This document shows positions 1-64,000 of a stretch of 64,000 nucleotides of DNA, in pieces. The first letter of the stretch is position 1; the number at the start of each line of letters is the position of its first letter. A program made the translations under genes and the position numbers. Location of the stretch: positions 1 to 64,000 of the forward strand of contig NZ_JAAKEB010000011.1 of assembly GCF_011038965.1 (NCBI RefSeq). Direction: 5' to 3'. Under the pieces are notes generated by a model. It was not told the origin of the DNA and did no database searches. It saw only the letters and a program-made list of their open reading frames with translations. Source of the DNA: Adlercreutzia sp. ZJ141 (lineage in GTDB: Bacteria; Actinomycetota; Coriobacteriia; Coriobacteriales; Eggerthellaceae).

Positions 1-1924
1 TGTCGCGCGCCTCAGCCTCCGGCTGGTCGAGCAGCACCGCATGAAAGTCGGTGAGGGTCGGGGTCGTGGCACCATCTGCGCACCTGGCGTATGCCGCCTC
101 GACGCAGCGCGTGATGATTGACTTGTCAGCCTCGGGAAGGCCTTCGGAAGACTCCGCCATCATTGCGCTTGAAAGGGCCAAAAACGCATCGATCTTGAAC
201 GCGAGCTGTGCGGCGTCGGCTTTGCCCTCCACGTCTGCGAGGTCGAAGGGGTTGAGTGCCGTGTCAGCGTCGGGGGCAAGACGTACGTTCACGCCGCCTA
301 ATGCCTCGATGAGGTTTCCGTATTCTCCGGCCGGGTCGAAGATGATGATCTCGTCTTCGGGGTAGGCGAGCACGGTGTTCGTGATCTCTCGCTTCACCGA
401 AAACGACTTTCCGGAGCCGGGCTTGCCGCAAACGAACCCCATGGGGCTTGCGAGCTTCTTGCGGTTGCAGATGACGAGGTTGCCGGACTGCTTGGACTGC
501 CCGTAGTAGCCACCGCCCTCCTGGTTGAGCTCAAGGGAGGCGAAGGGCATTTGCATGGCGATCTGGCCGGTGGTGAGGTAGCGCGTCACATCGATGTGGT
601 TTGCCCCCAGCGGCAGCACCGAGTTCAAGGCCTGGCGCTGGCGGTAGTAGAGAGGCTCGATCCCAAGGGAGTTTCCCTGGCCCACCGAGATGACCTGCTC
701 CACCTGGCGCTCAAGTGTCTCTATCGCATCAGCGTAGGTGTAGACAAGGCCGGTGTAGACGAAGAGCCGCTCGTTTTTGTTGCGCAAAAAGTCGAGGAGC
801 TCTTCGGCCTCCTCCTTGGAATAGCGAAGCTCAGGGGGCAGGATCGTGTAATCGTAGCCCTTCTTCATGGCGCTCATCTGCTCGTCGATGATCTCCTTGT
901 CCATCCAGTCGAGCTGGCGCTTCACGAGCGCGAGCGCATCTGACTGCGCGATGGGCTGGATGTGGAGGTTCACCGACAGCGGCATGGGCAGATCGATGAT
1001 GGCTGCGAGGTAGCTATCCTCAAGCATCGAGCCGAACGTGCGGATCGAGAGCACGCATCCGTACGTCTCGTCGACCTTGAAGATGTCTGCGCGGCCGCTC
1101 GGCTTGAAGTCGATGAGGGCTGGCGCGATGAGGTCGCGTGTGCGCACGTTTGAGCGGGGACTAATCTTCTCCCATGTAAACGTAAAGGGAGCGCGCGGCC
1201 GAAGCTGCGACTGGATGGCGCGCAGGCGCTCGGTGCCGTCAAGCGCATGTGCGTCGCAGCGGATGCGCGAGAGGGTATCTATCACGTCGCCTTTGATGCG
1301 GGAAAGCTTCGGCACGGCATCCGTGACGTCGTCAGCTCCCACCATGTAGGTGAGGTATCGGTGGCGCGTGAGGTTTGATATCCCCTCGCGCATCTTGTCG
1401 TTTAGGATCTGGTTGTACTCGCGCGCGTACTTGGACGTGTCGGGGTCGTCCTCGGGAAAGAAGCGCTTGTGCCCGATCTCGTCTGCGGGGATGGGCACGT
1501 TGGCGATGGTGAGCTGGACGCACGAGTCGGCCCCGAAGTAGTTGTAGAGCGAGGAGAGTACGGAAAATATGTTCTGCTGGCTCTCGCGTCGAGCCGACTG
1601 GTAGGAGATGTCTGCGAACTCGACGGTCTGGGAGAAGAGCCCCTCCTCGACCTGGGCGATGCCGTCCTTATACATCGCGTCGTAACCGATGAACGACGAT
1701 ATGTCCTTGGCAGCGGCGCGCGCCTTCTTCTGGCGCGCCACCTTCTCCTCGTGTGCCTTTTTCGAGCGCTCGGCGTTAGATGTCGCTCCCATCATCTGAC
1801 GGAGAACGCCTGGGCTCGGCGCATGCGACCTCGCCTTCTCGCGAGCCGCCCTTCGCTTTTCCTTAAGACGTTTCCTTTCGGCTCTTTCGCTTTTCTTCTT
1901 CGTTTTCCTGTCTGGATGGCTCAT
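1..1924 (-). CDS. VirB4-family conjugation ATPase (partial, runs off left edge)
   Basis: This gene encodes the large ATPase that powers type IV secretion during conjugation and assembles at the inner membrane face of the channel. About 641 codons are visible and the C-terminus lies outside the window. The first 70 residues are very rich in Lys and Arg. A Walker A motif GKPGSGKS sits at about residues 500-507 (bases 404-427), in frame with the ATG at 1924. That start is chosen because it follows prgI in the order usual for this family; the two genes overlap by 62 bp, which suggests translational coupling. The next genes upstream are PrgI, a Maff2-like protein and VirD4, the usual Gram-positive ICE set. 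Family assignment is firm from the ATPase motif plus context; the exact subfamily is not resolved. Confidence 0.85.
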   Translation of the reverse strand, partial: MSHPDRKTKKKSERAERKRLKEKRRAAREKARSHAPSPGVLRQMMGATSNAERSKKAHEEKVARQKKARAAAKDISSFIGYDAMYKDGIAQVEEGLFSQTVEFADISYQSARRESQQNIFSVLSSLYNYFGADSCVQLTIANVPIPADEIGHKRFFPEDDPDTSKYAREYNQILNDKMREGISNLTRHRYLTYMVGADDVTDAVPKLSRIKGDVIDTLSRIRCDAHALDGTERLRAIQSQLRPRAPFTFTWEKISPRSNVRTRDLIAPALIDFKPSGRADIFKVDETYGCVLSIRTFGSMLEDSYLAAIIDLPMPLSVNLHIQPIAQSDALALVKRQLDWMDKEIIDEQMSAMKKGYDYTILPPELRYSKEEAEELLDFLRNKNERLFVYTGLVYTYADAIETLERQVEQVISVGQGNSLGIEPLYYRQRQALNSVLPLGANHIDVTRYLTTGQIAMQMPFASLELNQEGGGYYGQSKQSGNLVICNRKKLASPMGFVCGKPGSGKSFSVKREITNTVLAYPEDEIIIFDPAGEYGNLIEALGGVNVRLAPDADTALNPFDLADVEGKADAAQLAFKIDAFLALSSAMMAESSEGLPEADKSIITRCVEAAYARCADGATTPTLTDFHAVLLDQPEAEARD

Positions 1925-2312
1925 TGCCCTCAGCTCCTTTCCTTCTCGCTGCGCGTCTCGCCTTCCTGCTCGGGCATCCAGCCTCGATGCGCTTAAGGTC
2001 TGGTGCGGCAGGGCTTGAGTAGAGCAGCCGTTGGTCTTTGATGTGATGCGCTGCCAGAAGAGGGATGAACTTCTCCGCGCGCATTCCGAAGGGCCGCCAG
2101 AAGCCGACGAGCCAAAACGGGATCGATGCGCACATGACGGGGAAGGCCGCATCAGCCACCTCTATGCCGACCCAGAAATGCCACATGGCAGCTGCGGCGA
2201 TAGCCGAGCCGAACCCTCCCGTCACGCACAGAAGCGTTCGAAACGAGAGCTTGCCGACGATCTTCTCCTCGTATTCGCCGATGTCCTTCTGAACGGGGAT
2301 CTGCAGGGACAT
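1863..2312 (-). CDS. PrgI family conjugation membrane protein
   Basis: This 149-residue protein starts MSLQIPVQKDIGEYEEK, typical of PrgI-family proteins, which are small inner-membrane parts of Gram-positive type IV secretion systems and usually precede VirB4. Two hydrophobic segments follow (about residues 25-45 and 50-68), then the motif GFWRPFGMRAEKFIPLL, and a charged Arg/Glu/Lys-rich C-terminal tail. The ATG at 2312 is preferred over an upstream one at 2450 because the extra 46 residues are Pro/Ser/Arg-rich and run back into the preceding gene. It lies 10 bp downstream of the Maff2-like gene and overlaps virB4 by 62 bp, so the three are very likely one transcript. Confidence 0.85.
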   Translation of the reverse strand: MSLQIPVQKDIGEYEEKIVGKLSFRTLLCVTGGFGSAIAAAAMWHFWVGIEVADAAFPVMCASIPFWLVGFWRPFGMRAEKFIPLLAAHHIKDQRLLYSSPAAPDLKRIEAGCPSRKARRAARRKGAEGNEPSRQENEEEKRKSRKETS

Positions 2313-2322
2313 GCCTGCCCCC

Positions 2323-2538
2323 TTACGCCGGAAGCCAGGACGTGTCGAGCGCCCCGAAATAGACTGCGGCGGCGATGATGATGGCGCCACCTGCGATGGT
2401 TGATATGGCGGAGGCGATCTGCGAGCCTCCTTGCTGTTCCCTGATGGCAAGGCCGAGCGACACCGCTCCCCAGACGACCAGAAAGCCGCCGAGGAAGGTC
2501 ACGCAACCCGACACCAGGTTGATGATGTTTGCGAGCAT
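2323..2538 (-). CDS. Maff2/VirB2-like small membrane protein (putative conjugation pilin)
   Basis: A 71-residue protein with two hydrophobic stretches separated by a short polar loop (REQQGGSQ), the layout of the Maff2 family found just ahead of PrgI in Gram-positive conjugative elements and thought to be the VirB2/pilin counterpart. The ATG at 2538 has an upstream AAAGGA ribosome-binding site; the longer reading frame to 2736 has an Arg-rich, non-membrane N-terminus and is discounted. The gene sits between virD4 and prgI. About 190 bp between it and virD4 hold no recognised gene. Family assignment is by length, topology and position; sequence identity to a known family member was not tested. 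Confidence 0.7.
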   Translation of the reverse strand: MLANIINLVSGCVTFLGGFLVVWGAVSLGLAIREQQGGSQIASAISTIAGGAIIIAAAVYFGALDTSWLPA

Positions 2539-2732
2539 GTCTTCATGTCCTTTGCGTCTTGGTTGTGCGCGCAAGACCCCCAAGAAATGGAATGGGGCTC
2601 TTGCATGCGATGGTAGAATTAGCCTCGCGAAGGGCGCGTGCGCTCCTTTGCGTCTTGATCGGCTGCGGCGGCCGGGCGTGCGTGGAATCACGACCGGCCT
2701 TTGATGGCTGTTGTGAGCCTGCCGCAGCCTTC

Positions 2733-4559
2733 TCACTCATCCATGAGCGACCCCTCCCTTCGGGCCCGGTAGCGCGTGAAGTCGAAGGCACCGCGCTTGC
2801 GTGCGGCGTCAAGTAACATGCGTCTCAGGTGCTTGTCCAAGGGATACTTCTTGTCCTTGAAGGCCTGCGCTCCGTTGATGAGCACGAGCGCCTCATCGCG
2901 CGGCATGCGGGAAACTTCGGATGCCTGCATGAGGTCGCGCTCGATAAGGCCGTAGTTGTGCGTGTAGGAGGGGTTCGCCCCTCGCGAGTCGTTCACGGAG
3001 ACGCTTGCCACCGTCTGCTTTCCGATCATGTCTGCGATCTTCTGGTTGGTGTCAGCGGACTTGCCGCCCAGGAAAAGGAGCGTGTCGCATGCGTTCATGA
3101 TGGTCGCTGCGTTGTTCTCCCCGTAGTTCTCGTCGAGCTGGGAGAGCGACTGCAAGATCATGGACACGGCGATGTTTCTGCTCCTCGTCACCGTTATCAT
3201 GCGCTCGAAGTCAGGTATCACGCCGATGTTGGCGAACTCGTCGAAGACGAAGTGAACACATCTCGGCAGCGATCCTGAAAAGCGCGAAAGGGCGACCTCG
3301 CAAAGCGCGTCGAGCGCCTGCTGCATGAGAAGCGCGAACACGAAGTCGAAGGTCGAGTCGGTATCCGACATCGAGCAGAAGACGGCGACTTTGGAGCCTG
3401 CGTCCCCCAGATGGTCGAGCGCCATCTCGTCGTAAGCGAGCAGCTCTCTCATCTCGGCGACGTCGAAGGGCTTCATGCGCACGTTGCACGACACCATGAT
3501 GGACTTGAGCGTTTTCCCGGCGGCGACTTTGAACTGCTTGTAGCTCGCGAGCGCGAAGTCGTCCTCTGGTCGTATGGGAGAGGCCACCTTCACCCAGGCA
3601 TACCCGCTCGATGCGGGCTGGAACTCGCGTGAAGAGACGTCGTAGCCTTTCACGTCGGCCACCTTCATGAGCCTCTCGCCGGTCTCGATTTCGTGGAAGA
3701 GCATGTCAAGCGGGCTCATGTAGTCCTCGTCGTCCTCCCGCGCATCAGCCAGGGCCAAAAGCGCGAGGAGGCCCGGGATGTTTCTGTCCTCTTCGGGGCA
3801 ATGCAAAAGCAGATACGAGACGAGGGCTGTGTAGAGGAGTTTCTCGGCGTTCTCCCAGAAGGGGTCTCCTGCATGCTGGTCGTCTCCTGTGGTGTTGCGG
3901 ATGATGCACTCGACGAAGCGAAGGACGTCAGCCTCGCCGTCAACGTAGGACAGCGGGTTGAAGTGGAGGGAGCGCGCAAAGTCGATGGTGTCGAAAGTCC
4001 TGATCTCGTATCCGGCGTCTTCGAGCACCCAGCCCATGTCGTGTATGAGCGTTCCTTTGGGGTCGGTGATGAAGTAGTTGGCGTTAACCTGCATGAGGTT
4101 GGGCTTGACGAAGTAGCGGGTCTTGCCCGTGCCGGGGCCGCCTATGACAAGTACGTTGTTGTTGGTCTCGGTCTTCTGGTCGTGGGCCTTGTCGATGAGC
4201 CTGATCGAAGCGTGCTCGGTCAGAAGGATGTTGTTGTCAGCATCGCTCCTGTCCGAGAACGCCTCCATCTCCTTGCGGCTCGCCCAGCGAGCGCTTCCGT
4301 GCTCCTCGCCCTTGCGATAGCGCCCGCGCCGCTCCCACGAGCGCACCCAGACAAGCCACACCGCACACGAAAGCGCAGCCCCTATCGCAAGCGGCAGGGG
4401 GTCGAGGAAGAAGACTTTGCCCGAAGCGATGTTCGAGAGCAGAAGCGCCGCCATGTCCGCTTGCGGCTCTTGAGCTGACAAAAGCGTGCCGCATGCGATA
4501 TCTCCGGCCGCAAACGCGAGGGCTGAGAGCGTCGTGATGAGGGCGAGTTCTCCTCTCAT
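2733..4559 (-). CDS. VirD4/TraG-type conjugative coupling protein
   Basis: This 608-residue ATPase couples the relaxase-DNA complex to the type IV channel at the inner membrane. Two N-terminal membrane segments (about residues 5-27 and 55-73) are followed by a Walker A GGPGTGKT at residues 140-147 and a Walker B-like FVFDEFANIG near residue 436, with the downstream TRSRNIAVSMILQSLSQL stretch typical of TraG/VirD4 proteins. Length fits the family. The ATG overlaps the stop codon of the upstream PcfB-like gene (ATGA), a sign of translational coupling. Together with virB4 and prgI it shows that this element encodes, or encoded, its own transfer apparatus. Confidence 0.92.
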   Translation of the reverse strand: MRGELALITTLSALAFAAGDIACGTLLSAQEPQADMAALLLSNIASGKVFFLDPLPLAIGAALSCAVWLVWVRSWERRGRYRKGEEHGSARWASRKEMEAFSDRSDADNNILLTEHASIRLIDKAHDQKTETNNNVLVIGGPGTGKTRYFVKPNLMQVNANYFITDPKGTLIHDMGWVLEDAGYEIRTFDTIDFARSLHFNPLSYVDGEADVLRFVECIIRNTTGDDQHAGDPFWENAEKLLYTALVSYLLLHCPEEDRNIPGLLALLALADAREDDEDYMSPLDMLFHEIETGERLMKVADVKGYDVSSREFQPASSGYAWVKVASPIRPEDDFALASYKQFKVAAGKTLKSIMVSCNVRMKPFDVAEMRELLAYDEMALDHLGDAGSKVAVFCSMSDTDSTFDFVFALLMQQALDALCEVALSRFSGSLPRCVHFVFDEFANIGVIPDFERMITVTRSRNIAVSMILQSLSQLDENYGENNAATIMNACDTLLFLGGKSADTNQKIADMIGKQTVASVSVNDSRGANPSYTHNYGLIERDLMQASEVSRMPRDEALVLINGAQAFKDKKYPLDKHLRRMLLDAARKRGAFDFTRYRARREGSLMDE

Positions 4560-5101
4560 CGCGTCTTCACCTCGAAGCGCTCGACCTTATGGGTAGCGTT
4601 TTTCGCCTCGTGCGCCGCCTTGCTCGCCGTCCGCGCTGCCCGCGCCTTGTCCTCGAGCGGCTCCTCATCGCGCGCGTGCGAAAGCTTGACCTCGCGCGCC
4701 TTGCATGCGCGCTCAAGCTCGGCATCCACGTCTTTCTCAAGCGTGCGGAAGACCTCGTCAACCTCAGGTGCGTCCGCCACGCGGAATACTAGGTGGTCAT
4801 GTCCGCCCACTACTGCAAAGTCGTGCTCGATGGCGGCTTGGATGAGCCTCTCGTCGATGATCTCGCGCAAGCTCGCATAGTCGGGCAGCTTTTCGAACTC
4901 GGAGAGGTTGAGGCGTGCGAACTCGCGCACCGCAACATCTTGGCCGGGTGCTTTTCCGTCGAGGCTTCCGCGCAGGTTGCGTAGCGCACTTTTCAGCTTC
5001 TCTGCTGATGCGCGGATGGCCTCCTCGCTCGCGTCTTGCCCGAGCCGCAAGAACCAGTCGAAGAGCTTCTCTCCCGATTCGTCCCCGAAGTCACTTGCCA
5101 T
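4556..5101 (-). CDS. PcfB/DUF3801-like conjugation accessory protein
   Basis: A 181-residue soluble protein with an Ala/Lys/Glu-rich, probably helical C-terminal third (about residues 135-175). The N-terminal GEKLFDWFLRLGQ segment and the central DFAVVGGHDHLVFRV strand resemble the DUF3801/PcfB family, which is encoded next to VirD4 in Gram-positive conjugative elements and helps deliver the relaxase to the coupling protein. Start: ATG at 5101, preceded by GGAGG on the minus strand. It overlaps virD4 by 4 bp. The family call rests on size, position and weak motif resemblance, so it is moderate; an unrelated accessory protein remains possible. Confidence 0.5.
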   Translation of the reverse strand: MASDFGDESGEKLFDWFLRLGQDASEEAIRASAEKLKSALRNLRGSLDGKAPGQDVAVREFARLNLSEFEKLPDYASLREIIDERLIQAAIEHDFAVVGGHDHLVFRVADAPEVDEVFRTLEKDVDAELERACKAREVKLSHARDEEPLEDKARAARTASKAAHEAKNATHKVERFEVKTR

Positions 5102-5127
5102 GCCCTCACCTCCTTCGAAGGCTTTGC

Positions 5128-5871
5128 CTATCGTTCGCCCACGCGCGGGTCTGCCGCGCGCTCGGCTCTGTCTTGCGATTTGACTGCGCGCACGGCCTCT
5201 TTGATCCTCTGCCCGATCGTCATCGCCTGCGGCTGTCTCATGTGCTGCTCATAGGCGCTGATCTGGGCGTTGATCGTCTGGATGAGCGTCATGTCCTCCT
5301 GGTCGTGTTCGGAGATGTCTATAAGACCTGCTCCTTTGAACGTGAGCATCTTGCCGGTACGGGTCGCCTCGACCAACATCACGAAGTTCTCGCCTCGGGC
5401 CTTAACCGACCCGTCGTCGAGATAGGGGAACGCGTCGCCGCCCCAGGTGAGCCCTGCCCTTTCCGGTAGGTAGTCGAGGTGTTTGCATTCTTCGGGCGTG
5501 GCGAGGCGCATTCCCGCGATGTGGCGCACGAGCTCGGATCTGTCCTTTGCGAGGGGCTTGAAGTTCACGGACTCGAAGGGGATCCAATCATCCCCGTCCT
5601 TCTTGAGCGCCCACCACTCGTCACCGCCGTTGACCTGTTGGATGAATGCGAGATCGCCGTAGACGACGCCCTGACGTATGGCCCAGTTCCCGGCTTGGAA
5701 GAAGTCCGACAAATCGTCGATGGAAAAGCAGCGGTCGAACTCGTAGGGGTACTCTTCGAGGTAGGGGTCGTCCTGCCAGTCGCAGCCGCCGCGCTTGAGC
5801 CAGTCGTTTCGCTGGCATACCTCCTCCAAGCTCTCCTGCTCTTCGGGGGTCACCGGATGCATGTTGTACAT
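5128..5871 (-). CDS. Hypothetical ICE protein, function not recognised
   Basis: A 247-residue soluble protein without membrane segments. It is rich in Trp, Asp and Glu in its first half and ends in a basic region (RIKEAVRAVKSQDRAERA). I do not recognise a domain. The ATG at 5871 is chosen because it has an AAGGA ribosome-binding site 6 bp upstream and begins MYNMHPVTPEEQ; an upstream in-frame ATG at 6066 adds 65 Arg-rich residues and lacks a good binding site. It is the first gene of the leftward conjugation set, 26 bp ahead of the PcfB-like gene, so a role in transfer or its control is an inference from position only. The 219 bp upstream hold no recognised gene. Confidence 0.6.
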   Translation of the reverse strand: MYNMHPVTPEEQESLEEVCQRNDWLKRGGCDWQDDPYLEEYPYEFDRCFSIDDLSDFFQAGNWAIRQGVVYGDLAFIQQVNGGDEWWALKKDGDDWIPFESVNFKPLAKDRSELVRHIAGMRLATPEECKHLDYLPERAGLTWGGDAFPYLDDGSVKARGENFVMLVEATRTGKMLTFKGAGLIDISEHDQEDMTLIQTINAQISAYEQHMRQPQAMTIGQRIKEAVRAVKSQDRAERAADPRVGER

Positions 5872-6090
5872 CTTTCGTCCTTCGTCTCGGATTCTCCTTG
5901 GCCGGCTGCTTTGGCGAGAACGGCAGGGCACTTGTCTTTCGAATCGCGCCCTGAAGGGGTTCGAGTTAACTGTGTTTCGGGCGATATGTATCTCCCCGCC
6001 GCCGGTTTCTTTATAGCGAGGGAAAGCAATTGCTTGTGGAAATGGTTTGCGGTTGCTTTTGCTCATGTTGTTGTTTAACTAACCGGACGA

Positions 6091-6375
6091 TCAACGTCTG
6101 AAGCTATGAGGATTCGTGCTTAGGTCTTGAATCGCCTTCCAGCACCGGGCATCAAGATCTTCTCGGATCTCCTCATCGATGAAATGGTTGAAATCGAGCT
6201 TGAGGACGTAGCAGAGAGCGATAAGCTCGTCAGCCTTCATTTCTCTGGTTCCGTGAAGGGTCTTCCAAAGGGTCTTGTCTTTAATACCGGCGCGTCTCGC
6301 TAGCTCGGTAATGTCTTGGCCGTGTTGCGAGCGGACTTCGTCAATCCTTATCGATATTAGCTCGATTAGCTCCAT
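6091..6375 (-). CDS. XRE-type helix-turn-helix regulator
   Basis: A 94-residue protein that is almost wholly a Cro/C1-type DNA-binding domain: ITELARRAGIKDKTLWKTLHG gives the helix-turn-helix at about residues 22-42, followed by KADELIALCYVLKLDFNHFI. Such small regulators commonly keep mobile-element excision or transfer genes silent. It is transcribed away from the xis-int pair and shares with it a 367-bp intergenic region with inverted repeats, so it is a candidate repressor of one or both transcripts. Start: ATG at 6375, the only good in-frame start. Target and regulation are inferred. Confidence 0.8.
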   Translation of the reverse strand: MELIELISIRIDEVRSQHGQDITELARRAGIKDKTLWKTLHGTREMKADELIALCYVLKLDFNHFIDEEIREDLDARCWKAIQDLSTNPHSFRR

Positions 6376-6742
6376 CCTCGTTTACCTAACGTATCTTTCT
6401 CATTAATCCAATAAGTGCATTCATTAGGCTAAAGGCGATACAGGCACTCTTTTGATTGTTTCTCCCTCGGAGTTATTTATTTCACCGGCATGGTGAATAT
6501 TTGCAGTCTTCGATTCTTTTCTCACTAGTGTTCAGGAAACGAAACAGCGCTGCTTTTTCGCAATCTGGGAAACGTACGCCGAGTCGAGCACCTTGATACT
6601 CGAATACGCACCAACCTCGCATGCGCGAGGCAGATTAATTCCGAAATATCAATGATGCGATCGGTGTTTTCGCATCATTGCTCCAAATGTCAACAGAAGA
6701 AAAGATTGTGGCAGCAAGCCACCTTAGCGAGAGGAGGCTGAT
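6376..6742. promoter_or_regulatory. Intergenic control region between regulator and xis-int, with inverted repeats
   Basis: No gene is seen here. Three short inverted repeats are visible: TTCACC/GGTGAA at 6481-6497, CCTCGC/GCGAGG at 6615-6630, and a perfect 10-bp pair AATGATGCGA/TCGCATCATT at 6651-6679 with a 9-base spacer, about 65 bp ahead of xis. They are candidate operators for the adjacent XRE regulator or excisionase sites; none is proven. Confidence 0.45.
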
Positions 6743-7036
6743 ATGGAAAAGGAGATAGAAGAAGTCCCATACGACGAACAACGCCTTAGAGATGCCGACC
6801 CGGACAATCTCTACCTTTTCATGTTGGAACCTTATCCATACATGATGACACCGGACCAAGTCGCAGACTTTACCGGCTCGACCGGGCAGGAGATCAGGAA
6901 GCTTTTGAACAGAGGGGACATTCAGGGCTGCCGGATCGGAATCAAATGGTGCATTCCAAAACTTGGGCTTCTTAACTACTTCAACAAGAATCGAAAGGCT
7001 GGAACCGAAATTGGGGAAGAAGAAGCTCAGGTGTGA
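6743..7036 (+). CDS. Excisionase-like helix-turn-helix protein
   Basis: A 97-residue acidic protein. The central segment MTPDQVADFTGSTGQEIRKL followed by NRGDIQGCRIGIKWCIPK fits a winged helix-turn-helix of the excisionase/HTH_17 type, in which a small DNA-bending protein directs the integrase toward excision. The ATG at 6743 follows a strong GAGGAGG ribosome-binding site. The integrase reading frame opens within this gene (+1 frame) and continues without a gap, so the two are expressed together. Excisionase function is inferred from size, fold and position immediately before the integrase. Confidence 0.75.
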   Translation: MEKEIEEVPYDEQRLRDADPDNLYLFMLEPYPYMMTPDQVADFTGSTGQEIRKLLNRGDIQGCRIGIKWCIPKLGLLNYFNKNRKAGTEIGEEEAQV

Positions 7037-8393
7037 CAAACCGTATGATTTGGACGAAGCGCGGAAGCAGAAGGGTCTACCACGTCGTCGCCGCAATGAT
7101 TCGCGGACGACGGCTTACCAGTTGACCATTCGCATCCCTGAGGAATACCGCACTTGTTTCGACGGCAAGAAGAAGCTCACCAAAGTCGTTTTCGCGCTCA
7201 ACAAAAGGGAAGACCTTAAGGATCAAATCGAAGCGTTCGAAGATACGAAAAACGCCGAACTGGAACGTGCGCTTGAGCTGCGAGGCTGTACTCGCAGTGA
7301 CGACGAAAAGACCAAGTCTGGCAAATGCATGTCACCTTTAGGGAGCTACATCGAGCGCTACATCGAGATCCGCAGCAACGGGTCAGTCACCAACGCCGTC
7401 ATCAAGCATGAGCGCTTGTTCCTAAAGTACATAAACGAGACCATTGGCGAGATCCCAATATGCAAAGTTACAGCAGAAGACATTGAAAGATGCCTGCTCA
7501 AAGTCCCCGAGCTTTCCGAGAAGTGGGCACTTGAGCGCCAGGCGACATGGGAAGAGAACCGTAAGACAGTCAGGTGGGCAAAGAAGCACGGCACCTTAAA
7601 GAAGCCATACAAGCCCATAAAGGTCGCAGGCCCCGACATGCAGTCGAAAATACTCAAGTTCCTTCGCGAGGTCATGAATTACGCACTCGAGAAGGATGAC
7701 GTCCTGAAGAACGTTGCGAAGGCAAAGTTCCTCACTCGCGTGTTCAAGAAGAGTAAGCCTTTGATCGATCCTTTTATGGCCGACGATGCCGGACGTTTCT
7801 TGAGTGAAGTCGAGAAACTTCCCCTGGGCTATTTCAAAGTGAGCCTGTTGCTGCTCTTGAACACAGGAATGCGCCCGGAAGAGATGCTTGCCATCCATGT
7901 CGGCGACATAGCTTTCGATGACTCTGGAGCTGTGATCAATATAGTTAGCGCTTTAGACCGTGACGGTAAGACGATAAAGGGCTACCCCAAGTCAGATGCA
8001 GGGCGAAGATCGGTGCCGGTCGATGCCTTCACAGCTGGCGAAGTTAAGGTGTGGATCGACATCAAGTCGAACCAAATGAAAGCAATGGGGCTCAAGCCCT
8101 CGATGTCCATGCTGGTGTGCAGCCCAGACATCGTTCCTCGAACCTATCAATCTTGGCTTAGGGATTGGAAGAGCTTCATCAACTCAGTTGGCTTTGAAGG
8201 CATAAGACCTTATGCACTCCGACATACGTTTGCTACTTTGAACTTAGCCAATGGAGAGAACATTAAAACTGTCTCTGTGCTTATGGGTCATGCAAGCTCT
8301 GCCTACACCCTTGACCTGTACGCTGGTTATGTGCCGAACACGGGTATTGGGATCGGATCAAGATATATGAGCTTTCTGCGCGCCGCCGTTTAA
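6963..8393 (+). CDS. int: Tyrosine recombinase (ICE integrase)
   Basis: A site-specific recombinase that integrates and excises the element. The N-terminal half is an arm/core-binding region; the catalytic domain shows Arg-I in NTGMRPEE, the beta-strand Lys in GYPKSDAGRR, the second Arg in PYALRHTFA, His in LMGHASS and the nucleophilic Tyr in TLDLYAGY. The first residue of the usual HxxR box is Tyr instead of His, a substitution tolerated in some family members. Start is uncertain: no ATG is available, and TTG codons at 6963, 7011 and 7050 are candidates, none with a strong ribosome-binding site. The frame overlaps xis by up to 74 bp. It ends 72 bp before tRNA-Gly, the expected integration target. 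Confidence 0.88.
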   Translation: MGFLTTSTRIERLEPKLGKKKLRCDKPYDLDEARKQKGLPRRRRNDSRTTAYQLTIRIPEEYRTCFDGKKKLTKVVFALNKREDLKDQIEAFEDTKNAELERALELRGCTRSDDEKTKSGKCMSPLGSYIERYIEIRSNGSVTNAVIKHERLFLKYINETIGEIPICKVTAEDIERCLLKVPELSEKWALERQATWEENRKTVRWAKKHGTLKKPYKPIKVAGPDMQSKILKFLREVMNYALEKDDVLKNVAKAKFLTRVFKKSKPLIDPFMADDAGRFLSEVEKLPLGYFKVSLLLLLNTGMRPEEMLAIHVGDIAFDDSGAVINIVSALDRDGKTIKGYPKSDAGRRSVPVDAFTAGEVKVWIDIKSNQMKAMGLKPSMSMLVCSPDIVPRTYQSWLRDWKSFINSVGFEGIRPYALRHTFATLNLANGENIKTVSVLMGHASSAYTLDLYAGYVPNTGIGIGSRYMSFLRAAV

Positions 8394-8465
8394 GCTGAGA
8401 CTCATGGGGTTTCGTTGAAATGACAGGTGGGAAGTGTGAAGGTAGCGTTATAATAATTCGCTAGT

Positions 8466-8539
8466 GCGGGCGTGGTTCAATGGTAGAACTTGAGCTTCCC
8501 ATGCTTACAACGCGGGTTCGATTCCCGTCGCCCGCTCCA
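8466..8539 (+). tRNA. tRNA-Gly (CCC anticodon)
   Basis: A complete 74-base cloverleaf with encoded CCA. Acceptor GCGGGCG pairs with CGCCCGC, the D stem is GTTC/GAAC, the anticodon loop is TTCCCAT, and the T loop is TTCGATT. A TATAAT at 8449-8454 offers a promoter -10, and a hairpin follows, so the gene looks functional. The last 29 bases recur with one mismatch at 8744-8772. Confidence 0.93.
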
Positions 8540-8552
8540 TAAAAACCGTGTT

Positions 8553-8576
8553 GAAAGTCGCCTTTTGGCGACTTTC
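8553..8576 (+). terminator. Hairpin after tRNA-Gly
   Basis: Perfect 10-bp stem GAAAGTCGCC/GGCGACTTTC with a TTTT loop, followed by GTGTTTC. The T tract is short. Likely terminator of the tRNA transcript. Confidence 0.65.
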
Positions 8577-8622
8577 GTGTTTCAAAGTAGAACTGTTGAT
8601 TGGTTGGAAAAATAATCGTTTT

Positions 8623-8641
8623 TCCAGTATTTTGTCCAGTA
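8623..8641 (+). repeat. Direct repeat TCCAGTA, possible integrase arm sites
   Basis: TCCAGTA occurs at 8623-8629 and 8635-8641, 12 bp apart, in AT-rich DNA between the intact tRNA-Gly and the tRNA fragment. Closely spaced short direct repeats beside an att core are typical of integrase arm or excisionase sites, but two heptamers can also occur by chance. Confidence 0.3.
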
Positions 8642-8722
8642 CGTTTGCTAATATTACAGTGTTAGTTTTAAGAAAAGCAAGGTCAGACGGTTAATTCAGG
8701 TCGTAGAAGGTTGGGTAAGGAT

Positions 8723-8772
8723 GGAGCTTCCCAAGCTTGTATTCGCGGGTTCGAGTCCCGTCGCCCGCTCCA
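8723..8772 (+). repeat. 3' tRNA-Gly fragment, putative ICE attachment site
   Basis: About 50 bases match the anticodon arm (loop TTCCCAA, again CCC), T arm and acceptor 3' strand with CCA of a tRNA-Gly, but no 5' acceptor strand or D arm precedes them. The last 29 bases equal the end of the intact tRNA-Gly at 8466-8539 except for one base. A terminator-like hairpin follows directly, as expected of a former tRNA gene end. This is the usual footprint of integration into a tRNA 3' end: the displaced half of the original gene. Confidence 0.75.
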
Positions 8773-8783
8773 GAGCACACGTG

Positions 8784-8811
8784 CGAACGCCGTCACGACC
8801 GACGGCGTTCG
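8784..8811 (+). terminator. Hairpin after the tRNA-Gly fragment
   Basis: Stem CGAACGCCGTC/GACGGCGTTCG with a 6-base loop, followed by TTGTTGTT. Probably the original terminator of the disrupted tRNA-Gly gene; it supports placing the chromosomal side of the element boundary here. Confidence 0.6.
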
Positions 8812-8843
8812 TTGTTGTTATAAGCGCTGTTCATAGGACGCTC

Positions 8844-9101
8844 TTATTTCGTCGAACGCTCTTTCGAAGCGTCAATACCCATATGTGCAAGCAAACTCAA
8901 AACATCAACGCCAGGACGCACCGGCATAATACCGCTCGCATAAGCTCTTCTCTCTTGCGTAAGCCATGGCAACGTGTCTAGATCGATGCAGCAATCCTGT
9001 TCGCCTCTCAAACCGTAAAGCAGCCAAAGGCCGCACGGCAACCGCCCCGTCTCCCCATCGACAACTTCCTTAAGGTATTTTCCGACGCACGTCTCCCAGC
9101 G
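8844..9101 (-). pseudogene. Remnant of an unrecognised gene
   Basis: The minus-strand frame reads protein-like sequence (WETCVGKYLKEVVDGETG, then LPCGLWLLYGLRGEQDC and a clean C-terminus) from about 9101 to the stop at 8844. It is cut by an in-frame TGA just upstream and has no ATG or GTG start; only a TTG at 9041 without a ribosome-binding site. Composition and the coherent ending suggest the 3' end of a decayed or truncated gene, perhaps broken by the neighbouring integration. I do not recognise the family. A short expressed peptide from the TTG cannot be excluded. Confidence 0.4.
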
Positions 9102-9281
9102 GGATTTTCTCTCACTTCATTTTTCTAACTCGGTGAACTTTGCTAGACATAAGAAGGCTCTGCGACGTTTCTGTACAATTGCTGTCAAACTGCTAGAAAT
9201 GTCTTATTATTGCGAACCGAAACACGCTCATAGAGAAATTAGATGCCATCTGGCATTGTTTTGTCATGCAAGGAGGAACTT

Positions 9282-11087
9282 ATGCCCAACTCGAAAAGCA
9301 CCGATCTTTCGCTGCCATCGCGTTCCAACAAGGGACGATTTGTGAAATACGGGACCGCTATAACGTTGAGCGCGCTGCTTTGTGTACCCGCCCCCGTCTA
9401 CCTTGCAGCCAATGCGTACGCAACTGAATCCGAACAAGCAACCGAAGCCGCCAAAGGAGCTGTGGCAAGCGTCGATAGCGAAGTTACAAGGGCGTATACG
9501 ATTGCAGCTCTTGGCCTTCAGGGATGCGACGCTGCGACAATGGAACAGAGTCTTCTTAACTACGGGTTCACGAAAGCCGAGGTGCTCAACTTCAACCTGC
9601 CTAAGCTTCGAAGCGTCGATGCTGCACTCGCCGACTCCATCGCGGCGTTGCAAAGCACACTCGTCGCCGGCAGCAACACCGATACCGACAACGCCGCAAC
9701 AGGCGGTAACACGAGCGATGACCAAACGCAAGAAACCACGCCTGACCCTACAGGAAGCGAAACGGAGCAGCCGAATGCCGGAACGTCAACCGACCCAGCA
9801 AACCCCACGGAACCGGCCAATCCAACCGACCCTGCTGATCCCGAGGAGTCACCCGATCTAAGCGATGACGAGGACAATACCAGCGAAGATACTTCTCCAG
9901 CAACAACACCTGATGACAATACCGCAGAAGGCGTCACCGACAACGCGGCAGGTGAAACGCCCACTGAAGGAGCCGAGAGCCATCTGTCCTCATCAGCCAC
10001 TTCAACAAGCAGCGAACCTTCGTATCCAGCATGGACATATGAGGGCAGCAAAGAGTATGTGCATCGGCCGGTGCAGCAGAATCTCACGACCACCAAGTTC
10101 ATTGCCATCATCGGAGAACCTGCCCGTCAACTTGCAGAAGAAAACGACTTGTACGCGTCGGTGATGATCGCACAGGCAATTCTAGAATCTAACTCGGGCA
10201 ACTCGCAATTAGCTCAAAGTCCCAATCGCAATCTTTTCGGTATAAAGGGTAGTTACAAGGGGTCATCTGTTTCCTTAGGAACCTTGGAAGACGACGGCAA
10301 CGGAAACATGAGCGCTATCACCGCTCAGTTCCGCACGTATTCAACCTTCGAAGAATCCCTGAAAGACTACGTCAACCTTTTGACTAAGGATAACGCTGTG
10401 CTATACCGAGGCGCGCTCAAAAGCGTCGCCCCCACGTATGAAAAAGCATGCGCGTACTTGCAAGGCCGCTACGCTACAGATTCATCCTATGCGGAAAAAC
10501 TGTGTGGCATTATTGAAACGTACGATTTAACCCGCTATGACGAGTCGCTTGATTACGAGCTGGTGGAAACGTACCAGGTCCCTATCGAAGAGGATGACCT
10601 CGACAATACGATTACCAACAAGACAGCGGGTTCAAACTCTGACGAACCTCTTCTTGAAGAGCGCGACCTTGTAGACTTGGCTATCGAAGCAACCAGCCAT
10701 CTAGGCGATAAGTACGTCTGGGGAGGCAACGTTCCCGGTGCCTTCGACTGCTCTGGACTGGTAAGCTACTCGTATAAGGAAGCGCTCGGAATGTCTATTC
10801 CTCGCACGACCTACTACCAGTGCATTCAAGGCGAAGATGTCGACTTTGCCGATCTTCACATGGGCGATTTGGTGTTCTTTGCGGACGATAAGGGCGTGTG
10901 CGGACATGTTGGCATGTACCTTGGCGAAGGCTGCTATATAGAAGCCTCAGCTCCAGGCGACGTGGTTAAGATCACATCAATAGAGGAAAAGGAACCGACC
11001 TTCGCAAAGCGCATTTGCAAAACCAAGCCGGTTGAAGAAGATGAAGAAAACCCAGCTCAAGAGGATCTTACACCTACCCAACAGTAA
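9282..11087 (+). CDS. Secreted glucosaminidase + NlpC/P60 cell-wall hydrolase
   Basis: A 601-residue exported peptidoglycan enzyme. A signal peptide (about residues 22-47, ending AYA) is followed by a Thr/Pro/Asp/Glu-rich linker (about 125-250), a mannosyl-glycoprotein endo-beta-N-acetylglucosaminidase (LytD-type) domain at about 268-416 with MIAQAILESNSGNSQLA, and an NlpC/P60 domain at about 465-585 with catalytic Cys490 (FDCSG) and His542 (GHVGMY). Two activities in one chain would cut both glycan strands and stem peptides. The ATG at 9282 has a strong AAGGAGG site 6 bp upstream, so the longer frame from 9243 is discounted. It stands alone, convergent with ogt. Such enzymes act in cell separation or wall turnover; the exact role is unknown. 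Confidence 0.9.
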   Translation: MPNSKSTDLSLPSRSNKGRFVKYGTAITLSALLCVPAPVYLAANAYATESEQATEAAKGAVASVDSEVTRAYTIAALGLQGCDAATMEQSLLNYGFTKAEVLNFNLPKLRSVDAALADSIAALQSTLVAGSNTDTDNAATGGNTSDDQTQETTPDPTGSETEQPNAGTSTDPANPTEPANPTDPADPEESPDLSDDEDNTSEDTSPATTPDDNTAEGVTDNAAGETPTEGAESHLSSSATSTSSEPSYPAWTYEGSKEYVHRPVQQNLTTTKFIAIIGEPARQLAEENDLYASVMIAQAILESNSGNSQLAQSPNRNLFGIKGSYKGSSVSLGTLEDDGNGNMSAITAQFRTYSTFEESLKDYVNLLTKDNAVLYRGALKSVAPTYEKACAYLQGRYATDSSYAEKLCGIIETYDLTRYDESLDYELVETYQVPIEEDDLDNTITNKTAGSNSDEPLLEERDLVDLAIEATSHLGDKYVWGGNVPGAFDCSGLVSYSYKEALGMSIPRTTYYQCIQGEDVDFADLHMGDLVFFADDKGVCGHVGMYLGEGCYIEASAPGDVVKITSIEEKEPTFAKRICKTKPVEEDEENPAQEDLTPTQQ

Positions 11088-11112
11088 CCATCTTCTTCAT
11101 AACCCACAAAAC

Positions 11113-11150
11113 ACGAACGGCACCGTTTGTTAAAGCGCGGTGCCGTTCGT
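11113..11150. terminator. Strong hairpin between convergent NlpC gene and ogt
   Basis: Perfect 13-bp stem ACGAACGGCACCG (11113-11125) / CGGTGCCGTTCGT (11138-11150). The ogt stop codon lies in the loop. On the minus strand it is followed by GTTTTGTG, so it most likely ends ogt transcripts and may also block read-through from the plus-strand gene. Confidence 0.65.
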
Positions 11151-11663
11151 GGGTATGAAGAAACGGTTCATATCGACGCCTTCATGTTCAAGCAGCTTAA
11201 CTTTGACGCCGATTCCTCCACCAAACCCCGTAAGGCTCCCATTGGCTCCCACGACGCGATGACAGGGCACAATAATGCCAATAGGATTGCGCCCTACCGC
11301 TTGCCCAACGCAACGCGGCGATGATGCGCCGCGCACAGCGGCAACTTGCTCGGAAAGCTCCCCGTAGCTTACCGTTTCGCCATAGGGGATATCCCGCAGC
11401 AGCTGCCAAACCACCTGCTGAAATTCGCTTCCAGCAGGAGTAAGCGGAAGCTCGTCTACAGCGGGACGCTTCTTCTCAAAATAAGCGTCGAGCCAATCGC
11501 GCAGGTGTGAGAGCACAGGATCTTTTGCGTTTCGTTCGGCAGATTCAAGCAGCGAAGCATCTTGATGCCGGCCGTTTTCAAACCACAGTCCGCACACAGC
11601 GCCCTTATCGCTTACAATGGTGAGCCGCCCGACCGGCGAGTCGTATTCTGCATAGGAGCGCAT
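11130..11663 (-). CDS. ogt: Methylated-DNA-[protein]-cysteine S-methyltransferase
   Basis: A 177-residue suicide repair protein that moves the alkyl group from O6-alkylguanine in DNA to its own cysteine. The active-site motif IVPCHRVVG is intact, and the DNA-binding helix-turn-helix region (GETVSYGELSEQVAAVRG) precedes it. The N-terminal MRSYAEYDSPVGRLTIVSDKG matches the usual Ogt/MGMT start, and the length is typical. It is a single gene facing the NlpC/P60 gene; its last codons form part of a terminator hairpin. Confidence 0.95.
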   Translation of the reverse strand: MRSYAEYDSPVGRLTIVSDKGAVCGLWFENGRHQDASLLESAERNAKDPVLSHLRDWLDAYFEKKRPAVDELPLTPAGSEFQQVVWQLLRDIPYGETVSYGELSEQVAAVRGASSPRCVGQAVGRNPIGIIVPCHRVVGANGSLTGFGGGIGVKVKLLEHEGVDMNRFFIPTNGTAL

Positions 11664-11743
11664 CTTCTGTCCCCTTTTTTAGTCGCTTACGCCTTGATTA
11701 CCCGGCGCCTTAGATACCCTTTGTCAATCCCTTGTCATTTGAC

Positions 11744-11771
11744 ACAATCGGGACCCGAAGGTCCCGATTGT
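11744..11771. terminator. Hairpin between DUF5679 gene and ogt promoter region
   Basis: Perfect 12-bp stem ACAATCGGGACC/GGTCCCGATTGT with a CGAA loop. It lies just past the stop of the leftward DUF5679 gene. The T tract on the minus strand is weak, so factor-independent termination is likely but not certain. Confidence 0.6.
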
Positions 11772-11795
11772 TAAAAACGATATATTATTCAACGG

Positions 11796-11945
11796 CTACT
11801 TCGTTGCTCCGATGCGACAAATGGTTGTGCCGCAGTCGGGGCACATTCCCTTCAGAATTGGCTTGCCGTTCTTCATCTTCTCTTCGCGTGGGTTCTGCAT
11901 AACCTTCTTAGCCTTGCATTTCACGCAATAAGCTTCTGTCGCCAT
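11796..11945 (-). CDS. Small zinc-ribbon protein (DUF5679-like)
   Basis: A 49-residue protein with two CxxC pairs: YCVKCKAKK near the N-terminus and MCPDCGTT near the C-terminus, spaced as in a zinc ribbon. It resembles the DUF5679 family of tiny actinobacterial proteins whose role is unknown. The ATG at 11945 begins MATEAYC and has GGAAAGG upstream; a longer frame to 11999 is not needed. It lies 127 bp after the M28-like gene and may end the same transcript. The intact metal ligands argue that it is a real gene despite its size. Confidence 0.8.
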   Translation of the reverse strand: MATEAYCVKCKAKKVMQNPREEKMKNGKPILKGMCPDCGTTICRIGATK

Positions 11946-12072
11946 GGTCTTTCCTTTCCTAAATTGCGCTCCGCTCTCGTACTCATACACGATCTTCAAG
12001 CCCCGCCGAAACGACCTTCGACAAAACTGCTATCTCGTTTCACAATACCAGAATAACCCTGCTGTGACTAGC

Positions 12073-15000
12073 TTAAACGGCCTTGATGAACTCCATAAGG
12101 AAGTTGGCGCGAGCATCGAGCAGCTCCGCGTCAATCGCATCCACCGTGTCCTGCGCCTCTGCGTACAGCGCAGGCTTGCCGTTCTGCATGCCCGCAAGAT
12201 GCATCGCCTGGCACCCATTCTTGATAGCAACCGATGCCGCGCTATCTTCAAACGCAATGGTTGCCGTGTTGGTGCGCACGCCCGTCACCTGCGTCGCCTT
12301 CTTCAGGAAACGCTTCATGCGAGACGAAGCCCTTGCCAAGCGATACGATCCTTCGCGTTCGATCAGACAGAGGTCGCCAGCACCAATGGAATCGACATTC
12401 ACGATCAGGGCCCCCCGAAGATCTTGACTATGCTCGTTCAAGAACGCCTTCATACCCGAGTTCCCCTCAAGTTCAGCTCCCAGCGCAACAAACCACACTT
12501 CAGTGGTTATACCCGCATTGCGGAATTGGCGAACTTCATCGACCTCAAAACCCATAGTAGCAGCAACTTGAGCTCCACTGTCACCTGTACTGGTATCGGC
12601 AAGCATATCCGCCGAGAATGCGCCACCCTGCCAGGGGAAGCGATGTTTCTTCACCGGTTCTGATTCTTCAAAGAATCCTTCGAAATCGGCATCGTCCGCC
12701 AACGGATCGAATGCCGTAGTGGCACCAAGACCATCATCATACTCGACGTATTCATCGTCTTCAAAACCATCTTCGTACTCACCGTTTGACTGAGCTACTT
12801 CGGGAATAGCGTCGTCTTCTTGTCGGAAACTCTCCCAACCACCACGTTCCTTACCTACCGTGCGAGCATCGAAGCCCTCATCCACGTTCAGCCATTCTTG
12901 AGCTGACGTGTCCCTTTCCTTCGACTTGGGCTTCAATTTACCGAAGAAGCGCGATACGCGCGACGTGGGCATATCAACGTATCCGGCACCTGCGAACGCT
13001 CCCGTTTCAGTAAAGTCCTCGTCGTATGCAGAATCGTCAGCATCATCAACATAGATGTCGTCCGGGTCAACGTTGTTCAACAGTTCTTCGTTGATCGGTG
13101 CAAACGATCCGGTCAAGCCAACAGGTTTGCTCACTGGCTCGGGCAGAGTTTCCTTTGCCTGGTCCTCAACTGGCATAATAGCAGCCGACAACGACGGCAA
13201 CAAAGAACGAAGAGCTTGTCTACGGTTGTCAGGAGCGGTTCCCTGGTTTGTCACCGCAGGCACACGGGAGCTCAGCGACCCAGCTTCAGCCAAAGGCGCA
13301 CGCTGCTTATGGGCATTCGCCACCGGCTCGTATTCCTTCTTCTCCGCAATATCGGGCAGCTTAATTGATCGACGATGTGGCTTTGCAGGTTCCTTAACCT
13401 GTGCCGCCGGGCGCAACGACGATGAAATTCGCCCTGTAGTGGCCGCTGGATCAACCGTCACGTTCACACGGTCAGTTGTGCGCGGAGCATTCGGTTGTGC
13501 CGCCTGAGCTTCTTGCTGCACTTTCACCGGATCAAGGAACGACGGCATGGCAATGCGTGGCTCGTCAATCGCTTCGATCTGTCCTTGTTCGATCACGCCA
13601 TCCAATAGGCCCGATGACCCTTGCTCAGGTTGCTTTTTTTGTTCGGTGCTCATGCCGTGCTCAATTTGTTCAACAGACACAGCGGTTTCGCCCTGACCAA
13701 CCCTCGCAACTTGCTCAGGCTGTGCTTCACCTGAAATAACGACAGGCGTTTCAGGCGAAGAAACCTGTATCGGCTCATCAGATTGCCGCTGAGCCTGTTG
13801 AATCATCTCATGTGACAAAGAATCGACCGGCGATTGGTCGGCGACAGTTTGTTGCGATGCATTAACATCAGAGACAACCGTCTCAGGTTGCTCGATAACT
13901 TCGGGGAACACATCTCCATCGATGCTAGCCGCTTGATGAAAGAACGACGAAGGATTGGCTTGCAGTGCCGCAGATTGAACCTGAGAAGCCGCTGTTGCGC
14001 TAGCCATCGCCCACTCAGGTGGTTCAACCTCACGGATCTCTTCTTTCCCCACGGAAAGAGCCTCTTCCAGCTTATGTTCAACCACAGCATTCGCCTGCAT
14101 AAAGTGGCCCGAGCTTTCCTGCACCGCAGCATCAAGCGCGCTTGCGTAACGGCTGCGCTGCACCGGGCGTCCTTCGTCTTTCGGTCGTTTGGCGTTGCGC
14201 TGGGCTTTTTTGAACCAATCGGGGATACCATCGTCAACTGGCACAGGATAACTTGAAACGGTTGGCTGAGCAGTGACAGCTGCAACATCCTGAGAGTATT
14301 CTTCCTCGGGTTGCGAGGCTTCGGCCTTCTGAAGTGCTTCGGCAACCGTGTTTTCGGGAATGGAGCTCAGAGCGTCACGTGTTTCGTCACGCACTGCCTT
14401 GCTTTCTTCGGGGTCATACGTCACCGGCGGCTCTTTCACATTCACCAAATTACCCGAGATATTCGACACACCTGCTCCAGTAACTGGCTGTCCCGACAGC
14501 GCAGCAATAGCCGCTTTTGCCGCTGCAAGGCGCTCAGCCTCGGTCTGTGGCGCGAGGGGCGGTTCCTTTACAGGTGCGTCATCATAAGAAAGCACCGCTC
14601 CATCGGGAATAAGTCCGCTCGCACGCAAGGCGTTTTCACCATGCATGGTAGCATCTTCGGCATCGTACGAAGTTTGCTCTCGCGAAATACGACGCGCAAG
14701 TTCGATAATCATGGCAACGCCCGACGCACTGCCGTTCGCCGCTTCATTATATTGTGCAACCTGATGCAAAATGTACACCACAATAGGAATAGCCGCGAGC
14801 AGCATCGCAATAACCGACAGCACATTTAATACAACCATAGACGCGCCCTCGCCATTTGCTAAAAACACCGTGCGCACAAATGCGAGCACAGCAAGCGCAA
14901 CCATGGCACCAAGCGAAACGAGATTCAAAGCTCGTTGTGCGCCAGCAAGCCCACCCGATAACTCAGAGCGTACTTTCCCACTGTCGTAACGAGTAACCAA

Positions 15001-15411
15001 CACGATCTTTCTCCGTCGTGCTGGCCCTTGTTCGGGATCATGACGTGGTTCGAAGCGGGCAACCACGTTCTGGCTGACTCCGCTACCCAAAAAACGTGAG
15101 ATAACAGGGTATCCGAACGCCTCAGCAACGAAAATAGCCGCAGCAGCGACGGTAATAATGAGGGCAGGAACTCTAAGAGGTGCTACGAACATCGACAACA
15201 ATGTTAGGAAAAGCGATGCGCCGCAGCAGATTACTGCCGGCAACTCATGCGCGGGAACACCCGTAAAATCCTCCACTTCGGCATCAAGGCCTGCATTCTT
15301 TTTAAATGCTTCAGCTATATAAGAGGCGGCTTGTTGCTCTTCTTCTGTACCCGCAGGACGTGGACCTATCTCCTGGGAGAGATACGCTATACGGTCGATC
15401 ATGTCAGGCAT
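12073..15411 (-). CDS. Large M28-peptidase-like membrane protein with degenerate catalytic motifs
   Basis: A 1112-residue protein. The N-terminal 270 residues look like an M28 zinc aminopeptidase start (IGPRPAGTEEEQQAASYI) interrupted by about four membrane segments (about residues 58-100 and 165-222); the last 160 residues look like the M28 C-terminal half (LGAELEGNSGMKAFL, LIVNVDSIGAGD). Between them lie some 650 residues of Pro/Gln/Glu/Ser-rich, probably disordered, acidic sequence. The first zinc ligand motif, usually AHYDS, reads TRYDS, and the usual Asp of the NDGASG motif is Ser (NGSASG), so metal binding and catalysis are doubtful. The ATG at 15411 (MPDMIDRI) is the likely start. It follows a 560-residue membrane protein gene and dinG on the same strand. 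Function unknown; a scaffold role is speculation. Confidence 0.75.
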   Translation of the reverse strand: MPDMIDRIAYLSQEIGPRPAGTEEEQQAASYIAEAFKKNAGLDAEVEDFTGVPAHELPAVICCGASLFLTLLSMFVAPLRVPALIITVAAAAIFVAEAFGYPVISRFLGSGVSQNVVARFEPRHDPEQGPARRRKIVLVTRYDSGKVRSELSGGLAGAQRALNLVSLGAMVALAVLAFVRTVFLANGEGASMVVLNVLSVIAMLLAAIPIVVYILHQVAQYNEAANGSASGVAMIIELARRISREQTSYDAEDATMHGENALRASGLIPDGAVLSYDDAPVKEPPLAPQTEAERLAAAKAAIAALSGQPVTGAGVSNISGNLVNVKEPPVTYDPEESKAVRDETRDALSSIPENTVAEALQKAEASQPEEEYSQDVAAVTAQPTVSSYPVPVDDGIPDWFKKAQRNAKRPKDEGRPVQRSRYASALDAAVQESSGHFMQANAVVEHKLEEALSVGKEEIREVEPPEWAMASATAASQVQSAALQANPSSFFHQAASIDGDVFPEVIEQPETVVSDVNASQQTVADQSPVDSLSHEMIQQAQRQSDEPIQVSSPETPVVISGEAQPEQVARVGQGETAVSVEQIEHGMSTEQKKQPEQGSSGLLDGVIEQGQIEAIDEPRIAMPSFLDPVKVQQEAQAAQPNAPRTTDRVNVTVDPAATTGRISSSLRPAAQVKEPAKPHRRSIKLPDIAEKKEYEPVANAHKQRAPLAEAGSLSSRVPAVTNQGTAPDNRRQALRSLLPSLSAAIMPVEDQAKETLPEPVSKPVGLTGSFAPINEELLNNVDPDDIYVDDADDSAYDEDFTETGAFAGAGYVDMPTSRVSRFFGKLKPKSKERDTSAQEWLNVDEGFDARTVGKERGGWESFRQEDDAIPEVAQSNGEYEDGFEDDEYVEYDDGLGATTAFDPLADDADFEGFFEESEPVKKHRFPWQGGAFSADMLADTSTGDSGAQVAATMGFEVDEVRQFRNAGITTEVWFVALGAELEGNSGMKAFLNEHSQDLRGALIVNVDSIGAGDLCLIEREGSYRLARASSRMKRFLKKATQVTGVRTNTATIAFEDSAASVAIKNGCQAMHLAGMQNGKPALYAEAQDTVDAIDAELLDARANFLMEFIKAV

Positions 15412-15485
15412 TGTTCTGTGCCTTTCGTTTTCGCTTTGTAACAAAATGTGCACGCTAATTAGGTATACACGTTGACCAGTATACG

Positions 15486-17168
15486 CTATTTGTCCTGCGC
15501 TCCCAAATAATCACGAAGAATAGCATCTGCCGTACCTGCCTGCATACGCGCGGTATCGTATACCTCACGGAAAGGAGCGGTTTCGGTATCATATGTTTCC
15601 CGCACCGCTTCGCTGGGATTTTCGGGAAGCTGCCCGGCAAGTGACACCGCTTCTGCATCGCATGCCTCGTACGCATCGTTTTGAGATGCCGCCTCTTCCT
15701 TGTTTCGTTCGATCAAAGCAACATCCGATGCGATCGCATACCCCATAGCCTCACGGCGTTTGATTAAATACGCCTCGAATGACGAGAAGTCAACTTCTTC
15801 ATACAAATTGCGAGCCTGCTCAAACAGCGCTTGGGCCTGATCAAACAGCGCTTGGGCCTGCTCGCTCATCTCTTTCGAAGCACGCAGGTTTTCCTCAGTC
15901 GCATCTTCAACGAGTTTCGCTGATTCGCGGGCCAGCTTGTCTCCTTCGATCACCCTCGACCATGCTTCAGAGGCGACTTCGGAACATTCCGCAACGTGTT
16001 GTGTAGGTTCAGAAATCTTCAGTGCCTGGTCAATCATGGTTTTTCTCGCGTCAATAGCAACAACCGCCTGGTTTGCCGCTTCTCTATCATCGGCGTCAGT
16101 AAGATTAAGTGATGCTTCGCGCGCTTTTTTATTCGCATCATCAAGAAGACGCTGTGCTGAAACTGCATCCGACCGGCGTTTCATGAGATCAGAGGCATCA
16201 ATGGTGATATTCTTCTCGCCAATGGAAAGCTCTGACACGTCGGACCCTTCTTCTGAAGTGCGAACAACCTCAATGCTGTCTCCCGACGAACCGGTACTTG
16301 AAACACTGACCGCCGAAACCGGATCGTCCACTATTTCGTCAAACGCGAGCACCGACACGTCGGCTTCTTCAATCAGCGACAAAGCGGCATTCAGGTCAGC
16401 TAAGCTGTCCTGCTGAGCCTCATAATACCGAACACCATACCAAAGCGCTCCGCCCGCTAATGCGACAGACATCAGACACACCGCTGCCACCGCTAAGGCC
16501 TTTCCTTTACGGCGGCGCGCTTTTCGCCAGGCTATTTCCTCTTCAGGAGTGCGTCCCAATCCTACCGTAGGCTGAGATGTATTGAATGTGTCCCGAGACG
16601 AGCGTTCGTTCCAACGACGATGCTTATTCAAAGGTTCAGTGGTTTCCACCTGCAAGAGGTCGGCAGGAATAGAAGCAGACGACGTTTCCTTAACTTCAGA
16701 TGTAGTCGATGTGCTCGATAATTCTTCTACAAATGGAGACTCTTTTATCGGAGCGCTTTCACCTACGTGCGGTTGTTGTTTCGCCTTTCCGAACGCGCGA
16801 GCCCACGAAAAACCACCAACAATCCAAGGATGACCTTTTGGCTTCTTCGAGCCCGTTACCTTATCCGACGACTCTAGTTGAATGCCGCCGATGCGCGAAT
16901 TACTTTGGGGCAAACCTTCGGTTGATACAAATCCTCCACCAGGAAGCGTTAACCCTTTCTCTTTTTCGGGTGTTCCCCCTCGCTTACGACGTCCCGGTAA
17001 CCTCAATAACGGAATACGCCCAGGTTTACGTACGTTAATATCGCCTTTTGTGCCATCAAGCTCGCCTTTGATCGCATCGAGCACGCTTAAAGAAACCTCA
17101 TTCGAAGTTCCTTTTGTGTTCTGCTTAATGTGCGCTGCACGGGATATCTTGTTACTATGCTTCGACAT
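15486..17168 (-). CDS. Single-pass membrane protein with extracellular coiled coil, function unknown
   Basis: A 560-residue protein. About 225 basic, low-complexity cytoplasmic residues precede one membrane segment (about 228-250, following RRRKGKALAV). The outer part is Ala/Glu/Gln-rich with heptad-like stretches (about 330-480), including the repeated SEQAQALFDQAQALFEQA. No catalytic motif is visible. It starts 20 bp after dinG and is followed 74 bp on by the M28-like gene, so the three may form an operon. I do not recognise the family; the topology suggests a structural or sensory envelope protein. The serine-rich segment just outside the membrane is probably flexible. Confidence 0.75.
   Translation of the reverse strand: MSKHSNKISRAAHIKQNTKGTSNEVSLSVLDAIKGELDGTKGDINVRKPGRIPLLRLPGRRKRGGTPEKEKGLTLPGGGFVSTEGLPQSNSRIGGIQLESSDKVTGSKKPKGHPWIVGGFSWARAFGKAKQQPHVGESAPIKESPFVEELSSTSTTSEVKETSSASIPADLLQVETTEPLNKHRRWNERSSRDTFNTSQPTVGLGRTPEEEIAWRKARRRKGKALAVAAVCLMSVALAGGALWYGVRYYEAQQDSLADLNAALSLIEEADVSVLAFDEIVDDPVSAVSVSSTGSSGDSIEVVRTSEEGSDVSELSIGEKNITIDASDLMKRRSDAVSAQRLLDDANKKAREASLNLTDADDREAANQAVVAIDARKTMIDQALKISEPTQHVAECSEVASEAWSRVIEGDKLARESAKLVEDATEENLRASKEMSEQAQALFDQAQALFEQARNLYEEVDFSSFEAYLIKRREAMGYAIASDVALIERNKEEAASQNDAYEACDAEAVSLAGQLPENPSEAVRETYDTETAPFREVYDTARMQAGTADAILRDYLGAQDK
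15820..15860 (-). repeat. 21-bp tandem repeat inside the coiled-coil gene
   Basis: TCAAACAGCGCTTGGGCCTG occurs at 15820-15839 and again at 15841-15860, one base apart, encoding a duplicated QAQALF[D/E]-type heptad. The two copies are identical at DNA level, implying recent duplication or slippage. Confidence 0.85.
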
Positions 17169-17188
17169 AACGCAAACCTACCGACACA

Positions 17189-20185
17189 TTAACCTTTACG
17201 CACAGCGTGCGCGGCAATATCGGCAATAATATCGGCTGTTGTCATAACTTTCACAGTTCTACTCGGCATAGAATTCAAGAAAGCACGCCCGTACGACTTG
17301 GTAAGCAACCGCTTGTCGGCAAGTATGAGCGCACCGGTATCATCGGCTTTCCGAATAAGTCGTCCAGCCGCTTGCTTCGTTTCCAAGATCGCCTGAGGAA
17401 GCACGTACTTGCGCCACGCCTGATCATCGCGCGCAGCGCGCTCGCACGACAAGGGATCAGTCGGTTTCGCAAAGGGAAGCTTCGGAATGATTATTCCTTT
17501 CAACGTAGCCCCTGGTGCGTCGAATCCCTCCCAAAAGCTCTTCAAAGCAAACAGTGATAAATGCTCGTCTGCGAGAAAATCGTCACGAAGACCCTTCACC
17601 GACACTCCCCACTTCTGACAAACCAGTCGTAGGTCATGCGCTTTCAAACAAGGCTGTACCTCGTTAAAACAGGCTTCCATTTCACGGCGATTCGTAAATA
17701 GTGTAAGCATTGAACCCTGCTGTGCAATATGAGTGGCAATCAGCAGCGATTGTAATTTACTCAAATACGAAGGATCCATTGGCTCGGGTATGTCAGATAC
17801 CACATAGATAATCATATTCGTATCAAAGTCATAACTAGAATCAAGCATGCAGGTGCGTGCGTGCGAGAATTCACCAGTATTTAAACCCAACGCCGATTCA
17901 AACGCAGTAAACGTTCCATTCACCGACAACGTTGCGGAAGCAAACACCACCGAATGGGTTCGGGCGAATAGTGTTTCGTTTAGCTTGCCTCCTACCTCTA
18001 CCAGCAACGCTTCTTGTTTTTCCATAACGCGATCCTGCTTGCGGCTTACCGTCGCTGAATATGCGTATTTATCGCTTGGCGAACGGATAATCAGCTCTAA
18101 CGCATTAATCTGCCGTTTCGCCTCCATGGCAAGAGACGCGATCTCGCGTTGAACCTCGGCAGCACCCTCAACATCCTCAAGATAAGCAACAAGCTCCTGC
18201 GACGTAGTAACCAGCTTTTCTGCCGCGTCGATGAGCGTATCAGCAAACGTTGCCATATGGGCGAACGTAGCGCTGCGCCGTACGTCATCGTTTAACCACA
18301 CTTCCGCAATGTCGTAGCCACGTCCCCGCTTACCGGGAGCGAAAAACACCATGTCCTTCATATGCTCTGCATATGCTGCTGCCGCTTCCGCATACATCTT
18401 TCCCGCTGACTTTGCGCGCGAAGTGAGCGTATAGAACAATGTTGCTTTCTCACCGTTGCCCCCGGCATCGACTCGTCGTTCAGCTGCGATAAACACGTTG
18501 CGAGCCGATTCATCGGCACCTGCGCGTGCAGCTGCTCGCAGCAGATCTTCTGCTTCTAAGCTCACCGAAAACGCTCGGCGTGCTTCCTGTTCTGCTCCAT
18601 GAGCCTCATCAACAACCCAATACCGCACCGGAGGTAAAAGCCCTCCATCGGCAGCAAGGTCGCAGAACAGTAAACTATGATTCGTCACAATAATATCAGC
18701 GTGCTCAGCGTGGCGACGCTGCCCGTGAACAAAGCACGACGTGTTGAAATACGGGCATTTCCTTCTCAAACAATCATGGCTCGTCGTAGTAACAGCCTTT
18801 CGCGGAAGCACGCGGTAATCAAGCTTCAGGGAATCCATATCGTCATATTCGGTTTGCTCAATATACGACAGTAGCGCCGCAATCGCAGGAGCCTGCGATA
18901 CGCTTTTGCCCGCCACCTCTTTCATATGCGCACCCGAAGCAGCAATTTGGTCAATACGGCGCAAACAAGGGTAATGCGAAAAACCTTTCAACGACGCATA
19001 GGTAAGCGGACTCATATCGGGATACGTATCTTGTAAAGCCGCAGCGAGAGCGGGAAGCTCATGGTACACCAGCTGATCAAGTAATGCGTTTGTTTTCGTC
19101 GCCACACCGACGGTAATGTTGTTCCGTTTCGCGAGAAGTACCGACGGCACCAGATACGCCATCGATTTTCCCACTCCAGTACCCGCCTCAACAATTAAGT
19201 TCTCACTGCGTTCAAATGCAGCTCCCACTACGCAACCCATAGTACACTGTTCTTTGCGAGGTTCGTAGTCATCATACATGCGGCCGAGTAACCCGTCTCG
19301 GGAAAACAATTCACTTAGTTCGTTACTCGAAGGAAACGTAAGATTCCTTATAGGATCAGCTGCTATATCGTCTGCATCAGCCTTTGCGTTAAATTCCCGA
19401 GTACACACCCTTGCATCGCGAATCGAACGCAACGAAAAACGAGGAATGGCAGTATTGGCTGCTTTCTGGCGAGTGATCTCATCGAACACGATACGGCTCG
19501 ACCATTCTTCCTGTGATGCCAAGCTAGCAATGAACGCTGTGAGATTCAGGGGCATTTCATACACTGCAGCAAACAGTACACGTAACACGGCGCACGTAGA
19601 CGCCACATCATCGTCGGCACGATGTGTCGATAAAGGAAGTCCGAACGCTTTCACCAAATCGATCAGACGATGCGACTTTAAACGGGGAAGAGCAATACGC
19701 GACAGATCAAGCGAATCGATCCATGTGTTTTCAAGGAGCGGATACCCGCTGGGATGCCGTGTAGTAAACGTGCGATCAAAATCTACGTTATGGGCAACCA
19801 GTTTAGCATCGCCTGCGAATTCCACCAAACCTGCAAGTGCTTCGTTAGGGGAAGGGGCATCGATCACATCTTCATCATGAATATTGGTTAGTCGAGCAAC
19901 CTCTTCGGGAATGGGTTTACCGGGATTCACGAACGTTACATACCAATCGATGATCTTTCCTTGTTCCATACGTGCTGCCGCAATTTGGATCAGTTCGTCA
20001 TGATTGAACGAAAAACCTGTTGTCTCAGTATCTATAACAACGATATTGTGGTCTAAATCGCCAAAATCGTGCGACTTTGCCACTTCAGTAAGCGAAGCGT
20101 ATCGGAATACAATCTCGTCGGGCGTCCCATCGCTGATAAACGCATTCAATGCCGCAGGTATTCCAGTTATATGCTTATTTTCCAT
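17189..20185 (-). CDS. dinG: DinG-family helicase with N-terminal DEDDh exonuclease
   Basis: A 998-residue fusion. An N-terminal 3'-5' exonuclease domain (VIDTETTGFSFNHDELIQI near residue 50, then LVAHNVDFD and HRADDDVAST) is followed by an XPD/DinG-type superfamily 2 helicase: Walker A EAGTGVGKS, DEAH box VVDEAH, and a Cys-rich stretch (DCLRRKCPYFNTSC) that could hold an iron-sulphur cluster. Such proteins unwind and trim DNA during repair. The ATG at 20185 is chosen over one 24 bp upstream because AAGGTGG lies 5 bp before it. The gene heads a leftward set with the 560-residue membrane protein and the M28-like protein, 20 bp apart from the former. Confidence 0.92.
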   Translation of the reverse strand: MENKHITGIPAALNAFISDGTPDEIVFRYASLTEVAKSHDFGDLDHNIVVIDTETTGFSFNHDELIQIAAARMEQGKIIDWYVTFVNPGKPIPEEVARLTNIHDEDVIDAPSPNEALAGLVEFAGDAKLVAHNVDFDRTFTTRHPSGYPLLENTWIDSLDLSRIALPRLKSHRLIDLVKAFGLPLSTHRADDDVASTCAVLRVLFAAVYEMPLNLTAFIASLASQEEWSSRIVFDEITRQKAANTAIPRFSLRSIRDARVCTREFNAKADADDIAADPIRNLTFPSSNELSELFSRDGLLGRMYDDYEPRKEQCTMGCVVGAAFERSENLIVEAGTGVGKSMAYLVPSVLLAKRNNITVGVATKTNALLDQLVYHELPALAAALQDTYPDMSPLTYASLKGFSHYPCLRRIDQIAASGAHMKEVAGKSVSQAPAIAALLSYIEQTEYDDMDSLKLDYRVLPRKAVTTTSHDCLRRKCPYFNTSCFVHGQRRHAEHADIIVTNHSLLFCDLAADGGLLPPVRYWVVDEAHGAEQEARRAFSVSLEAEDLLRAAARAGADESARNVFIAAERRVDAGGNGEKATLFYTLTSRAKSAGKMYAEAAAAYAEHMKDMVFFAPGKRGRGYDIAEVWLNDDVRRSATFAHMATFADTLIDAAEKLVTTSQELVAYLEDVEGAAEVQREIASLAMEAKRQINALELIIRSPSDKYAYSATVSRKQDRVMEKQEALLVEVGGKLNETLFARTHSVVFASATLSVNGTFTAFESALGLNTGEFSHARTCMLDSSYDFDTNMIIYVVSDIPEPMDPSYLSKLQSLLIATHIAQQGSMLTLFTNRREMEACFNEVQPCLKAHDLRLVCQKWGVSVKGLRDDFLADEHLSLFALKSFWEGFDAPGATLKGIIIPKLPFAKPTDPLSCERAARDDQAWRKYVLPQAILETKQAAGRLIRKADDTGALILADKRLLTKSYGRAFLNSMPSRTVKVMTTADIIADIAAHAVRKG

Positions 20186-20273
20186 ACGCCCCACCTTATC
20201 ATCTATCATACATTCAGCAGGTCATACTACCCCAAACACAGCTGCTGGTCCCACCACGGACGAAAGGAATCCC

Positions 20274-20918
20274 GTGCTTACCGACAAATTCTTCGGTTCC
20301 TACGAGCGCTTCAGTACTCCTTCAAAAAAAGAGGCGGCGGTTCTATTAGGAGCCGACAATCTTGTTGGCGACCGCTACGATATCGTTTTCAAAACAGAAA
20401 ACCACGTTTCAATCGCCTGGCTGAAAAACCGTTTCGACGGAGAGGTTGGATTTTTTAACGCAAATGTTTCGAGAACACTACGTGTCCTTTCTGCACGCGG
20501 ATGGAAATTGAACGCAGTACTTTCATTTATCGCATATTCCGATATCCCCGAACCAGGTGAATATTGGGGTGAAATGGCTCTCATATGCTACGATCCCTCA
20601 CTTGAAGAATCATTCCTTCCGTTTGTGAGTAAATTTGGCAACGATATGGTCGACGGCAACCGACGTTCCCTTTTGCTAAACGATCATGAATTACAGAGTA
20701 TTATCGATAGTAATGGAAACTGGCTCCCTTCAACGAAGACTAAGTTGCCAACATTAGATAAGGGAACCGCATTCATTAAAACAAGGCGATCGTTTACGGA
20801 GAAAATGGTCGAACACGGAAGAAAAGGGAATATAGGCTGCTATTTGATCAGCTGGGCATTTATTCTCTGCCTTATCGCTTTCGTTGCTTTTATCCTGCAT
20901 TCTTTCGGGCTGTTTTAA
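20274..20918 (+). CDS. Hypothetical protein with C-terminal membrane anchor
   Basis: A 214-residue protein. The first 170 residues are soluble, beginning MLTDKFFGSYERFSTPSKK, with a compact mixed alpha/beta look (GDRYDIVFKTENHVSIAWL); the last 25 residues form one hydrophobic segment (ISWAFILCLIAFVAFILHSF), so the protein is probably tail-anchored. The start is the GTG at 20274, preceded by AAAGGA; the frame is open much further upstream but that part lies antisense to dinG. It is divergent from dinG, with an 88-bp spacer, and ends before a bidirectional terminator shared with ddl. No family recognised. Confidence 0.7.
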   Translation: MLTDKFFGSYERFSTPSKKEAAVLLGADNLVGDRYDIVFKTENHVSIAWLKNRFDGEVGFFNANVSRTLRVLSARGWKLNAVLSFIAYSDIPEPGEYWGEMALICYDPSLEESFLPFVSKFGNDMVDGNRRSLLLNDHELQSIIDSNGNWLPSTKTKLPTLDKGTAFIKTRRSFTEKMVEHGRKGNIGCYLISWAFILCLIAFVAFILHSFGLF

Positions 20919-20958
20919 TACCTCATCAAGAAAGAATACTTCGTATAACACCTCCCGA

Positions 20959-20994
20959 TGAAAGAAAAGCCCCTCGATAGGGGCTTTTCTTTCA
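20959..20994. terminator. Bidirectional terminator between hypothetical gene and ddl
   Basis: Perfect 16-bp stem TGAAAGAAAAGCCCCT/AGGGGCTTTTCTTTCA with a CGAT loop. T-rich arms on both strands (TTTTCTTT) make it a good terminator in both directions for these convergent genes. Confidence 0.9.
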
Positions 20995-21000
20995 CATTAC

Positions 21001-21954
21001 CTAGTTTGAAGTTTTTAAAGCATCTCGTATCAACATAGTACAAAGTTCAGGAAAGCTAATTCCCGCTGCGCGAGCGGCATCGGGAAGCAGCGATGTACTC
21101 GTCATTCCGGGAAGTGTGTTTGTTTCCAACACCCAACACTCCCCGTTCTCGTCGAGAATAATATCGGTTCGCGAAACCCCCGAACATCCTAGTGCCTTAT
21201 GTGCTCGAATAGCAAGATCTTGCGCACGACAGGTCGTTTCACTAGAAATACGTGCAGGACATATGTGTTCAGAGCCACCAGGGGCGTATTTCGACTCAAA
21301 GTCGTAGAACTCACTTTTTGGTACGATTTCAATTACAGGTAGCGCTTTTGTTGTATCGTGATCATCCACAACAGCTACCGTCAACTCAGTTCCCTGAACG
21401 TAGCGTTCTATCAACACCTCGGTATCAATATCAAACGCCTGGTTTATCGCATCGGCTATTTCTTGTTCCCCTTTAACGATAAACACGCCAAGTGCGCTTC
21501 CTTCAGTCCCAGGCTTCACCACACAGTGTTCCCCAACGGTATTTACGATTTCCTTTAGAGAATACTCATTATCAATATGGAGGGTGATTGATAAAGGAGT
21601 TGGAATGTCGTTTTGAGTATAGAACAGTTTTGCCTTTGCTTTATCCATAGCTAAAGCACTCGCCCACACGTTTGACCCGGTGTATGGTAACCCAATCATT
21701 TCAAGCATACCTTGCAGCGTACCATCTTCACCGTATTTACCATGCATACATAAGAAGGCAACGTCGAAATCACCGGTAATCAAAGATACGAGGTCATCGT
21801 TCGACGCCGGATCGAGCATGGTAACCGAATAACCCGCTTCTCTAAGTGCTTCATAAGCACCCTTACCAGAAGCGAGAGAAATCTCTCGCTCGCCGCTCTT
21901 TCCGCCAGCAAGCAATGCGACACTGCATGAGCTCGGATTCAACGTGTTCACCAC
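21001..21954 (-). CDS. ddl: D-alanine--D-alanine ligase
   Basis: A 317-residue ATP-grasp enzyme that joins two D-alanines for peptidoglycan precursor synthesis in the cytoplasm. N-terminal VALLAGGKSGEREISLASG, the CMHGKYGEDGTLQG loop, ATP-binding VVKPGTEGSALG, and C-terminal RTDIILDENGECWVLETNTLPGMTSTSL are all characteristic. Length is normal. The ATG at 21954 starts the gene; the spacer to the divergent rlmN gene holds a parS site and an rlmN promoter. It is not next to other mur genes, so it is probably transcribed alone. Confidence 0.96.
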   Translation of the reverse strand: MVNTLNPSSCSVALLAGGKSGEREISLASGKGAYEALREAGYSVTMLDPASNDDLVSLITGDFDVAFLCMHGKYGEDGTLQGMLEMIGLPYTGSNVWASALAMDKAKAKLFYTQNDIPTPLSITLHIDNEYSLKEIVNTVGEHCVVKPGTEGSALGVFIVKGEQEIADAINQAFDIDTEVLIERYVQGTELTVAVVDDHDTTKALPVIEIVPKSEFYDFESKYAPGGSEHICPARISSETTCRAQDLAIRAHKALGCSGVSRTDIILDENGECWVLETNTLPGMTSTSLLPDAARAAGISFPELCTMLIRDALKTSN

Positions 21955-22035
21955 AACTCCTTTTCGCTATATTATTCGGCTCATGCAGTATAGCAAAACG
22001 CCCTCTTATCAGCGCAGCTCGCCGTACAATGCGCA

Positions 22036-22051
22036 TGTTTCACGTGAAACA
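22036..22051. promoter_or_regulatory. parS site (ParB binding) upstream of rlmN
   Basis: Perfect match to the bacterial parS consensus TGTTTCACGTGAAACA. It ends 2 bp before the rlmN -10 box, so ParB bound here should compete with RNA polymerase. Confidence 0.95.
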
Positions 22052-22053
22052 GG

Positions 22054-22059
22054 TATAAT
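22054..22059 (+). promoter_or_regulatory. -10 box of the rlmN promoter (possibly leaderless)
   Basis: TATAAT lies 7 bp before the ATG at 22067, so transcription would start at or next to the start codon. No Shine-Dalgarno sequence precedes the ATG, which agrees with a leaderless mRNA. No good -35 is seen; the spacer is occupied by parS. Confidence 0.6.
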
Positions 22060-22066
22060 CTTCCTT

Positions 22067-23098
22067 ATGGAAACTCATATCAAAACATATTCACCAAATC
22101 AGCTATCAGTTCTCATGAAAGAACTCGGAGAAAGTCCTTTTCGCGCTCGTCAGCTCGAAGAATGGCTTTATGTTCACCATGTTGACTCATACGACAAGAT
22201 GACTAACCTCCCAAAAGCGTTACGATCAACCCTTTCAGAGATATATCCACTCTATACACCATCAATCATTAATAAGCGTATTTCGAAAGACGGAACAAGA
22301 AAGTACATTATCGAATTTCACGACAACACCTGTGTTGAAACCGTTGCTATTCCCTCAAAGAACGATTCGCGGTTAACAGTTTGTTTCTCTACTCAAATCG
22401 GATGCCCAATGGCTTGTGACTTTTGCGCTACAGGAAAAGAGAGTTTTATTCGAAACCTTTTCCCAGGGGAAATCGTTGACCAGGTTCTTTTAGCACAAGA
22501 AGATATGGGAAAACGTGTTACCAATATCGTCGGTATGGGACAAGGTGAACCATTTCTCAATTATGATAACGTTCTTGCTGCGCTACGCATTCTCAACAAT
22601 CCAAAAGGAATAGCTCTCGGTGCACGACACATCAGCTTATCAACCTGCGGTGTACTGTCAGGTATTCAACGGCTTGCTTCAGAACCAGAACAATTCACGC
22701 TTGCCGTATCTCTACACTCTGCAGTGCAGGAAACTCGCGATTATCTGATGCCAAAGGTTGCATGTTTTCCTCTTCCCGACCTTCGGAAAGAACTCCAGTC
22801 TTATATCAGAGCAACGAAACGACGTGTTACATTCGAATATATCATGATCCGAAACGTTAATGATCAGCCAAGTGATCTTCAAGCATTACTTCGTTTTTGT
22901 AAAGGTCTTCTCTGTCATATTAATCTTATTCCTATCAATTCCATTAAGGATTCCCCTTATCAACCCTCATCTGCTGCAGTAATAAAGAAATGGGTTTCAG
23001 AAATAACCAATAGTGGTATAGAAGTAACAATACGTGATTCTCGCGGAAGTGACATTGCGGGAGCATGTGGACAATTAAAGCAAACACATTTGCTATAA
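22067..23098 (+). CDS. rlmN: Dual-specificity 23S rRNA/tRNA adenine-C2 methyltransferase
   Basis: A 343-residue radical SAM enzyme that methylates C2 of A2503 in 23S rRNA and A37 in some tRNAs. The cluster-binding CxxxCxxC motif is GCPMACDFC (Cys113, 117, 120), and the catalytic cysteines fall in LSTCGV and in the C-terminal DIAGACGQL. VGMGQGEP and SLHSA motifs are present and length is typical. The ATG at 22067 (METHIKTYS) is preferred; a longer frame from 21944 would read through the promoter and parS. It is divergent from ddl and faces parB, with a terminator between. Confidence 0.96.
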   Translation: METHIKTYSPNQLSVLMKELGESPFRARQLEEWLYVHHVDSYDKMTNLPKALRSTLSEIYPLYTPSIINKRISKDGTRKYIIEFHDNTCVETVAIPSKNDSRLTVCFSTQIGCPMACDFCATGKESFIRNLFPGEIVDQVLLAQEDMGKRVTNIVGMGQGEPFLNYDNVLAALRILNNPKGIALGARHISLSTCGVLSGIQRLASEPEQFTLAVSLHSAVQETRDYLMPKVACFPLPDLRKELQSYIRATKRRVTFEYIMIRNVNDQPSDLQALLRFCKGLLCHINLIPINSIKDSPYQPSSAAVIKKWVSEITNSGIEVTIRDSRGSDIAGACGQLKQTHLL

Positions 23099-23174
23099 AA
23101 CTAAGATACTATCCTTATATTAGATTCTTCTCTTTCTTGATTTCTTATCCTTAAACACTTACTAGTATTGAAAG

Positions 23175-23211
23175 AGTGCGAGCTCCTTGGAAATGAGAAG
23201 GAGCTCGCACT
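23175..23211 (+). terminator. Terminator after rlmN
   Basis: Perfect 14-bp stem AGTGCGAGCTCCTT/AAGGAGCTCGCACT with a 9-base loop, then AATTGTTTA. Confidence 0.75.
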
Positions 23212-23238
23212 AATTGTTTATGTAATAAGAATCAATCT

Positions 23239-23280
23239 TCGTTAACATCAATGTTTCACGTGAAACATTGATGTTAACGA
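23239..23280. repeat. 42-bp perfect palindrome centred on parS, 5 bp past parB
   Basis: Every base from 23239 to 23280 pairs with its mirror: 13 bases on each side extend the central TGTTTCACGTGAAACA (23252-23267). It lies 5 bp downstream of the parB stop codon. It is a full parS plus flanking symmetry far beyond what ParB needs, and could also form a cruciform or act as the parAB terminator. Confidence 0.95.
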
Positions 23281-23285
23281 TTGTT

Positions 23286-24395
23286 CTACTCGGAAGATAA
23301 TTGATTAAACAGACGTTTCAAATCTTCTTCGTCTTTAAACTCAATTTCGATTTTATTTTTCCCTTTAACTGACTTAACGCGAACAGGTGCACTTAACACT
23401 TTCTTAAGCTCAGTAGCAACTTTCTTATATGAATCAGGTAACGGTGCACGAGATTGCTTTGCTGCCGATGTTTTACCAGACATTAACCGTGCAATCGCTT
23501 CCGCTTCACGCACTGAAAGAGTTTCTTGTAATAGCTTATCAGTTAGTTTTTGTCGTCCCTCTTGTGTGGGAATAGATAAGATAGCACGCGCATGACCCGC
23601 AGTAATTTTCTCTTCAAACAGTAATTGCTGGGCGTCTTCAGGAAGATCAAGCAACCGTAATGCATTCGCTACCGTTGAACGACCTTTCGACATTGCTTGA
23701 GCAACTTCGGCCTGCGTCATACCACGACGCTCCATCATTCTCCGATATCCATATGCCTCTTCAATTGGATTCAAATCAGAACGCTGAAGATTCTCAACCA
23801 ATGCAAGCTCTAAAGCCTGATCATTGTCCGCTTCTTTAATTCGAACAGGAACAGTTTTCAAATCAATTAATTTGCATGCCTGCCATCTGCGTTCACCTGC
23901 AATGATCTGATATCTTTCTCCATCAATCGAACGAACCAAAATGGGTTGAAGTAACCCATCCTTCTCTATTGAAGCGGCTAGTTCTTCTAATTCTTCTCGT
24001 TTGAAGTTTGTTCGGGGCTGATCAGGATTCGGCTCAATTAAGTCGATAGATATTTCATCGGTAATTTGTTTGGAAACAACACTGATAGATATATCCTCAC
24101 TACTAACAGCTTGATTAAGATCTTCTATTATCACTGAATGTACTTCGTTTTCTCGAGCTTGTTCTGCTCGCTGTTCAGGAGTCATTTTAACGGCTTTTAT
24201 CGACTCTGATGGTACATCTTCACCTTCTACCATTACACGTGGAACAGGTTGAGTAGGCTTCACAACCTGGACAGATTGGGTAGGTTGCGTATGTTTGATC
24301 GGTTCAGGCTTCTCTTCTGGAATTGCCTCGTTATAAATACTACCCATAAGAGAATTTAAACCACGGCCTAAACCACTGCGTGTATTTTTAGCCAC
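23286..24395 (-). CDS. parB: Chromosome partitioning protein ParB
   Basis: A 369-residue CTP-dependent DNA clamp that loads at parS and spreads to organise and segregate the origin. The N-terminal GLGRGLNSLMG is the ParA-contacting motif; a Pro/Glu-rich linker of about 110 residues follows; then the ParB/Srx domain (IAGERRWQACKLI, ENLQRSDLNPIEEAYGYRRM) and the helix-turn-helix (MTQAEVAQAMSKGRSTVANALRLLDLP). The C-terminal segment (KGKNKIEIEFKDEEDL) is the dimerisation region. It is longer than many ParB proteins owing to the linker. Its start overlaps the end of parA by 8 bp, showing co-translation. Confidence 0.97.
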   Translation of the reverse strand: MAKNTRSGLGRGLNSLMGSIYNEAIPEEKPEPIKHTQPTQSVQVVKPTQPVPRVMVEGEDVPSESIKAVKMTPEQRAEQARENEVHSVIIEDLNQAVSSEDISISVVSKQITDEISIDLIEPNPDQPRTNFKREELEELAASIEKDGLLQPILVRSIDGERYQIIAGERRWQACKLIDLKTVPVRIKEADNDQALELALVENLQRSDLNPIEEAYGYRRMMERRGMTQAEVAQAMSKGRSTVANALRLLDLPEDAQQLLFEEKITAGHARAILSIPTQEGRQKLTDKLLQETLSVREAEAIARLMSGKTSAAKQSRAPLPDSYKKVATELKKVLSAPVRVKSVKGKNKIEIEFKDEEDLKRLFNQLSSE

Positions 24396-25395
24396 GGGAG
24401 ATCACTTCCTTTGCAAGATCAACGTACGATTGCGCTCCTTTGCCGGCAGGATCATATTGAGTAATAGGCTGACCATAGCTCGGGGCTTCTGATAATTTGA
24501 CGGTTCGAGGAATCATTGTCTCAAAAACAATTCTGCCGAAGTAATTTCTCACCTCTTCGACAACTTGTCGCGATAACGTCGTCCTTCCATCGTACATCGT
24601 CATAAGCACGCCATAGATATCTAAACTTGGATTCAAGCGACTTTTGACACGATTCATCGAATCAAGAAGTTTTGTCACACCTTCCAATGCATAGAATTCA
24701 CACTGAATTGGGATTAACAATTTATCTGCTGCAACAAGAGCATTAACAGTTAATAAACCAAGAGAGGGAGGACAGTCGATAAAAACAAAATCATATCTCC
24801 CTCTCATCGTGCCAACAGCATCTTTAAGACGGTTTTCACGTGCCATCTCAGAAACAAGCTCAACTTCCGCACCAGCAAGGTTGATTGTTGCAGGAACAAC
24901 GTCTAACCCTTCGTATACATCGGGAATAATAGCTTGCTCTATCGGCACATCGTTAAGTAATACGTCATAAATACAGTTTTGAACTGCACCTTTATCGATT
25001 CCTAAACCACTTGAAGAGTTTCCTTGTGGGTCAAGATCAATAAGCAAAACTTGTTTACCTATTTCACCAAGAGCAGCACCTAAGTTGATAGATGTTGTCG
25101 ACTTACCAACTCCACCCTTTTGATTAATGATAGCAATAACCTTTGTTTGACCAACAACGTGAGTTACTGGAGCCTTGTCAGCATACGACTTCAACGGACG
25201 GCTCTCAATCACGACATCCCGCACCGGCTCGGGTTGTTTCACTTCTCGCTCAATAACGGGAGCAGCCTCAATATCTTCAATCGAATCTATTTGAGTAATT
25301 TCTTCTTTCGGTTCCTCAATAGTAGGACCAGGAGTTGCTGTTATTTCAGATTCCTTTTTATGTCTATCACGCTTCAAACTATCGAATAAGCCCAC
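24388..25395 (-). CDS. parA: Chromosome partitioning ATPase ParA
   Basis: A 335-residue P-loop ATPase of the ParA/Soj type that forms a DNA-bound gradient pulling ParB-parS complexes apart. The deviant Walker A KGGVGKST is at residues 93-100, with FIDCPPSLGLLTVNAL as Walker B region. Ahead of it lies an unusual 85-residue charged extension (MGLFDSLKRDRHKKESE and a Glu/Pro-rich stretch), absent from minimal ParA proteins. Co-transcribed with parB. A symmetrical parS variant sits 45 bp upstream in the probable promoter, so ParB feedback is plausible. Confidence 0.97.
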   Translation of the reverse strand: MGLFDSLKRDRHKKESEITATPGPTIEEPKEEITQIDSIEDIEAAPVIEREVKQPEPVRDVVIESRPLKSYADKAPVTHVVGQTKVIAIINQKGGVGKSTTSINLGAALGEIGKQVLLIDLDPQGNSSSGLGIDKGAVQNCIYDVLLNDVPIEQAIIPDVYEGLDVVPATINLAGAEVELVSEMARENRLKDAVGTMRGRYDFVFIDCPPSLGLLTVNALVAADKLLIPIQCEFYALEGVTKLLDSMNRVKSRLNPSLDIYGVLMTMYDGRTTLSRQVVEEVRNYFGRIVFETMIPRTVKLSEAPSYGQPITQYDPAGKGAQSYVDLAKEVISRG

Positions 25396-25440
25396 AGAAA
25401 TCCCCTTTCATCGGACGATTCAAAGTATATACCTTCTCGA

Positions 25441-25456
25441 TGTTTCATATGAAACA
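25441..25456. promoter_or_regulatory. Symmetrical parS variant upstream of parA
   Basis: TGTTTCATATGAAACA differs from consensus parS only in the two central bases (CG to TA) and keeps perfect dyad symmetry. It lies between rsmG and parA, just upstream of a TATACT-like -10 on the minus strand (near 25424-25429). It may bind ParB weakly or be an operator for the parAB operon. Confidence 0.6.
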
Positions 25457-25494
25457 TTCGCTCTCACATCCGTTGAAGTAACTACTTTCCGGCG

Positions 25495-26136
25495 TTACAA
25501 AGGCTTCTTCTGAGCCATACCAACGTTTCGTGGTAGTTTTATTATTGGTTTCCCTTGCTTCTTAAAGCAGATAATTCTACGTGTTTTATCATCTAAAGAA
25601 ACTGTTCGATCTGAAACGTATCTCATTGCAAGCTTTTCTTGTAACTCTAAAGCATGTCCCAATTCGTCATCATCAACGAGAGCTTTATAACAAACAAGTA
25701 AACCATTATCACAAAGCAAGGGACTCGATAGTTCCATAAGAATCGATAATTTAGCCAAGGCACGCGCTGTAACCACACTAAATTGCCCTGCTCTTTCCCT
25801 TCCAAGGTCTTCAATTCTTCCCGTATATGTTGATACATTTTCCAACTCAAGCGTTTTTATAAATGAATCAAGAATAGCGGTCTTTTTTCGTACGGAATCA
25901 ACTAAGAGGGTTTCACGACCTGTTTCAATGGCAAGCGGTATCCCTGGAAATCCAGCACCTGATCCAATATCAGCATATTTTCCTATAGGAGCGGCGTTTA
26001 TTTCTTCTAATCCAATAAGGGAATCAGCAACATGAAGTCTCATTCCCTCATTTAAAGAAGAAATACGTGTTATGTTTGTTATCTTATTTGCTTCAATAAC
26101 TAGCTCAAGATGCTTCCGAAGAAGATCGTCATGCAT
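25495..26136 (-). CDS. rsmG: 16S rRNA (guanine-N7) methyltransferase RsmG
   Basis: A 213-residue SAM-dependent methyltransferase that modifies G527 of 16S rRNA. The SAM-binding YADIGSGAGFPGIPLAI motif, followed by LVDSVRKKTAILDSF and VVTARALAKLSILMEL, is typical of RsmG/GidB. The ATG at 26136 (MHDDLLRKHLEL) has AAGGAG upstream; a longer frame to 26220 lacks a binding site. It sits between jag and parA, the usual order near bacterial origins, 99 bp ahead of parA. Confidence 0.96.
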   Translation of the reverse strand: MHDDLLRKHLELVIEANKITNITRISSLNEGMRLHVADSLIGLEEINAAPIGKYADIGSGAGFPGIPLAIETGRETLLVDSVRKKTAILDSFIKTLELENVSTYTGRIEDLGRERAGQFSVVTARALAKLSILMELSSPLLCDNGLLVCYKALVDDDELGHALELQEKLAMRYVSDRTVSLDDKTRRIICFKKQGKPIIKLPRNVGMAQKKPL

Positions 26137-26234
26137 GAAGGCTCCTTGGTTTTTAACTGGTTGAGCACTGTATCCTACCTGATTACTTATTTGTATACCA
26201 CAGTGGAACTTCATCTGCATGGCAAGAATAGAAA

Positions 26235-26269
26235 AAGACTCCCCAGCTATATCAGCACTTGGGAGTCTT
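26235..26269 (-). terminator. Terminator after jag
   Basis: Stem AAGACTCCC/GGGAGTCTT with a 17-base loop; on the minus strand it is followed by TTTCTATTC after the arm, giving a T-rich tail. It ends the rpmH-rnpA-yidD-yidC-jag transcript and separates it from rsmG-parAB. Confidence 0.8.
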
Positions 26270-26293
26270 CATAATCAAACTATGTATTCGATT

Positions 26294-26809
26294 TTATCGA
26301 GGAATAACCACTACATGACGAGCTGACCCTTCACCTTCGGATGCGGTTTCAACTCGATCATCATCACGAAGAGCAATATGAACAATACGCCGCTCATATG
26401 GAGTCATAGGTCGCAGTTTTACACACTTATGCTGAGATGCTGCCCGATTCGCAGATGAACGGGCAATAGACTCCAATTTCTCACGCTGACGCCCTTTATA
26501 TCCCTCAACATCAATGACAACCGGATAACGGAATCCAAGCGTTCTTAACGTAATAGCTGACACGAGAAATTGTAAAGAATCGAGTGTTTTCCCATGACGT
26601 CCAATAAGAACCGCAAGATCATCACCGGTGATATCTAGAATGAGTTCTCCTTCATCGCCTTCATATTCATCAATAACAATCTCACCAACATTGAAGTGCT
26701 TCAAAATATCTTTCAAAACACCAATAGCAGTATCAGCTATACGATCAATATCTTCGTCAGTGAGCTCAACATAGTCGTCAGGCTGCTCTTTTTCTAGCTC
26801 TTCAGCCAT
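26294..26809 (-). CDS. jag: KH-R3H RNA-binding protein Jag/KhpB
   Basis: A 171-residue cytoplasmic RNA-binding protein. After an acidic N-terminal segment comes a KH domain (LAVLIGRHGKTLDSLQFL with the GRHGKT loop) and an R3H domain (RPMTPYERRIVHIAL). In other Gram-positives KhpB acts with KhpA in small-RNA and cell-division control. The N-terminal Jag domain is reduced, as in several actinobacteria. It follows yidC on the same strand with a 43-bp gap that contains a parS site. Confidence 0.93.
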   Translation of the reverse strand: MAEELEKEQPDDYVELTDEDIDRIADTAIGVLKDILKHFNVGEIVIDEYEGDEGELILDITGDDLAVLIGRHGKTLDSLQFLVSAITLRTLGFRYPVVIDVEGYKGRQREKLESIARSSANRAASQHKCVKLRPMTPYERRIVHIALRDDDRVETASEGEGSARHVVVIPR

Positions 26810-26832
26810 AGTTGCTCCTTTAATCCACCAGT

Positions 26833-26848
26833 TGTTTCACGTGAAACA
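26833..26848. promoter_or_regulatory. parS site between yidC and jag
   Basis: Perfect TGTTTCACGTGAAACA, extended by three more symmetrical bases on each side (26830-26851). Confidence 0.95.
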
Positions 26849-26852
26849 ACTA

Positions 26853-27635
26853 TTAATGCCTCTTTTTGCCGCCTTTTTTCTTAGGGCGAGGCTTCTTTTC
26901 CTTCCTCGTCACATCAATCTCAATCGGCTGAACTTCGATCTCGTTCGATTCCTCTTCATCACGTTTACGCATAATACTCATTGCAATTTGCTGTTGTACA
27001 ACACCGAAGAGAGATGACACTCCCCAGAATAAAAGTACGCCCGCTGGCGAACTCCAACCAATCCACAGCATCATTAAGCTCATAAGACCAGACATAATGT
27101 ACATTTGCTGCTTTTGCTTAGGATCGGAGTTGTTCTTCTGCTGAAGAAACATTGGTAAGAATGTTGCTCCCGCGAACACAACCATCAAGATGACATAGGG
27201 TAAGAAAAAGAGAAATCCCTGACCAAGAGCCTGTGATGGTGTAGTAACCAAGCTAGGAACGAGATTATAGAACTCATACGTGCCCTGAACACGATCGCCC
27301 ATCTCGCGCAACACCTGAAACAACGCCATAAAAATTGGCATTTGTAGAAGCATTGGTAAACACCCAGCAAGCGGGTTGAATTTCGCTTCTGCGTACAATT
27401 TCTGCATCTCAACATTCATACGTTGAGGATCATCAGCATACTTCGACTGCAGTTGTTGGATCTTAGGCTGGATCTTCTGCATTTGATAGCTCGACTTCGA
27501 CTGCTTATGCACAATCGGAGCCATGATCAGGCGGAAGATGACGGTGATTATAATAATCGCCATTCCCCAGTCACCAACAAAGTCGTAGAAGAAACTGATG
27601 ATATCAAAGATCCAATCTTTGAATACCGACCACAT
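26853..27635 (-). CDS. yidC: Membrane protein insertase YidC
   Basis: A 260-residue Oxa1/YidC insertase that places proteins into the cytoplasmic membrane, alone or with SecYEG. It has the short Gram-positive form: an N-terminal membrane segment, the cytoplasmic hairpin (KMQPKIQQLQSKYADDPQRMN-like), and four further membrane segments including CLPMLLQMPIFMALF and VLLFWGVSSLFGVVQQ. The tail is very basic (KEKKPRPKKKGGKKRH), as expected for ribosome contact. No lipobox is evident at the N-terminus. It lies 52 bp after yidD and before jag. Confidence 0.95.
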   Translation of the reverse strand: MWSVFKDWIFDIISFFYDFVGDWGMAIIIITVIFRLIMAPIVHKQSKSSYQMQKIQPKIQQLQSKYADDPQRMNVEMQKLYAEAKFNPLAGCLPMLLQMPIFMALFQVLREMGDRVQGTYEFYNLVPSLVTTPSQALGQGFLFFLPYVILMVVFAGATFLPMFLQQKNNSDPKQKQQMYIMSGLMSLMMLWIGWSSPAGVLLFWGVSSLFGVVQQQIAMSIMRKRDEEESNEIEVQPIEIDVTRKEKKPRPKKKGGKKRH

Positions 27636-27687
27636 AATTCCTTCCTTCCTTTATATACCAAAGAGCACCACGTAGTACAGATCCCGC

Positions 27688-27921
27688 TCAGGGTACAGGA
27701 TCGTAACCATGTGGTCCTCCCGGACGACACCGTAGAATCCTCTTAATGGTGAGGATAAAACCTTTTTTGAACCCATATTTCCGAAAAGCGATCAAACTAT
27801 ACTGAGAACACGTTGGTTGAAATCGACAGCACGAGGGAAACAAAGGAGATATCGCAGCTTGATAAAACAAAATAACAAGCGTTGCTACTCGAACGGGAAG
27901 CTGTTTAATTCTGTCTATCAT
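27688..27921 (-). CDS. yidD: Membrane protein insertion efficiency factor YidD
   Basis: A 77-residue protein of the DUF37/YidD family: amphipathic N-terminal helix, then [25 protein letters not shown] and the C-terminal [14 protein letters not shown] signature. It aids YidC-dependent insertion at the membrane. The ATG at 27921 ([12 protein letters not shown]) gives a normal length and overlaps rnpA by 17 bp; a frame to 27978 adds 19 residues and is less likely. Confidence 0.93.
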
Positions 27922-28258
27922 AAACGGAATCTCGAACAAACCCAGCTTTTTGCGCTGTTTCGGTACATACACTGACAAGTGTTTTAAATGTAATACTATT
28001 CACATTTCTTTTCGCGAGAAATACCACATCAAAGCCTTTCCAGGGACCTCCCGCCAAATAACACGCCTCTCTCATGCGTCTCTTTGCACGGTTTCTCCAA
28101 ACAGCATTCCCTAACTTTTTTCCCGCTATAAAAGCAACACGACCATTAAGGTCGTGCCGCTTTGTTGGTAACACTATGAAAGTCAGGTAAGGCGTATGGA
28201 AACGCTTGCCAGAGGAAAAGAGATCGGAGATTTCCTGTTTCGATGTTATAGTCTCCAA
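27905..28258 (-). CDS. rnpA: Ribonuclease P protein component
   Basis: A 117-residue basic protein that assists RNase P RNA in tRNA 5' maturation. The conserved core [20 protein letters not shown] is present, as are the early [15 protein letters not shown] and FVVLP-like strands. The likely start is the TTG at 28258, with AAGGAAG about 8 bp upstream, giving the usual N-terminus; the frame stays open further but that part overlaps rpmH. It starts 13 bp after rpmH. Confidence 0.93.
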
Positions 28259-28271
28259 CCTAAGCTTCCTT

Positions 28272-28406
28272 TTACACGCAAAGACGTTTACGTCCCTTGG
28301 CGCGGCGGCGAGCCAAAACCTTACGGCCGCTCTTGGTCGCCATACGAGCACGGAAACCGTGGCACTTAGCCCGCTTACGAGTGTTAGGTTGATACGTGCG
28401 CTTCAT
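28272..28406 (-). CDS. rpmH: 50S ribosomal protein L34
   Basis: A 44-residue, highly basic ribosomal protein beginning [18 protein letters not shown] and ending in KGRKRLCV, a near-standard L34. GGGAAA lies just upstream of the ATG at 28406. It is the first gene of the leftward rpmH-rnpA-yidD-yidC-jag operon, the classic neighbour of oriC and dnaA. Confidence 0.98.
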
Positions 28407-29181
28407 ATTATTTCCCTTTCATGGTTAAGAGCAACTCCCAAATTATATACTGAATTCCCAGCTCGTCAACTGTTTTTCATAATTCATATTGATACCTAAA
28501 ACCTCCCCGGCTTTCATCACAGCCTTCCAATTTTCGTTTATATACCTGCAGTGTGAAGAGGAAAAACAAGGAAAGAAACGGGAATTATATAAGATAAGGA
28601 GTTCTTTCTCTTTTGTTATCCTGTATGTCGATCATGAAATTGTGGAAAATGTTGAAAACTTCGAAATCACTCATAAACCGTGGTGGAAAAACCTTTCTTT
28701 TCAATTTGTCAAGAGTGTTACCTTTTACATATGACATAGTGTTTCATCAGGCATTTAATAATACAAACATCTGTTTTGTCGCTTTTGACCTGGTATTTTA
28801 ATATTATTTAACAACAACATCTCTGAAAATTATTTTTTAAATCTTGTCAAATTAACGATTATCCTGTTCAAGTAGGTTTTCTCAGTTTTCGAACGATTCC
28901 CTTTTTGTTTTGAGAATTATTCAACAACTCATCTCTTCTTTCATTAGTTTTCCCCAATTTCCTATAGCTACTTTTCAATGTTTTCAACATTTCATGAATA
29001 AAAAGTTAAAAACCTGGGAAACCCCTTATGAATACGATATTTTCACCTGGATGAATAATGGAAACAGTAAAGGAAATTCTCTCTTTTCGCAGATGAATAG
29101 ATTCATTATCTAAATACAGCTACAATGAGCGCGGAATAATCTTGAAAAGTATGAAATATCAGGTCTGAAAACGGAAAACAA
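28407..29181. other. Candidate oriC: AT-rich gap with DnaA-box-like sites
   Basis: This 775-bp stretch between rpmH and the HATPase gene has no convincing gene and is strongly AT-rich. DnaA-box-like 9-mers are TGTGGAAAA (28641-28649, complement TTTTCCACA), TGTTGAAAA (28650-28658), GGTGGAAAA (28682-28690), TTTTCCCCA (28948-28956) and TTTTCAACA (28981-28989). Runs of A/T near 28795-28860 could be an unwinding element. It contains the change from leftward to rightward gene direction. Function as the origin is inferred. Confidence 0.65.
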
Positions 29182-29982
29182 TTGGAAAACCAGATCGAAC
29201 ATAACGAGAATCACCCTAATGTTTCCTTAGAAGAGGGAGGGTTTGATTACTCATACGTCCATACAATAGCTCGAATAGCCCGCTATGACGATAAGCTTGC
29301 CGCGCCACGCGTAATTGAGATTCAACCCGCTCCGACAGCCGATTTTATTGAAACACTCGCATCATCTATCGACCGCGAAGCACGCATGCTTGGAGGAACA
29401 ATTCCATATGCGGTCATTCGCGAAGTGTCCGAGAACTTTATTCATGCGCGATTCGAAGAGATCGTTGTGTCAATCCTTGACGACGGCAATACCATCAGAT
29501 TTGCTGACCAAGGGCCAGGTATCACCGATAAAACCAAAGCACAATTACCAGGTTTTACCTCAGCAATCGAACCGATGAAACGCTATATTCGAGGTGTTGG
29601 ATCCGGTTTACCTCTCACAAAAGAGTATCTCGATATGAAAAATGGAACAATTTCAATCGAGGATAATCTCGGAACGGGCGCAGTAGTAACCGTTAGTCTA
29701 AAACAACATTCCAGGTCTGCGTTTAATCAGCAGATGGTAGGTAATCGTAATCACTCAAGTATCCCTATACCCCCGTTAAATGAACGTCAACGTGACATTC
29801 TTAAATGCTTCGAATCTGAAGGGGCACTTGGGGTTACCGACGTGGTAAACCTTACTGGTTACCCAACTTCTTCAACCTATAAGGAACTTCAACGCCTCGA
29901 AGAAGCGGGATTATTGGAAAAAACAATGGGAAAGAAGAGAATTCTCACTGATATGGGATTTCAGGTAGCAAGCTCTTTGTAG
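29182..29982 (+). CDS. HATPase-domain protein with C-terminal winged helix, upstream of dnaA
   Basis: A 266-residue soluble protein. A GHKL/HATPase-type ATP-binding domain covers about residues 55-175: N-box EVSENFIHA (81-89), G1 DQGPGI (109-114), G2 GVGSGLPLTK (138-147) and a final GTGAVVTV. No histidine phosphoacceptor, sensor or membrane segment is seen. Residues 198-262 form a winged helix-turn-helix (ERQRDILKCFESEGALGVTDVV...). The start is probably the TTG at 29182; the upstream binding site is weak. It lies 112 bp before dnaA on the same strand, in the origin. Combining an anti-sigma/kinase-like ATPase with a DNA-binding domain suggests a transcriptional or origin regulator; the function is not known to me. 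Confidence 0.8.
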   Translation: MENQIEHNENHPNVSLEEGGFDYSYVHTIARIARYDDKLAAPRVIEIQPAPTADFIETLASSIDREARMLGGTIPYAVIREVSENFIHARFEEIVVSILDDGNTIRFADQGPGITDKTKAQLPGFTSAIEPMKRYIRGVGSGLPLTKEYLDMKNGTISIEDNLGTGAVVTVSLKQHSRSAFNQQMVGNRNHSSIPIPPLNERQRDILKCFESEGALGVTDVVNLTGYPTSSTYKELQRLEEAGLLEKTMGKKRILTDMGFQVASSL

Positions 29983-30094
29983 AACGTTTCTCTTATGAAG
30001 CGCCCCATCGACCCTTATTTGATATAAAATCGGAAGTTACCCGAAGGCGCTCATAAGGAATAATCAGCAGACGAAACCTGGAGAGACGACTGCA

Positions 30095-31657
30095 ATGAAC
30101 AGCGAAAAACTCGAACATACCTGGAACGTACTATGTGAAACAGTTAAAGAGTACGAAGAGATCGATCCTGCTCAGATTAATGCATTCTTTTCCAGACTCC
30201 AACCTCAAGCGATGAGTGACGGTTTTCTCATGCTGACCGCTGATAACGAATTCATTAAAACCTGGATTGAACGGCATTACGTTGGCTATATCAAGCGCGC
30301 ACTCAGTGATGAATATGGAATACCATTCACTGTTGTGGTAGAAGTTGACGCTACACAGGGCTTATATTCACAACAAACCCAATCTAATACAGGAAATGTG
30401 CGCTCTACCTCCACGACAACAACCCAATCATCAGCGACAACAACCGAAGAGATAGCAAATATCTTTCAATCTTCTGAGCTAGAACAACTAACAAATAAGA
30501 AGGAAGATCAAATAATACAAAGGTCACAGGTATTTGACCAATTATCAATTCAACCCAACGATTTTTCGGTTAAAAGGTATTCCAGTGGGCGCATGTGTGA
30601 CAGCGTAACAGGGGCCCTAACTTTCGAGAATTTCGTCATCGGCGATTCGAATCGAATGGCATATCATATGGCGGTGTCAGTTGCTGAAGTACCCGGAAAG
30701 AAGACACTTAATCCTTTGTTTATTTATGGACGATCTGGATTAGGAAAAACTCATTTACTTCGCGCTATACAAAACTATATCAACGAGACGCAACCCCATC
30801 TCCAGACAATCTATGTCGATTCTGCTGAACTGTTGTCGGACTATATGGATGCCAGCGCCGCACATGACAAGGAAAAACAGAGTTATCGTAACTTTAAGAA
30901 TAAATACGAAGAAGCTGACGTATTACTTATTGACGACGTTCAATGGCTTCAAGGTAAGAAACAAACCCTCGACATCGTGTTTCAGATCTTCAACAAGCTT
31001 ATTGATGAGGGAAAACAAGTAGTTCTCTCCGCCGACCGTGCACCAAAGAATATCGATATCGATGAGCGTTACATCAGCAGGTTTAATTCGGGCGGTACGT
31101 TTGATATCCAACCACCCGAATTTGAAACCAAGCTCGGTATCGTGCGTAGTTTTATCAGCGAATATAAAGAAAACGAACATGATGATAATTTCGTCATCCC
31201 TGAAGATATCCAGATGTATATCGCAGAAAGTTCGAGTTCAAACATTCGAGAACTAAAAAGCGCAGTAACCAAGGTGATATACCAAATTTCCTTGGTTAGT
31301 TCTAAGAATATTACGCTCGACGACGTAAAAAAACTGCTTGAGAATCATTTTACCGGCGGGCCATCACGGAGAGTTACTATCGCTGATATTCAAAAAACAG
31401 TCGAGGGCTTCTATAAGGTCAACCATAACGATTTAGTAGGAAAAAAACGTACGCGTGAGATCAAGTATGCTCGTCAAGTGGCTATTTATCTCTGTCGACA
31501 AATCCTCGATTTACCATACAACGACATAGGAAAGAAATTCTCCCGAGACCACTCGACCGTCATGTATTCAGTTTCTATCATTGAAGAGAAAATGAAAGAA
31601 AACCGAGAGTTGCGTGAGGAAATTGAAACATTACGCCAGCTCATTCAAGAAATTTAG
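30095..31657 (+). CDS. dnaA: Chromosomal replication initiator DnaA
   Basis: A 520-residue AAA+ initiator that binds DnaA boxes and melts oriC. Domain I is recognisable (TWNVLCETVKEYEEIDP, ADNEFIKTWIERHY), followed by a Ser/Thr/Gln-rich linker (about 90-160), an AAA+ core with Walker A GRSGLGKTH (from about residue 212) and Walker B LLIDDVQW (about 278), and domain IV with the DNA-binding signature RDHSTVMYSVS. ATG at 30095 follows CTGGAGAG. It is followed by dnaN after 252 bp. The longer linker accounts for the length above a minimal DnaA. Confidence 0.98.
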   Translation: MNSEKLEHTWNVLCETVKEYEEIDPAQINAFFSRLQPQAMSDGFLMLTADNEFIKTWIERHYVGYIKRALSDEYGIPFTVVVEVDATQGLYSQQTQSNTGNVRSTSTTTTQSSATTTEEIANIFQSSELEQLTNKKEDQIIQRSQVFDQLSIQPNDFSVKRYSSGRMCDSVTGALTFENFVIGDSNRMAYHMAVSVAEVPGKKTLNPLFIYGRSGLGKTHLLRAIQNYINETQPHLQTIYVDSAELLSDYMDASAAHDKEKQSYRNFKNKYEEADVLLIDDVQWLQGKKQTLDIVFQIFNKLIDEGKQVVLSADRAPKNIDIDERYISRFNSGGTFDIQPPEFETKLGIVRSFISEYKENEHDDNFVIPEDIQMYIAESSSSNIRELKSAVTKVIYQISLVSSKNITLDDVKKLLENHFTGGPSRRVTIADIQKTVEGFYKVNHNDLVGKKRTREIKYARQVAIYLCRQILDLPYNDIGKKFSRDHSTVMYSVSIIEEKMKENRELREEIETLRQLIQEI

Positions 31658-31909
31658 GAAAAGTGGACAACATGATAAAACATGACTCAAATATGACTGA
31701 TAACCACCAATCGATAGGGGAAAGATAATTTCAGCAATAAAACAGGTGGATATCTTGGAGAGATTTACACTGTATTCAAGAACGAACATTTTCACTCTCA
31801 TATGCGGTTTTAACAGTTTTCCACTTTTTAACCGTCGTTATTATTGTTGTTATTCAAAAACCAATAGATATAGAAGAAACAACGAATCACTGTAGGGAAG
31901 GAAATAATC
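31658..31909. other. dnaA-dnaN spacer with DnaA-box-like sites
   Basis: No gene is seen. AGTGGACAA (31662-31670, complement TTGTCCACT) and TTTTCCACT (31817-31825) are close to actinobacterial DnaA boxes, and the region is AT-rich, so it may be a second part of the origin or a control region for dnaN. Confidence 0.5.
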
Positions 31910-33010
31910 GTGAGATTCAGTATTAATCAATCAGAGCTGCAAAATGCACTATCTGTCGTTTTAAAGGGAATTTCAACCCGGTCGACACTTCCCGTACTTT
32001 CAGGTATTTATATCGATGCAAATAATGACTCATTAACACTGCAAACAACCGACTTATCGTTATCTATCCAGTACACTGTTGCGGCACTCATTGATACACC
32101 CGGACGTGTAGTTGTTCCGGGTAAGCTGTTTAGTGAAATCGTAAAGAGTCTTCCTGATGCGGCAGTTCATTTCGCATTGGAAGGAGAGTCAGCTATTATT
32201 ACGTGTGATGCAGCTTCTTTCTCAATTAAGACACTCGATGCAGAGGAATTCCCAGGCTTTCCTCACGTGGATGTCCATCAAAAGATACGAATTCCTTTCT
32301 TGAAGTTATCTTCTATGGTTAAGAAAGTTGCACGCGTAGTGTCGAAAGATGAAAGTCGTGCCATTCTTACTGGCGTACTGATCACATTAGAAGAAACAAC
32401 CTTGAAGATGGTGGCAACCGATTCATATCGCCTTGCTATCGCTGAATCAGAGGTTCCTGAGGCCGCAGCTGACAACTTTGAAGCTGTTATTTCAGGACCT
32501 TTTTTACAAGAAATTGCAGCTATGGTGAAGTCTGATGACGATGTAACTATTGCCTTAGCGGAAAACCAAATCGTCGTAACATATCATGACACTATGCTTA
32601 TTAATCGCCGTATTGAAGGATCATTCCCAAATTATCGCCAACTACTACCTAAAACATGTACTACACGCGTTGCTATGGATAAGAACCATTTAGTGTCTGC
32701 TGTAAAGCGTGCGTCGTTACTGATTCAGACATCATCACCGGTGCGTTTCTCTATTGATACCGAAGTACAAGCGGTACAGGTGTCCTCGGCGGCTCACGAT
32801 ATCGGATCAGCTCAGGAAGTTGTTTCGTGTGAAGCTGAAGGTGAATCGGTTGAGATTGCATTTAACTATACTTATGTGCTTGATGGATTGGCGGCAATTG
32901 ATACTGATCAGGTATTTCTTGAGGTTAATGAGGGTATGAAACCAGGAATATTTAAATCGGATAACCCGGATAATTTCCTTTATCTCGTTATGCCAGTGCG
33001 TATTTCTTAA
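31910..33010 (+). CDS. dnaN: DNA polymerase III beta clamp
   Basis: A 366-residue protein forming the dimeric sliding clamp that tethers DNA polymerase III. N-terminal MRFSINQSELQNALSVVLKGI, the middle TLKMVATDSYRLAIAE and FPNYRQLLPK, and the C-terminal YLVMPVRIS are all standard. The start is the GTG at 31910, preceded by GGGAAGGAAA. It lies between dnaA and recF as usual, 14 bp before recF, so these are probably co-transcribed. Confidence 0.98.
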   Translation: MRFSINQSELQNALSVVLKGISTRSTLPVLSGIYIDANNDSLTLQTTDLSLSIQYTVAALIDTPGRVVVPGKLFSEIVKSLPDAAVHFALEGESAIITCDAASFSIKTLDAEEFPGFPHVDVHQKIRIPFLKLSSMVKKVARVVSKDESRAILTGVLITLEETTLKMVATDSYRLAIAESEVPEAAADNFEAVISGPFLQEIAAMVKSDDDVTIALAENQIVVTYHDTMLINRRIEGSFPNYRQLLPKTCTTRVAMDKNHLVSAVKRASLLIQTSSPVRFSIDTEVQAVQVSSAAHDIGSAQEVVSCEAEGESVEIAFNYTYVLDGLAAIDTDQVFLEVNEGMKPGIFKSDNPDNFLYLVMPVRIS

Positions 33011-33024
33011 AACAGCGGTGTTGT

Positions 33025-34227
33025 GTGAGCTTAACAATTCGCCATATTACCCTGTCGAATTTCCGCAGTTATGCGGCATTTGAGTTGTCTGACATAGGGC
33101 CGCTCACTATTCTGGTTGGACCGAATGCGACTGGGAAGACGAATCTCATGGAAGCATTGCGCTTAGTAACGGCGCAACGTACACTTCGGCATGCTTCCAC
33201 CGATCAGCTGGTTCGAAAAGATTGTAACTATACATCGATAACAGCGGATATAAGTGATGGTAATCGTCAGCTTTCCTTAGAGACTCGCATAATTGATAAT
33301 AAACGTCACTATTTGTTGAATGGTAAATCAAAACGCAATGGAGATATGAAAGGGGTAATTCCTTCAGTCGCCTTTGTTCCGGATGATTTAAATCTTGCAA
33401 AAGGATCGATGTCCACTCGTCGTCAAGCAGTTGATGCTCTTGGAGAACAACTGTCAATGAACCATTATCTGATCCGGAAAGACTATGAGAAGTTGCTTAA
33501 GCATAAAAACTCTGCATTAAAGGAAGGTTGTGAACCGGATGTATTAGATGCGGTGAATGAGATAATCGTAACCGTTGGTGCTCAACTTACCTGTTACCGT
33601 GCAGCGCTATTTTCAAAGCTCATGGTTTATTTAGCATCATTTTATCAAGAGATAACGGATGAAAAAGAAACAGTATCGGGGTACTATATTCCTTCATGGG
33701 AGCGTGATAGTGAAAGCGTTTTAACCTATGAATATAATCACATACCGTACGTTCGTGATGAAGCAAGAGATTTATTACGTGCTTGTCTTAATCAACGAAA
33801 AGGAGAAGAACTAGCGCGGCGGCGATCTCTTGTTGGTCCGCATGCTGATACCATTGAGTTTCAAATTGACGGGATGAACGTGGCAGCATACGGTAGTCAA
33901 GGTCAACAACGGTCGTTAGTGTTAGCATTTAAGCTCGCTGAGGTAGCTCTTATTCATGAAATACTAGGTCAACAGCCGATCATTCTCCTAGACGACGTAA
34001 TGAGTGAACTTGATGATGATCGTCGTCAATCACTAATATCATTCTTATCAAAAGACATGCAAACATTTATTACTACAGCACACCTTGACTACTTTGATAA
34101 CGAAACACTCTACCGCGCGCGTGTGGTTACATTAGGAAAAGAGAAGGGGAGTACCTTTATCGAACGTGATACGCCCCCATTTTCTGGAAGGGAGGCGTTG
34201 AATGAAGCGGTTAAATGTGGGTATTAA
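33025..34227 (+). CDS. recF: DNA repair and replication protein RecF
   Basis: A 400-residue SMC-like ATPase that helps load RecA at gapped DNA. N-terminal ITLSNFRSYAAFEL with Walker A GPNATGKTNL, the signature region AYGSQGQQRSLVLAFKLAE, and Walker B ILLDDVMSELDDDRR are present. The start is the GTG at 33025. It overlaps the next gene (dciA-like) by 26 bp, indicating a tight operon dnaN-recF-dciA. Confidence 0.97.
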   Translation: MSLTIRHITLSNFRSYAAFELSDIGPLTILVGPNATGKTNLMEALRLVTAQRTLRHASTDQLVRKDCNYTSITADISDGNRQLSLETRIIDNKRHYLLNGKSKRNGDMKGVIPSVAFVPDDLNLAKGSMSTRRQAVDALGEQLSMNHYLIRKDYEKLLKHKNSALKEGCEPDVLDAVNEIIVTVGAQLTCYRAALFSKLMVYLASFYQEITDEKETVSGYYIPSWERDSESVLTYEYNHIPYVRDEARDLLRACLNQRKGEELARRRSLVGPHADTIEFQIDGMNVAAYGSQGQQRSLVLAFKLAEVALIHEILGQQPIILLDDVMSELDDDRRQSLISFLSKDMQTFITTAHLDYFDNETLYRARVVTLGKEKGSTFIERDTPPFSGREALNEAVKCGY

Positions 34228-34936
34228 CGATTTCATGCGATCGTCTTCCGTGTATGGTTTATCAAAGAAAGCTATTCGCGTTGCCCAGGTTCATGCTGCT
34301 TGGCGTCGTGCAGTTGAAGAAGTATATAGTGAAGCTTCTGGTCTTATTCTTATGCATACGAATGCAGTGTATATTATGAAAGATACCGATAATTGTATTT
34401 CTTCGGATGTCATAGATTCTGAAACCGATTCTTGTACGACTGTTCATCAGTCTGAGTATATGTGTGATGTCGGATTATCCGTAATAGAATTCGGTGTTAA
34501 AGAACATAACAATAATGGGTCTTCTATTGACCATGTGACTGACTATAAACGTGTTTCACGTGAAACACGTCGTTTCTCACCAAAGCAACTAATTGTATAT
34601 TCCGATGACAGTATGGTGAGATCAGATCTTGATGCTCGTCAAGAGTTTCTAAAGATGAGACTTCGAGAATCAGGGGAGTATATTGAAAAATTCAAGATAC
34701 TGCCGTCAAAAATGGATATGCGTTCACGCCATCCTTTTCTTGATGAAGACGGGAATCTAAAGAAAGGATCGGATGTGAATATGTCACGTTCTGAGAGGTT
34801 TAAAAAACTTGAAGTTCCTGCTGAGACATTCGATATGCTTATCAATCACGTGGAAGATATTGATAATGAACAGGTGAAAAAGTCGCTCGATAAAGCAATA
34901 CGAGCCAATCTAAGCAGAAGTAAAGACATTTCATGA
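34202..34936 (+). CDS. DUF721/DciA-like protein downstream of recF
   Basis: A 244-residue protein in the position held in actinobacteria by the DUF721 (DciA-type) gene between recF and gyrB. DciA is the helicase-loading factor that replaces DnaC/DnaI in many bacteria. The VHAAWRRAVEEVYSEAS segment is the recognisable DUF721-like helix; the following strand and the long charged middle part are divergent, and the C-terminal half (DARQEFLKMRLRESGEY onward) is longer than in minimal DciA. A parS site lies within its codons. ATG at 34202 has GGAAGGGAGG upstream. Assignment rests mostly on position. Confidence 0.65.
   Translation: MKRLNVGINDFMRSSSVYGLSKKAIRVAQVHAAWRRAVEEVYSEASGLILMHTNAVYIMKDTDNCISSDVIDSETDSCTTVHQSEYMCDVGLSVIEFGVKEHNNNGSSIDHVTDYKRVSRETRRFSPKQLIVYSDDSMVRSDLDARQEFLKMRLRESGEYIEKFKILPSKMDMRSRHPFLDEDGNLKKGSDVNMSRSERFKKLEVPAETFDMLINHVEDIDNEQVKKSLDKAIRANLSRSKDIS
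34552..34567. promoter_or_regulatory. parS site inside the dciA-like gene
   Basis: Perfect TGTTTCACGTGAAACA, part of a 22-bp palindrome (34549-34570), read in frame as VSRET. It is the only parS on the dnaA side of the origin in this window. Confidence 0.95.
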
Positions 34937-35006
34937 TATTTTTACCACTTTGAAGTGAAATTAGTGCTTAGATCATATGTGAATATCCGTAGATGATCTG
35001 ATAAAC

Positions 35007-35035
35007 CTTTGTATGAAAAGAGACTATGCTAGAAT
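35007..35035 (+). promoter_or_regulatory. Probable gyrB promoter, extended -10
   Basis: TGCTAGAAT (35027-35035) is an extended -10 (TGC + TAGAAT) with a poor -35 CTTTGT at 35007-35012, 17 bp upstream. The same TGCTAGAATG block occurs before rpsF. Transcription would begin near 35042, giving a leader of about 130 bases. Confidence 0.55.
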
Positions 35036-35099
35036 GTTCAGCTGATCAAGATTCAGCTGTTTTCAGGTGGTCATTCTCATCAACTTTGGTGAATAATGT

Positions 35100-35137
35100 A
35101 TCCGCGGATATCATGTGATGGTTTCCGCGGATTTTTC
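35100..35137 (+). terminator. Terminator-like hairpin in the gyrB leader (possible attenuator)
   Basis: Stem ATCCGCGGA/TCCGCGGAT (35100-35108 / 35124-35132), then TTTTCT. Only 37 bp separate it from the gyrB start, with no evident promoter in between, so gyrB transcripts from the promoter near 35030 must pass it. A smaller hairpin CAGCTGA/TCAGCTG lies at 35039-35059. Confidence 0.75.
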
Positions 35138-35150
35138 TGCCATTGAATAA

Positions 35151-37118
<1,968 letters not shown>

Positions 37119-37132
37119 TGAGATAGGACACG

Positions 37133-39799
37133 ATGATGACCGAGGAAAACGAGAGTTTTGTTCCTGATAGTGACCGCAATAACGCGCCTTCCGCTGAACT
37201 TGAGGGAATTTCTGTAGACGATACGTTAGATAATCATGTCCTTTCGGAAGAGCAGCGTGCCCGCGCAATGTTTGTTGACATGCCTGCCGCTCATGGGGAT
37301 ATCATAGAAGGTGCGAATGGTGGAGAAGGAACTATCGTTCGCAGCGCGTATCTTGGTAAGGAAATGCAAACGTCGTTCTTGGAATATTCCATGAGCGTTA
37401 TCGTATCACGCGCACTTCCCGACGTACGTGACGGCTTAAAGCCAGTTCACCGACGCATTTTATATGCGATGAACGAATCCGGTTACACGCCGCAGCGGCC
37501 ACATATGAAGTCGGCTCGTACCGTTGGTGACGTTATTGGTAAATATCACCCACACGGTGACTCATCGGTTTATGATGCTATGGTTCGTCTCGCACAACCA
37601 TTCAGTATGCGTGTTCCTTTAGTGGATGGTCATGGTAACTTTGGTTCTATTGACGGCGACTCTGCAGCGGCAATGCGTTACACCGAAGCTCGTTTGGGAA
37701 AGACAGCTATGGAGCTGTTACGCGACCTTGATAAGGAAACAGTCGACTTTCAGCCGAACTACGATGAAAGCCTTGAAGAGCCAGTCGTGTTACCAGCGCG
37801 GTTTCCGAATTTGCTGGTTAATGGCTCAAACGGTATTGCTGTTGGTATGGCAACAAATATACCACCTCACAACTTAGGCGAAACAATTGACGCTGTGTGC
37901 TTATTAATCGACAACCCAGATGCCACAACCGAAGAGTTAATGACCGCGCTTCCCGGACCCGATTTTCCCACTGGTGGCATTATTATGGGCAAAAAAGGCG
38001 TTCTTGATGCATATGAAACAGGACGCGGTAGCTTAACTATTCGCGCGAAATGGGAATCTCACGAAGGAAAAAACGGTAAGAGTACTATCACTATTAAGGA
38101 AATACCCTATCAGGTGAATCGTCAGCGGCTCATGGAAAAGCTCGGTGAGCTGGTGCGTGAAAAAAAGCTTCCCGAGATAGCAAATATTCACGATGGAGCT
38201 GATCGTCACGGTATAGATATCATTATTGATCTGAAAAAAGATGCGATTCCTGATGTAGTGATGAATAAGCTGTTTAAACATACACAGCTGCAAGTCGGGT
38301 TTGGCGTGATTATGCTTGCGCTCGTAGATGGAATTCCTCGCGTTCTTTCATTAAAGGAGATGCTACATTACTACATTCTTCATCAGGAAAATGTTATCGT
38401 TCGTCGTACTCGCTATGAACTAGCAAAAGCCGAAGAGCGAGCCCATATTCTACAAGGGTATATCATCGCGCTTGATAACATCGATGAAGTAATTCATATC
38501 ATTCGCTCATCTCAAACCGACAAGGAAGCAGCGGTTCGTCTAACTGAACGCTTTGGGTTAACGAAAAAGCAAACCGATGCTATTCTCGAAATGCGTCTAC
38601 GCCGACTCACGGGCTTAGAGCGTACGAAAATCGAAGAAGAATTGGCCGCATTGCTTGAGAAAATTGAATATTACAAGCGTGTGCTTGCTGATAACAACCT
38701 CGTTCGTCAAATCATTAAAGAGGAACTGCGGGAAATCAAGAAAAAGTTCAATTCAGCTCGTAAAACCCGTCTATCGGGCGAAGCAAAAGATATTGACGTT
38801 GAGGATCTGATCGCCGACGAGCAGATGGTGGTTACCGTCACAAAAGCCGGCTATGTGAAACGCCTACCAGTGGGAACGTATCGACAGCAGAAGCGTGGCG
38901 GCAAGGGTATGCAAGGGGTGAATCTGAAAGATAACGACTACGTTGAACATCTATTTATTGCTTCAACCCATTCTTATATGCTGTTCTTCAGTACGTTAGG
39001 TAAGGTATATCGCCTGAAAGTGTATGAGATTCCTGAAGCGTCACGCCATGCTCGTGGTACGGCTATCGTCAATCTATTACCGCTGCATAAGGGCGAAACC
39101 ATCGCGGCAGTTATCGAAACGCGTGATTTCCCTGAAAACGAATATCTCATGTTCGCCACTGCTCAAGGCATGGTAAAAAAGACCTCAATGAATCAGTATG
39201 ACCGTACGCGTCGCGATGGGCTGATTGCTATTAACTTAAAGGACGATGACAGTCTGATTAGTGTGCGTCGTGTTGCGGAAAATGAGAATGTGATCATGGT
39301 ATCATCCGCTGGTAAGGCAATTCTTTGGAATGAGCAGGAAGTGCGGGCCATGGGGCGTGGCACTATGGGTGTTCGTGGTATGACAGTTCCGGCTGATGCT
39401 CATGTATTAGGGATGGAAATAGCAAAGCCTGGTTGTGATCTGTTTGTTATAACCGAAAAAGGCTTTGGTAAGCGTACGCCCGTGTCGGAATACCCAGCAC
39501 ATCATCGTGGTGGTCAGGGTGTGTACACCATCACTATGACGCGGAAGAAGGGCCTGCTTTCGGTAATGAAGATTGTAGCGTCCGACGATGAGATTATGAT
39601 CATCTCAGAAGAAGGCGTTATTGTGCGCACTCCGGTAAAGGGTATTTCTGAATTAGGGCGCTCGACACAAGGTGTGTGTGTGATGAAGGTTGCCGACAAT
39701 GATCGTGTGACCGCAGTAGCTATCTCCACAGACAAGAAGACAGCGCGTCATGATGAGAATTCAAACGATACCGATGTCATCACTGAAAGTGATATATAA
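37133..39799 (+). CDS. gyrA: DNA gyrase subunit A
   Basis: An 888-residue subunit that cuts and rejoins DNA. An acidic N-terminal extension of about 75 residues precedes the conserved [20 protein letters not shown]; the active-site tyrosine is Tyr183 ([10 protein letters not shown]) and the quinolone-region [18 protein letters not shown] is intact with Ser at the usual position. The C-terminal beta-pinwheel contains [11 protein letters not shown], the GyrA-box, so supercoiling activity is expected. It is in one operon with gyrB and ends before a convergent gene. Confidence 0.98.
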
Positions 39800-39830
39800 G
39801 GTAAGTATAGAAACGAGTGTTAAGTAACAT

Positions 39831-39881
39831 GTGGGCTTCATGAGATATGCTGGATACCTAATATCCTCTCATGAAGCCCAC
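39831..39881. terminator. Long hairpin between gyrA and the BFN gene
   Basis: Perfect 15-bp stem GTGGGCTTCATGAGA/TCTCATGAAGCCCAC with an inner GGATA/TATCC hairpin. Genes on both sides converge on it; no clear T tract follows, so termination is inferred from strength and position. Confidence 0.55.
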
Positions 39882-39949
39882 GTATATAGTGAGAGAAATA
39901 GAATCAGTGCGGGATTTACTATATTGGTAAGTATTACTATGGGAAGCAT

Positions 39950-40540
39950 TTAAGAGAAATCATCAGGAGTGAGATCATTAAGAAACTCTTGGAATTCCTT
40001 TATTTCCTGAGCCTCTTCTTCTGATCCTTTTGCAGCAGTGAATGAGAATGTGCACCCCATACGCTCAAAAATAGACTCATCTATAAGAATAGGTGCTGAT
40101 TGGCGCACAGCGAGTGCTAATGCATCGCTTGGACGAGCGTCGATACTGATCAAGCGATCATATTGGCGCACGTAAATCGTAGCGTAAAATAACGCTCCCT
40201 TCACGTGAGGGATAACTATGTGATCGATAATACCATCAAGATTCGTCATAATGTTAAGCAGTAAATCGTGAGTCATCGGGCGTTCGAACTGCTTGTCTTC
40301 AAGGGCTGCACCTAGTTGGAGTGCTTCGTTGTAACCAATCCATATAGGGACTACTTTTTGATTATCGATTACGTTGTCTTGTATGGTGTTGTATTCAGGT
40401 TCATATGTGCGTTCAAGCTGATCAGGTGCTTGTTCCTTAGATTGTTTGGCATTAGGGGTCTCTGATATAGGTTGTAACACAATAAATGAAGGATTAGGAG
40501 GATATACGACCACCAAGGTCCTTATTTCGACCGGAATCAC
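39950..40540 (-). CDS. Bifunctional nuclease (BFN/DUF151) family protein
   Basis: A 196-residue protein of the DUF151 family. The typical core is present: PIWIGYNEALQLGAAL, RPMTHDLLLNIMTNLDG, ALFYATIYVRQYDRLISIDARPSDALALAVRQSAPI. Members cut RNA and DNA in vitro, and their cellular role is unsettled. A Gln/Glu-rich insertion (about residues 30-60) is not usual. Start: ATG at 40540 with GGTCGAAA-type weak binding site. It lies 86 bp after the AI-2E-type transporter gene on the same strand and may share its transcript. Confidence 0.9.
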   Translation of the reverse strand: MIPVEIRTLVVVYPPNPSFIVLQPISETPNAKQSKEQAPDQLERTYEPEYNTIQDNVIDNQKVVPIWIGYNEALQLGAALEDKQFERPMTHDLLLNIMTNLDGIIDHIVIPHVKGALFYATIYVRQYDRLISIDARPSDALALAVRQSAPILIDESIFERMGCTFSFTAAKGSEEEAQEIKEFQEFLNDLTPDDFS

Positions 40541-40626
40541 GCACTTCCCCTTCTCGTGTTACAGAAAGCCATGCGTGCAGTTAGCGCTTTGCAACGCGAG
40601 GTCCTCTGCGGCTGCAGTACTTTTGA

Positions 40627-41940
40627 TTATAACCTTTTCGTTGGTTCGTTGGGAGAGTGGTCTACAGACGATTCCTCTGCGTTGTTTTCCTTTGTATGAT
40701 CTACGTGGTCTGTTGGCTGAATAACGTCGCGCGTTGACACATTACCAGTGGTTTTATCGGCTTCAACAGCGCTGCGCATGTCAATCACATACATCGATTC
40801 ATCGATATCGCGATGAGCTTGATCTTTCGATGATCGCTTGTCGGCAAGTAAAGTCAGAACCGTTGACACCATGGGAACCGCCAATAAAATACCGGCAACA
40901 CCAAACAATCCACCGCCGATAAAGACCGACATCAACACAAGAATACCCGGCACGCCAACAGATGTACCCACGACTTTGGGATAAATGAGGTTACTCTCGA
41001 GCTGCTGCAACACTACGAGAAAAACAAGGAACATAATAGCTTGCTGCGGCGACACTGACAATATCATGAACGCGCCTACCGCACCTCCAACCCATGCTCC
41101 CACGATGGGAATGATAGAAGTTGCGCCAACAATAAGCCCGATCGGCGCGGCGAAGGGAAAATCGAAGATGGTGAGCCCGATAGCGCAAAGCGTACCTAAG
41201 ATGCATGCTTCGATACATTGACCATACACGAAGCGTCCAAAGCAGCCGTTTGCAACAGACAACGTATGGCTGACAGATGCATATGTTTTATTGGGTAGGA
41301 TAGTCTTACCGAACGAGCGTATCGCATCGAGTGCGCGTTCTTTGTCGATGAGAATATATAACGAGAAAACAAAAGCGACAATAGTATTCACCGTTACACT
41401 CAGTAGGCCCGACCCTACTTTGGTAATTGATGATGTTATATTGTCAGCTCCACCTAATCCATCGACGATCTTCCTTAGATACTCGGACCACACATCGGGT
41501 TCGCCGCTGATCAGTGCGTAAAGATGAGAGTTTTCCCCGACGTATTTTTCAATGATATCCACTACGGCTGTTAAGCCTTCGCCAATAGCGAGAATCGCCG
41601 TGGTTAACTCACTTGCGGCAAAATAGGACACAATGGAGATAATACTGATGACAACGGCGACCGAAAGCAGTAGACAAACCGGCCGACGGGTGCGCTCCAC
41701 AACCTTTGAAGATGAATTTGGGAAGTATATTTTCTCCCATTTAACCATCAGTAGATTCAGTACGTACGCAACTGCAAGGCCAACAATGAAAGGAAGGCAG
41801 GCATCCCACACATTTCCAAAGAATACAAACACCTTTGAAAGATTAGTCGCGATCATAAAAGCGAAAGTGAGTACTAGTAGCAGCATGAGCGTCATGCGTG
41901 TGGTTTCCCATTTTGGCGATTTTAAAAAATCTTGAATCAT
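40627..41940 (-). CDS. AI-2E/PerM family membrane transporter
   Basis: A 437-residue integral membrane protein with about eight hydrophobic segments in two blocks: two N-terminal segments, and a C-terminal block including FPFAAPIGLIVGATSIIPIVGAWVGG and YPKVVGTSVGVPGILVLMSVFIGGGLFG, motifs typical of the AI-2E transporter (YdbI/PerM/YtvI) superfamily. Some members export quorum-sensing signal or act as sodium/proton antiporters; substrate here is unknown. The C-terminal 70 residues are polar and cytoplasmic. ATG at 41940. Confidence 0.9.
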   Translation of the reverse strand: MIQDFLKSPKWETTRMTLMLLLVLTFAFMIATNLSKVFVFFGNVWDACLPFIVGLAVAYVLNLLMVKWEKIYFPNSSSKVVERTRRPVCLLLSVAVVISIISIVSYFAASELTTAILAIGEGLTAVVDIIEKYVGENSHLYALISGEPDVWSEYLRKIVDGLGGADNITSSITKVGSGLLSVTVNTIVAFVFSLYILIDKERALDAIRSFGKTILPNKTYASVSHTLSVANGCFGRFVYGQCIEACILGTLCAIGLTIFDFPFAAPIGLIVGATSIIPIVGAWVGGAVGAFMILSVSPQQAIMFLVFLVVLQQLESNLIYPKVVGTSVGVPGILVLMSVFIGGGLFGVAGILLAVPMVSTVLTLLADKRSSKDQAHRDIDESMYVIDMRSAVEADKTTGNVSTRDVIQPTDHVDHTKENNAEESSVDHSPNEPTKRL

Positions 41941-42152
41941 ATGTATCAGCCTTCAAGCGATTAGTGGTTTCAACGTTTCTAACATCTTATGCAACAACAG
42001 TACAGTTTCGCTCAACATAAAGAAAATATCATTATGACGGTTTCAGTACGGTTGTAGGCAGTTTCAGCATAACGGAAATATTTCAACAACATACCAAAAA
42101 AAGCTTGACGGTTTGGTAACTTTCCCTTTAAAATAGCAAAGCACTTTTTCAA

Positions 42153-42229
<77 letters not shown>

Positions 42230-42236
42230 TTGCGCG

Positions 42237-42280
42237 ATAAACGCTCCACCGTGAGCCGAGTTAGCCGGTGGAGCGTTTAT
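42237..42280 (+). terminator. Hairpin after tRNA-Ile
   Basis: Perfect 15-bp stem ATAAACGCTCCACCG/CGGTGGAGCGTTTAT with a 14-base loop, followed by TATTG. It separates the two tRNA transcripts. Confidence 0.75.
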
Positions 42281-42329
42281 TATTGAGTGTCGAGGTTTTT
42301 GCCGCGTGTGTACGTGTGCAGGAATGTTT

Positions 42330-42405
42330 GGGGCATTAGCTCAGCTGGGAGAGCGCGGGCTTTGCAAGCCTGAGGTCAGGGGTTCGATCCCCCTATGCTC
42401 CACCA
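42330..42405 (+). tRNA. tRNA-Ala (TGC anticodon)
   Basis: A 76-base cloverleaf with encoded CCA; acceptor GGGGCAT/ATGCTCC, anticodon loop TTTGCAA, T loop TTCGATC. Confidence 0.97.
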
Positions 42406-42414
42406 AAACTTAGA

Positions 42415-42446
42415 AAGGTCGTTGACACAAGTCAGCGGCCTTTTTT
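42415..42446 (+). terminator. Terminator after tRNA-Ala
   Basis: 12-bp stem AAGGTCGTTGAC/GTCAGCGGCCTT (two G-T pairs), ACAA loop, then a TTTTTT run: a clear intrinsic terminator. Confidence 0.9.
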
Positions 42447-42478
42447 GGTAACCTGACATGGATCGAACCCCGTGAGGG

Positions 42479-42503
42479 CAGAATGCGCCAGTGGCGCATT
42501 CTG
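42479..42503. repeat. Small hairpin downstream of the GNAT gene
   Basis: Perfect 11-bp stem CAGAATGCGCC/GGCGCATTCTG with an AGT loop, 33 bp past the leftward GNAT gene. No T tract. Possible weak terminator; the rest of the spacer shows nothing else. Confidence 0.5.
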
Positions 42504-42535
42504 ATCCGAAAGCCGAAGGCCTAAGGAATTCACGC

Positions 42536-43198
42536 CTAGCCAGGCATTCTCACCATGCCGCGTTCTACGATATCGAAGGCAGGGTCGCAAAATGTGCGAA
42601 TGGTTTGAAACCCAACATGATAATAGAGCGCTTCGAGCTTATCGGAGTAAGTTTCTAAGAAACAAGGGATATTGTGCGCATCGGCGTAATCGAAAAACGG
42701 CGTGATTAAACGACGAAACGACCCCGATCCGCGCGCTTGAGTGTCGACGGCTAAACATACGAAGTGGATGAAGTCGTCAAAACCCATCTCGCTCGCCGTC
42801 TCGTATTCCCAATTAAACACAGAAACAGCTTCCATGCGCTGTTCTTGCTTTTCGATTGCTGTGAGTTCTTCTGCAGATAAAACGGTTTCGAGTACGTGTG
42901 CTCCCTGTTTTTCCAATTGTGACCACGTGGTATCACCCAGTTCGCTTTTCAAGTATGCCAAAGCTAGTGCCGATGAGTCATTGAGGGTATAGCAACCATC
43001 TGCCGGCACAGCACCGGTCATGCTCGCTAAAATAATGGCGCGCGATACTTCACGTTTACGATCACTGTTGTCGGGAAGAACTGACAATACTTCACACGTC
43101 CACTGTTCTTCCATGAAACTGTCACCCATCATGGCTGCTAATCGCTCGATAAGACTACGATCGGCGGGGTTAATGGTAACAATACCAGGTAAGCGCAT
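42536..43198 (-). CDS. GNAT-family acetyltransferase
   Basis: A 220-residue protein. The C-terminal part carries a GNAT acetyl-CoA-binding pattern (VCLAVDTQARGSGSFRRLITPFFDYA, then YSDKLEALYYHVGFQTI), while the first 120 residues are less typical. The substrate cannot be read from sequence. ATG at 43198 preceded by TAGGAGACAC. A single gene between the tRNA-Ala terminator and the dnaJ-typA promoter region; it resembles GNAT proteins that act on small molecules, but a protein substrate is possible. Confidence 0.8.
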   Translation of the reverse strand: MRLPGIVTINPADRSLIERLAAMMGDSFMEEQWTCEVLSVLPDNSDRKREVSRAIILASMTGAVPADGCYTLNDSSALALAYLKSELGDTTWSQLEKQGAHVLETVLSAEELTAIEKQEQRMEAVSVFNWEYETASEMGFDDFIHFVCLAVDTQARGSGSFRRLITPFFDYADAHNIPCFLETYSDKLEALYYHVGFQTIRTFCDPAFDIVERGMVRMPG

Positions 43199-43528
43199 AG
43201 TGTCTCCTATAGTTGATCATAGGCGTATACGTGAGCACGTAGAATTGCTGCGTCATGCTCGATGGTATCACATACGGTCAGGTACCCCGAAGAGCACAAA
43301 GATCATGAAGATCATGAATAGTGCGCTTTTGGCGAGGTGACAGCATGGAAGTTTGCCTTGTATTGCCGATTGTTATAATGGAAAACCGTCGAGTGCTTTC
43401 AAATCAAAGCTCTCCTGTGGAGTATTACGCGGTGAGCTGATGCATGCGAGTATTGACGGATATACGTGTCAATACGAGCACGTGCTGGCAGGTAGTTGGT
43501 GGGAACAAGGAAGAGAAGCAAGGGAACC
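43199..43528 (+). promoter_or_regulatory. Spacer with the dnaJ-typA promoter
   Basis: This 330-bp stretch between divergent genes has no gene. A good promoter is visible: -35 TTTGCC (43352-43357), 16-bp spacer, -10 TATAAT (43374-43379), about 150 bp ahead of the DnaJ-domain gene. The long leader shows no recognised riboswitch. Confidence 0.6.
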
Positions 43529-44074
43529 GTGAATCGCATAGAAGCGCTTAATATTCTCGGGCTTGATGATGACGCCACACCCGAAGACATCAAGACGGCA
43601 TATCGGGAAACCGTGCAGATCCTGCATCCCGATCGCTTTGCGAACAACGCAAAGCTACAGGATCGTGCGACTGAGCAGTTTAAGCGATTGCAAGATGCAT
43701 ACGAATACCTGAACAGCGGAAAAGGATCGCGCGGTTCGTCCGTGCAAGTGGATCGTAACGCTGCGCGCCCGGGTTCGACAGCGAATCTTGAGGCCCGTTT
43801 AGCTGGTATTGCCGCAGCACGTACTCAGCTGGTGAAACAGCGCGATGTGATTCTTGATGAGCGGCGAAACGCCATTGCTATGATTGCTGTTGGCGGTTTG
43901 GTGGCGTTCTTCCTGCGCCGCATCATTGCAGTGGCTGGTATTGCCAGCGCTGCAGTGGTGTGGGGTATCGTGCAGTTGGCATCGTCGCAACGTACGTTGA
44001 ACACGCTTGACGAACATATCACCGAACTGAAGCGAGAGCAGAAGGAACTGCAAACCCAATTGGAGGACAGGTAA
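43529..44074 (+). CDS. DnaJ-domain membrane protein
   Basis: A 181-residue protein. Residues 1-62 are a J domain (ALNILGLDDDATPEDIKTAYRE, catalytic HPD in ILHPDRFANN), which should stimulate an Hsp70 ATPase. A hydrophobic region at about 120-155 (IAMIAVGGLVAFF, IAVAGIASAAVVWGI) gives one hairpin or two membrane passes, and the end is a coiled coil (LDEHITELKREQKELQTQLED). No G/F or zinc region, so not a canonical DnaJ. Start: GTG at 43529 with AAGGGA upstream; a TTG 33 bp earlier is possible. typA begins on the base after its stop codon. Confidence 0.82.
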   Translation: MNRIEALNILGLDDDATPEDIKTAYRETVQILHPDRFANNAKLQDRATEQFKRLQDAYEYLNSGKGSRGSSVQVDRNAARPGSTANLEARLAGIAAARTQLVKQRDVILDERRNAIAMIAVGGLVAFFLRRIIAVAGIASAAVVWGIVQLASSQRTLNTLDEHITELKREQKELQTQLEDR

Positions 44075-45886
44075 GTGAAACAGGAGAACATCCGTAACGT
44101 CGCCATTATTGCCCATGTTGATCATGGCAAAACCACGCTCGTTGACCGTTTGCTGTATGCGGCGAATGTGTTTCGTGCGAACCAACAAGTTGCCGATCGT
44201 GTGCTGGACAGTAACGACCAGGAACGCGAGCGAGGCATTACTATTCTTTCCAAGAATATATCCATCAATTACAAAGACACAAAGATCAATATTATCGACA
44301 CTCCCGGCCATGCCGATTTCGGTGGCGAGGTAGAGCGCGTGCTAAACATGGCCGATGGTGCCCTGCTCATCGTAGATGCTTTTGAGGGTCCTATGCCGCA
44401 AACCCGCTTCGTGTTGTCTCATGCGCTTGCGCAGGGTTTGCGTATTGTGTTGGTTGTCAACAAAATAGATCGCCCGGGTGCGCGCCCTGAAGAGGTTGTC
44501 GACGAAGTGTTTGACCTGATGGTTGAGTTGAATGCATCAGATGAACAGCTCGATTTCCCCATTGTGTATGCGTCCGCTGTCAATGGCTATGCCCGCTATG
44601 AGCATGATGACGATAACATGGACATGTTTCCGCTACTCGACACCATTTTGAAGGAAGTGCCCGCACCTGACGTTGATGTCGATGGTCCTGTGGCGTTGCA
44701 AATCTGCACCGTTGATCATTCGAGTTTCGTTGGCCGTATCGGTGTTGGCCGCCTCCATAGTGGCGTTATGCACGAAAAGGAACAAGTGCTGGTCATAAAA
44801 AACGATGGTACGCGCTATAACACCACAATAAAGAAGGTGCACACCTTCGAAAATCTCGACAAAGTTGAGGTTCTTCAAGCCACGGCAGGTGACATCATCG
44901 CAGTCATTGGAGTGGATGACGCCGACATTGGCGATATGGTGACGAGCCGCGAGAACCCGGTTCGTTTAGCTCCTATTGCCGTGGAAGAGCCTACTATGTC
45001 CGTTGTGTTTGAGGCATCTACCAGTCCACTGGTTGGTCGCGAGGGCGACATCGTAGGTGCTCGCCAATTAAAGGAGCGTCTGATGCGCGAAAAGGAGAGC
45101 AATATCTCCATGCGTATCGAAGAACTTGAGGACAAAAGTGGAATTAGCGTGTCTGGTCGTGGCGTTCTTCATCTGTCAGTACTGATGGAAACCATGCGTC
45201 GCGAAGGTTTCGAGTTTCAAGTAGGCCGTCCGCGCGTCATTATTAAGCATGCGGAGGACGGAACCAAGCTCGAGCCGATCGAAGAAGCGACGGTTGATGT
45301 ACCGAGCGACTACGCTGGTAAGGTTATCGAGGTATTCGGCAATGCTGGTGGCATTATGACCGATATGTTCCCGCGAGAAGAACAAACCCATTTGGTGTTC
45401 AGTATTCCCTCGCGCGGCACCATGGGGCTGAAAACACGGCTGCTGAATGCAACACATGGTGAAGCGAATATGTTCCATCACTTCAAGGAGTATGGTCCGT
45501 ATACCGGTGAATTCACCGGGCGCAAGAACGGTAGCATGATCAGTATGTCCACCGAGAAAAGCGTCGCGTATGCGCTCGATACGCTACAGGAGCGTGGTCG
45601 CTTATTCGTGGGTCCCGGCGAGAACTGCTACGAGGGTATGATCGTGGGTGAATCGGCTAAGGAAGGCGACATGGTGGTCAACATCGCCAAAAGCAAACAG
45701 CTGGGCAATCAGCGTTCCGCTGGTGCTGACAAAGCCATCCAGCTCACGCCGCCGGTAACCTTCACGCTAGAGGAAGCACTCGAATATATCGAAGATGATG
45801 AGCTTGTTGAAATCACTCCAAAATCGATCCGCTTGCGTAAGCGCATTTTGTCGGCAACGGCACGTAAGAAAGCTGCAAAGAAGTAG
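44075..45886 (+). CDS. typA: Ribosome-associated GTPase TypA/BipA
   Basis: A 603-residue translational GTPase related to EF-G that helps 50S assembly and stress growth. G1 [12 protein letters not shown], switch region RERGITI with [10 protein letters not shown]3 [12 protein letters not shown], and G4 NKIDRPGA are intact, and the C-terminal TypA-specific region ([43 protein letters not shown]) is complete. The start is the GTG at 44075, directly after the DnaJ-domain gene stop, so the two are translationally coupled. Confidence 0.97.
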
Positions 45887-46071
45887 AGAAGTGTAAGCGA
45901 AGGTGATCCGTAAGCGTTTGTGAACTGAATGTGCGCATCGTGTGCGGGTCTGACCTCCCAAAACCGCGTATGCGACAATAGACCATCATTCAATCCGGTA
46001 TTGGGTTCGCTTCCCCCTTGAGGGGGCGACGGGAAAAGAGCAATCTGTATTCGCCAAACGAGAGGGTGTTC

Positions 46072-47367
46072 ATGGAAGCAAGCAAAGTACTAAGGACGGT
46101 AACCATTGGTGCGGTATCTACCGTACTCGCACTCAGTCTAGCAGCGTGTTCCGATGGTAAAGGGTCTTCAGAAGGCGATAAAGGAAGCGTTGCCGCAACG
46201 GTAAACGGAACGGAAATCTACGAGAATACTATCACCGACTATATTGCAAGCATTCGCGATCAGATGGGTCTGACCGAAGATGAAAAATGGGGGGAGTGGC
46301 TAGTCTCATACAACTATACGCCAGAAAGCGTGCGAAGCGAGGTTATTGATTCGCACGTCTCCCGTGAACTGATGGTGCAGGGGGCTAATGAGAAGGGTAT
46401 AACCGTTGATGCGGCCGAAGTTGATGAGTACGTTAACTCTATGAAGCAGTACTACGACTCCGATGAAGCGTGGCAGAGCGCTCTTGAGCAAGCGGGCATG
46501 GACGAGGAATACTATCGCAACGAGATCGAGATGCAGCTGAAGACCAAGAAGCTGCAGGAATCGTTTGCCACCGACGAAGAACCCTCCGAGGAAGAAATGC
46601 TGAGTACGTGTCAGATGTATGCGACCTCATATGATGGCGCGCGGAAGTCGTCGAATATTTTGTTTGATGCCGACGATAAAGAAACTGCTCAGGAAGTACT
46701 CGACAAGATAAATGCTGGCGAACTTGACTTCGCTGAAGCCGCCAAGGAGTATTCCATCGACACCGGATCGGCGGAAAACGGTGGTGATGTTGGCTGGGAT
46801 TGCATGAACACGTTTGTTGAAGAGTACGAAACGGCGTTGAAGGCCCTTGAGAAGGATCAAGTATCTGACCTGGTGGAAAGCCAGTATGGATGGCATATTA
46901 TTAAGTGCACCGATGTGTTTGTTGCACCTGAAGAGGTGACAAGTGTCGATCAGATTCCTGCGGATTGGGTTGAAACTATCAAATCATCGTTGAAGCAACA
47001 GGCTCAGAGTGAAGCATTTAACGCATGGCTCGAAGAGTACAAGAAATCTGCCGACATCGTTATTAATGACATGCCTGAAGGCCTTCCCTATAACATTGAT
47101 CTAACGCCGTATCAGGAAGCTGCGGCCGCCAACGCTGAGGACACTGCTACTGAAGGTGATAGTGCCACTCCGTCCGAGCAACCTGCAGAGGGCGCTGAAG
47201 GTGACACAGCGGCTGCCGATGGAACTACTGATGGCGAGTCGGGTGATTCCGGTAGCGACACTGCGTCGAGCGAAGGTGATGCGGCTGAGGGCGACGCCGC
47301 CGCTGCAGCCACCGACAGCACCGATGCAGCAGCACCTGCATCAACGCAGCCAACCGAGGCATCGTAA
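46072..47367 (+). CDS. PrsA/SurA-like peptidyl-prolyl isomerase lipoprotein
   Basis: A 431-residue exported foldase. The signal sequence ends in a lipobox LAAC (Cys about 24), so it should be a membrane-anchored lipoprotein outside the cytoplasm. A SurA_N-like helical part (about 40-165) is followed by a parvulin PPIC domain (about 195-290: ARKSSNILFDADDKETAQEVL, DTGSAENGGDVGWD, VESQYGWHIIKCTD), then a helix and about 75 residues rich in Ala, Glu, Thr and Asp. The ATG at 46072 is preferred over a frame from 46018. It would help fold secreted proteins. It is followed 27 bp later by an ABC ATPase. Confidence 0.88.
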   Translation: MEASKVLRTVTIGAVSTVLALSLAACSDGKGSSEGDKGSVAATVNGTEIYENTITDYIASIRDQMGLTEDEKWGEWLVSYNYTPESVRSEVIDSHVSRELMVQGANEKGITVDAAEVDEYVNSMKQYYDSDEAWQSALEQAGMDEEYYRNEIEMQLKTKKLQESFATDEEPSEEEMLSTCQMYATSYDGARKSSNILFDADDKETAQEVLDKINAGELDFAEAAKEYSIDTGSAENGGDVGWDCMNTFVEEYETALKALEKDQVSDLVESQYGWHIIKCTDVFVAPEEVTSVDQIPADWVETIKSSLKQQAQSEAFNAWLEEYKKSADIVINDMPEGLPYNIDLTPYQEAAAANAEDTATEGDSATPSEQPAEGAEGDTAAADGTTDGESGDSGSDTASSEGDAAEGDAAAAATDSTDAAAPASTQPTEAS

Positions 47368-47394
47368 GAGAAACGTTGAGTTCAAAGGAATCTC

Positions 47395-48345
47395 ATGATC
47401 GAACACGAGATCAGAGACAAAGAAGCGGCGGCAGGGCAGCAAGTCCCGCCGCCGTTCCTTTCGTTTAAGGACGCCGTGGTACGTCGTCAGGGTAGGGATA
47501 TCCTAACTATCGATAACTTACACATTCGTCAACGGGAACGTCTTGCCCTGTTGGGCCCGAATGGCTCGGGTAAATCGACATTCGTGAAGCTCATCACGAG
47601 GGAAATGTTCCCGCTTCATCGCGATGTGCCGCCGGTGTTGTTCAAAGGGCGTGAGCGCGCTACTCTTGCCGAAGTGAAGGCGTGCTTGGGTATTGTGTCT
47701 TCAACGATGCAGGATGAAATAACCGTGCATCTTCCCTGCATTGATATTGTGGCCGGTGGCGTGTACGGGTCGCTGGGCATCCCTCTGCGAGCTACTGGTG
47801 TGCAACGCGCGCGGGATCGAGCAAGCGACGCATTGGAGATGCTGGGCATCGCCGATGTGGCGCGACGTGACGTGATGACGCTTTCAACTGGTCAGGCACG
47901 GCGCGTGCTAATAGCCCGCGCATTCGTGAACGATCCGGAAACGCTGATATTTGATGAACCTTGCACAGGTCTCGACCCAGAAGGTATGTATTACGTGCGC
48001 TCCAGTATGCGCAAGCTCGCTCAGGCGGGAAAAGGTATTGTGCTCGTTACTCATTATCCGGAAGATATCATTCCCGAAATCGATCGCATCATTCTATTGA
48101 AGGAAGGCCGCGTGTTTGGCGATGGCGAAAAGAGCCGCATACTGGCAGATAAAACCATGAGTGCGCTATTCGATGTACCTATGCGCGTAAAACGCACGGT
48201 TGTCTGCGAACAGCAGAAAGGGACCCATTTTTCGTTGAAAGCGGGTGCTTCCGTGGTGGTTGCAGGGGAGATAAAAGCCGAAACAAAAGAAATATCAAAA
48301 ACCGCTTATGAAGCCGAATATTTTTCACTTGTGAGCGAGTATTAG
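47395..48345 (+). CDS. ABC transporter ATP-binding protein (orphan)
   Basis: A 316-residue single ABC ATPase of the kind sometimes called ModF/YlmA. Walker A GPNGSGKST, signature STGQARRV (LSTGQ rather than LSGGQ), Walker B LIFDEPCTGLDP and the H-loop VTHYPED are present. No permease gene is adjacent, so it may be a soluble ABC-F-like or accessory ATPase; the C-terminal 60 residues are not part of the domain. It lies 27 bp after the PrsA-like gene and ends shortly before tRNA-Ser. Confidence 0.88.
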   Translation: MIEHEIRDKEAAAGQQVPPPFLSFKDAVVRRQGRDILTIDNLHIRQRERLALLGPNGSGKSTFVKLITREMFPLHRDVPPVLFKGRERATLAEVKACLGIVSSTMQDEITVHLPCIDIVAGGVYGSLGIPLRATGVQRARDRASDALEMLGIADVARRDVMTLSTGQARRVLIARAFVNDPETLIFDEPCTGLDPEGMYYVRSSMRKLAQAGKGIVLVTHYPEDIIPEIDRIILLKEGRVFGDGEKSRILADKTMSALFDVPMRVKRTVVCEQQKGTHFSLKAGASVVVAGEIKAETKEISKTAYEAEYFSLVSEY

Positions 48346-48399
48346 CTGTTGTATACTGCTGATTCACGCGCGAGGTTTTCTCGGCGAATTACATAATGC

Positions 48400-48491
48400 G
48401 GAGAGATGTCCGAGCTGGCCGAAGGAGCACGATTGGAAATCGTGTATACGCCAAAAGCGTATCTGGGGTTCGAATCCCCATCTCTCCGCCA
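48400..48491 (+). tRNA. tRNA-Ser (GGA anticodon)
   Basis: A 92-base class II tRNA with a long variable arm (ACGCCAAAAGCGT) and encoded GCCA end; acceptor GGAGAGA/TCTCTCC, anticodon GGA. Confidence 0.97.
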
Positions 48492-48501
48492 GAGCTGATT
48501 G

Positions 48502-48523
48502 ACGCCGTTCTATAGAGCGGCGT
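48502..48523 (+). terminator. Hairpin between the two tRNA-Ser genes
   Basis: Stem ACGCCGTTCT/AGAGCGGCGT (one G-T pair) followed by TTTCAG; short T run. Possible terminator of the first tRNA-Ser. Confidence 0.5.
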
Positions 48524-48563
48524 TTCAGAATAGGTCTCCTGGTTAAGGAGAAACACCCCAAGC

Positions 48564-48656
48564 GGAGGGGTGGCAGAGTGGTTGAATGCGGCGGTCTCGA
48601 AAACCGTTTTACGCGTAACCCGCGTAACGAGGGTTCGAATCCCTCCTCCTCCGCCA
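48564..48656 (+). tRNA. tRNA-Ser (CGA anticodon)
   Basis: A 93-base class II tRNA with long variable arm (ACGCGTAACCCGCGT) and encoded GCCA end; acceptor GGAGGGG pairs with CTCCTCC, anticodon loop CTCGAAA. Confidence 0.97.
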
Positions 48657-48810
48657 GTTACTTACAAGCAGGTTAGGAAGCGGACCTACTTTTCTTCTTC
48701 GTTTTATTCATCGTTTGTTGACGGCAAGGCAAGAACCTCGGTCTTCCTTCTGGGAAAACACGCTGTAAATTGGTATGATTATTGGAAAAGGACGTGACGA
48801 AGGAGAGGCC

Positions 48811-49647
48811 ATGTCTTACAGAATCGTACTTGATTCCAGTGCCGATGCCGTATCATGGGCAGCACCGACCGAAGAGATATCCTCGGTTCCGTTGCGTATT
48901 ATCACTGACGCGCGGCAATTCGTTGATGACTGGCGTCTCGATGTTGGGAATATGGTCGACTACCTGGCTTCCCTTCATGAAAAGTCGGGAACGGCGTGTC
49001 CGAACGTGGGGGAGTGGAAACATGCGCTTTCAGGTAGCGACATGGCGTTTGCCATTACAATTACTAGCAAGCTTTCCGGATCGTATAATGCTGCTTGCCT
49101 TGCAAAAGAAGCTATCGAGCGTGAGAATGCTCAAGCGCAGATACACGTTATCGATTCTCGTATGACCGGTCCGGCCATGAGGTTAATCGCCGAAAAAATT
49201 GAACAATTGGCAAACGCAGGCCTTCCCTTTGCATCCATTTGCCAGAAGATCGACGAGTATCGCGATCGTTCTCACCTTGTTTTCGCGCTTGAGTCGCTGC
49301 GTAATCTGGCGAACAACGGACGCGTTCATCCCGCTGCAGCGAAGCTTGCCGGCGTGCTGGGTATTCGCGTGGTTGGTCGAGCTACCGACGGCGAGCTCGA
49401 CCCGTTTGCGAAATGCAAAGGCGAGCGCAAGGTAATCAAGACCATCTTCGAGGAAATGAAGAGCAAAGGTTACGATGGCGGTAAGGTACGCATTTCGCAT
49501 GTATTCAACGAGAATGCTGCGCGTATTATGTCTGACCTGATTAAGCGCGAATTTCCCCAAGCTGACGTGCTGTGGTGTCAAGCGCGCGGTTTGGTGAGCT
49601 TCTATGCCGAGCGCAATGGCCTGCTCGTTGGGTACGAGGGGAAGTAA
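48811..49647 (+). CDS. DegV family fatty-acid-binding protein
   Basis: A 278-residue protein of the DegV (FakB-like) family. The beginning YRIVLDSSADAV, the middle ITITSKLSGSYNAACLAKEA and VIDSRMTG, and RNLANNGRVHPAAAKLAG match the family, whose members bind fatty acids and present them to FakA kinase. No fakA is in the window. The ATG at 48811 has AAGGAG 8 bp upstream; a frame from 48775 is discounted. It is a single gene after the tRNA-Ser pair. Confidence 0.92.
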   Translation: MSYRIVLDSSADAVSWAAPTEEISSVPLRIITDARQFVDDWRLDVGNMVDYLASLHEKSGTACPNVGEWKHALSGSDMAFAITITSKLSGSYNAACLAKEAIERENAQAQIHVIDSRMTGPAMRLIAEKIEQLANAGLPFASICQKIDEYRDRSHLVFALESLRNLANNGRVHPAAAKLAGVLGIRVVGRATDGELDPFAKCKGERKVIKTIFEEMKSKGYDGGKVRISHVFNENAARIMSDLIKREFPQADVLWCQARGLVSFYAERNGLLVGYEGK

Positions 49648-49778
49648 CTCAGTACTCAGTTGTTTGTTTTGTGGTGGTTCACGCTTCGTTTTAGAGCGTG
49701 ATGAATCTCGTTGTGCTTGGTGGTTTCCCATTTACACGTGCTTTTCACGTCGTTTCCTGCGTGAACGGCGCGGTTCTG

Positions 49779-49784
49779 TATACT
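49779..49784 (+). promoter_or_regulatory. -10 box ahead of the acidic hypothetical gene
   Basis: TATACT with a possible -35 TTCCTG 18 bp upstream, about 50 bp before the start at 49833. The rest of the 185-bp spacer shows no gene. Confidence 0.5.
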
Positions 49785-49832
49785 TTCATACTAAGAAGAT
49801 GAGAGAAAACCGTGCCGATGAAAGGAAACATT

Positions 49833-50354
49833 ATGGCTGATCGTGATTTGGACAACTGGACATCCGAAGTCCCCGAGCTCCCCGAAACGCTAGAAAATGT
49901 ACTGTTGTTCGCGCTTGACGAGGCAAAGGAGAAGATGGCTCAGGGTGCGGACATCATCCCGTTCACGTGTCTGGTGGTGAAGGACAGCCTGTTCATAGAG
50001 AATCATCCGGGCGAAACTTCCGAAGATTGCTTTGCGCACGCGCGTCATACGGTGCAAAACGCACGTGGTGCTGTGGCGTATGCTTTGTGCTACGACGGCT
50101 ATGTGGAAACCGATGCGGGTGAGGTGGACGCGCTCATTGCGGAAGGCGGTGTTCCTGGAGCTGATGAGGGCCATGCGGTTGGTTATTTGTACACGGTCAG
50201 CGGCGATGAGGGTAACGTCACGTTCGAGGACGAGGCGGCCTATATCGGTGAGGCACCGAATTTTATGGTGGCCCTGAAAGATGCCGACGAGTACGCCGAT
50301 GAGGATATCGAGGAATGCTATCTTGCCGAACCCGAGGTGGAAGGTTTTCGTTAG
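49833..50354 (+). CDS. Acidic hypothetical protein
   Basis: A 173-residue, strongly acidic soluble protein beginning MADRDLDNWTSEVPELPETL. Sequence such as ALDEAKEKMAQGADIIPFTCLVVKDSLFIENHP, followed by AVAYALCYDGYVETDAGEVDALIAEGG, suggests a compact alpha/beta domain, and the C-terminus is Asp/Glu-rich. No family recognised, no membrane segment. ATG at 49833 with GAAAGGAAA upstream; a GTG 21 bp earlier is also in frame but less likely. It stands alone between degV and the rpsF operon. Confidence 0.75.
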   Translation: MADRDLDNWTSEVPELPETLENVLLFALDEAKEKMAQGADIIPFTCLVVKDSLFIENHPGETSEDCFAHARHTVQNARGAVAYALCYDGYVETDAGEVDALIAEGGVPGADEGHAVGYLYTVSGDEGNVTFEDEAAYIGEAPNFMVALKDADEYADEDIEECYLAEPEVEGFR

Positions 50355-50706
50355 ATTTCATCGGGTAATCTGCAAAAAACCGCACGGTGAAGCGCAAGAA
50401 CGGCAATAGAAACGTGGTGGTCTGTATCAAGCATTCTGCCACGCTTTGCAGGGAGTTGTCATATACGATGACAGCGTAAGAAGTTGTAGTCGATGCGCGA
50501 AGGACAAAGCGTTCGCAGCGGGTGGAGTATTCGTCATTGGGCGAAAAACAAAGGCGTTCGATGTATGGGGAAACGATGGAAGCGATCAGGTGCAAAAAGA
50601 GTTTCCTTATATGGGTGACGGGGTTTGCTAGAATGGTACGGCTAAATCCTGCCCCGGTAAATGCCTTCATCGCGCCGGGGCCGTCAAGTCCAAAGGAGGT
50701 GAGCTC
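50355..50706 (+). promoter_or_regulatory. rpsF operon upstream region and promoter
   Basis: These 352 bp hold no plus-strand gene. A likely promoter has an extended -10 TGCTAGAAT (50626-50634) without a clear -35, about 73 bp before rpsF, and an AAAGGAGGT ribosome-binding site lies at 50692-50700. The leader contains CCCCGG/CCGGGG complementary stretches (about 50653-50683) that could form a hairpin, perhaps for ribosomal-protein feedback. Confidence 0.5.
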
Positions 50707-51000
50707 ATGAAGGCTTATGAACTGCTGTTTTTTGTCGCTCCGACGATCAGCGAAGAAACCCGCGTAAACGTCATGACCCGTATCGAAAACACGATCACTG
50801 ACGCACAAGGTACTGTCGATAACGTTGACAATTGGGGCAAGCGCAAACTCGCTTATGAGATCAATGGTTTGACCGATGGTGATTACACTCTCATCGATTT
50901 CCATGCCAATCCCGCAGACGTCGCCGAACTCGATCGTATTCTCCGCATTACCGATGCGGTGGTTCGTCACATGATCGTGAAGCGCGAAGACCGCGACTAA
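50707..51000 (+). CDS. rpsF: 30S ribosomal protein S6
   Basis: A 97-residue ribosomal protein with the normal N-terminus (MKAYELLFFVAPTISEE), the WGKRKLAYEINGLTDGDY core and the final VVRHMIVKRED. First gene of the conserved rpsF-ssb-rpsR-rplI operon, with an excellent AAAGGAGG binding site before ATG 50707. In other bacteria S6 and S18 bind each other and may repress this operon; the leader here has possible secondary structure. Confidence 0.98.
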   Translation: MKAYELLFFVAPTISEETRVNVMTRIENTITDAQGTVDNVDNWGKRKLAYEINGLTDGDYTLIDFHANPADVAELDRILRITDAVVRHMIVKREDRD

Positions 51001-51054
51001 AGATGACGCATGGGACGCAGGTTATGTGCGTCCAGCATGAGAGAGGTGTAAACC

Positions 51055-51513
51055 ATGAGCATTAACCGAGTTATCATCAGCGGGAATTTAACGCGCGATC
51101 CGGAGCTTCGCTCCACGGCTTCTGGCTTGCCGGTTTTGGGATTTGGTGTTGCGGTAAATGATCGCCGCAAGAACCAGCAGACTGGTGAGTGGGAAGACTA
51201 CCCGAATTTCATCGATTGTACGATGTTCGGCGCTCGCGCCGAAAGCCTGTCCCGGTACCTGTCAAAGGGCACAAAGGTGTCCATCGAAGGTAAGCTCCGC
51301 TGGAGCCAGTGGGAACGCGATGGGCAGAAGCGCAGCAAGATCGAAGTCATTGTGGATGAGCTTGAGTTTATGAGCAGCCGCAACGACGCTTCCCGTTCCG
51401 CTGGTGGCGGCTACCAGGCGCAAGGCGGTTATTCCGCTCCGGTTGCCCCGGTTGCTCCGGCGCCGTTGGTTGATGCCTCGTCCTCGGTTTATGACGAGGA
51501 CATCCCGTTCTAA
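51055..51513 (+). CDS. ssb: Single-stranded DNA-binding protein
   Basis: A 152-residue SSB with an OB fold ([52 protein letters not shown]), a flexible Gly/Ala/Pro/Val-rich linker (about 112-140) and the acidic C-terminal tail ending DEDIPF, which recruits replication and repair partners. It lies 54 bp after rpsF and 20 bp before rpsR, as usual. Length is typical for an actinobacterial SSB. Confidence 0.98.
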
Positions 51514-51533
51514 GCGAAACGAAAGAGGTTGAA

Positions 51534-51794
51534 ATGGCAGATTACGCCAAGCAGCCGCGTCGCAAGTACTGCCAGTTCTGCAAGGATAACGCAGAATACG
51601 TAGACTACAAAGACACGCAGATGCTGCGCAAATATGTTACTGACCGCGGAAAGATCAAGCCGCGCCGCGTGACGGGTGCCTGCACCCAGCACCAGCGCGA
51701 CATCGCCCTTGCTGTGAAGCGTGCGCGCGAGATGGCTCTCATGCCGTACGTCGTGCCCACGGTGAGCGGCCGTGGCGATCGCCGCAACCGCTAG
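51534..51794 (+). CDS. rpsR: 30S ribosomal protein S18
   Basis: An 86-residue basic protein that pairs with S6 on the 30S platform. [21 protein letters not shown] carries two cysteines, the zinc-type (C+) half motif, and [29 protein letters not shown] is the conserved core. GAAAGAGG precedes ATG 51534. It is followed 15 bp later by rplI. Confidence 0.98.
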
Positions 51795-51809
51795 GCGCAA
51801 GGAGGAACA

Positions 51810-52334
51810 ATGAAAGTTATCCTGCTTGAAGAGCTCAAGGGCAAAGGCGGCGAAGGCGACGTTATCGAAGTCACTCGCGGCTTTGCGAACAACTACCTGC
51901 TGCCGCAGCGCAAGGCTCTTAAGGCCACCTCGGGCAATCTGAAGCAGCTCGAGCAGCGCAAGCACAACATCGCCAAGCGCGAAGAGGTGCGCATCGCCAA
52001 TGCCACCAAGACCAAGGAAATTCTGGATGCCGCAACAGTGAAGATCGTCGCACAGGTTGGCGAGGAAGGCCAGCTGTTCGGCGCTGTTACCACCACCGCC
52101 ATTGCTGAGGCTGTCAAGGAATCGATGGGTATTGAGGTTGACCGCCGTCGCATCGAGGCTGCCCACGCTATCAAGACCGCTGGCGAGCATGAGGTTCTTG
52201 TCTCGCTGTACCGCGATATCAAGGCCACGTTGAAGCTCGTTGTCGGTGGTCCGGAAATCTTGGTTGAGGAAGAGGCTGAAGTCGAGGCTGCAACTGAGGA
52301 AGAGACTGAGGCGACCGAGGAAGCTGCCGAGTAG
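51810..52334 (+). CDS. rplI: 50S ribosomal protein L9
   Basis: A 174-residue protein: N-terminal MKVILLEELKGKGGEGDVIEVTRGFANNYLLP, a long central helix, then the C-terminal domain (LFGAVTTTAIAEAV, HEVLVSLYRDIKATLKL). It ends in an acidic Glu/Ala tail of about 22 residues (EEEAEVEAATEEETEATEE), longer than in E. coli L9. GGAGGA precedes the ATG. It is the last gene of the rpsF operon, ahead of two hairpins. Confidence 0.98.
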   Translation: MKVILLEELKGKGGEGDVIEVTRGFANNYLLPQRKALKATSGNLKQLEQRKHNIAKREEVRIANATKTKEILDAATVKIVAQVGEEGQLFGAVTTTAIAEAVKESMGIEVDRRRIEAAHAIKTAGEHEVLVSLYRDIKATLKLVVGGPEILVEEEAEVEAATEEETEATEEAAE

Positions 52335-52350
52335 CTCTTACACGAAAAAA

Positions 52351-52379
52351 GTTTTCCACCGTCACCGAAGGTGGAAAAC
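52351..52379. repeat. Hairpin after rplI made of DnaA-box-like arms
   Basis: Perfect 10-bp stem GTTTTCCACC/GGTGGAAAAC with a 9-base loop. The arms equal GGTGGAAAA seen in the origin gap (28682-28690). It may be a first terminator hairpin or, less likely, a DnaA-binding pair near dnaB. Confidence 0.6.
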
Positions 52380-52381
52380 AC

Positions 52382-52430
52382 GAAACCCTCTCTGGCCCCC
52401 AGATAGATGGGCCGAGGGGGTTTCTTTTTT
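52382..52430 (+). terminator. Terminator of the rpsF-rplI operon
   Basis: GAAACCCTC pairs with GAGGGGGTTTC with an inner GGCCC/GGGCC pair, followed by TTTTTT (52425-52430). Confidence 0.85.
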
Positions 52431-52431
52431 A

Positions 52432-52468
52432 TGTTGAAAACCGAGCAATCTGCAGAGAGTTTTCAACA
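52432..52468. promoter_or_regulatory. Inverted TGTTGAAAAC pair upstream of dnaB
   Basis: TGTTGAAAAC (52432-52441) and GTTTTCAACA (52459-52468) form a 10-bp inverted repeat with a 17-base spacer, about 75-110 bp ahead of dnaB. The same 9-mer TGTTGAAAA occurs twice, also in both orientations, in the origin gap (28650 and 28981). It is a candidate protein-binding site, possibly for DnaA. A TATAAG -10 (52500-52505, preceded by TGC) follows. Confidence 0.55.
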
Positions 52469-52541
52469 AAAATAGTGAATGACCTGCATCAATACTTGCT
52501 ATAAGATAAACTCTCGCACGCTAAAGAGAAGGAATCCCGCC

Positions 52542-53948
52542 ATGCAGACAGCTTACAATCCCGATTATGCTCCCGATGAGACGGCGCCCGCGCACGCCAG
52601 AAAGCGCGACCCGCAGAACATCGAAGCGGAGAAGTCGGTACTTGCGGCGTGCCTGCTCAACCAAGAGGCCATCGAAGAAGTTGCCACGAAGCTGGTGAAG
52701 GAGAACTTCTACCGCATCGCGCATCAGCGCATTTTCGAGTCGATGATGGACCTGTATATTCGTCACATTCCCATCGACCATATCTCGTTGGCTGATAACC
52801 TGCAAGCAACAGGACAGCTCGAAGCCGTGGGCGGAAAATCGTACCTCGTCGAGCTTGCCGACAACACGTTTGCTCTCACAAACTGGCGCAGTCATGCCGA
52901 CATCGTGAAGCGCACGTCGGTGCTGCGTGACCTGATACGGGCTTCCGCCGAAATCAACGCACTGGCATACGATGCGCCTGACGATCTGAATGTTGTGGTC
53001 GAAGAGTCCGAGAAAATTCTGTTTAACGTAACCGAAAAACGCGTGTCATCGGAGTTTGCACGCATGGATACACTGCTTACCGACGCATTTGATGAGATAA
53101 CGAAGCTCGCCGAGCAGAAGAATAGCATCGCGGGTGTGGCGACAGGGTTCAAAGATGTTGACAATTTGTTCCATGGCCTTCGCGGTGGTGATTTGGTAAT
53201 ACTAGCGGCCCGACCTGGCGTGGGCAAGACGTCGTTCGCATTGAACCTAGCGGTCAATGCCGCCAAAACCGGTAGCACCGTTGCCTTCCTATCGCTGGAA
53301 ATGAGCGCGTCGCAGCTGGTGCAACGCATCCTGTGTTCCGAAGCTCGGGTGAACTTGTCGCGTTTGCGCGCAGGTCAGCTTCAGGAACAGGATTGGGGAG
53401 CCATCGCCGACGCGTCCAACACGCTTTCAAAATTGAACATGTTCATTGATGACACGCCATCGCTTTCCATTCTCGAATTGCGCGCAAAGGCTCGCCGCGA
53501 GCTGCGAGGTTGCGACAAGGGTCTCATCATCGTTGACTACTTGCAGCTCATGCAGCCGCCCAAGTCGCGCCGCGACGGAAACCGCGCTGTGGAGGTCGGC
53601 GAGATTTCCCGTGGCCTAAAGGTGCTCGCAAAGGAAATGAACATGCCGGTGCTGGCGCTCTCGCAGCTGTCGCGTCAGGTGGAGATGCGAGGTAAGAAGC
53701 GCCCAATGCTTTCCGACTTGCGCGAATCGGGATCTATCGAACAAGACGCCGACATTGTCATGTTCATTGACCGTTCAATGGATGAGATGGAGGCGGAATC
53801 GGAAGGCCGACCCGATCTTGGTACAGCCGAGCTGATTGTGGCCAAGCACCGCAACGGCCCGACGCGCGACATTCCGCTTGCGTTCAATTCGGAATACACG
53901 CGATTCATGGACTTTATCGACGATTCGCGCGTTGGTGGCTACGTGTAA
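52542..53948 (+). CDS. dnaB: Replicative DNA helicase DnaB
   Basis: A 468-residue hexameric helicase that unwinds DNA at the fork. N-terminal domain (QNIEAEKSVLAACLLNQEAI), linker, and RecA-like C-terminal domain with Walker A ARPGVGKTSF, Walker B LIIVDYLQLMQ, and LSQLSRQVE followed by LRESGSIEQDADIVMF. No intein or insertion is seen. ATG at 52542 follows AAGGAA; an earlier in-frame start at 52479 lies in the promoter region and is rejected. Its loader is probably the dciA-like protein near oriC. Confidence 0.98.
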   Translation: MQTAYNPDYAPDETAPAHARKRDPQNIEAEKSVLAACLLNQEAIEEVATKLVKENFYRIAHQRIFESMMDLYIRHIPIDHISLADNLQATGQLEAVGGKSYLVELADNTFALTNWRSHADIVKRTSVLRDLIRASAEINALAYDAPDDLNVVVEESEKILFNVTEKRVSSEFARMDTLLTDAFDEITKLAEQKNSIAGVATGFKDVDNLFHGLRGGDLVILAARPGVGKTSFALNLAVNAAKTGSTVAFLSLEMSASQLVQRILCSEARVNLSRLRAGQLQEQDWGAIADASNTLSKLNMFIDDTPSLSILELRAKARRELRGCDKGLIIVDYLQLMQPPKSRRDGNRAVEVGEISRGLKVLAKEMNMPVLALSQLSRQVEMRGKKRPMLSDLRESGSIEQDADIVMFIDRSMDEMEAESEGRPDLGTAELIVAKHRNGPTRDIPLAFNSEYTRFMDFIDDSRVGGYV

Positions 53949-54105
53949 CGCAGTGACAGAGCGGGGTGAGCGGGAGTAGGGGCCAAGTAGCTCGGTTCTC
54001 TGTTTCTGTCAAAACCTTTGCATAACGGAAGTTGGGCGAGCAACTATACTATAATATGCGGTTGTTTCTGTCGCGCTTGCAAAGCATTTGAAAGGATGCG
54101 ATCAC

Positions 54106-55416
54106 ATGCCAAGCACTGTATTGGTGGGTGCCCAGTGGGGCGATGAAGGCAAGGGGAAGATCACCGATCTCATTGCCCGGGATTACGACTACGTTGTGCG
54201 CTATCAAGGCGGCAACAACGCTGGTCACACGGTTATCCATGGCGACAAGAAGCTCGCTTTGCATCTTATGCCGTCAGGTGTTATGTATAAGGATTGTGTG
54301 CCCGTTATCGGAAACGGTGTGGTGATCGATCCAGGCGTGCTCATTAAAGAGATGGCTATGCTGCAGGCAGAGGGCATCTCGTGCGAAAACCTGAAAATCT
54401 CGTGCGACGCGCATATTATCATGCCGTATCACAAAGACTTCGACGGCGCTGACGAGAAGCGCCTTGGCGAGAACAAAATCGGTACCACGAAGCGCGGCAT
54501 CGGCCCGTGCTATCAGGACAAGGTTGCTCGCAAGGGTATTCGTGTGCAAGACCTGCTTGACGAGAAGATCTTTCGCCTGAAAGTTCAAACTGCGCTGTCG
54601 CAAAAGAACCCCATTCTCGAGAAGATTTACGGGTTGCACACCTACACGGTTGAGGAAATCTGCGACGAGTATTTACCTTATGCGCGCATTCTGAAGCCGT
54701 TCATGGCTGAAACGGCGCAGCTGCTCAATGAGGCAGTGCGTAACGGCAAGTCAATTCTGTTCGAAGGCGCGCAGGGCACGCTGCTCGATATCGATCACGG
54801 AACGTATCCATACGTCACGTCGTCGTCGTGCTGCGCGGGTGGTGCGGCTACGGGCACCGGCGTTGGTCCGAAGGCTATCGACCGCGTGTTGGGTATTCAG
54901 AAGGCATACGTTACCCGAGTGGGCGAAGGCCCGTTCCCTACGGAGCTTTCCTTCCCCGAAGACGGCGGTACTGGTCAGGATGCAATTGACGGCGAGCTTT
55001 TGTGCTCTGCCGGTCATGAATTCGGTGTGACGACGGGCCGTAAGCGCCGCTGTGGATGGTTCGATGCTGTTATTGGGCGCTATGCTGCTGAGGTGAACGG
55101 CCTTACTGACGTTGCGCTTACTAAGCTCGATGTCCTCTCCGAATTTGACACGATAAAGGTATGCGTAGCTTACGAATGTGACGGTAAAACCTACGACTAC
55201 TTCCCCATGCAGCAAAGTGTGTTGTTCCACGCCAAGCCAGTGTATGTGGAGCTTCCCGGTTGGAAGGGTATTGACATCACCGGATGCCGAACCTACGACG
55301 AACTTCCAGAAAACACGTGCAAGTACGTGGAGTATTTGGAGGAAGTGACCGGCGTAACCATGAGCATCGTATCGGTTGGACCCGATCGCGATCAGACGAT
55401 TATGAGAAGCTGGTAA
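54106..55416 (+). CDS. purA: Adenylosuccinate synthetase
   Basis: A 436-residue enzyme that makes adenylosuccinate from IMP, aspartate and GTP in AMP synthesis. The GTP-binding QWGDEGKGK, RYQGGNNAGHTV, GTTKRGIGPCYQDK, FEGAQGTLLDIDHGTYPYVTSS and TTGRKRRCGWFD motifs are all standard. The ATG at 54106 follows AAAGGATG; a TATAAT -10 lies at 54050-54055 in the 157-bp spacer after dnaB. It is followed 84 bp later by purD, so the two purine genes may be co-transcribed. Confidence 0.98.
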   Translation: MPSTVLVGAQWGDEGKGKITDLIARDYDYVVRYQGGNNAGHTVIHGDKKLALHLMPSGVMYKDCVPVIGNGVVIDPGVLIKEMAMLQAEGISCENLKISCDAHIIMPYHKDFDGADEKRLGENKIGTTKRGIGPCYQDKVARKGIRVQDLLDEKIFRLKVQTALSQKNPILEKIYGLHTYTVEEICDEYLPYARILKPFMAETAQLLNEAVRNGKSILFEGAQGTLLDIDHGTYPYVTSSSCCAGGAATGTGVGPKAIDRVLGIQKAYVTRVGEGPFPTELSFPEDGGTGQDAIDGELLCSAGHEFGVTTGRKRRCGWFDAVIGRYAAEVNGLTDVALTKLDVLSEFDTIKVCVAYECDGKTYDYFPMQQSVLFHAKPVYVELPGWKGIDITGCRTYDELPENTCKYVEYLEEVTGVTMSIVSVGPDRDQTIMRSW

Positions 55417-55499
55417 TTCCGAGTAGCGCTTTTCTGTGGGGCTTCATGAGTTTCGGTAGTTTTGCTGAAGTAGACGATTTGAATCTGAAAGGGCTGAGC

Positions 55500-56789
55500 A
55501 TGAACATTCTGGTGCTGGGCGGTGGCGGTCGCGAGCATGCCATAACATGGGCGTTGGCGAAGTCCCCCCAAGTTGACAAGCTGTTTGTTGCTCCTGGCAA
55601 TGGTGGAACGGCGCGCATTGCGCGGAATATCCCGCAGCTTCGAGCGGATGACGCTCAGGCGGTGCTGGGGTTTGCCCGCGATCGTGACATCGACTTGGTG
55701 GTTATTGGTCCCGAAGCACCGCTGGTTGCTGGTGTGGCTGACGTGCTGCGCGAAGCGGGCATCGCCGTGTTTGGTCCCGATGCGCAAGGGGCCCGCCTTG
55801 AAGGGTCGAAAACGTTCAGTAAAGAATTCATGGCTCGTCATGGCATTCCTACTGCGCGCTACAACAGCTTTACCGAGTGTGAGCCGGCGCTGGCTTACGT
55901 ACGCGAACTGGGTGCGCCCATTGTAGTGAAAGCCGACGGCCTGGCTGCAGGCAAAGGTGTTGTAGTTGCCGATGACGTGGAGGATGCCGAAGAAGCCGTG
56001 CGTGCGTGCTTTGATGGCGCGTTTGGCGGTGCAGGTTCCACGGTGCTTATCGAAGAGTGTATGACCGGCCCCGAATGCTCGCTGCTCGCGTTCGTTTCCG
56101 CAGGCAAGGCCCATTGTATGGCTACGGCGCAGGACCACAAGCGTGCCTACGATGGCGACCGCGGCCCGAACACCGGCGGCATGGGTGTGTATTCGCCAGT
56201 ACCCATTGTTACCGACGAAGAGCTTGCAGCCATGAAGGAGATTATGGAAACAGCGGCGGCGGCCACGGCTGAGGAATTCGAGCACGATTACCGCGGTGTT
56301 CTTTATGGTGGCTTTATGCTGACACCCGAAGGCCCGAAGGTAGTTGAGTTCAATGCACGCTTCGGCGATCCGGAAACGCAAGTGTTGTTGCCGCGGCTTG
56401 AGTCAGACGTAGCCGAAGTAATGATGGCTGTTGCTGAGGGACGGCCTGACGATATTGATCTTGCCTGGTCCGACAAGCATGCCGTATGTGTGGTGCTGGC
56501 GAGTGATGGATATCCGGGCTCGTACGAGAAGGGCAAGGTTATCTTAGGTGTTGACGAAGCCGAGTTGATGGACGACGTCATCGTGCTGCATGCGGGAACC
56601 GCCGTGGATGACTACGATGAACTGGTCACTGCTGGTGGGCGCGTTCTGAACGTAGTGGCGCTGGGCGACACATTTGAAGAAGCGCGAGAGACTGCGTACC
56701 TTGCGTGCGACAAAGTGTACTTTGAGGGAAAGCAGTACCGCAAAGACATTGGCAAACGCGCGTTGCAGGGCCGTTCTGCTTGGAAATAG
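55500..56789 (+). CDS. purD: Phosphoribosylamine--glycine ligase
   Basis: A 429-residue ATP-grasp enzyme for the second step of purine synthesis (GAR synthetase). [77 protein letters not shown] and [18 protein letters not shown] are typical. The ATG at 55500 has AAAGGG upstream; the frame is open back to 55284 but that part overlaps purA in another frame. It is 76 bp ahead of the HemW-like gene. Other pur genes are not in the window. Confidence 0.98.
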
Positions 56790-56865
56790 GCTTGCCGTTA
56801 CCATATGTGCCGCGTTTGCGGCTAAACAACGAGTGAATACGTAAATACCGGGAGATACAAACCAG

Positions 56866-58173
56866 ATGCTGTCCGAACGATTGTTGACGACCGCCGTACA
56901 CACGTGCACGAAACGCTATTTGAATCTGAAACCAACCGATGAAGCAAGTGTTCCCGCCCCTGTTCCAGGGCAAGCGTATATGCTGTACATGCACGTGCCA
57001 TTCTGCGAGCGTTTGTGTCCATACTGTTCGTTCAATCGTTTTCCTTTCGCCGAAGATCGCGCGCGGCCGTATTTCGCCAACATGCGCAAGGAAATGCTCA
57101 TGCTCAAGGAACTGGGCTACGATTTCGATAGCGTGTACATTGGCGGCGGCACCCCGACCATCTTGCTCGACGAGCTGTGTGACACCATCGACCTTGCGCG
57201 CGAAACATTCTCGATCAAGGAAGTTTCCAGCGAAACAAATCCGAACCACCTGATTCCCAGTTATCTAGATAAGTTGCAGGGTCGTGTGCAGCGTTTGTCT
57301 GTGGGGGTGCAGAGCTTCGATGATGATCTGCTGCGTCAGATGGATCGCTACGACAAATATGGTTGTGGCCAGCAGATCATGGAGCTCATCCAAGATGCCA
57401 CCCCGTACTTTACGTCAATGAACGCCGACATGATATTCAACTTCCCCGCGCAAACCGAAGATGTGCTGATTCGCGACGTCGAGCGCGTGGTGGAAAGCGG
57501 CGCTAGCCAAACGACGTTCTATCCGCTGATGGCCTCGCCGGCGGTTCAGAAATCGCTGGCGCGCACGGTGGGGAAGGTCGACTATACGCGCGAACACCGC
57601 TTCTACACCATCATCGACGAGCTGCTTGCCGGAGGCAACGATCCACTGTTCGATCACGGGTCGGCATGGACGTTCAACCGTCGTCAGAGTGCTGTGGCCG
57701 CGCCGCATGCGATGATAGATGAGTACGTGGTTGACTACGAAGAATATCCGGCTATTGGGTCGGGTGGCATCACGTATTTGGGAAAGAGCCTATACGTGAA
57801 CACGTTTAGTGTGGTTGACTACAACAAGGCCATTGAGAGTGGGCGGATGTCGCTTATGGGCAAGACCACGTTCGGCAAGCGCGAGCGCATGCGCTATCGT
57901 TTCATGATGCAGCTGTTCGGCCTACGTCTTGATAAGCACCAGTTCAAGCGCGATTTCGGTTGCTCTATTGAAGCGGGGTTACCCGCCGAGATGGCGTTTA
58001 TGACAGCGGCGGGTGCGTTTGCCACCAACACGCTCGACGAGCTAACACTTACTCCGCGTGGTCGCTACCTGATGGTGGTCATGATGAGACAGTTCTTTGT
58101 CGGCGTAAACAGTCTGCGCGATCAAGCCCGAGCCGCGCTGACCGGAGAAGAGCGCGAACTGCTTTTTGGGTAA
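56866..58173 (+). CDS. HemW-like radical SAM protein (coproporphyrinogen III oxidase family)
   Basis: A 435-residue radical SAM protein. The cluster motif CERLCPYC (about residues 47-54) sits in YMHVPFCERLCPYCSF, followed by VYIGGGTPTILLDEL and ETNPNHL, then RLSVGVQSFDDDLLRQM, as in the HemW/HemN superfamily. Such proteins act in anaerobic porphyrin synthesis, haem delivery or haem ring opening; which one applies here is not clear, and no haem synthesis genes are in the window. It lies 76 bp after purD and ends 116 bp before a recombinase gene. Confidence 0.85.
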   Translation: MLSERLLTTAVHTCTKRYLNLKPTDEASVPAPVPGQAYMLYMHVPFCERLCPYCSFNRFPFAEDRARPYFANMRKEMLMLKELGYDFDSVYIGGGTPTILLDELCDTIDLARETFSIKEVSSETNPNHLIPSYLDKLQGRVQRLSVGVQSFDDDLLRQMDRYDKYGCGQQIMELIQDATPYFTSMNADMIFNFPAQTEDVLIRDVERVVESGASQTTFYPLMASPAVQKSLARTVGKVDYTREHRFYTIIDELLAGGNDPLFDHGSAWTFNRRQSAVAAPHAMIDEYVVDYEEYPAIGSGGITYLGKSLYVNTFSVVDYNKAIESGRMSLMGKTTFGKRERMRYRFMMQLFGLRLDKHQFKRDFGCSIEAGLPAEMAFMTAAGAFATNTLDELTLTPRGRYLMVVMMRQFFVGVNSLRDQARAALTGEERELLFG

Positions 58174-58289
58174 TCAGCGCTTCCTTGGCCGCTGCTCGGA
58201 CAACAAAAAACAAAGTCGCATCAGATTGCATCAGTCGAATACTCTCGAAACAGCACGAAAATCCGCTGGTTCGAAGGAGTGGTGAGATC

Positions 58290-58922
58290 ATGACGCAAAC
58301 CATAGCGCAGAAAATGTATGGGTACGCCCGGGTGTCATCAAAGGACCAACATCTCGATCGGCAACTTGCCGCGCTTGAACAGTTCGGAGTTGAACCTTCG
58401 CTGGTGTACGCCGACAAGGCGAGTGGCAAGGATTTCAATCGTCCTGAATACCAGAAGCTGGTTGCGCGCCTGCGCAAAGGCGATGTTCTTGTGGTGAAGT
58501 CAATTGATCGGCTGGGGCGCAACTACGACGAGGTCATTGAAGAATGGCGGCGCATAACCAAAGATCGGGGAGCGCATGTTGTTGTATTGGACATGCCGCT
58601 GCTCGATACGCGCGAGCGTCAAGACGGTATAACAGGTGTGTTTATTGCCGATCTCGTGTTGCAGCTGCTCTCCTATGTGGCACAAATAGAGCGCGAGAGC
58701 ATCAAGCAACGTCAGGCCGAGGGCATAGCCGCCGCTCAGGCGCGTGGTGTGCGTTTCGGCAGGCCAAGGAAACGCAGGCCAGCAAGCTACAGTGAAGCCA
58801 GAAGATCGTTCCAGGAAGGGCGTATCACACGCAAGCAGGCAGCGGCATGCTTGAAAGTGTCGCCCAGCACCTTCGATCGGTGGATACGAGAAGACGAAAA
58901 CCAGGTGATAGAATCAGCATAA
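58290..58922 (+). CDS. Serine recombinase (resolvase/invertase family)
   Basis: A 210-residue small serine recombinase. The catalytic Ser is in YGYARVSSKDQHLDRQ, followed by RPEYQKLVARLRKGDVLVV, SIDRLGRNYDEV and the long E helix (IAYVAQIERESIKQRQAEGIAAA-like), and ends in a helix-turn-helix (ITRKQAAACLKVSPSTFDRWI). It would cut and rejoin DNA at a resolution or inversion site. ATG at 58290 follows AAGGAG. No transposase or inverted invertible segment is seen next to it, so whether it acts locally is unknown. Confidence 0.9.
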   Translation: MTQTIAQKMYGYARVSSKDQHLDRQLAALEQFGVEPSLVYADKASGKDFNRPEYQKLVARLRKGDVLVVKSIDRLGRNYDEVIEEWRRITKDRGAHVVVLDMPLLDTRERQDGITGVFIADLVLQLLSYVAQIERESIKQRQAEGIAAAQARGVRFGRPRKRRPASYSEARRSFQEGRITRKQAAACLKVSPSTFDRWIREDENQVIESA

Positions 58923-59081
58923 TCACCAGTTTGAAAGTCCTTGGTGCTTGATATCAGGTCAGGTGATCGGCGGTATCACGAGGGGTGTCAGCCAGACAGT
59001 CCTTTTCTCTCCTGTTTTAGCAACAACGTTTACCTGTTTCAGTGGGTTTTGTTATCCAAAGTGCAACGTCTTCTCGGATGG

Positions 59082-59121
59082 TAGAATGTTAAAAACTTTC
59101 AAATTCTGCAAGTTTTTAACA
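59082..59121 (+). promoter_or_regulatory. Promoter with overlapping perfect inverted repeat before the DUF4143 ATPase
   Basis: A TAGAAT -10 (59082-59087) overlaps the first arm of a 12-bp perfect inverted repeat TGTTAAAAACTT/AAGTTTTTAACA (59087-59098 and 59110-59121), 20 bp before the ATG at 59141. This placement suits an operator that would block transcription of the gene. The rest of the 218-bp spacer shows nothing clear. Confidence 0.6.
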
Positions 59122-59140
59122 TGAGTGAGAGAAGGGCCTG

Positions 59141-60415
59141 ATGATACCGCGTGATAAGTACCTTGGTAAGCTCATCCAATTCCAAGATAAGGACGTGATT
59201 AAGGTTGTCACCGGAGTACGCCGGTGTGGTAAATCGACGCTGTTGGATCTGATGGCGGAGCATCTCGTCAGACAAGGGGTGGCTCCAGAGCGCATTCTCT
59301 TTTTTAAGATGGAATCAATGGAGTTCGATGATGTTCGAGAAGACTACCGCGCTCTGTACTCCCTGGTACGAAAGCGTGCAGAAGGGCTTACCCATCCCTA
59401 TCTGTTTTTCGATGAGCTACAAGAGACGAAGGGCTGGGAGCGCGCGATCGACGGCCTGCGCGTCGACTTGGACTGTGATATCTATATTACCGGCTCAAAC
59501 GCATTTCTGCTTTCCAGTGAATTGGCAACCTTACTGTCGGGGCGCTACGTTGAAGTAGAGATGCAACCGCTTACCTTCTCAGAGTACCTAGACTTCCGAG
59601 GTGCGACCATTGAAGGGCTCAGCCTATCGCAAAGTGATTTGGCTGTCATGTCGGATGGGTCTGTCGTTACGCTCGCAAGCCTATTCTCTCAGTATCGCAG
59701 GTACGGCGGCTTCCCCTTTCTTTCCTTGGAAGAGCCGGATAAGAGCTCCCATCAGGCATATTGTAAGACGCTGTTTGATACCGTCATCGTGCGCGACATT
59801 TTGGAGCGTGAAAAACGGCACGGGCGACGCCAGATTACCAATGCCGATCTCCTGATTCGTATAAGCGACTTCTTAGCCGACAACATTGGCAACGAATGCT
59901 CGGTGAGCAGCATCGCCAGCGCGCTGCGCTCGCAGAATTCCAAAACAGCTGACTCCACTGTTGCAGCATATATTGAGGCGTTGGAGCAGGCTTATCTGTT
60001 TCGTCACGTACGCCGCTACGACATTAAGGGCAAAGAAATACTCAAGACTAACGGAAAGCGCTACATTTGCGATGTTGGCCTACGTAACCACAGGCAAGGA
60101 TACCGTAGATCAGATGCCGGACGTGTACTGGAGAATATTGTCTACCAGCAGCTGATCTATGACGATTGCAGTGTATGGGTAGGTCATTTGCGGGCAGGTG
60201 AGGTCGATTTCGTGGCGGAGCGCAACGGCGAGAGGGTCTACATCCAAGTGACGGAGGGTATGACCGAGAAAGCAACCATGGAGCGGGAACTTAAGCCTCT
60301 CAAAGCCGTGCGTGACGCCTATCCCAAGATGGTAGTTGCAGCATCTGGAAGTTACCCTACGAGTATCGATGGCATTCGAATAGTTAACGCAGTCGACTTC
60401 CTGCTCGGACGATAG
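59141..60415 (+). CDS. AAA ATPase with DUF4143 domain
   Basis: A 424-residue protein of the AAA_14/DUF4143 family. Walker A TGVRRCGKSTLL (about residues 25-36), Walker B PYLFFDELQE, sensor ITGSNAFLLSSELATLLSGRYVEVEMQPLTFSEYL, then the DUF4143 part ending in an endonuclease-like EVDFVAERNGERVYIQVTEGM segment, which recalls restriction-endonuclease-type folds (D-xxx-E-x-Q-like). Common in anaerobic bacteria, often mobile and of unknown role; defence or mobile-element links have been suggested. It sits alone, behind a strong inverted repeat and beside a serine recombinase. Confidence 0.85.
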   Translation: MIPRDKYLGKLIQFQDKDVIKVVTGVRRCGKSTLLDLMAEHLVRQGVAPERILFFKMESMEFDDVREDYRALYSLVRKRAEGLTHPYLFFDELQETKGWERAIDGLRVDLDCDIYITGSNAFLLSSELATLLSGRYVEVEMQPLTFSEYLDFRGATIEGLSLSQSDLAVMSDGSVVTLASLFSQYRRYGGFPFLSLEEPDKSSHQAYCKTLFDTVIVRDILEREKRHGRRQITNADLLIRISDFLADNIGNECSVSSIASALRSQNSKTADSTVAAYIEALEQAYLFRHVRRYDIKGKEILKTNGKRYICDVGLRNHRQGYRRSDAGRVLENIVYQQLIYDDCSVWVGHLRAGEVDFVAERNGERVYIQVTEGMTEKATMERELKPLKAVRDAYPKMVVAASGSYPTSIDGIRIVNAVDFLLGR

Positions 60416-60433
60416 CCGACGACTTGTGGAGCG

Positions 60434-60490
60434 CTAGACGATATGATCCGAAATGAATCCCGTTTCCTCGGTTCGGGTCATATCGTCTAG
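60434..60490. repeat. Long imperfect hairpin between convergent genes
   Basis: 13-bp perfect outer stem CTAGACGATATGA/TCATATCGTCTAG continues, after one T-G pair, with CCGAA/TTCGG: 19 bp in all around a 19-base loop. No T tract. It may be a bidirectional terminator for the ATPase and glycosyltransferase genes. Confidence 0.65.
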
Positions 60491-60525
60491 AAGAGCAAGG
60501 GAAAGCGCGAAAGACGCTGGGCGCA

Positions 60526-61701
60526 TTAGCGCCCGCCAGTGCGTCTCCTGTACTTTATGAGGTAGTTGCCTAAGGAGTCGAGCGTACCGTAGATGCCGAT
60601 ATTTCGCAGGTTATAGACACCCTGCTCAAGTAAGTTTGACGCGTACTGCAGGTGGCTGACATTCGGCTTAGGTAGGCCGCGCACCTCGGCGTAGAGACGG
60701 CGGCAGCCAGGAGATATGCGTGGGTACTGGTACACAAGTTCGGGGTTCATGCGGTTGAACATGCGCTCGAGTTGGGCGTGGATGGCGGGATCGTCAGGGT
60801 CGTTTTCCTCGATAACGCCGCTCATATACATGAAGCCGCGGCTGTAGTGGGCGCAGAGGATGCGCTCGTCGGTGATGCCCAGGGATTCGATGATGTCGAG
60901 CATTTCGTTCCATCGGTCGAACGGCACATTCGGGCTGTTGCGATGGAATGCCCGAGTTTTTTCCTTAGTTTCCTCGCGGTAGCAGTAGTACGCCTGGTCG
61001 AGATAGACGATGCGCTGTGCTCGGCAGAGCGTTTCTACGAGGAAGGGGTTGTCGGCCCAGCCAGCGCCGGGAATGGGCTTGAAGCGGATGCCGTGTTCGT
61101 TAAGGAAGCTCTTGCGATAGATTGCCGACCAGATGGACGGGTGATGGTGGAGCAGATGTATGGCGTCGGTGATAACGAATGGTTGTTTATCCACGTGGAC
61201 GCGCTTCTTGTAGCTGCAGTTAAGTTTGCGTTGTCGGGGCGTGTCGGGGAGCGAGATACGCCAGTACGGCGTCTTGATTATCTCAACGGGCTCGTTGAAG
61301 GTTGACGCGAATGAGAGCATATCGCGGTACATACCTGGCTCGATCCAATCATCGGGTTCGAGGATGGCGATCCATTCACCGTGCGCCTCGTCGAGCCCGC
61401 GGTTGCATGTGGCGCCGTAGCCCTGGTTTTGCTTGTCGATAATAACAATACGCTCATCGCGTGCGGCGTGTGCACGTATGATATCGAGCGAGTTGTCGGT
61501 TGAGCCGTCGTTGAGACAGATGATTTCTAGGTTCTTGTGTGTTTGAGCCTGCACGCTGTCGAGCGCTTGGTCGAGGAAGGGCGCGGCGTTGTAGATGGGG
61601 ATAATGACCGAGACAAGGACATCGGCCGGGTTGGCGGGGCGTTGCGTATGAGCGCCGTTTTTGTCTGTGGGCGCATAGGTGAAATAGCTGCTGGGAGTCA
61701 T
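60526..61701 (-). CDS. Glycosyltransferase family 2
   Basis: A 391-residue GT-A glycosyltransferase. The N-terminal domain has VSVIIPIYNAAPFLDQALDS, ICLNDGSTDNSLDII and the metal-binding DxD-type EPDDWIEPG; the rest is an alpha-helical C-terminal region with Tyr/Arg-rich sequence. No membrane segment is evident, so it would act on the inner membrane face on lipid-linked sugars or surface polysaccharide. ATG at 61701. The donor sugar cannot be read. It is divergent from a second GT2 gene and forms an accessory surface-polysaccharide locus with it. Confidence 0.9.
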   Translation of the reverse strand: MTPSSYFTYAPTDKNGAHTQRPANPADVLVSVIIPIYNAAPFLDQALDSVQAQTHKNLEIICLNDGSTDNSLDIIRAHAARDERIVIIDKQNQGYGATCNRGLDEAHGEWIAILEPDDWIEPGMYRDMLSFASTFNEPVEIIKTPYWRISLPDTPRQRKLNCSYKKRVHVDKQPFVITDAIHLLHHHPSIWSAIYRKSFLNEHGIRFKPIPGAGWADNPFLVETLCRAQRIVYLDQAYYCYREETKEKTRAFHRNSPNVPFDRWNEMLDIIESLGITDERILCAHYSRGFMYMSGVIEENDPDDPAIHAQLERMFNRMNPELVYQYPRISPGCRRLYAEVRGLPKPNVSHLQYASNLLEQGVYNLRNIGIYGTLDSLGNYLIKYRRRTGGR

Positions 61702-61933
61702 AGTGTCCTTTCGGAGTGACTGGTGCTTCCGAGATTATAGCGCAAGAGCCTTGCAACCTGCTGCCGCGGAGCTCTTGCGCATGATAGGGGCGATGGGGTT
61801 TTCCTGCGGGGTTTCTGCTTTTGGGGGACGATGGCAGTACAGATACGTTGCACTTGTGATTCAAGTGTCTTACATTGATTTTCCTGACGGTTTCTTTTAT
61901 ATACGACACATTGATTACTTTAGGACGGAACCT

Positions 61934-63922
61934 ATGAACGATGCTCAATCGTATATCGACAAAAATCCCTTGACCGGTGCGGAATGGTCCGAGGGAAGGG
62001 CCATAAGGATTCCTTTGTGCCTGGGGCGGGATATGTACAATACGAGCAAGCTGCAGGCGGCGTTTTTCTGGGTCGTAATCTGCTTGTGTCGCGATGAGAC
62101 GGATAACTGCCAGCCTAAAGTAGAGGGGCTCAAAGGGCTATTGTGCCGCATCACAGAAAACGAGCGTTATGAAGTACACGTCTCTTTTGAAGAAGAGGTC
62201 GCCTCATGGTCTGCTGTCGAGTATTCCATCCTTGTTCCCTATGGAATAAAGTCCTTCTCGGTTCATTGTGCAGGTCAGGTGAGGAAGATTACCCGTGAGG
62301 AAAGGGATGAGATGATATGGAGCTATCGTGCGCGTGTATGCAATGCCGCTGGGGATGTGCGTCGCTACGCTGAATGGTTCAAGCGTCATCATGAGGAGAA
62401 TCTTCTTCGTGAAACCATTGAAGAAGGTCCCCTTATGAGTATCGTTACTCCAGCCTACATGACCCCACCAGAGTATCTCCAGGAGCTTCTCGAATCCGTC
62501 ATTGCCCAAACTTACCGCAATTGGGAGCTCGTATTAGTCAATGCTAGTCCGACGGACGAAGGAATGAAAAAGGTTATCAATGACACTGATGACTCGCGGA
62601 TCGTGGTGCTTGAAGTTGAGCACAATCTCGGAATAGCAGGGAATACGAACATAGGAATAGCAAAGTGCACGGGAGACTACGTATCCTTTTTGGATCACGA
62701 TGATCTTCTGGAACCCAATGCCTTGGCTGAAATGGTTATCGCAATGGAGCGGTCGGAAACTCCCGTCGACCTGCTCTATTGCGACGAGGATAGCTTTGAG
62801 GAAAATGGGACTTATCATCTCCCTCTCTTCAAGCCTGATCTAAATGTCGATCTGCTCTACTCATGCAACTATGTGATCCACTTACTGACGGTGAGCAGAT
62901 TTGTTCTGGATAGAATTGAACGATCAGGCTCTGAAATGGATGGCTCCCAAGATTATGATTTGACTCTCAAAGCGCTCGAGGTCGCGCGAGGTGTGGTTCA
63001 TATTCCGCGAATCCTCTACCATTGGCGGGTCCATTCCTTTTCCACCAACAGCAATCCCGAGGCAAAGCCCTATACGATCCAGTCGAGCCTTGAAGCATTG
63101 GCAGGGCACTTTAGCCGACTTGGAGTGCGAATCCGCGCAGAAAAAGACGAAGAACCTTTTGCGTATAAGGTGCGTTTTCTGTTTTCCAATGACGGGGATA
63201 CCCAAAGGCGTTTTTCAGAACAGGATAATAAAGATTTCGACAATCTGGTGATTGAGCCCGGGGTTTGGGGGGCTTCCCTCGACGGCTCGTTGCGTTTTAT
63301 CTGCGATATCGGACGGCAAGCTTGGAAGAATATGTTTCAGTTTACCTCTGAGCTTATTCTTGTTTCGAGTGTGTGCGTGAGCGTTCAACGAGATGATTGG
63401 CACGATATGCTCGGCCTCTTCTCACGCGCAGACGTTTTCGGGGTGTCTCCGCGTGTTGTTCGTAACGACGGTCTGGTCGATTACGCAGGGATTCTCGTAA
63501 CTCCAGAGGGGAGATTATTGCGTCAGAACAGGTTCTTGCCCGCAGTGGATTCCGGTTATATCGGGCGGGCGAAGAAGTCCTGTGACTCTTTTGTGTTAAA
63601 CCCTGAATTGTGTATATTTCGAACGTTGTCTCTGCAGGATTTGGATGTTGACGATCGCTTTCAAACACAAGAGTACCTAATTGCGGATGTCTGCGCTCAG
63701 CAATGGGAGAAGGGGAGGCTCGCCGTGTTCTCTCCGCTTGCGGAGGCGATATTGCAACAGCCGAGGTCGATGCTGCGTATGTCAGGGCTGGGGGAGGCAT
63801 CTGATGATGCGGATTTATTCCTGGAAAAGTGGAGCAGAGTAATGCCCGAAGGAATGGATCCGTCTTACAACCGCAACCTCGATCCCCGTAGTGCGTATTA
63901 TAGGTTGAAGCAGACGTCCTGA
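61934..63922 (+). CDS. Large family 2 glycosyltransferase
   Basis: A 662-residue protein. About 160 N-terminal residues of unrecognised sequence precede a GT2 domain (MSIVTPAYMTPPEYLQELLESV, DHDDLLEPNALAEMV, DLLYCDEDSFEENG) and a C-terminal half with PRILYHWRVHSFSTNSNPEAKPYT and a long tail that resembles rhamnan/teichoic polymer synthases only in outline. The ATG at 61934 follows AGGACGGAA; the frame is open further upstream, but that part is unlike protein and overlaps the divergent promoter. Probably cell-surface polysaccharide synthesis. The 78 bp after it to the window end show no gene. Confidence 0.85.
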   Translation: MNDAQSYIDKNPLTGAEWSEGRAIRIPLCLGRDMYNTSKLQAAFFWVVICLCRDETDNCQPKVEGLKGLLCRITENERYEVHVSFEEEVASWSAVEYSILVPYGIKSFSVHCAGQVRKITREERDEMIWSYRARVCNAAGDVRRYAEWFKRHHEENLLRETIEEGPLMSIVTPAYMTPPEYLQELLESVIAQTYRNWELVLVNASPTDEGMKKVINDTDDSRIVVLEVEHNLGIAGNTNIGIAKCTGDYVSFLDHDDLLEPNALAEMVIAMERSETPVDLLYCDEDSFEENGTYHLPLFKPDLNVDLLYSCNYVIHLLTVSRFVLDRIERSGSEMDGSQDYDLTLKALEVARGVVHIPRILYHWRVHSFSTNSNPEAKPYTIQSSLEALAGHFSRLGVRIRAEKDEEPFAYKVRFLFSNDGDTQRRFSEQDNKDFDNLVIEPGVWGASLDGSLRFICDIGRQAWKNMFQFTSELILVSSVCVSVQRDDWHDMLGLFSRADVFGVSPRVVRNDGLVDYAGILVTPEGRLLRQNRFLPAVDSGYIGRAKKSCDSFVLNPELCIFRTLSLQDLDVDDRFQTQEYLIADVCAQQWEKGRLAVFSPLAEAILQQPRSMLRMSGLGEASDDADLFLEKWSRVMPEGMDPSYNRNLDPRSAYYRLKQTS

Positions 63923-64000
63923 ATTCTCGACAAGTCATGACATAGTGGCAACTATTCAAAGTGACCGCTATGCAGTTTTAATTCATAAAGACTAACGTGA

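Follow-up and report, generated by a model that had tools for sequence, protein, structure and literature searches.

Directly beside dnaA, at the edge of the putative replication origin of Adlercreutzia sp. ZJ141, we found a gene whose product joins a GHKL ATPase domain to a C-terminal winged helix and whose place is kept across a large part of the phylum. Proteins that combine a GHKL domain with a winged helix are a known kind; the place of this one is unexpected and strongly conserved. The invariant ATP-site residues, a glutamate at position 81 (E81), and the retained wing arginine of the winged helix together speak for an ATP-gated DNA-binding switch, and that part of the reading, taken alone, is very probably correct. 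The constant position at a gap with DnaA boxes argues for oriC, or the promoters inside the gap, as the target; on this evidence of position the odds for such a target are about even. The two parts together, a soluble ATP-gated DNA-binding switch acting mainly at the oriC gap and its promoters, have slightly less than an even chance of being right. The features of the gene and of dnaA in the window, which is the whole 64,000-nucleotide stretch of DNA analyzed, are as follows.

29182..29982, plus strand: GHKL-ATPase/winged-helix gene (open reading frame, Pfam, homologs)
29269..29700, plus strand: GHKL (HATPase_c) domain, residues 30-173 (AlphaFold models, Pfam)
29422..29448, plus strand: N box EVSENFIHA, residues 81-89, with E81 four residues before N85
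29506..29520, plus strand: G1 box DQGPG, residues 109-113 (D109, G111, and G113 invariant in near and far loci)
29593..29607, plus strand: G2 box GVGSG, residues 138-142 (alignments of near and far loci)
29701..29775, plus strand: linker, residues 174-198 (low pLDDT at 187-191)
29776..29976, plus strand: winged-helix domain, residues 199-265, MarR/MntR-like (Pfam, fold match, conservation)
30095..31657, plus strand: dnaA (open reading frame, homology)

The 266-amino-acid open reading frame begins with TTG, and this start and its surrounding sequence are common to the genes of several relatives. It is a real, constrained gene, because the aligned homologs from 53 fetched family and order loci have more than 30 invariant columns and dN/dS was 0.04 to 0.24 in nine pairs; a chance open reading frame or a pseudogene is ruled out by the same two results, and the sequence comparisons indicate that the gene is under purifying selection. 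N85, H88, D109, G111, G113, G138, G140, and G142 do not vary in the 53 aligned loci. Over a larger set of homologous loci (133 near and 41 distant, with some genomes counted twice in the near set via different collections), N85, H88, D109, G111, G113, G138, and G142 are invariant. Position 81 is Glu in 126 of the 133 near loci and in all 41 distant ones, with Gln in the remainder, and the arginine of the wing, R253, is kept in 129 of the near loci and in every distant one. A glutamate four residues before the N-box asparagine is the general-base position in SpoIIAB and in GyrB/MutL-type ATPases. In the family alignments the winged helix is less conserved than the GHKL domain, and the length of the linker ranges from 12 to 200 residues across relatives, the long forms being rich in Ala, Pro, Gln, Gly, and Tyr; low-complexity linkers of this composition exceed 100 residues in L014, L019, L028, and similar loci.

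The domain architecture is as the earlier note had described it, an ATPase with intact N, G1, and G2 boxes joined to a winged helix and lacking a sensor and a phosphoacceptor histidine, and on this Pfam, the structural model, and the alignments agree. Pfam matched HATPase_c at residues 76-175 (39.1 bits; cut-off, 26.4) and HTH_IclR at residues 205-247 (33 bits; cut-off, 22), the latter also in 38 of 40 family members. No HisKA/DHp or sensor domain, AlbA_2, or HATPase_c_4 (PF13749) was matched in the protein at an E value of ≤1, and HATPase_c_4 is also absent from the 25 Pfam families listed for the 40 family members. In the full-length AlphaFold model (pLDDT, 87; GHKL domain modeled alone, 89), the GHKL domain spans approximately residues 30 to 173 and is followed by a short linker and by the winged helix at 199-265; only about 29 residues, mostly of low pLDDT, precede it, which leaves no room for an N-terminal AlbA_2 domain.

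The top fold match of the whole protein is DIP2311 of Corynebacterium diphtheriae (3lmm; Foldseek E value, 1.3e-6), which is also the top match of the GHKL domain (VIA-align 2: Z score, 14.3; 143 residues aligned; 2.7 A). We take DIP2311 to be an AlbA_2/HATPase/winged-helix protein of the COG2865 type. In both proteins a winged helix follows the GHKL domain, but in DIP2311, a protein of about 555 residues, the GHKL domain lies at 231-409 and is preceded by a large part, and the protein described here is without the N-terminal domain of DIP2311-type (COG2865) proteins. DIP2311 has been termed a target of unknown function (PMC8780604). With a sequence profile of the family, 3lmm was not among the 60 best PDB sequences at an E value of ≤0.1.

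Among sensor histidine kinases, HK853, CpxA, and YycG have the HATPase_c family and the N, G1, and G2 boxes in common with the protein; the GHKL domain aligns with histidine kinases at Z scores of about 10 (VIA-align 2), and Foldseek with this domain alone puts kinases first. Their sensor, HisKA/DHp domain, and phosphoacceptor helix are missing here, with a C-terminal winged helix instead, and a histidine kinase identity is ruled out by the missing DHp domain (Pfam, model). The GHL ATPases GyrB, MutL, and Hsp90 also have the glutamate four residues before the N-box asparagine, but in these a transducer follows the GHKL domain, whereas in the 266-amino-acid protein the linker and winged helix come next in place of a transducer domain. 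The C-terminal domain has the fold of MarR/MntR/IclR-type regulators (Z scores of 11 to 13 over about 70 residues); the ligand or dimerization domains of these regulators are missing, and the winged helix is joined to a GHKL ATPase.

The second-best fold for the GHKL domain is SpoIIAB (1tid and 1l0o; VIA-align 2: Z score, 11.2; 124 residues aligned; 3.0 A), and the ExxxN N box (E81/N85) is a further SpoIIAB/RsbW-like trait. Both would suit a protein switch whose GHKL domain binds, and may phosphorylate, a partner such as DnaA or a sigma factor, with the winged helix serving just to bring it to the origin. SpoIIAB and RsbW, however, are not known to carry a DNA-binding domain, and SpoIIAB lacks the winged helix present here. 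No partner-switch genes, such as those for a sigma factor or an anti-anti-sigma factor, were seen among the neighbors identified, which are rpmH, rnpA, yidC, dnaA, dnaN, and recF, these replication and rpmH-operon genes being the only queries used. We consider such a partner switch quite improbable and favor the ATP-gated DNA-binding switch.

On one side of the gene are the gap and then rpmH, which is on the minus strand and starts at 28405; on the other is dnaA, at a distance of 112 bp (29983-30094). The earlier note had placed it within the origin; its position between the gap and dnaA is borne out, but the gene borders the gap (28406-29181) and does not lie inside it. Next to the gene, dnaA was detected in 98 of the 103 short-flank loci, and the other five have little sequence beyond the gene, with rpmH on the opposite side. 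Among 40 distant loci, 37 have the order rpmH-gap-gene-dnaA-dnaN, and the remaining three (L206, L210, and L220) end at a contig end before dnaA. The neighbor is thus dnaA in every fetched locus that reaches past the gene; the gene lying elsewhere in close relatives, which by the earlier note would have refuted its reading, was looked for and not found.

Four gene orders occur in the 73 scored loci of the family: rpmH< gap gene> dnaA> (40 loci), dnaN< gap gene> dnaA> (29 loci), dnaA< gap gene> rpmH> (2 loci), and rpmH< gap gene> dnaA< (2 loci). In all four, and in 73/73 loci, which are related by descent and not independent observations, the 5' end of the gene is toward the DnaA-box gap. The gene is divergent from or convergent with dnaA in four loci (L065, L067, L105, and L120), so that cotranscription with dnaA is not what keeps it in place; in two of the four orders it cannot share a transcript with dnaA, and it is not simply a gene of a dnaA operon. 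Local inversions are a feature of the origin surroundings in Eggerthellaceae, where dnaA has been split from dnaN or single genes have been reversed; dnaA is inverted in L105 and L120, and dnaN lies beyond the gap in L062, L064, L082, and others.

The conserved block around the gene comprises parAB, rsmG, jag, yidC, rnpA, rpmH, dnaA, dnaN, recF, and gyrB. After recF, in the place of dciA, there is an open reading frame at 34202-34936 (plus strand), to which tblastn found related sequence at the same spot in relatives; judged from its position, it is probably DciA. Conservation of the entire parAB-to-gyrB block would also be expected if the gene were an unrelated regulator that sits beside dnaA merely because the rpmH-dnaA block rarely breaks, and it counts against an origin switch that rnpA, yidC, jag, and parAB are conserved there as well although not all of them act on oriC. 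Inversions have nevertheless broken the block in several ways with the 5' end of the gene remaining on the gap, and no copy of the gene was seen away from dnaA. Such passive linkage is improbable in our judgment, and a target in the gap remains the preferred reading.

The gap and the homologous gaps are likely the origin, as judged from their sequence. The cumulative GC skew of the window has its minimum at about 30-32 kb, and the G+C content of the gap is roughly 10 to 15 points below that of its own locus in most loci. In the window, G+C is about 0.40 in the surroundings of the origin and near 0.61 at positions 1-6000, the left end. Versus 4.8 expected, 214 copies of the core TTTTCCAC were counted in the 74 homologous gaps, 70 of which contain it, and in 46 gaps of more distant genomes 95 DnaA-box-like sites were counted versus 1.6 expected. 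The DnaA-box pattern used has one or more matches in 70 of the 73 scored gaps. The elements of the gap in the window are as follows.

28406..29181, no strand: putative oriC, the A+T-rich intergenic gap from rpmH to the gene, containing DnaA boxes (sequence counts)
28442..28469, minus strand: putative rpmH promoter TTGACG-16-TATAAT (scan, 11 of 12 matches)
28641..28649, minus strand: DnaA box TTTTCCACA (window scan; conserved in alignment A2)
28650..28658, minus strand: DnaA-box-like TTTTCAACA (window scan; k-mer enriched in homologous gaps)
28682..28690, minus strand: DnaA-box-like TTTTCCACC (window scan; alignment position conserved)
28786..28799, plus strand: conserved non-DnaA origin element TGAMCTGSKRTTTT (alignment, counts)
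28981..28989, plus strand: DnaA-box-like TTTTCAACA within the conserved block GTTTTCCACA..TGAATAAA..GTTGAAAAC (alignment and scan)
29088..29104, plus strand: CGCAGATGAATAGATTC, a conserved element that overlaps the gene's putative -35 (alignment A2)
29098..29126, plus strand: putative promoter of the gene, TAGATT-17-TACAAT, with a weak -35 (read from the sequence; conserved in A2; scores below the promoter-scan threshold)

With at most one mismatch allowed, the element TGAMCTGSKRTTTT is present in 50 of the 74 family gaps (L054-L133) versus 0.3 expected, and it is largely confined to the family. Elsewhere in the genome it occurs at 33 places with at most one mismatch, versus 4 for the reversed pattern, and L231, a locus without the gene, retains it with a single mismatch. 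That it is the protein's own operator is unsupported, given its retention in L231, its occurrence elsewhere, and its mostly family-limited range. Of its five exact copies in the genome, two (L252 and L253, at C9:30193 and C37:8822) are located within or adjacent to hairpins, close to sequence that resembles tRNA genes. The element CGCAGATGAATAGATTC over the putative -35 is related to TGAMCTGSKRTTTT. No Rfam match was found within 27000-33000.

The protein might instead be an ordinary local transcription factor that responds to the ATP level by controlling its own gene and dnaA, perhaps also rpmH, and has no action on the orisome itself. A winged helix of the MarR/IclR/MntR type, the usual codirectional place directly upstream of dnaA, and the conserved element over the gene's own weak -35 would fit this. 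Where dnaA is inverted, in L105 and L120, its promoter should be off the gap, yet the gene is still at the gap. No operator shared between the gene and dnaA was seen on inspection of the intergenic sequences that separate them, and such an operator was rejected as a candidate; the inverted repeat CTTATGAAGCGCC/GGCGCTCATAAG (29992-30004/30046-30057), which flanks a possible dnaA promoter in the window, was not seen in relatives. A purely local regulator is an unlikely explanation, though one to be taken seriously, and action at the oriC gap is preferred.

In a first sample, 36 of 41 genomes had a match at an E value of ≤0.001, part of these matches being kinase-like only. With stricter limits the gene was found in 46 of 48 genera of the family and, for the class, in 252 of the 268 good genomes, which bears out the conservation beside dnaA in Coriobacteriia that the earlier note had proposed to check. 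Strong homologs are present in further classes of the phylum, and many other genomes of the phylum are without any. The pairwise distances of the protein correlate with those of DnaN at r=0.81, and those of DnaA do so at a similar level (r=0.72), a pattern that fits vertical inheritance. Against a mobile or phage gene, there was no phage match to the gene, and the six plasmid matches were all partial, several being annotated as kinases and one being an anti-sigma-like open reading frame.

In 12 of the 17 genomes lacking the gene, dnaA is likewise undetected, and the origin region is probably missing from these assemblies. Of the five with dnaA, one starts at a contig end and four (L231 to L234) have a complete rpmH-dnaA region in which dnaA and the gap are kept and no homolog was found in any frame. 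L231 and L232 are close relatives that may share one loss, and L233 and L234 are from other families, so that more than one loss of the gene is probable. These intact regions without the gene indicate that some lineages dispense with it and that it is not essential everywhere.

On the preferred reading of an ATP-gated switch, for which ATP and DNA binding are predicted from sequence and fold, ATP would be bound by the SpoIIAB/DIP2311-like GHKL domain and probably hydrolyzed slowly, with E81 as the general base. Binding or hydrolysis would alter the conformation or dimer state of this domain, and the change would be passed to the tethered winged helix as an altered DNA-binding state. The main site of action would be the oriC gap that the 5' end of the gene always faces, where the protein may tune origin firing, promoters (its own and, where divergent, that of dnaA), or both. 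Dimerization, the target site, and an effect on initiation are postulated in this scheme, and the role in replication is suggested by position.

Known regulators of DnaA or oriC include SirA, YabA, Soj, Hda, SeqA, and DnaD, of which Soj is an ATP-switch DNA-binding protein. The protein described here possibly shares with them a role in setting initiation, but is not known to share their folds. The earlier note knew of no described role, and in keeping with this the full text of the open-licence papers searched yielded nothing on the gene or on where it lies, a silence that is not proof of absence. We tentatively propose, as a possibility that we hold to be somewhat doubtful, an undescribed, phylum-deep ATPase/DNA-binding switch dedicated to oriC in Coriobacteriia and several other actinobacterial classes, which would couple ATP state to initiation together with DnaA.

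The control of initiation is known in detail from a few model bacteria. A gene at the edge of the origin that is kept across a large part of a phylum is a strong candidate for unstudied replication control, and the fact that it has remained at the origin while its surroundings were repeatedly rearranged suggests an unstudied regulatory layer in a clade that includes the common gut bacteria Eggerthella, Gordonibacter, Adlercreutzia, and Slackia.
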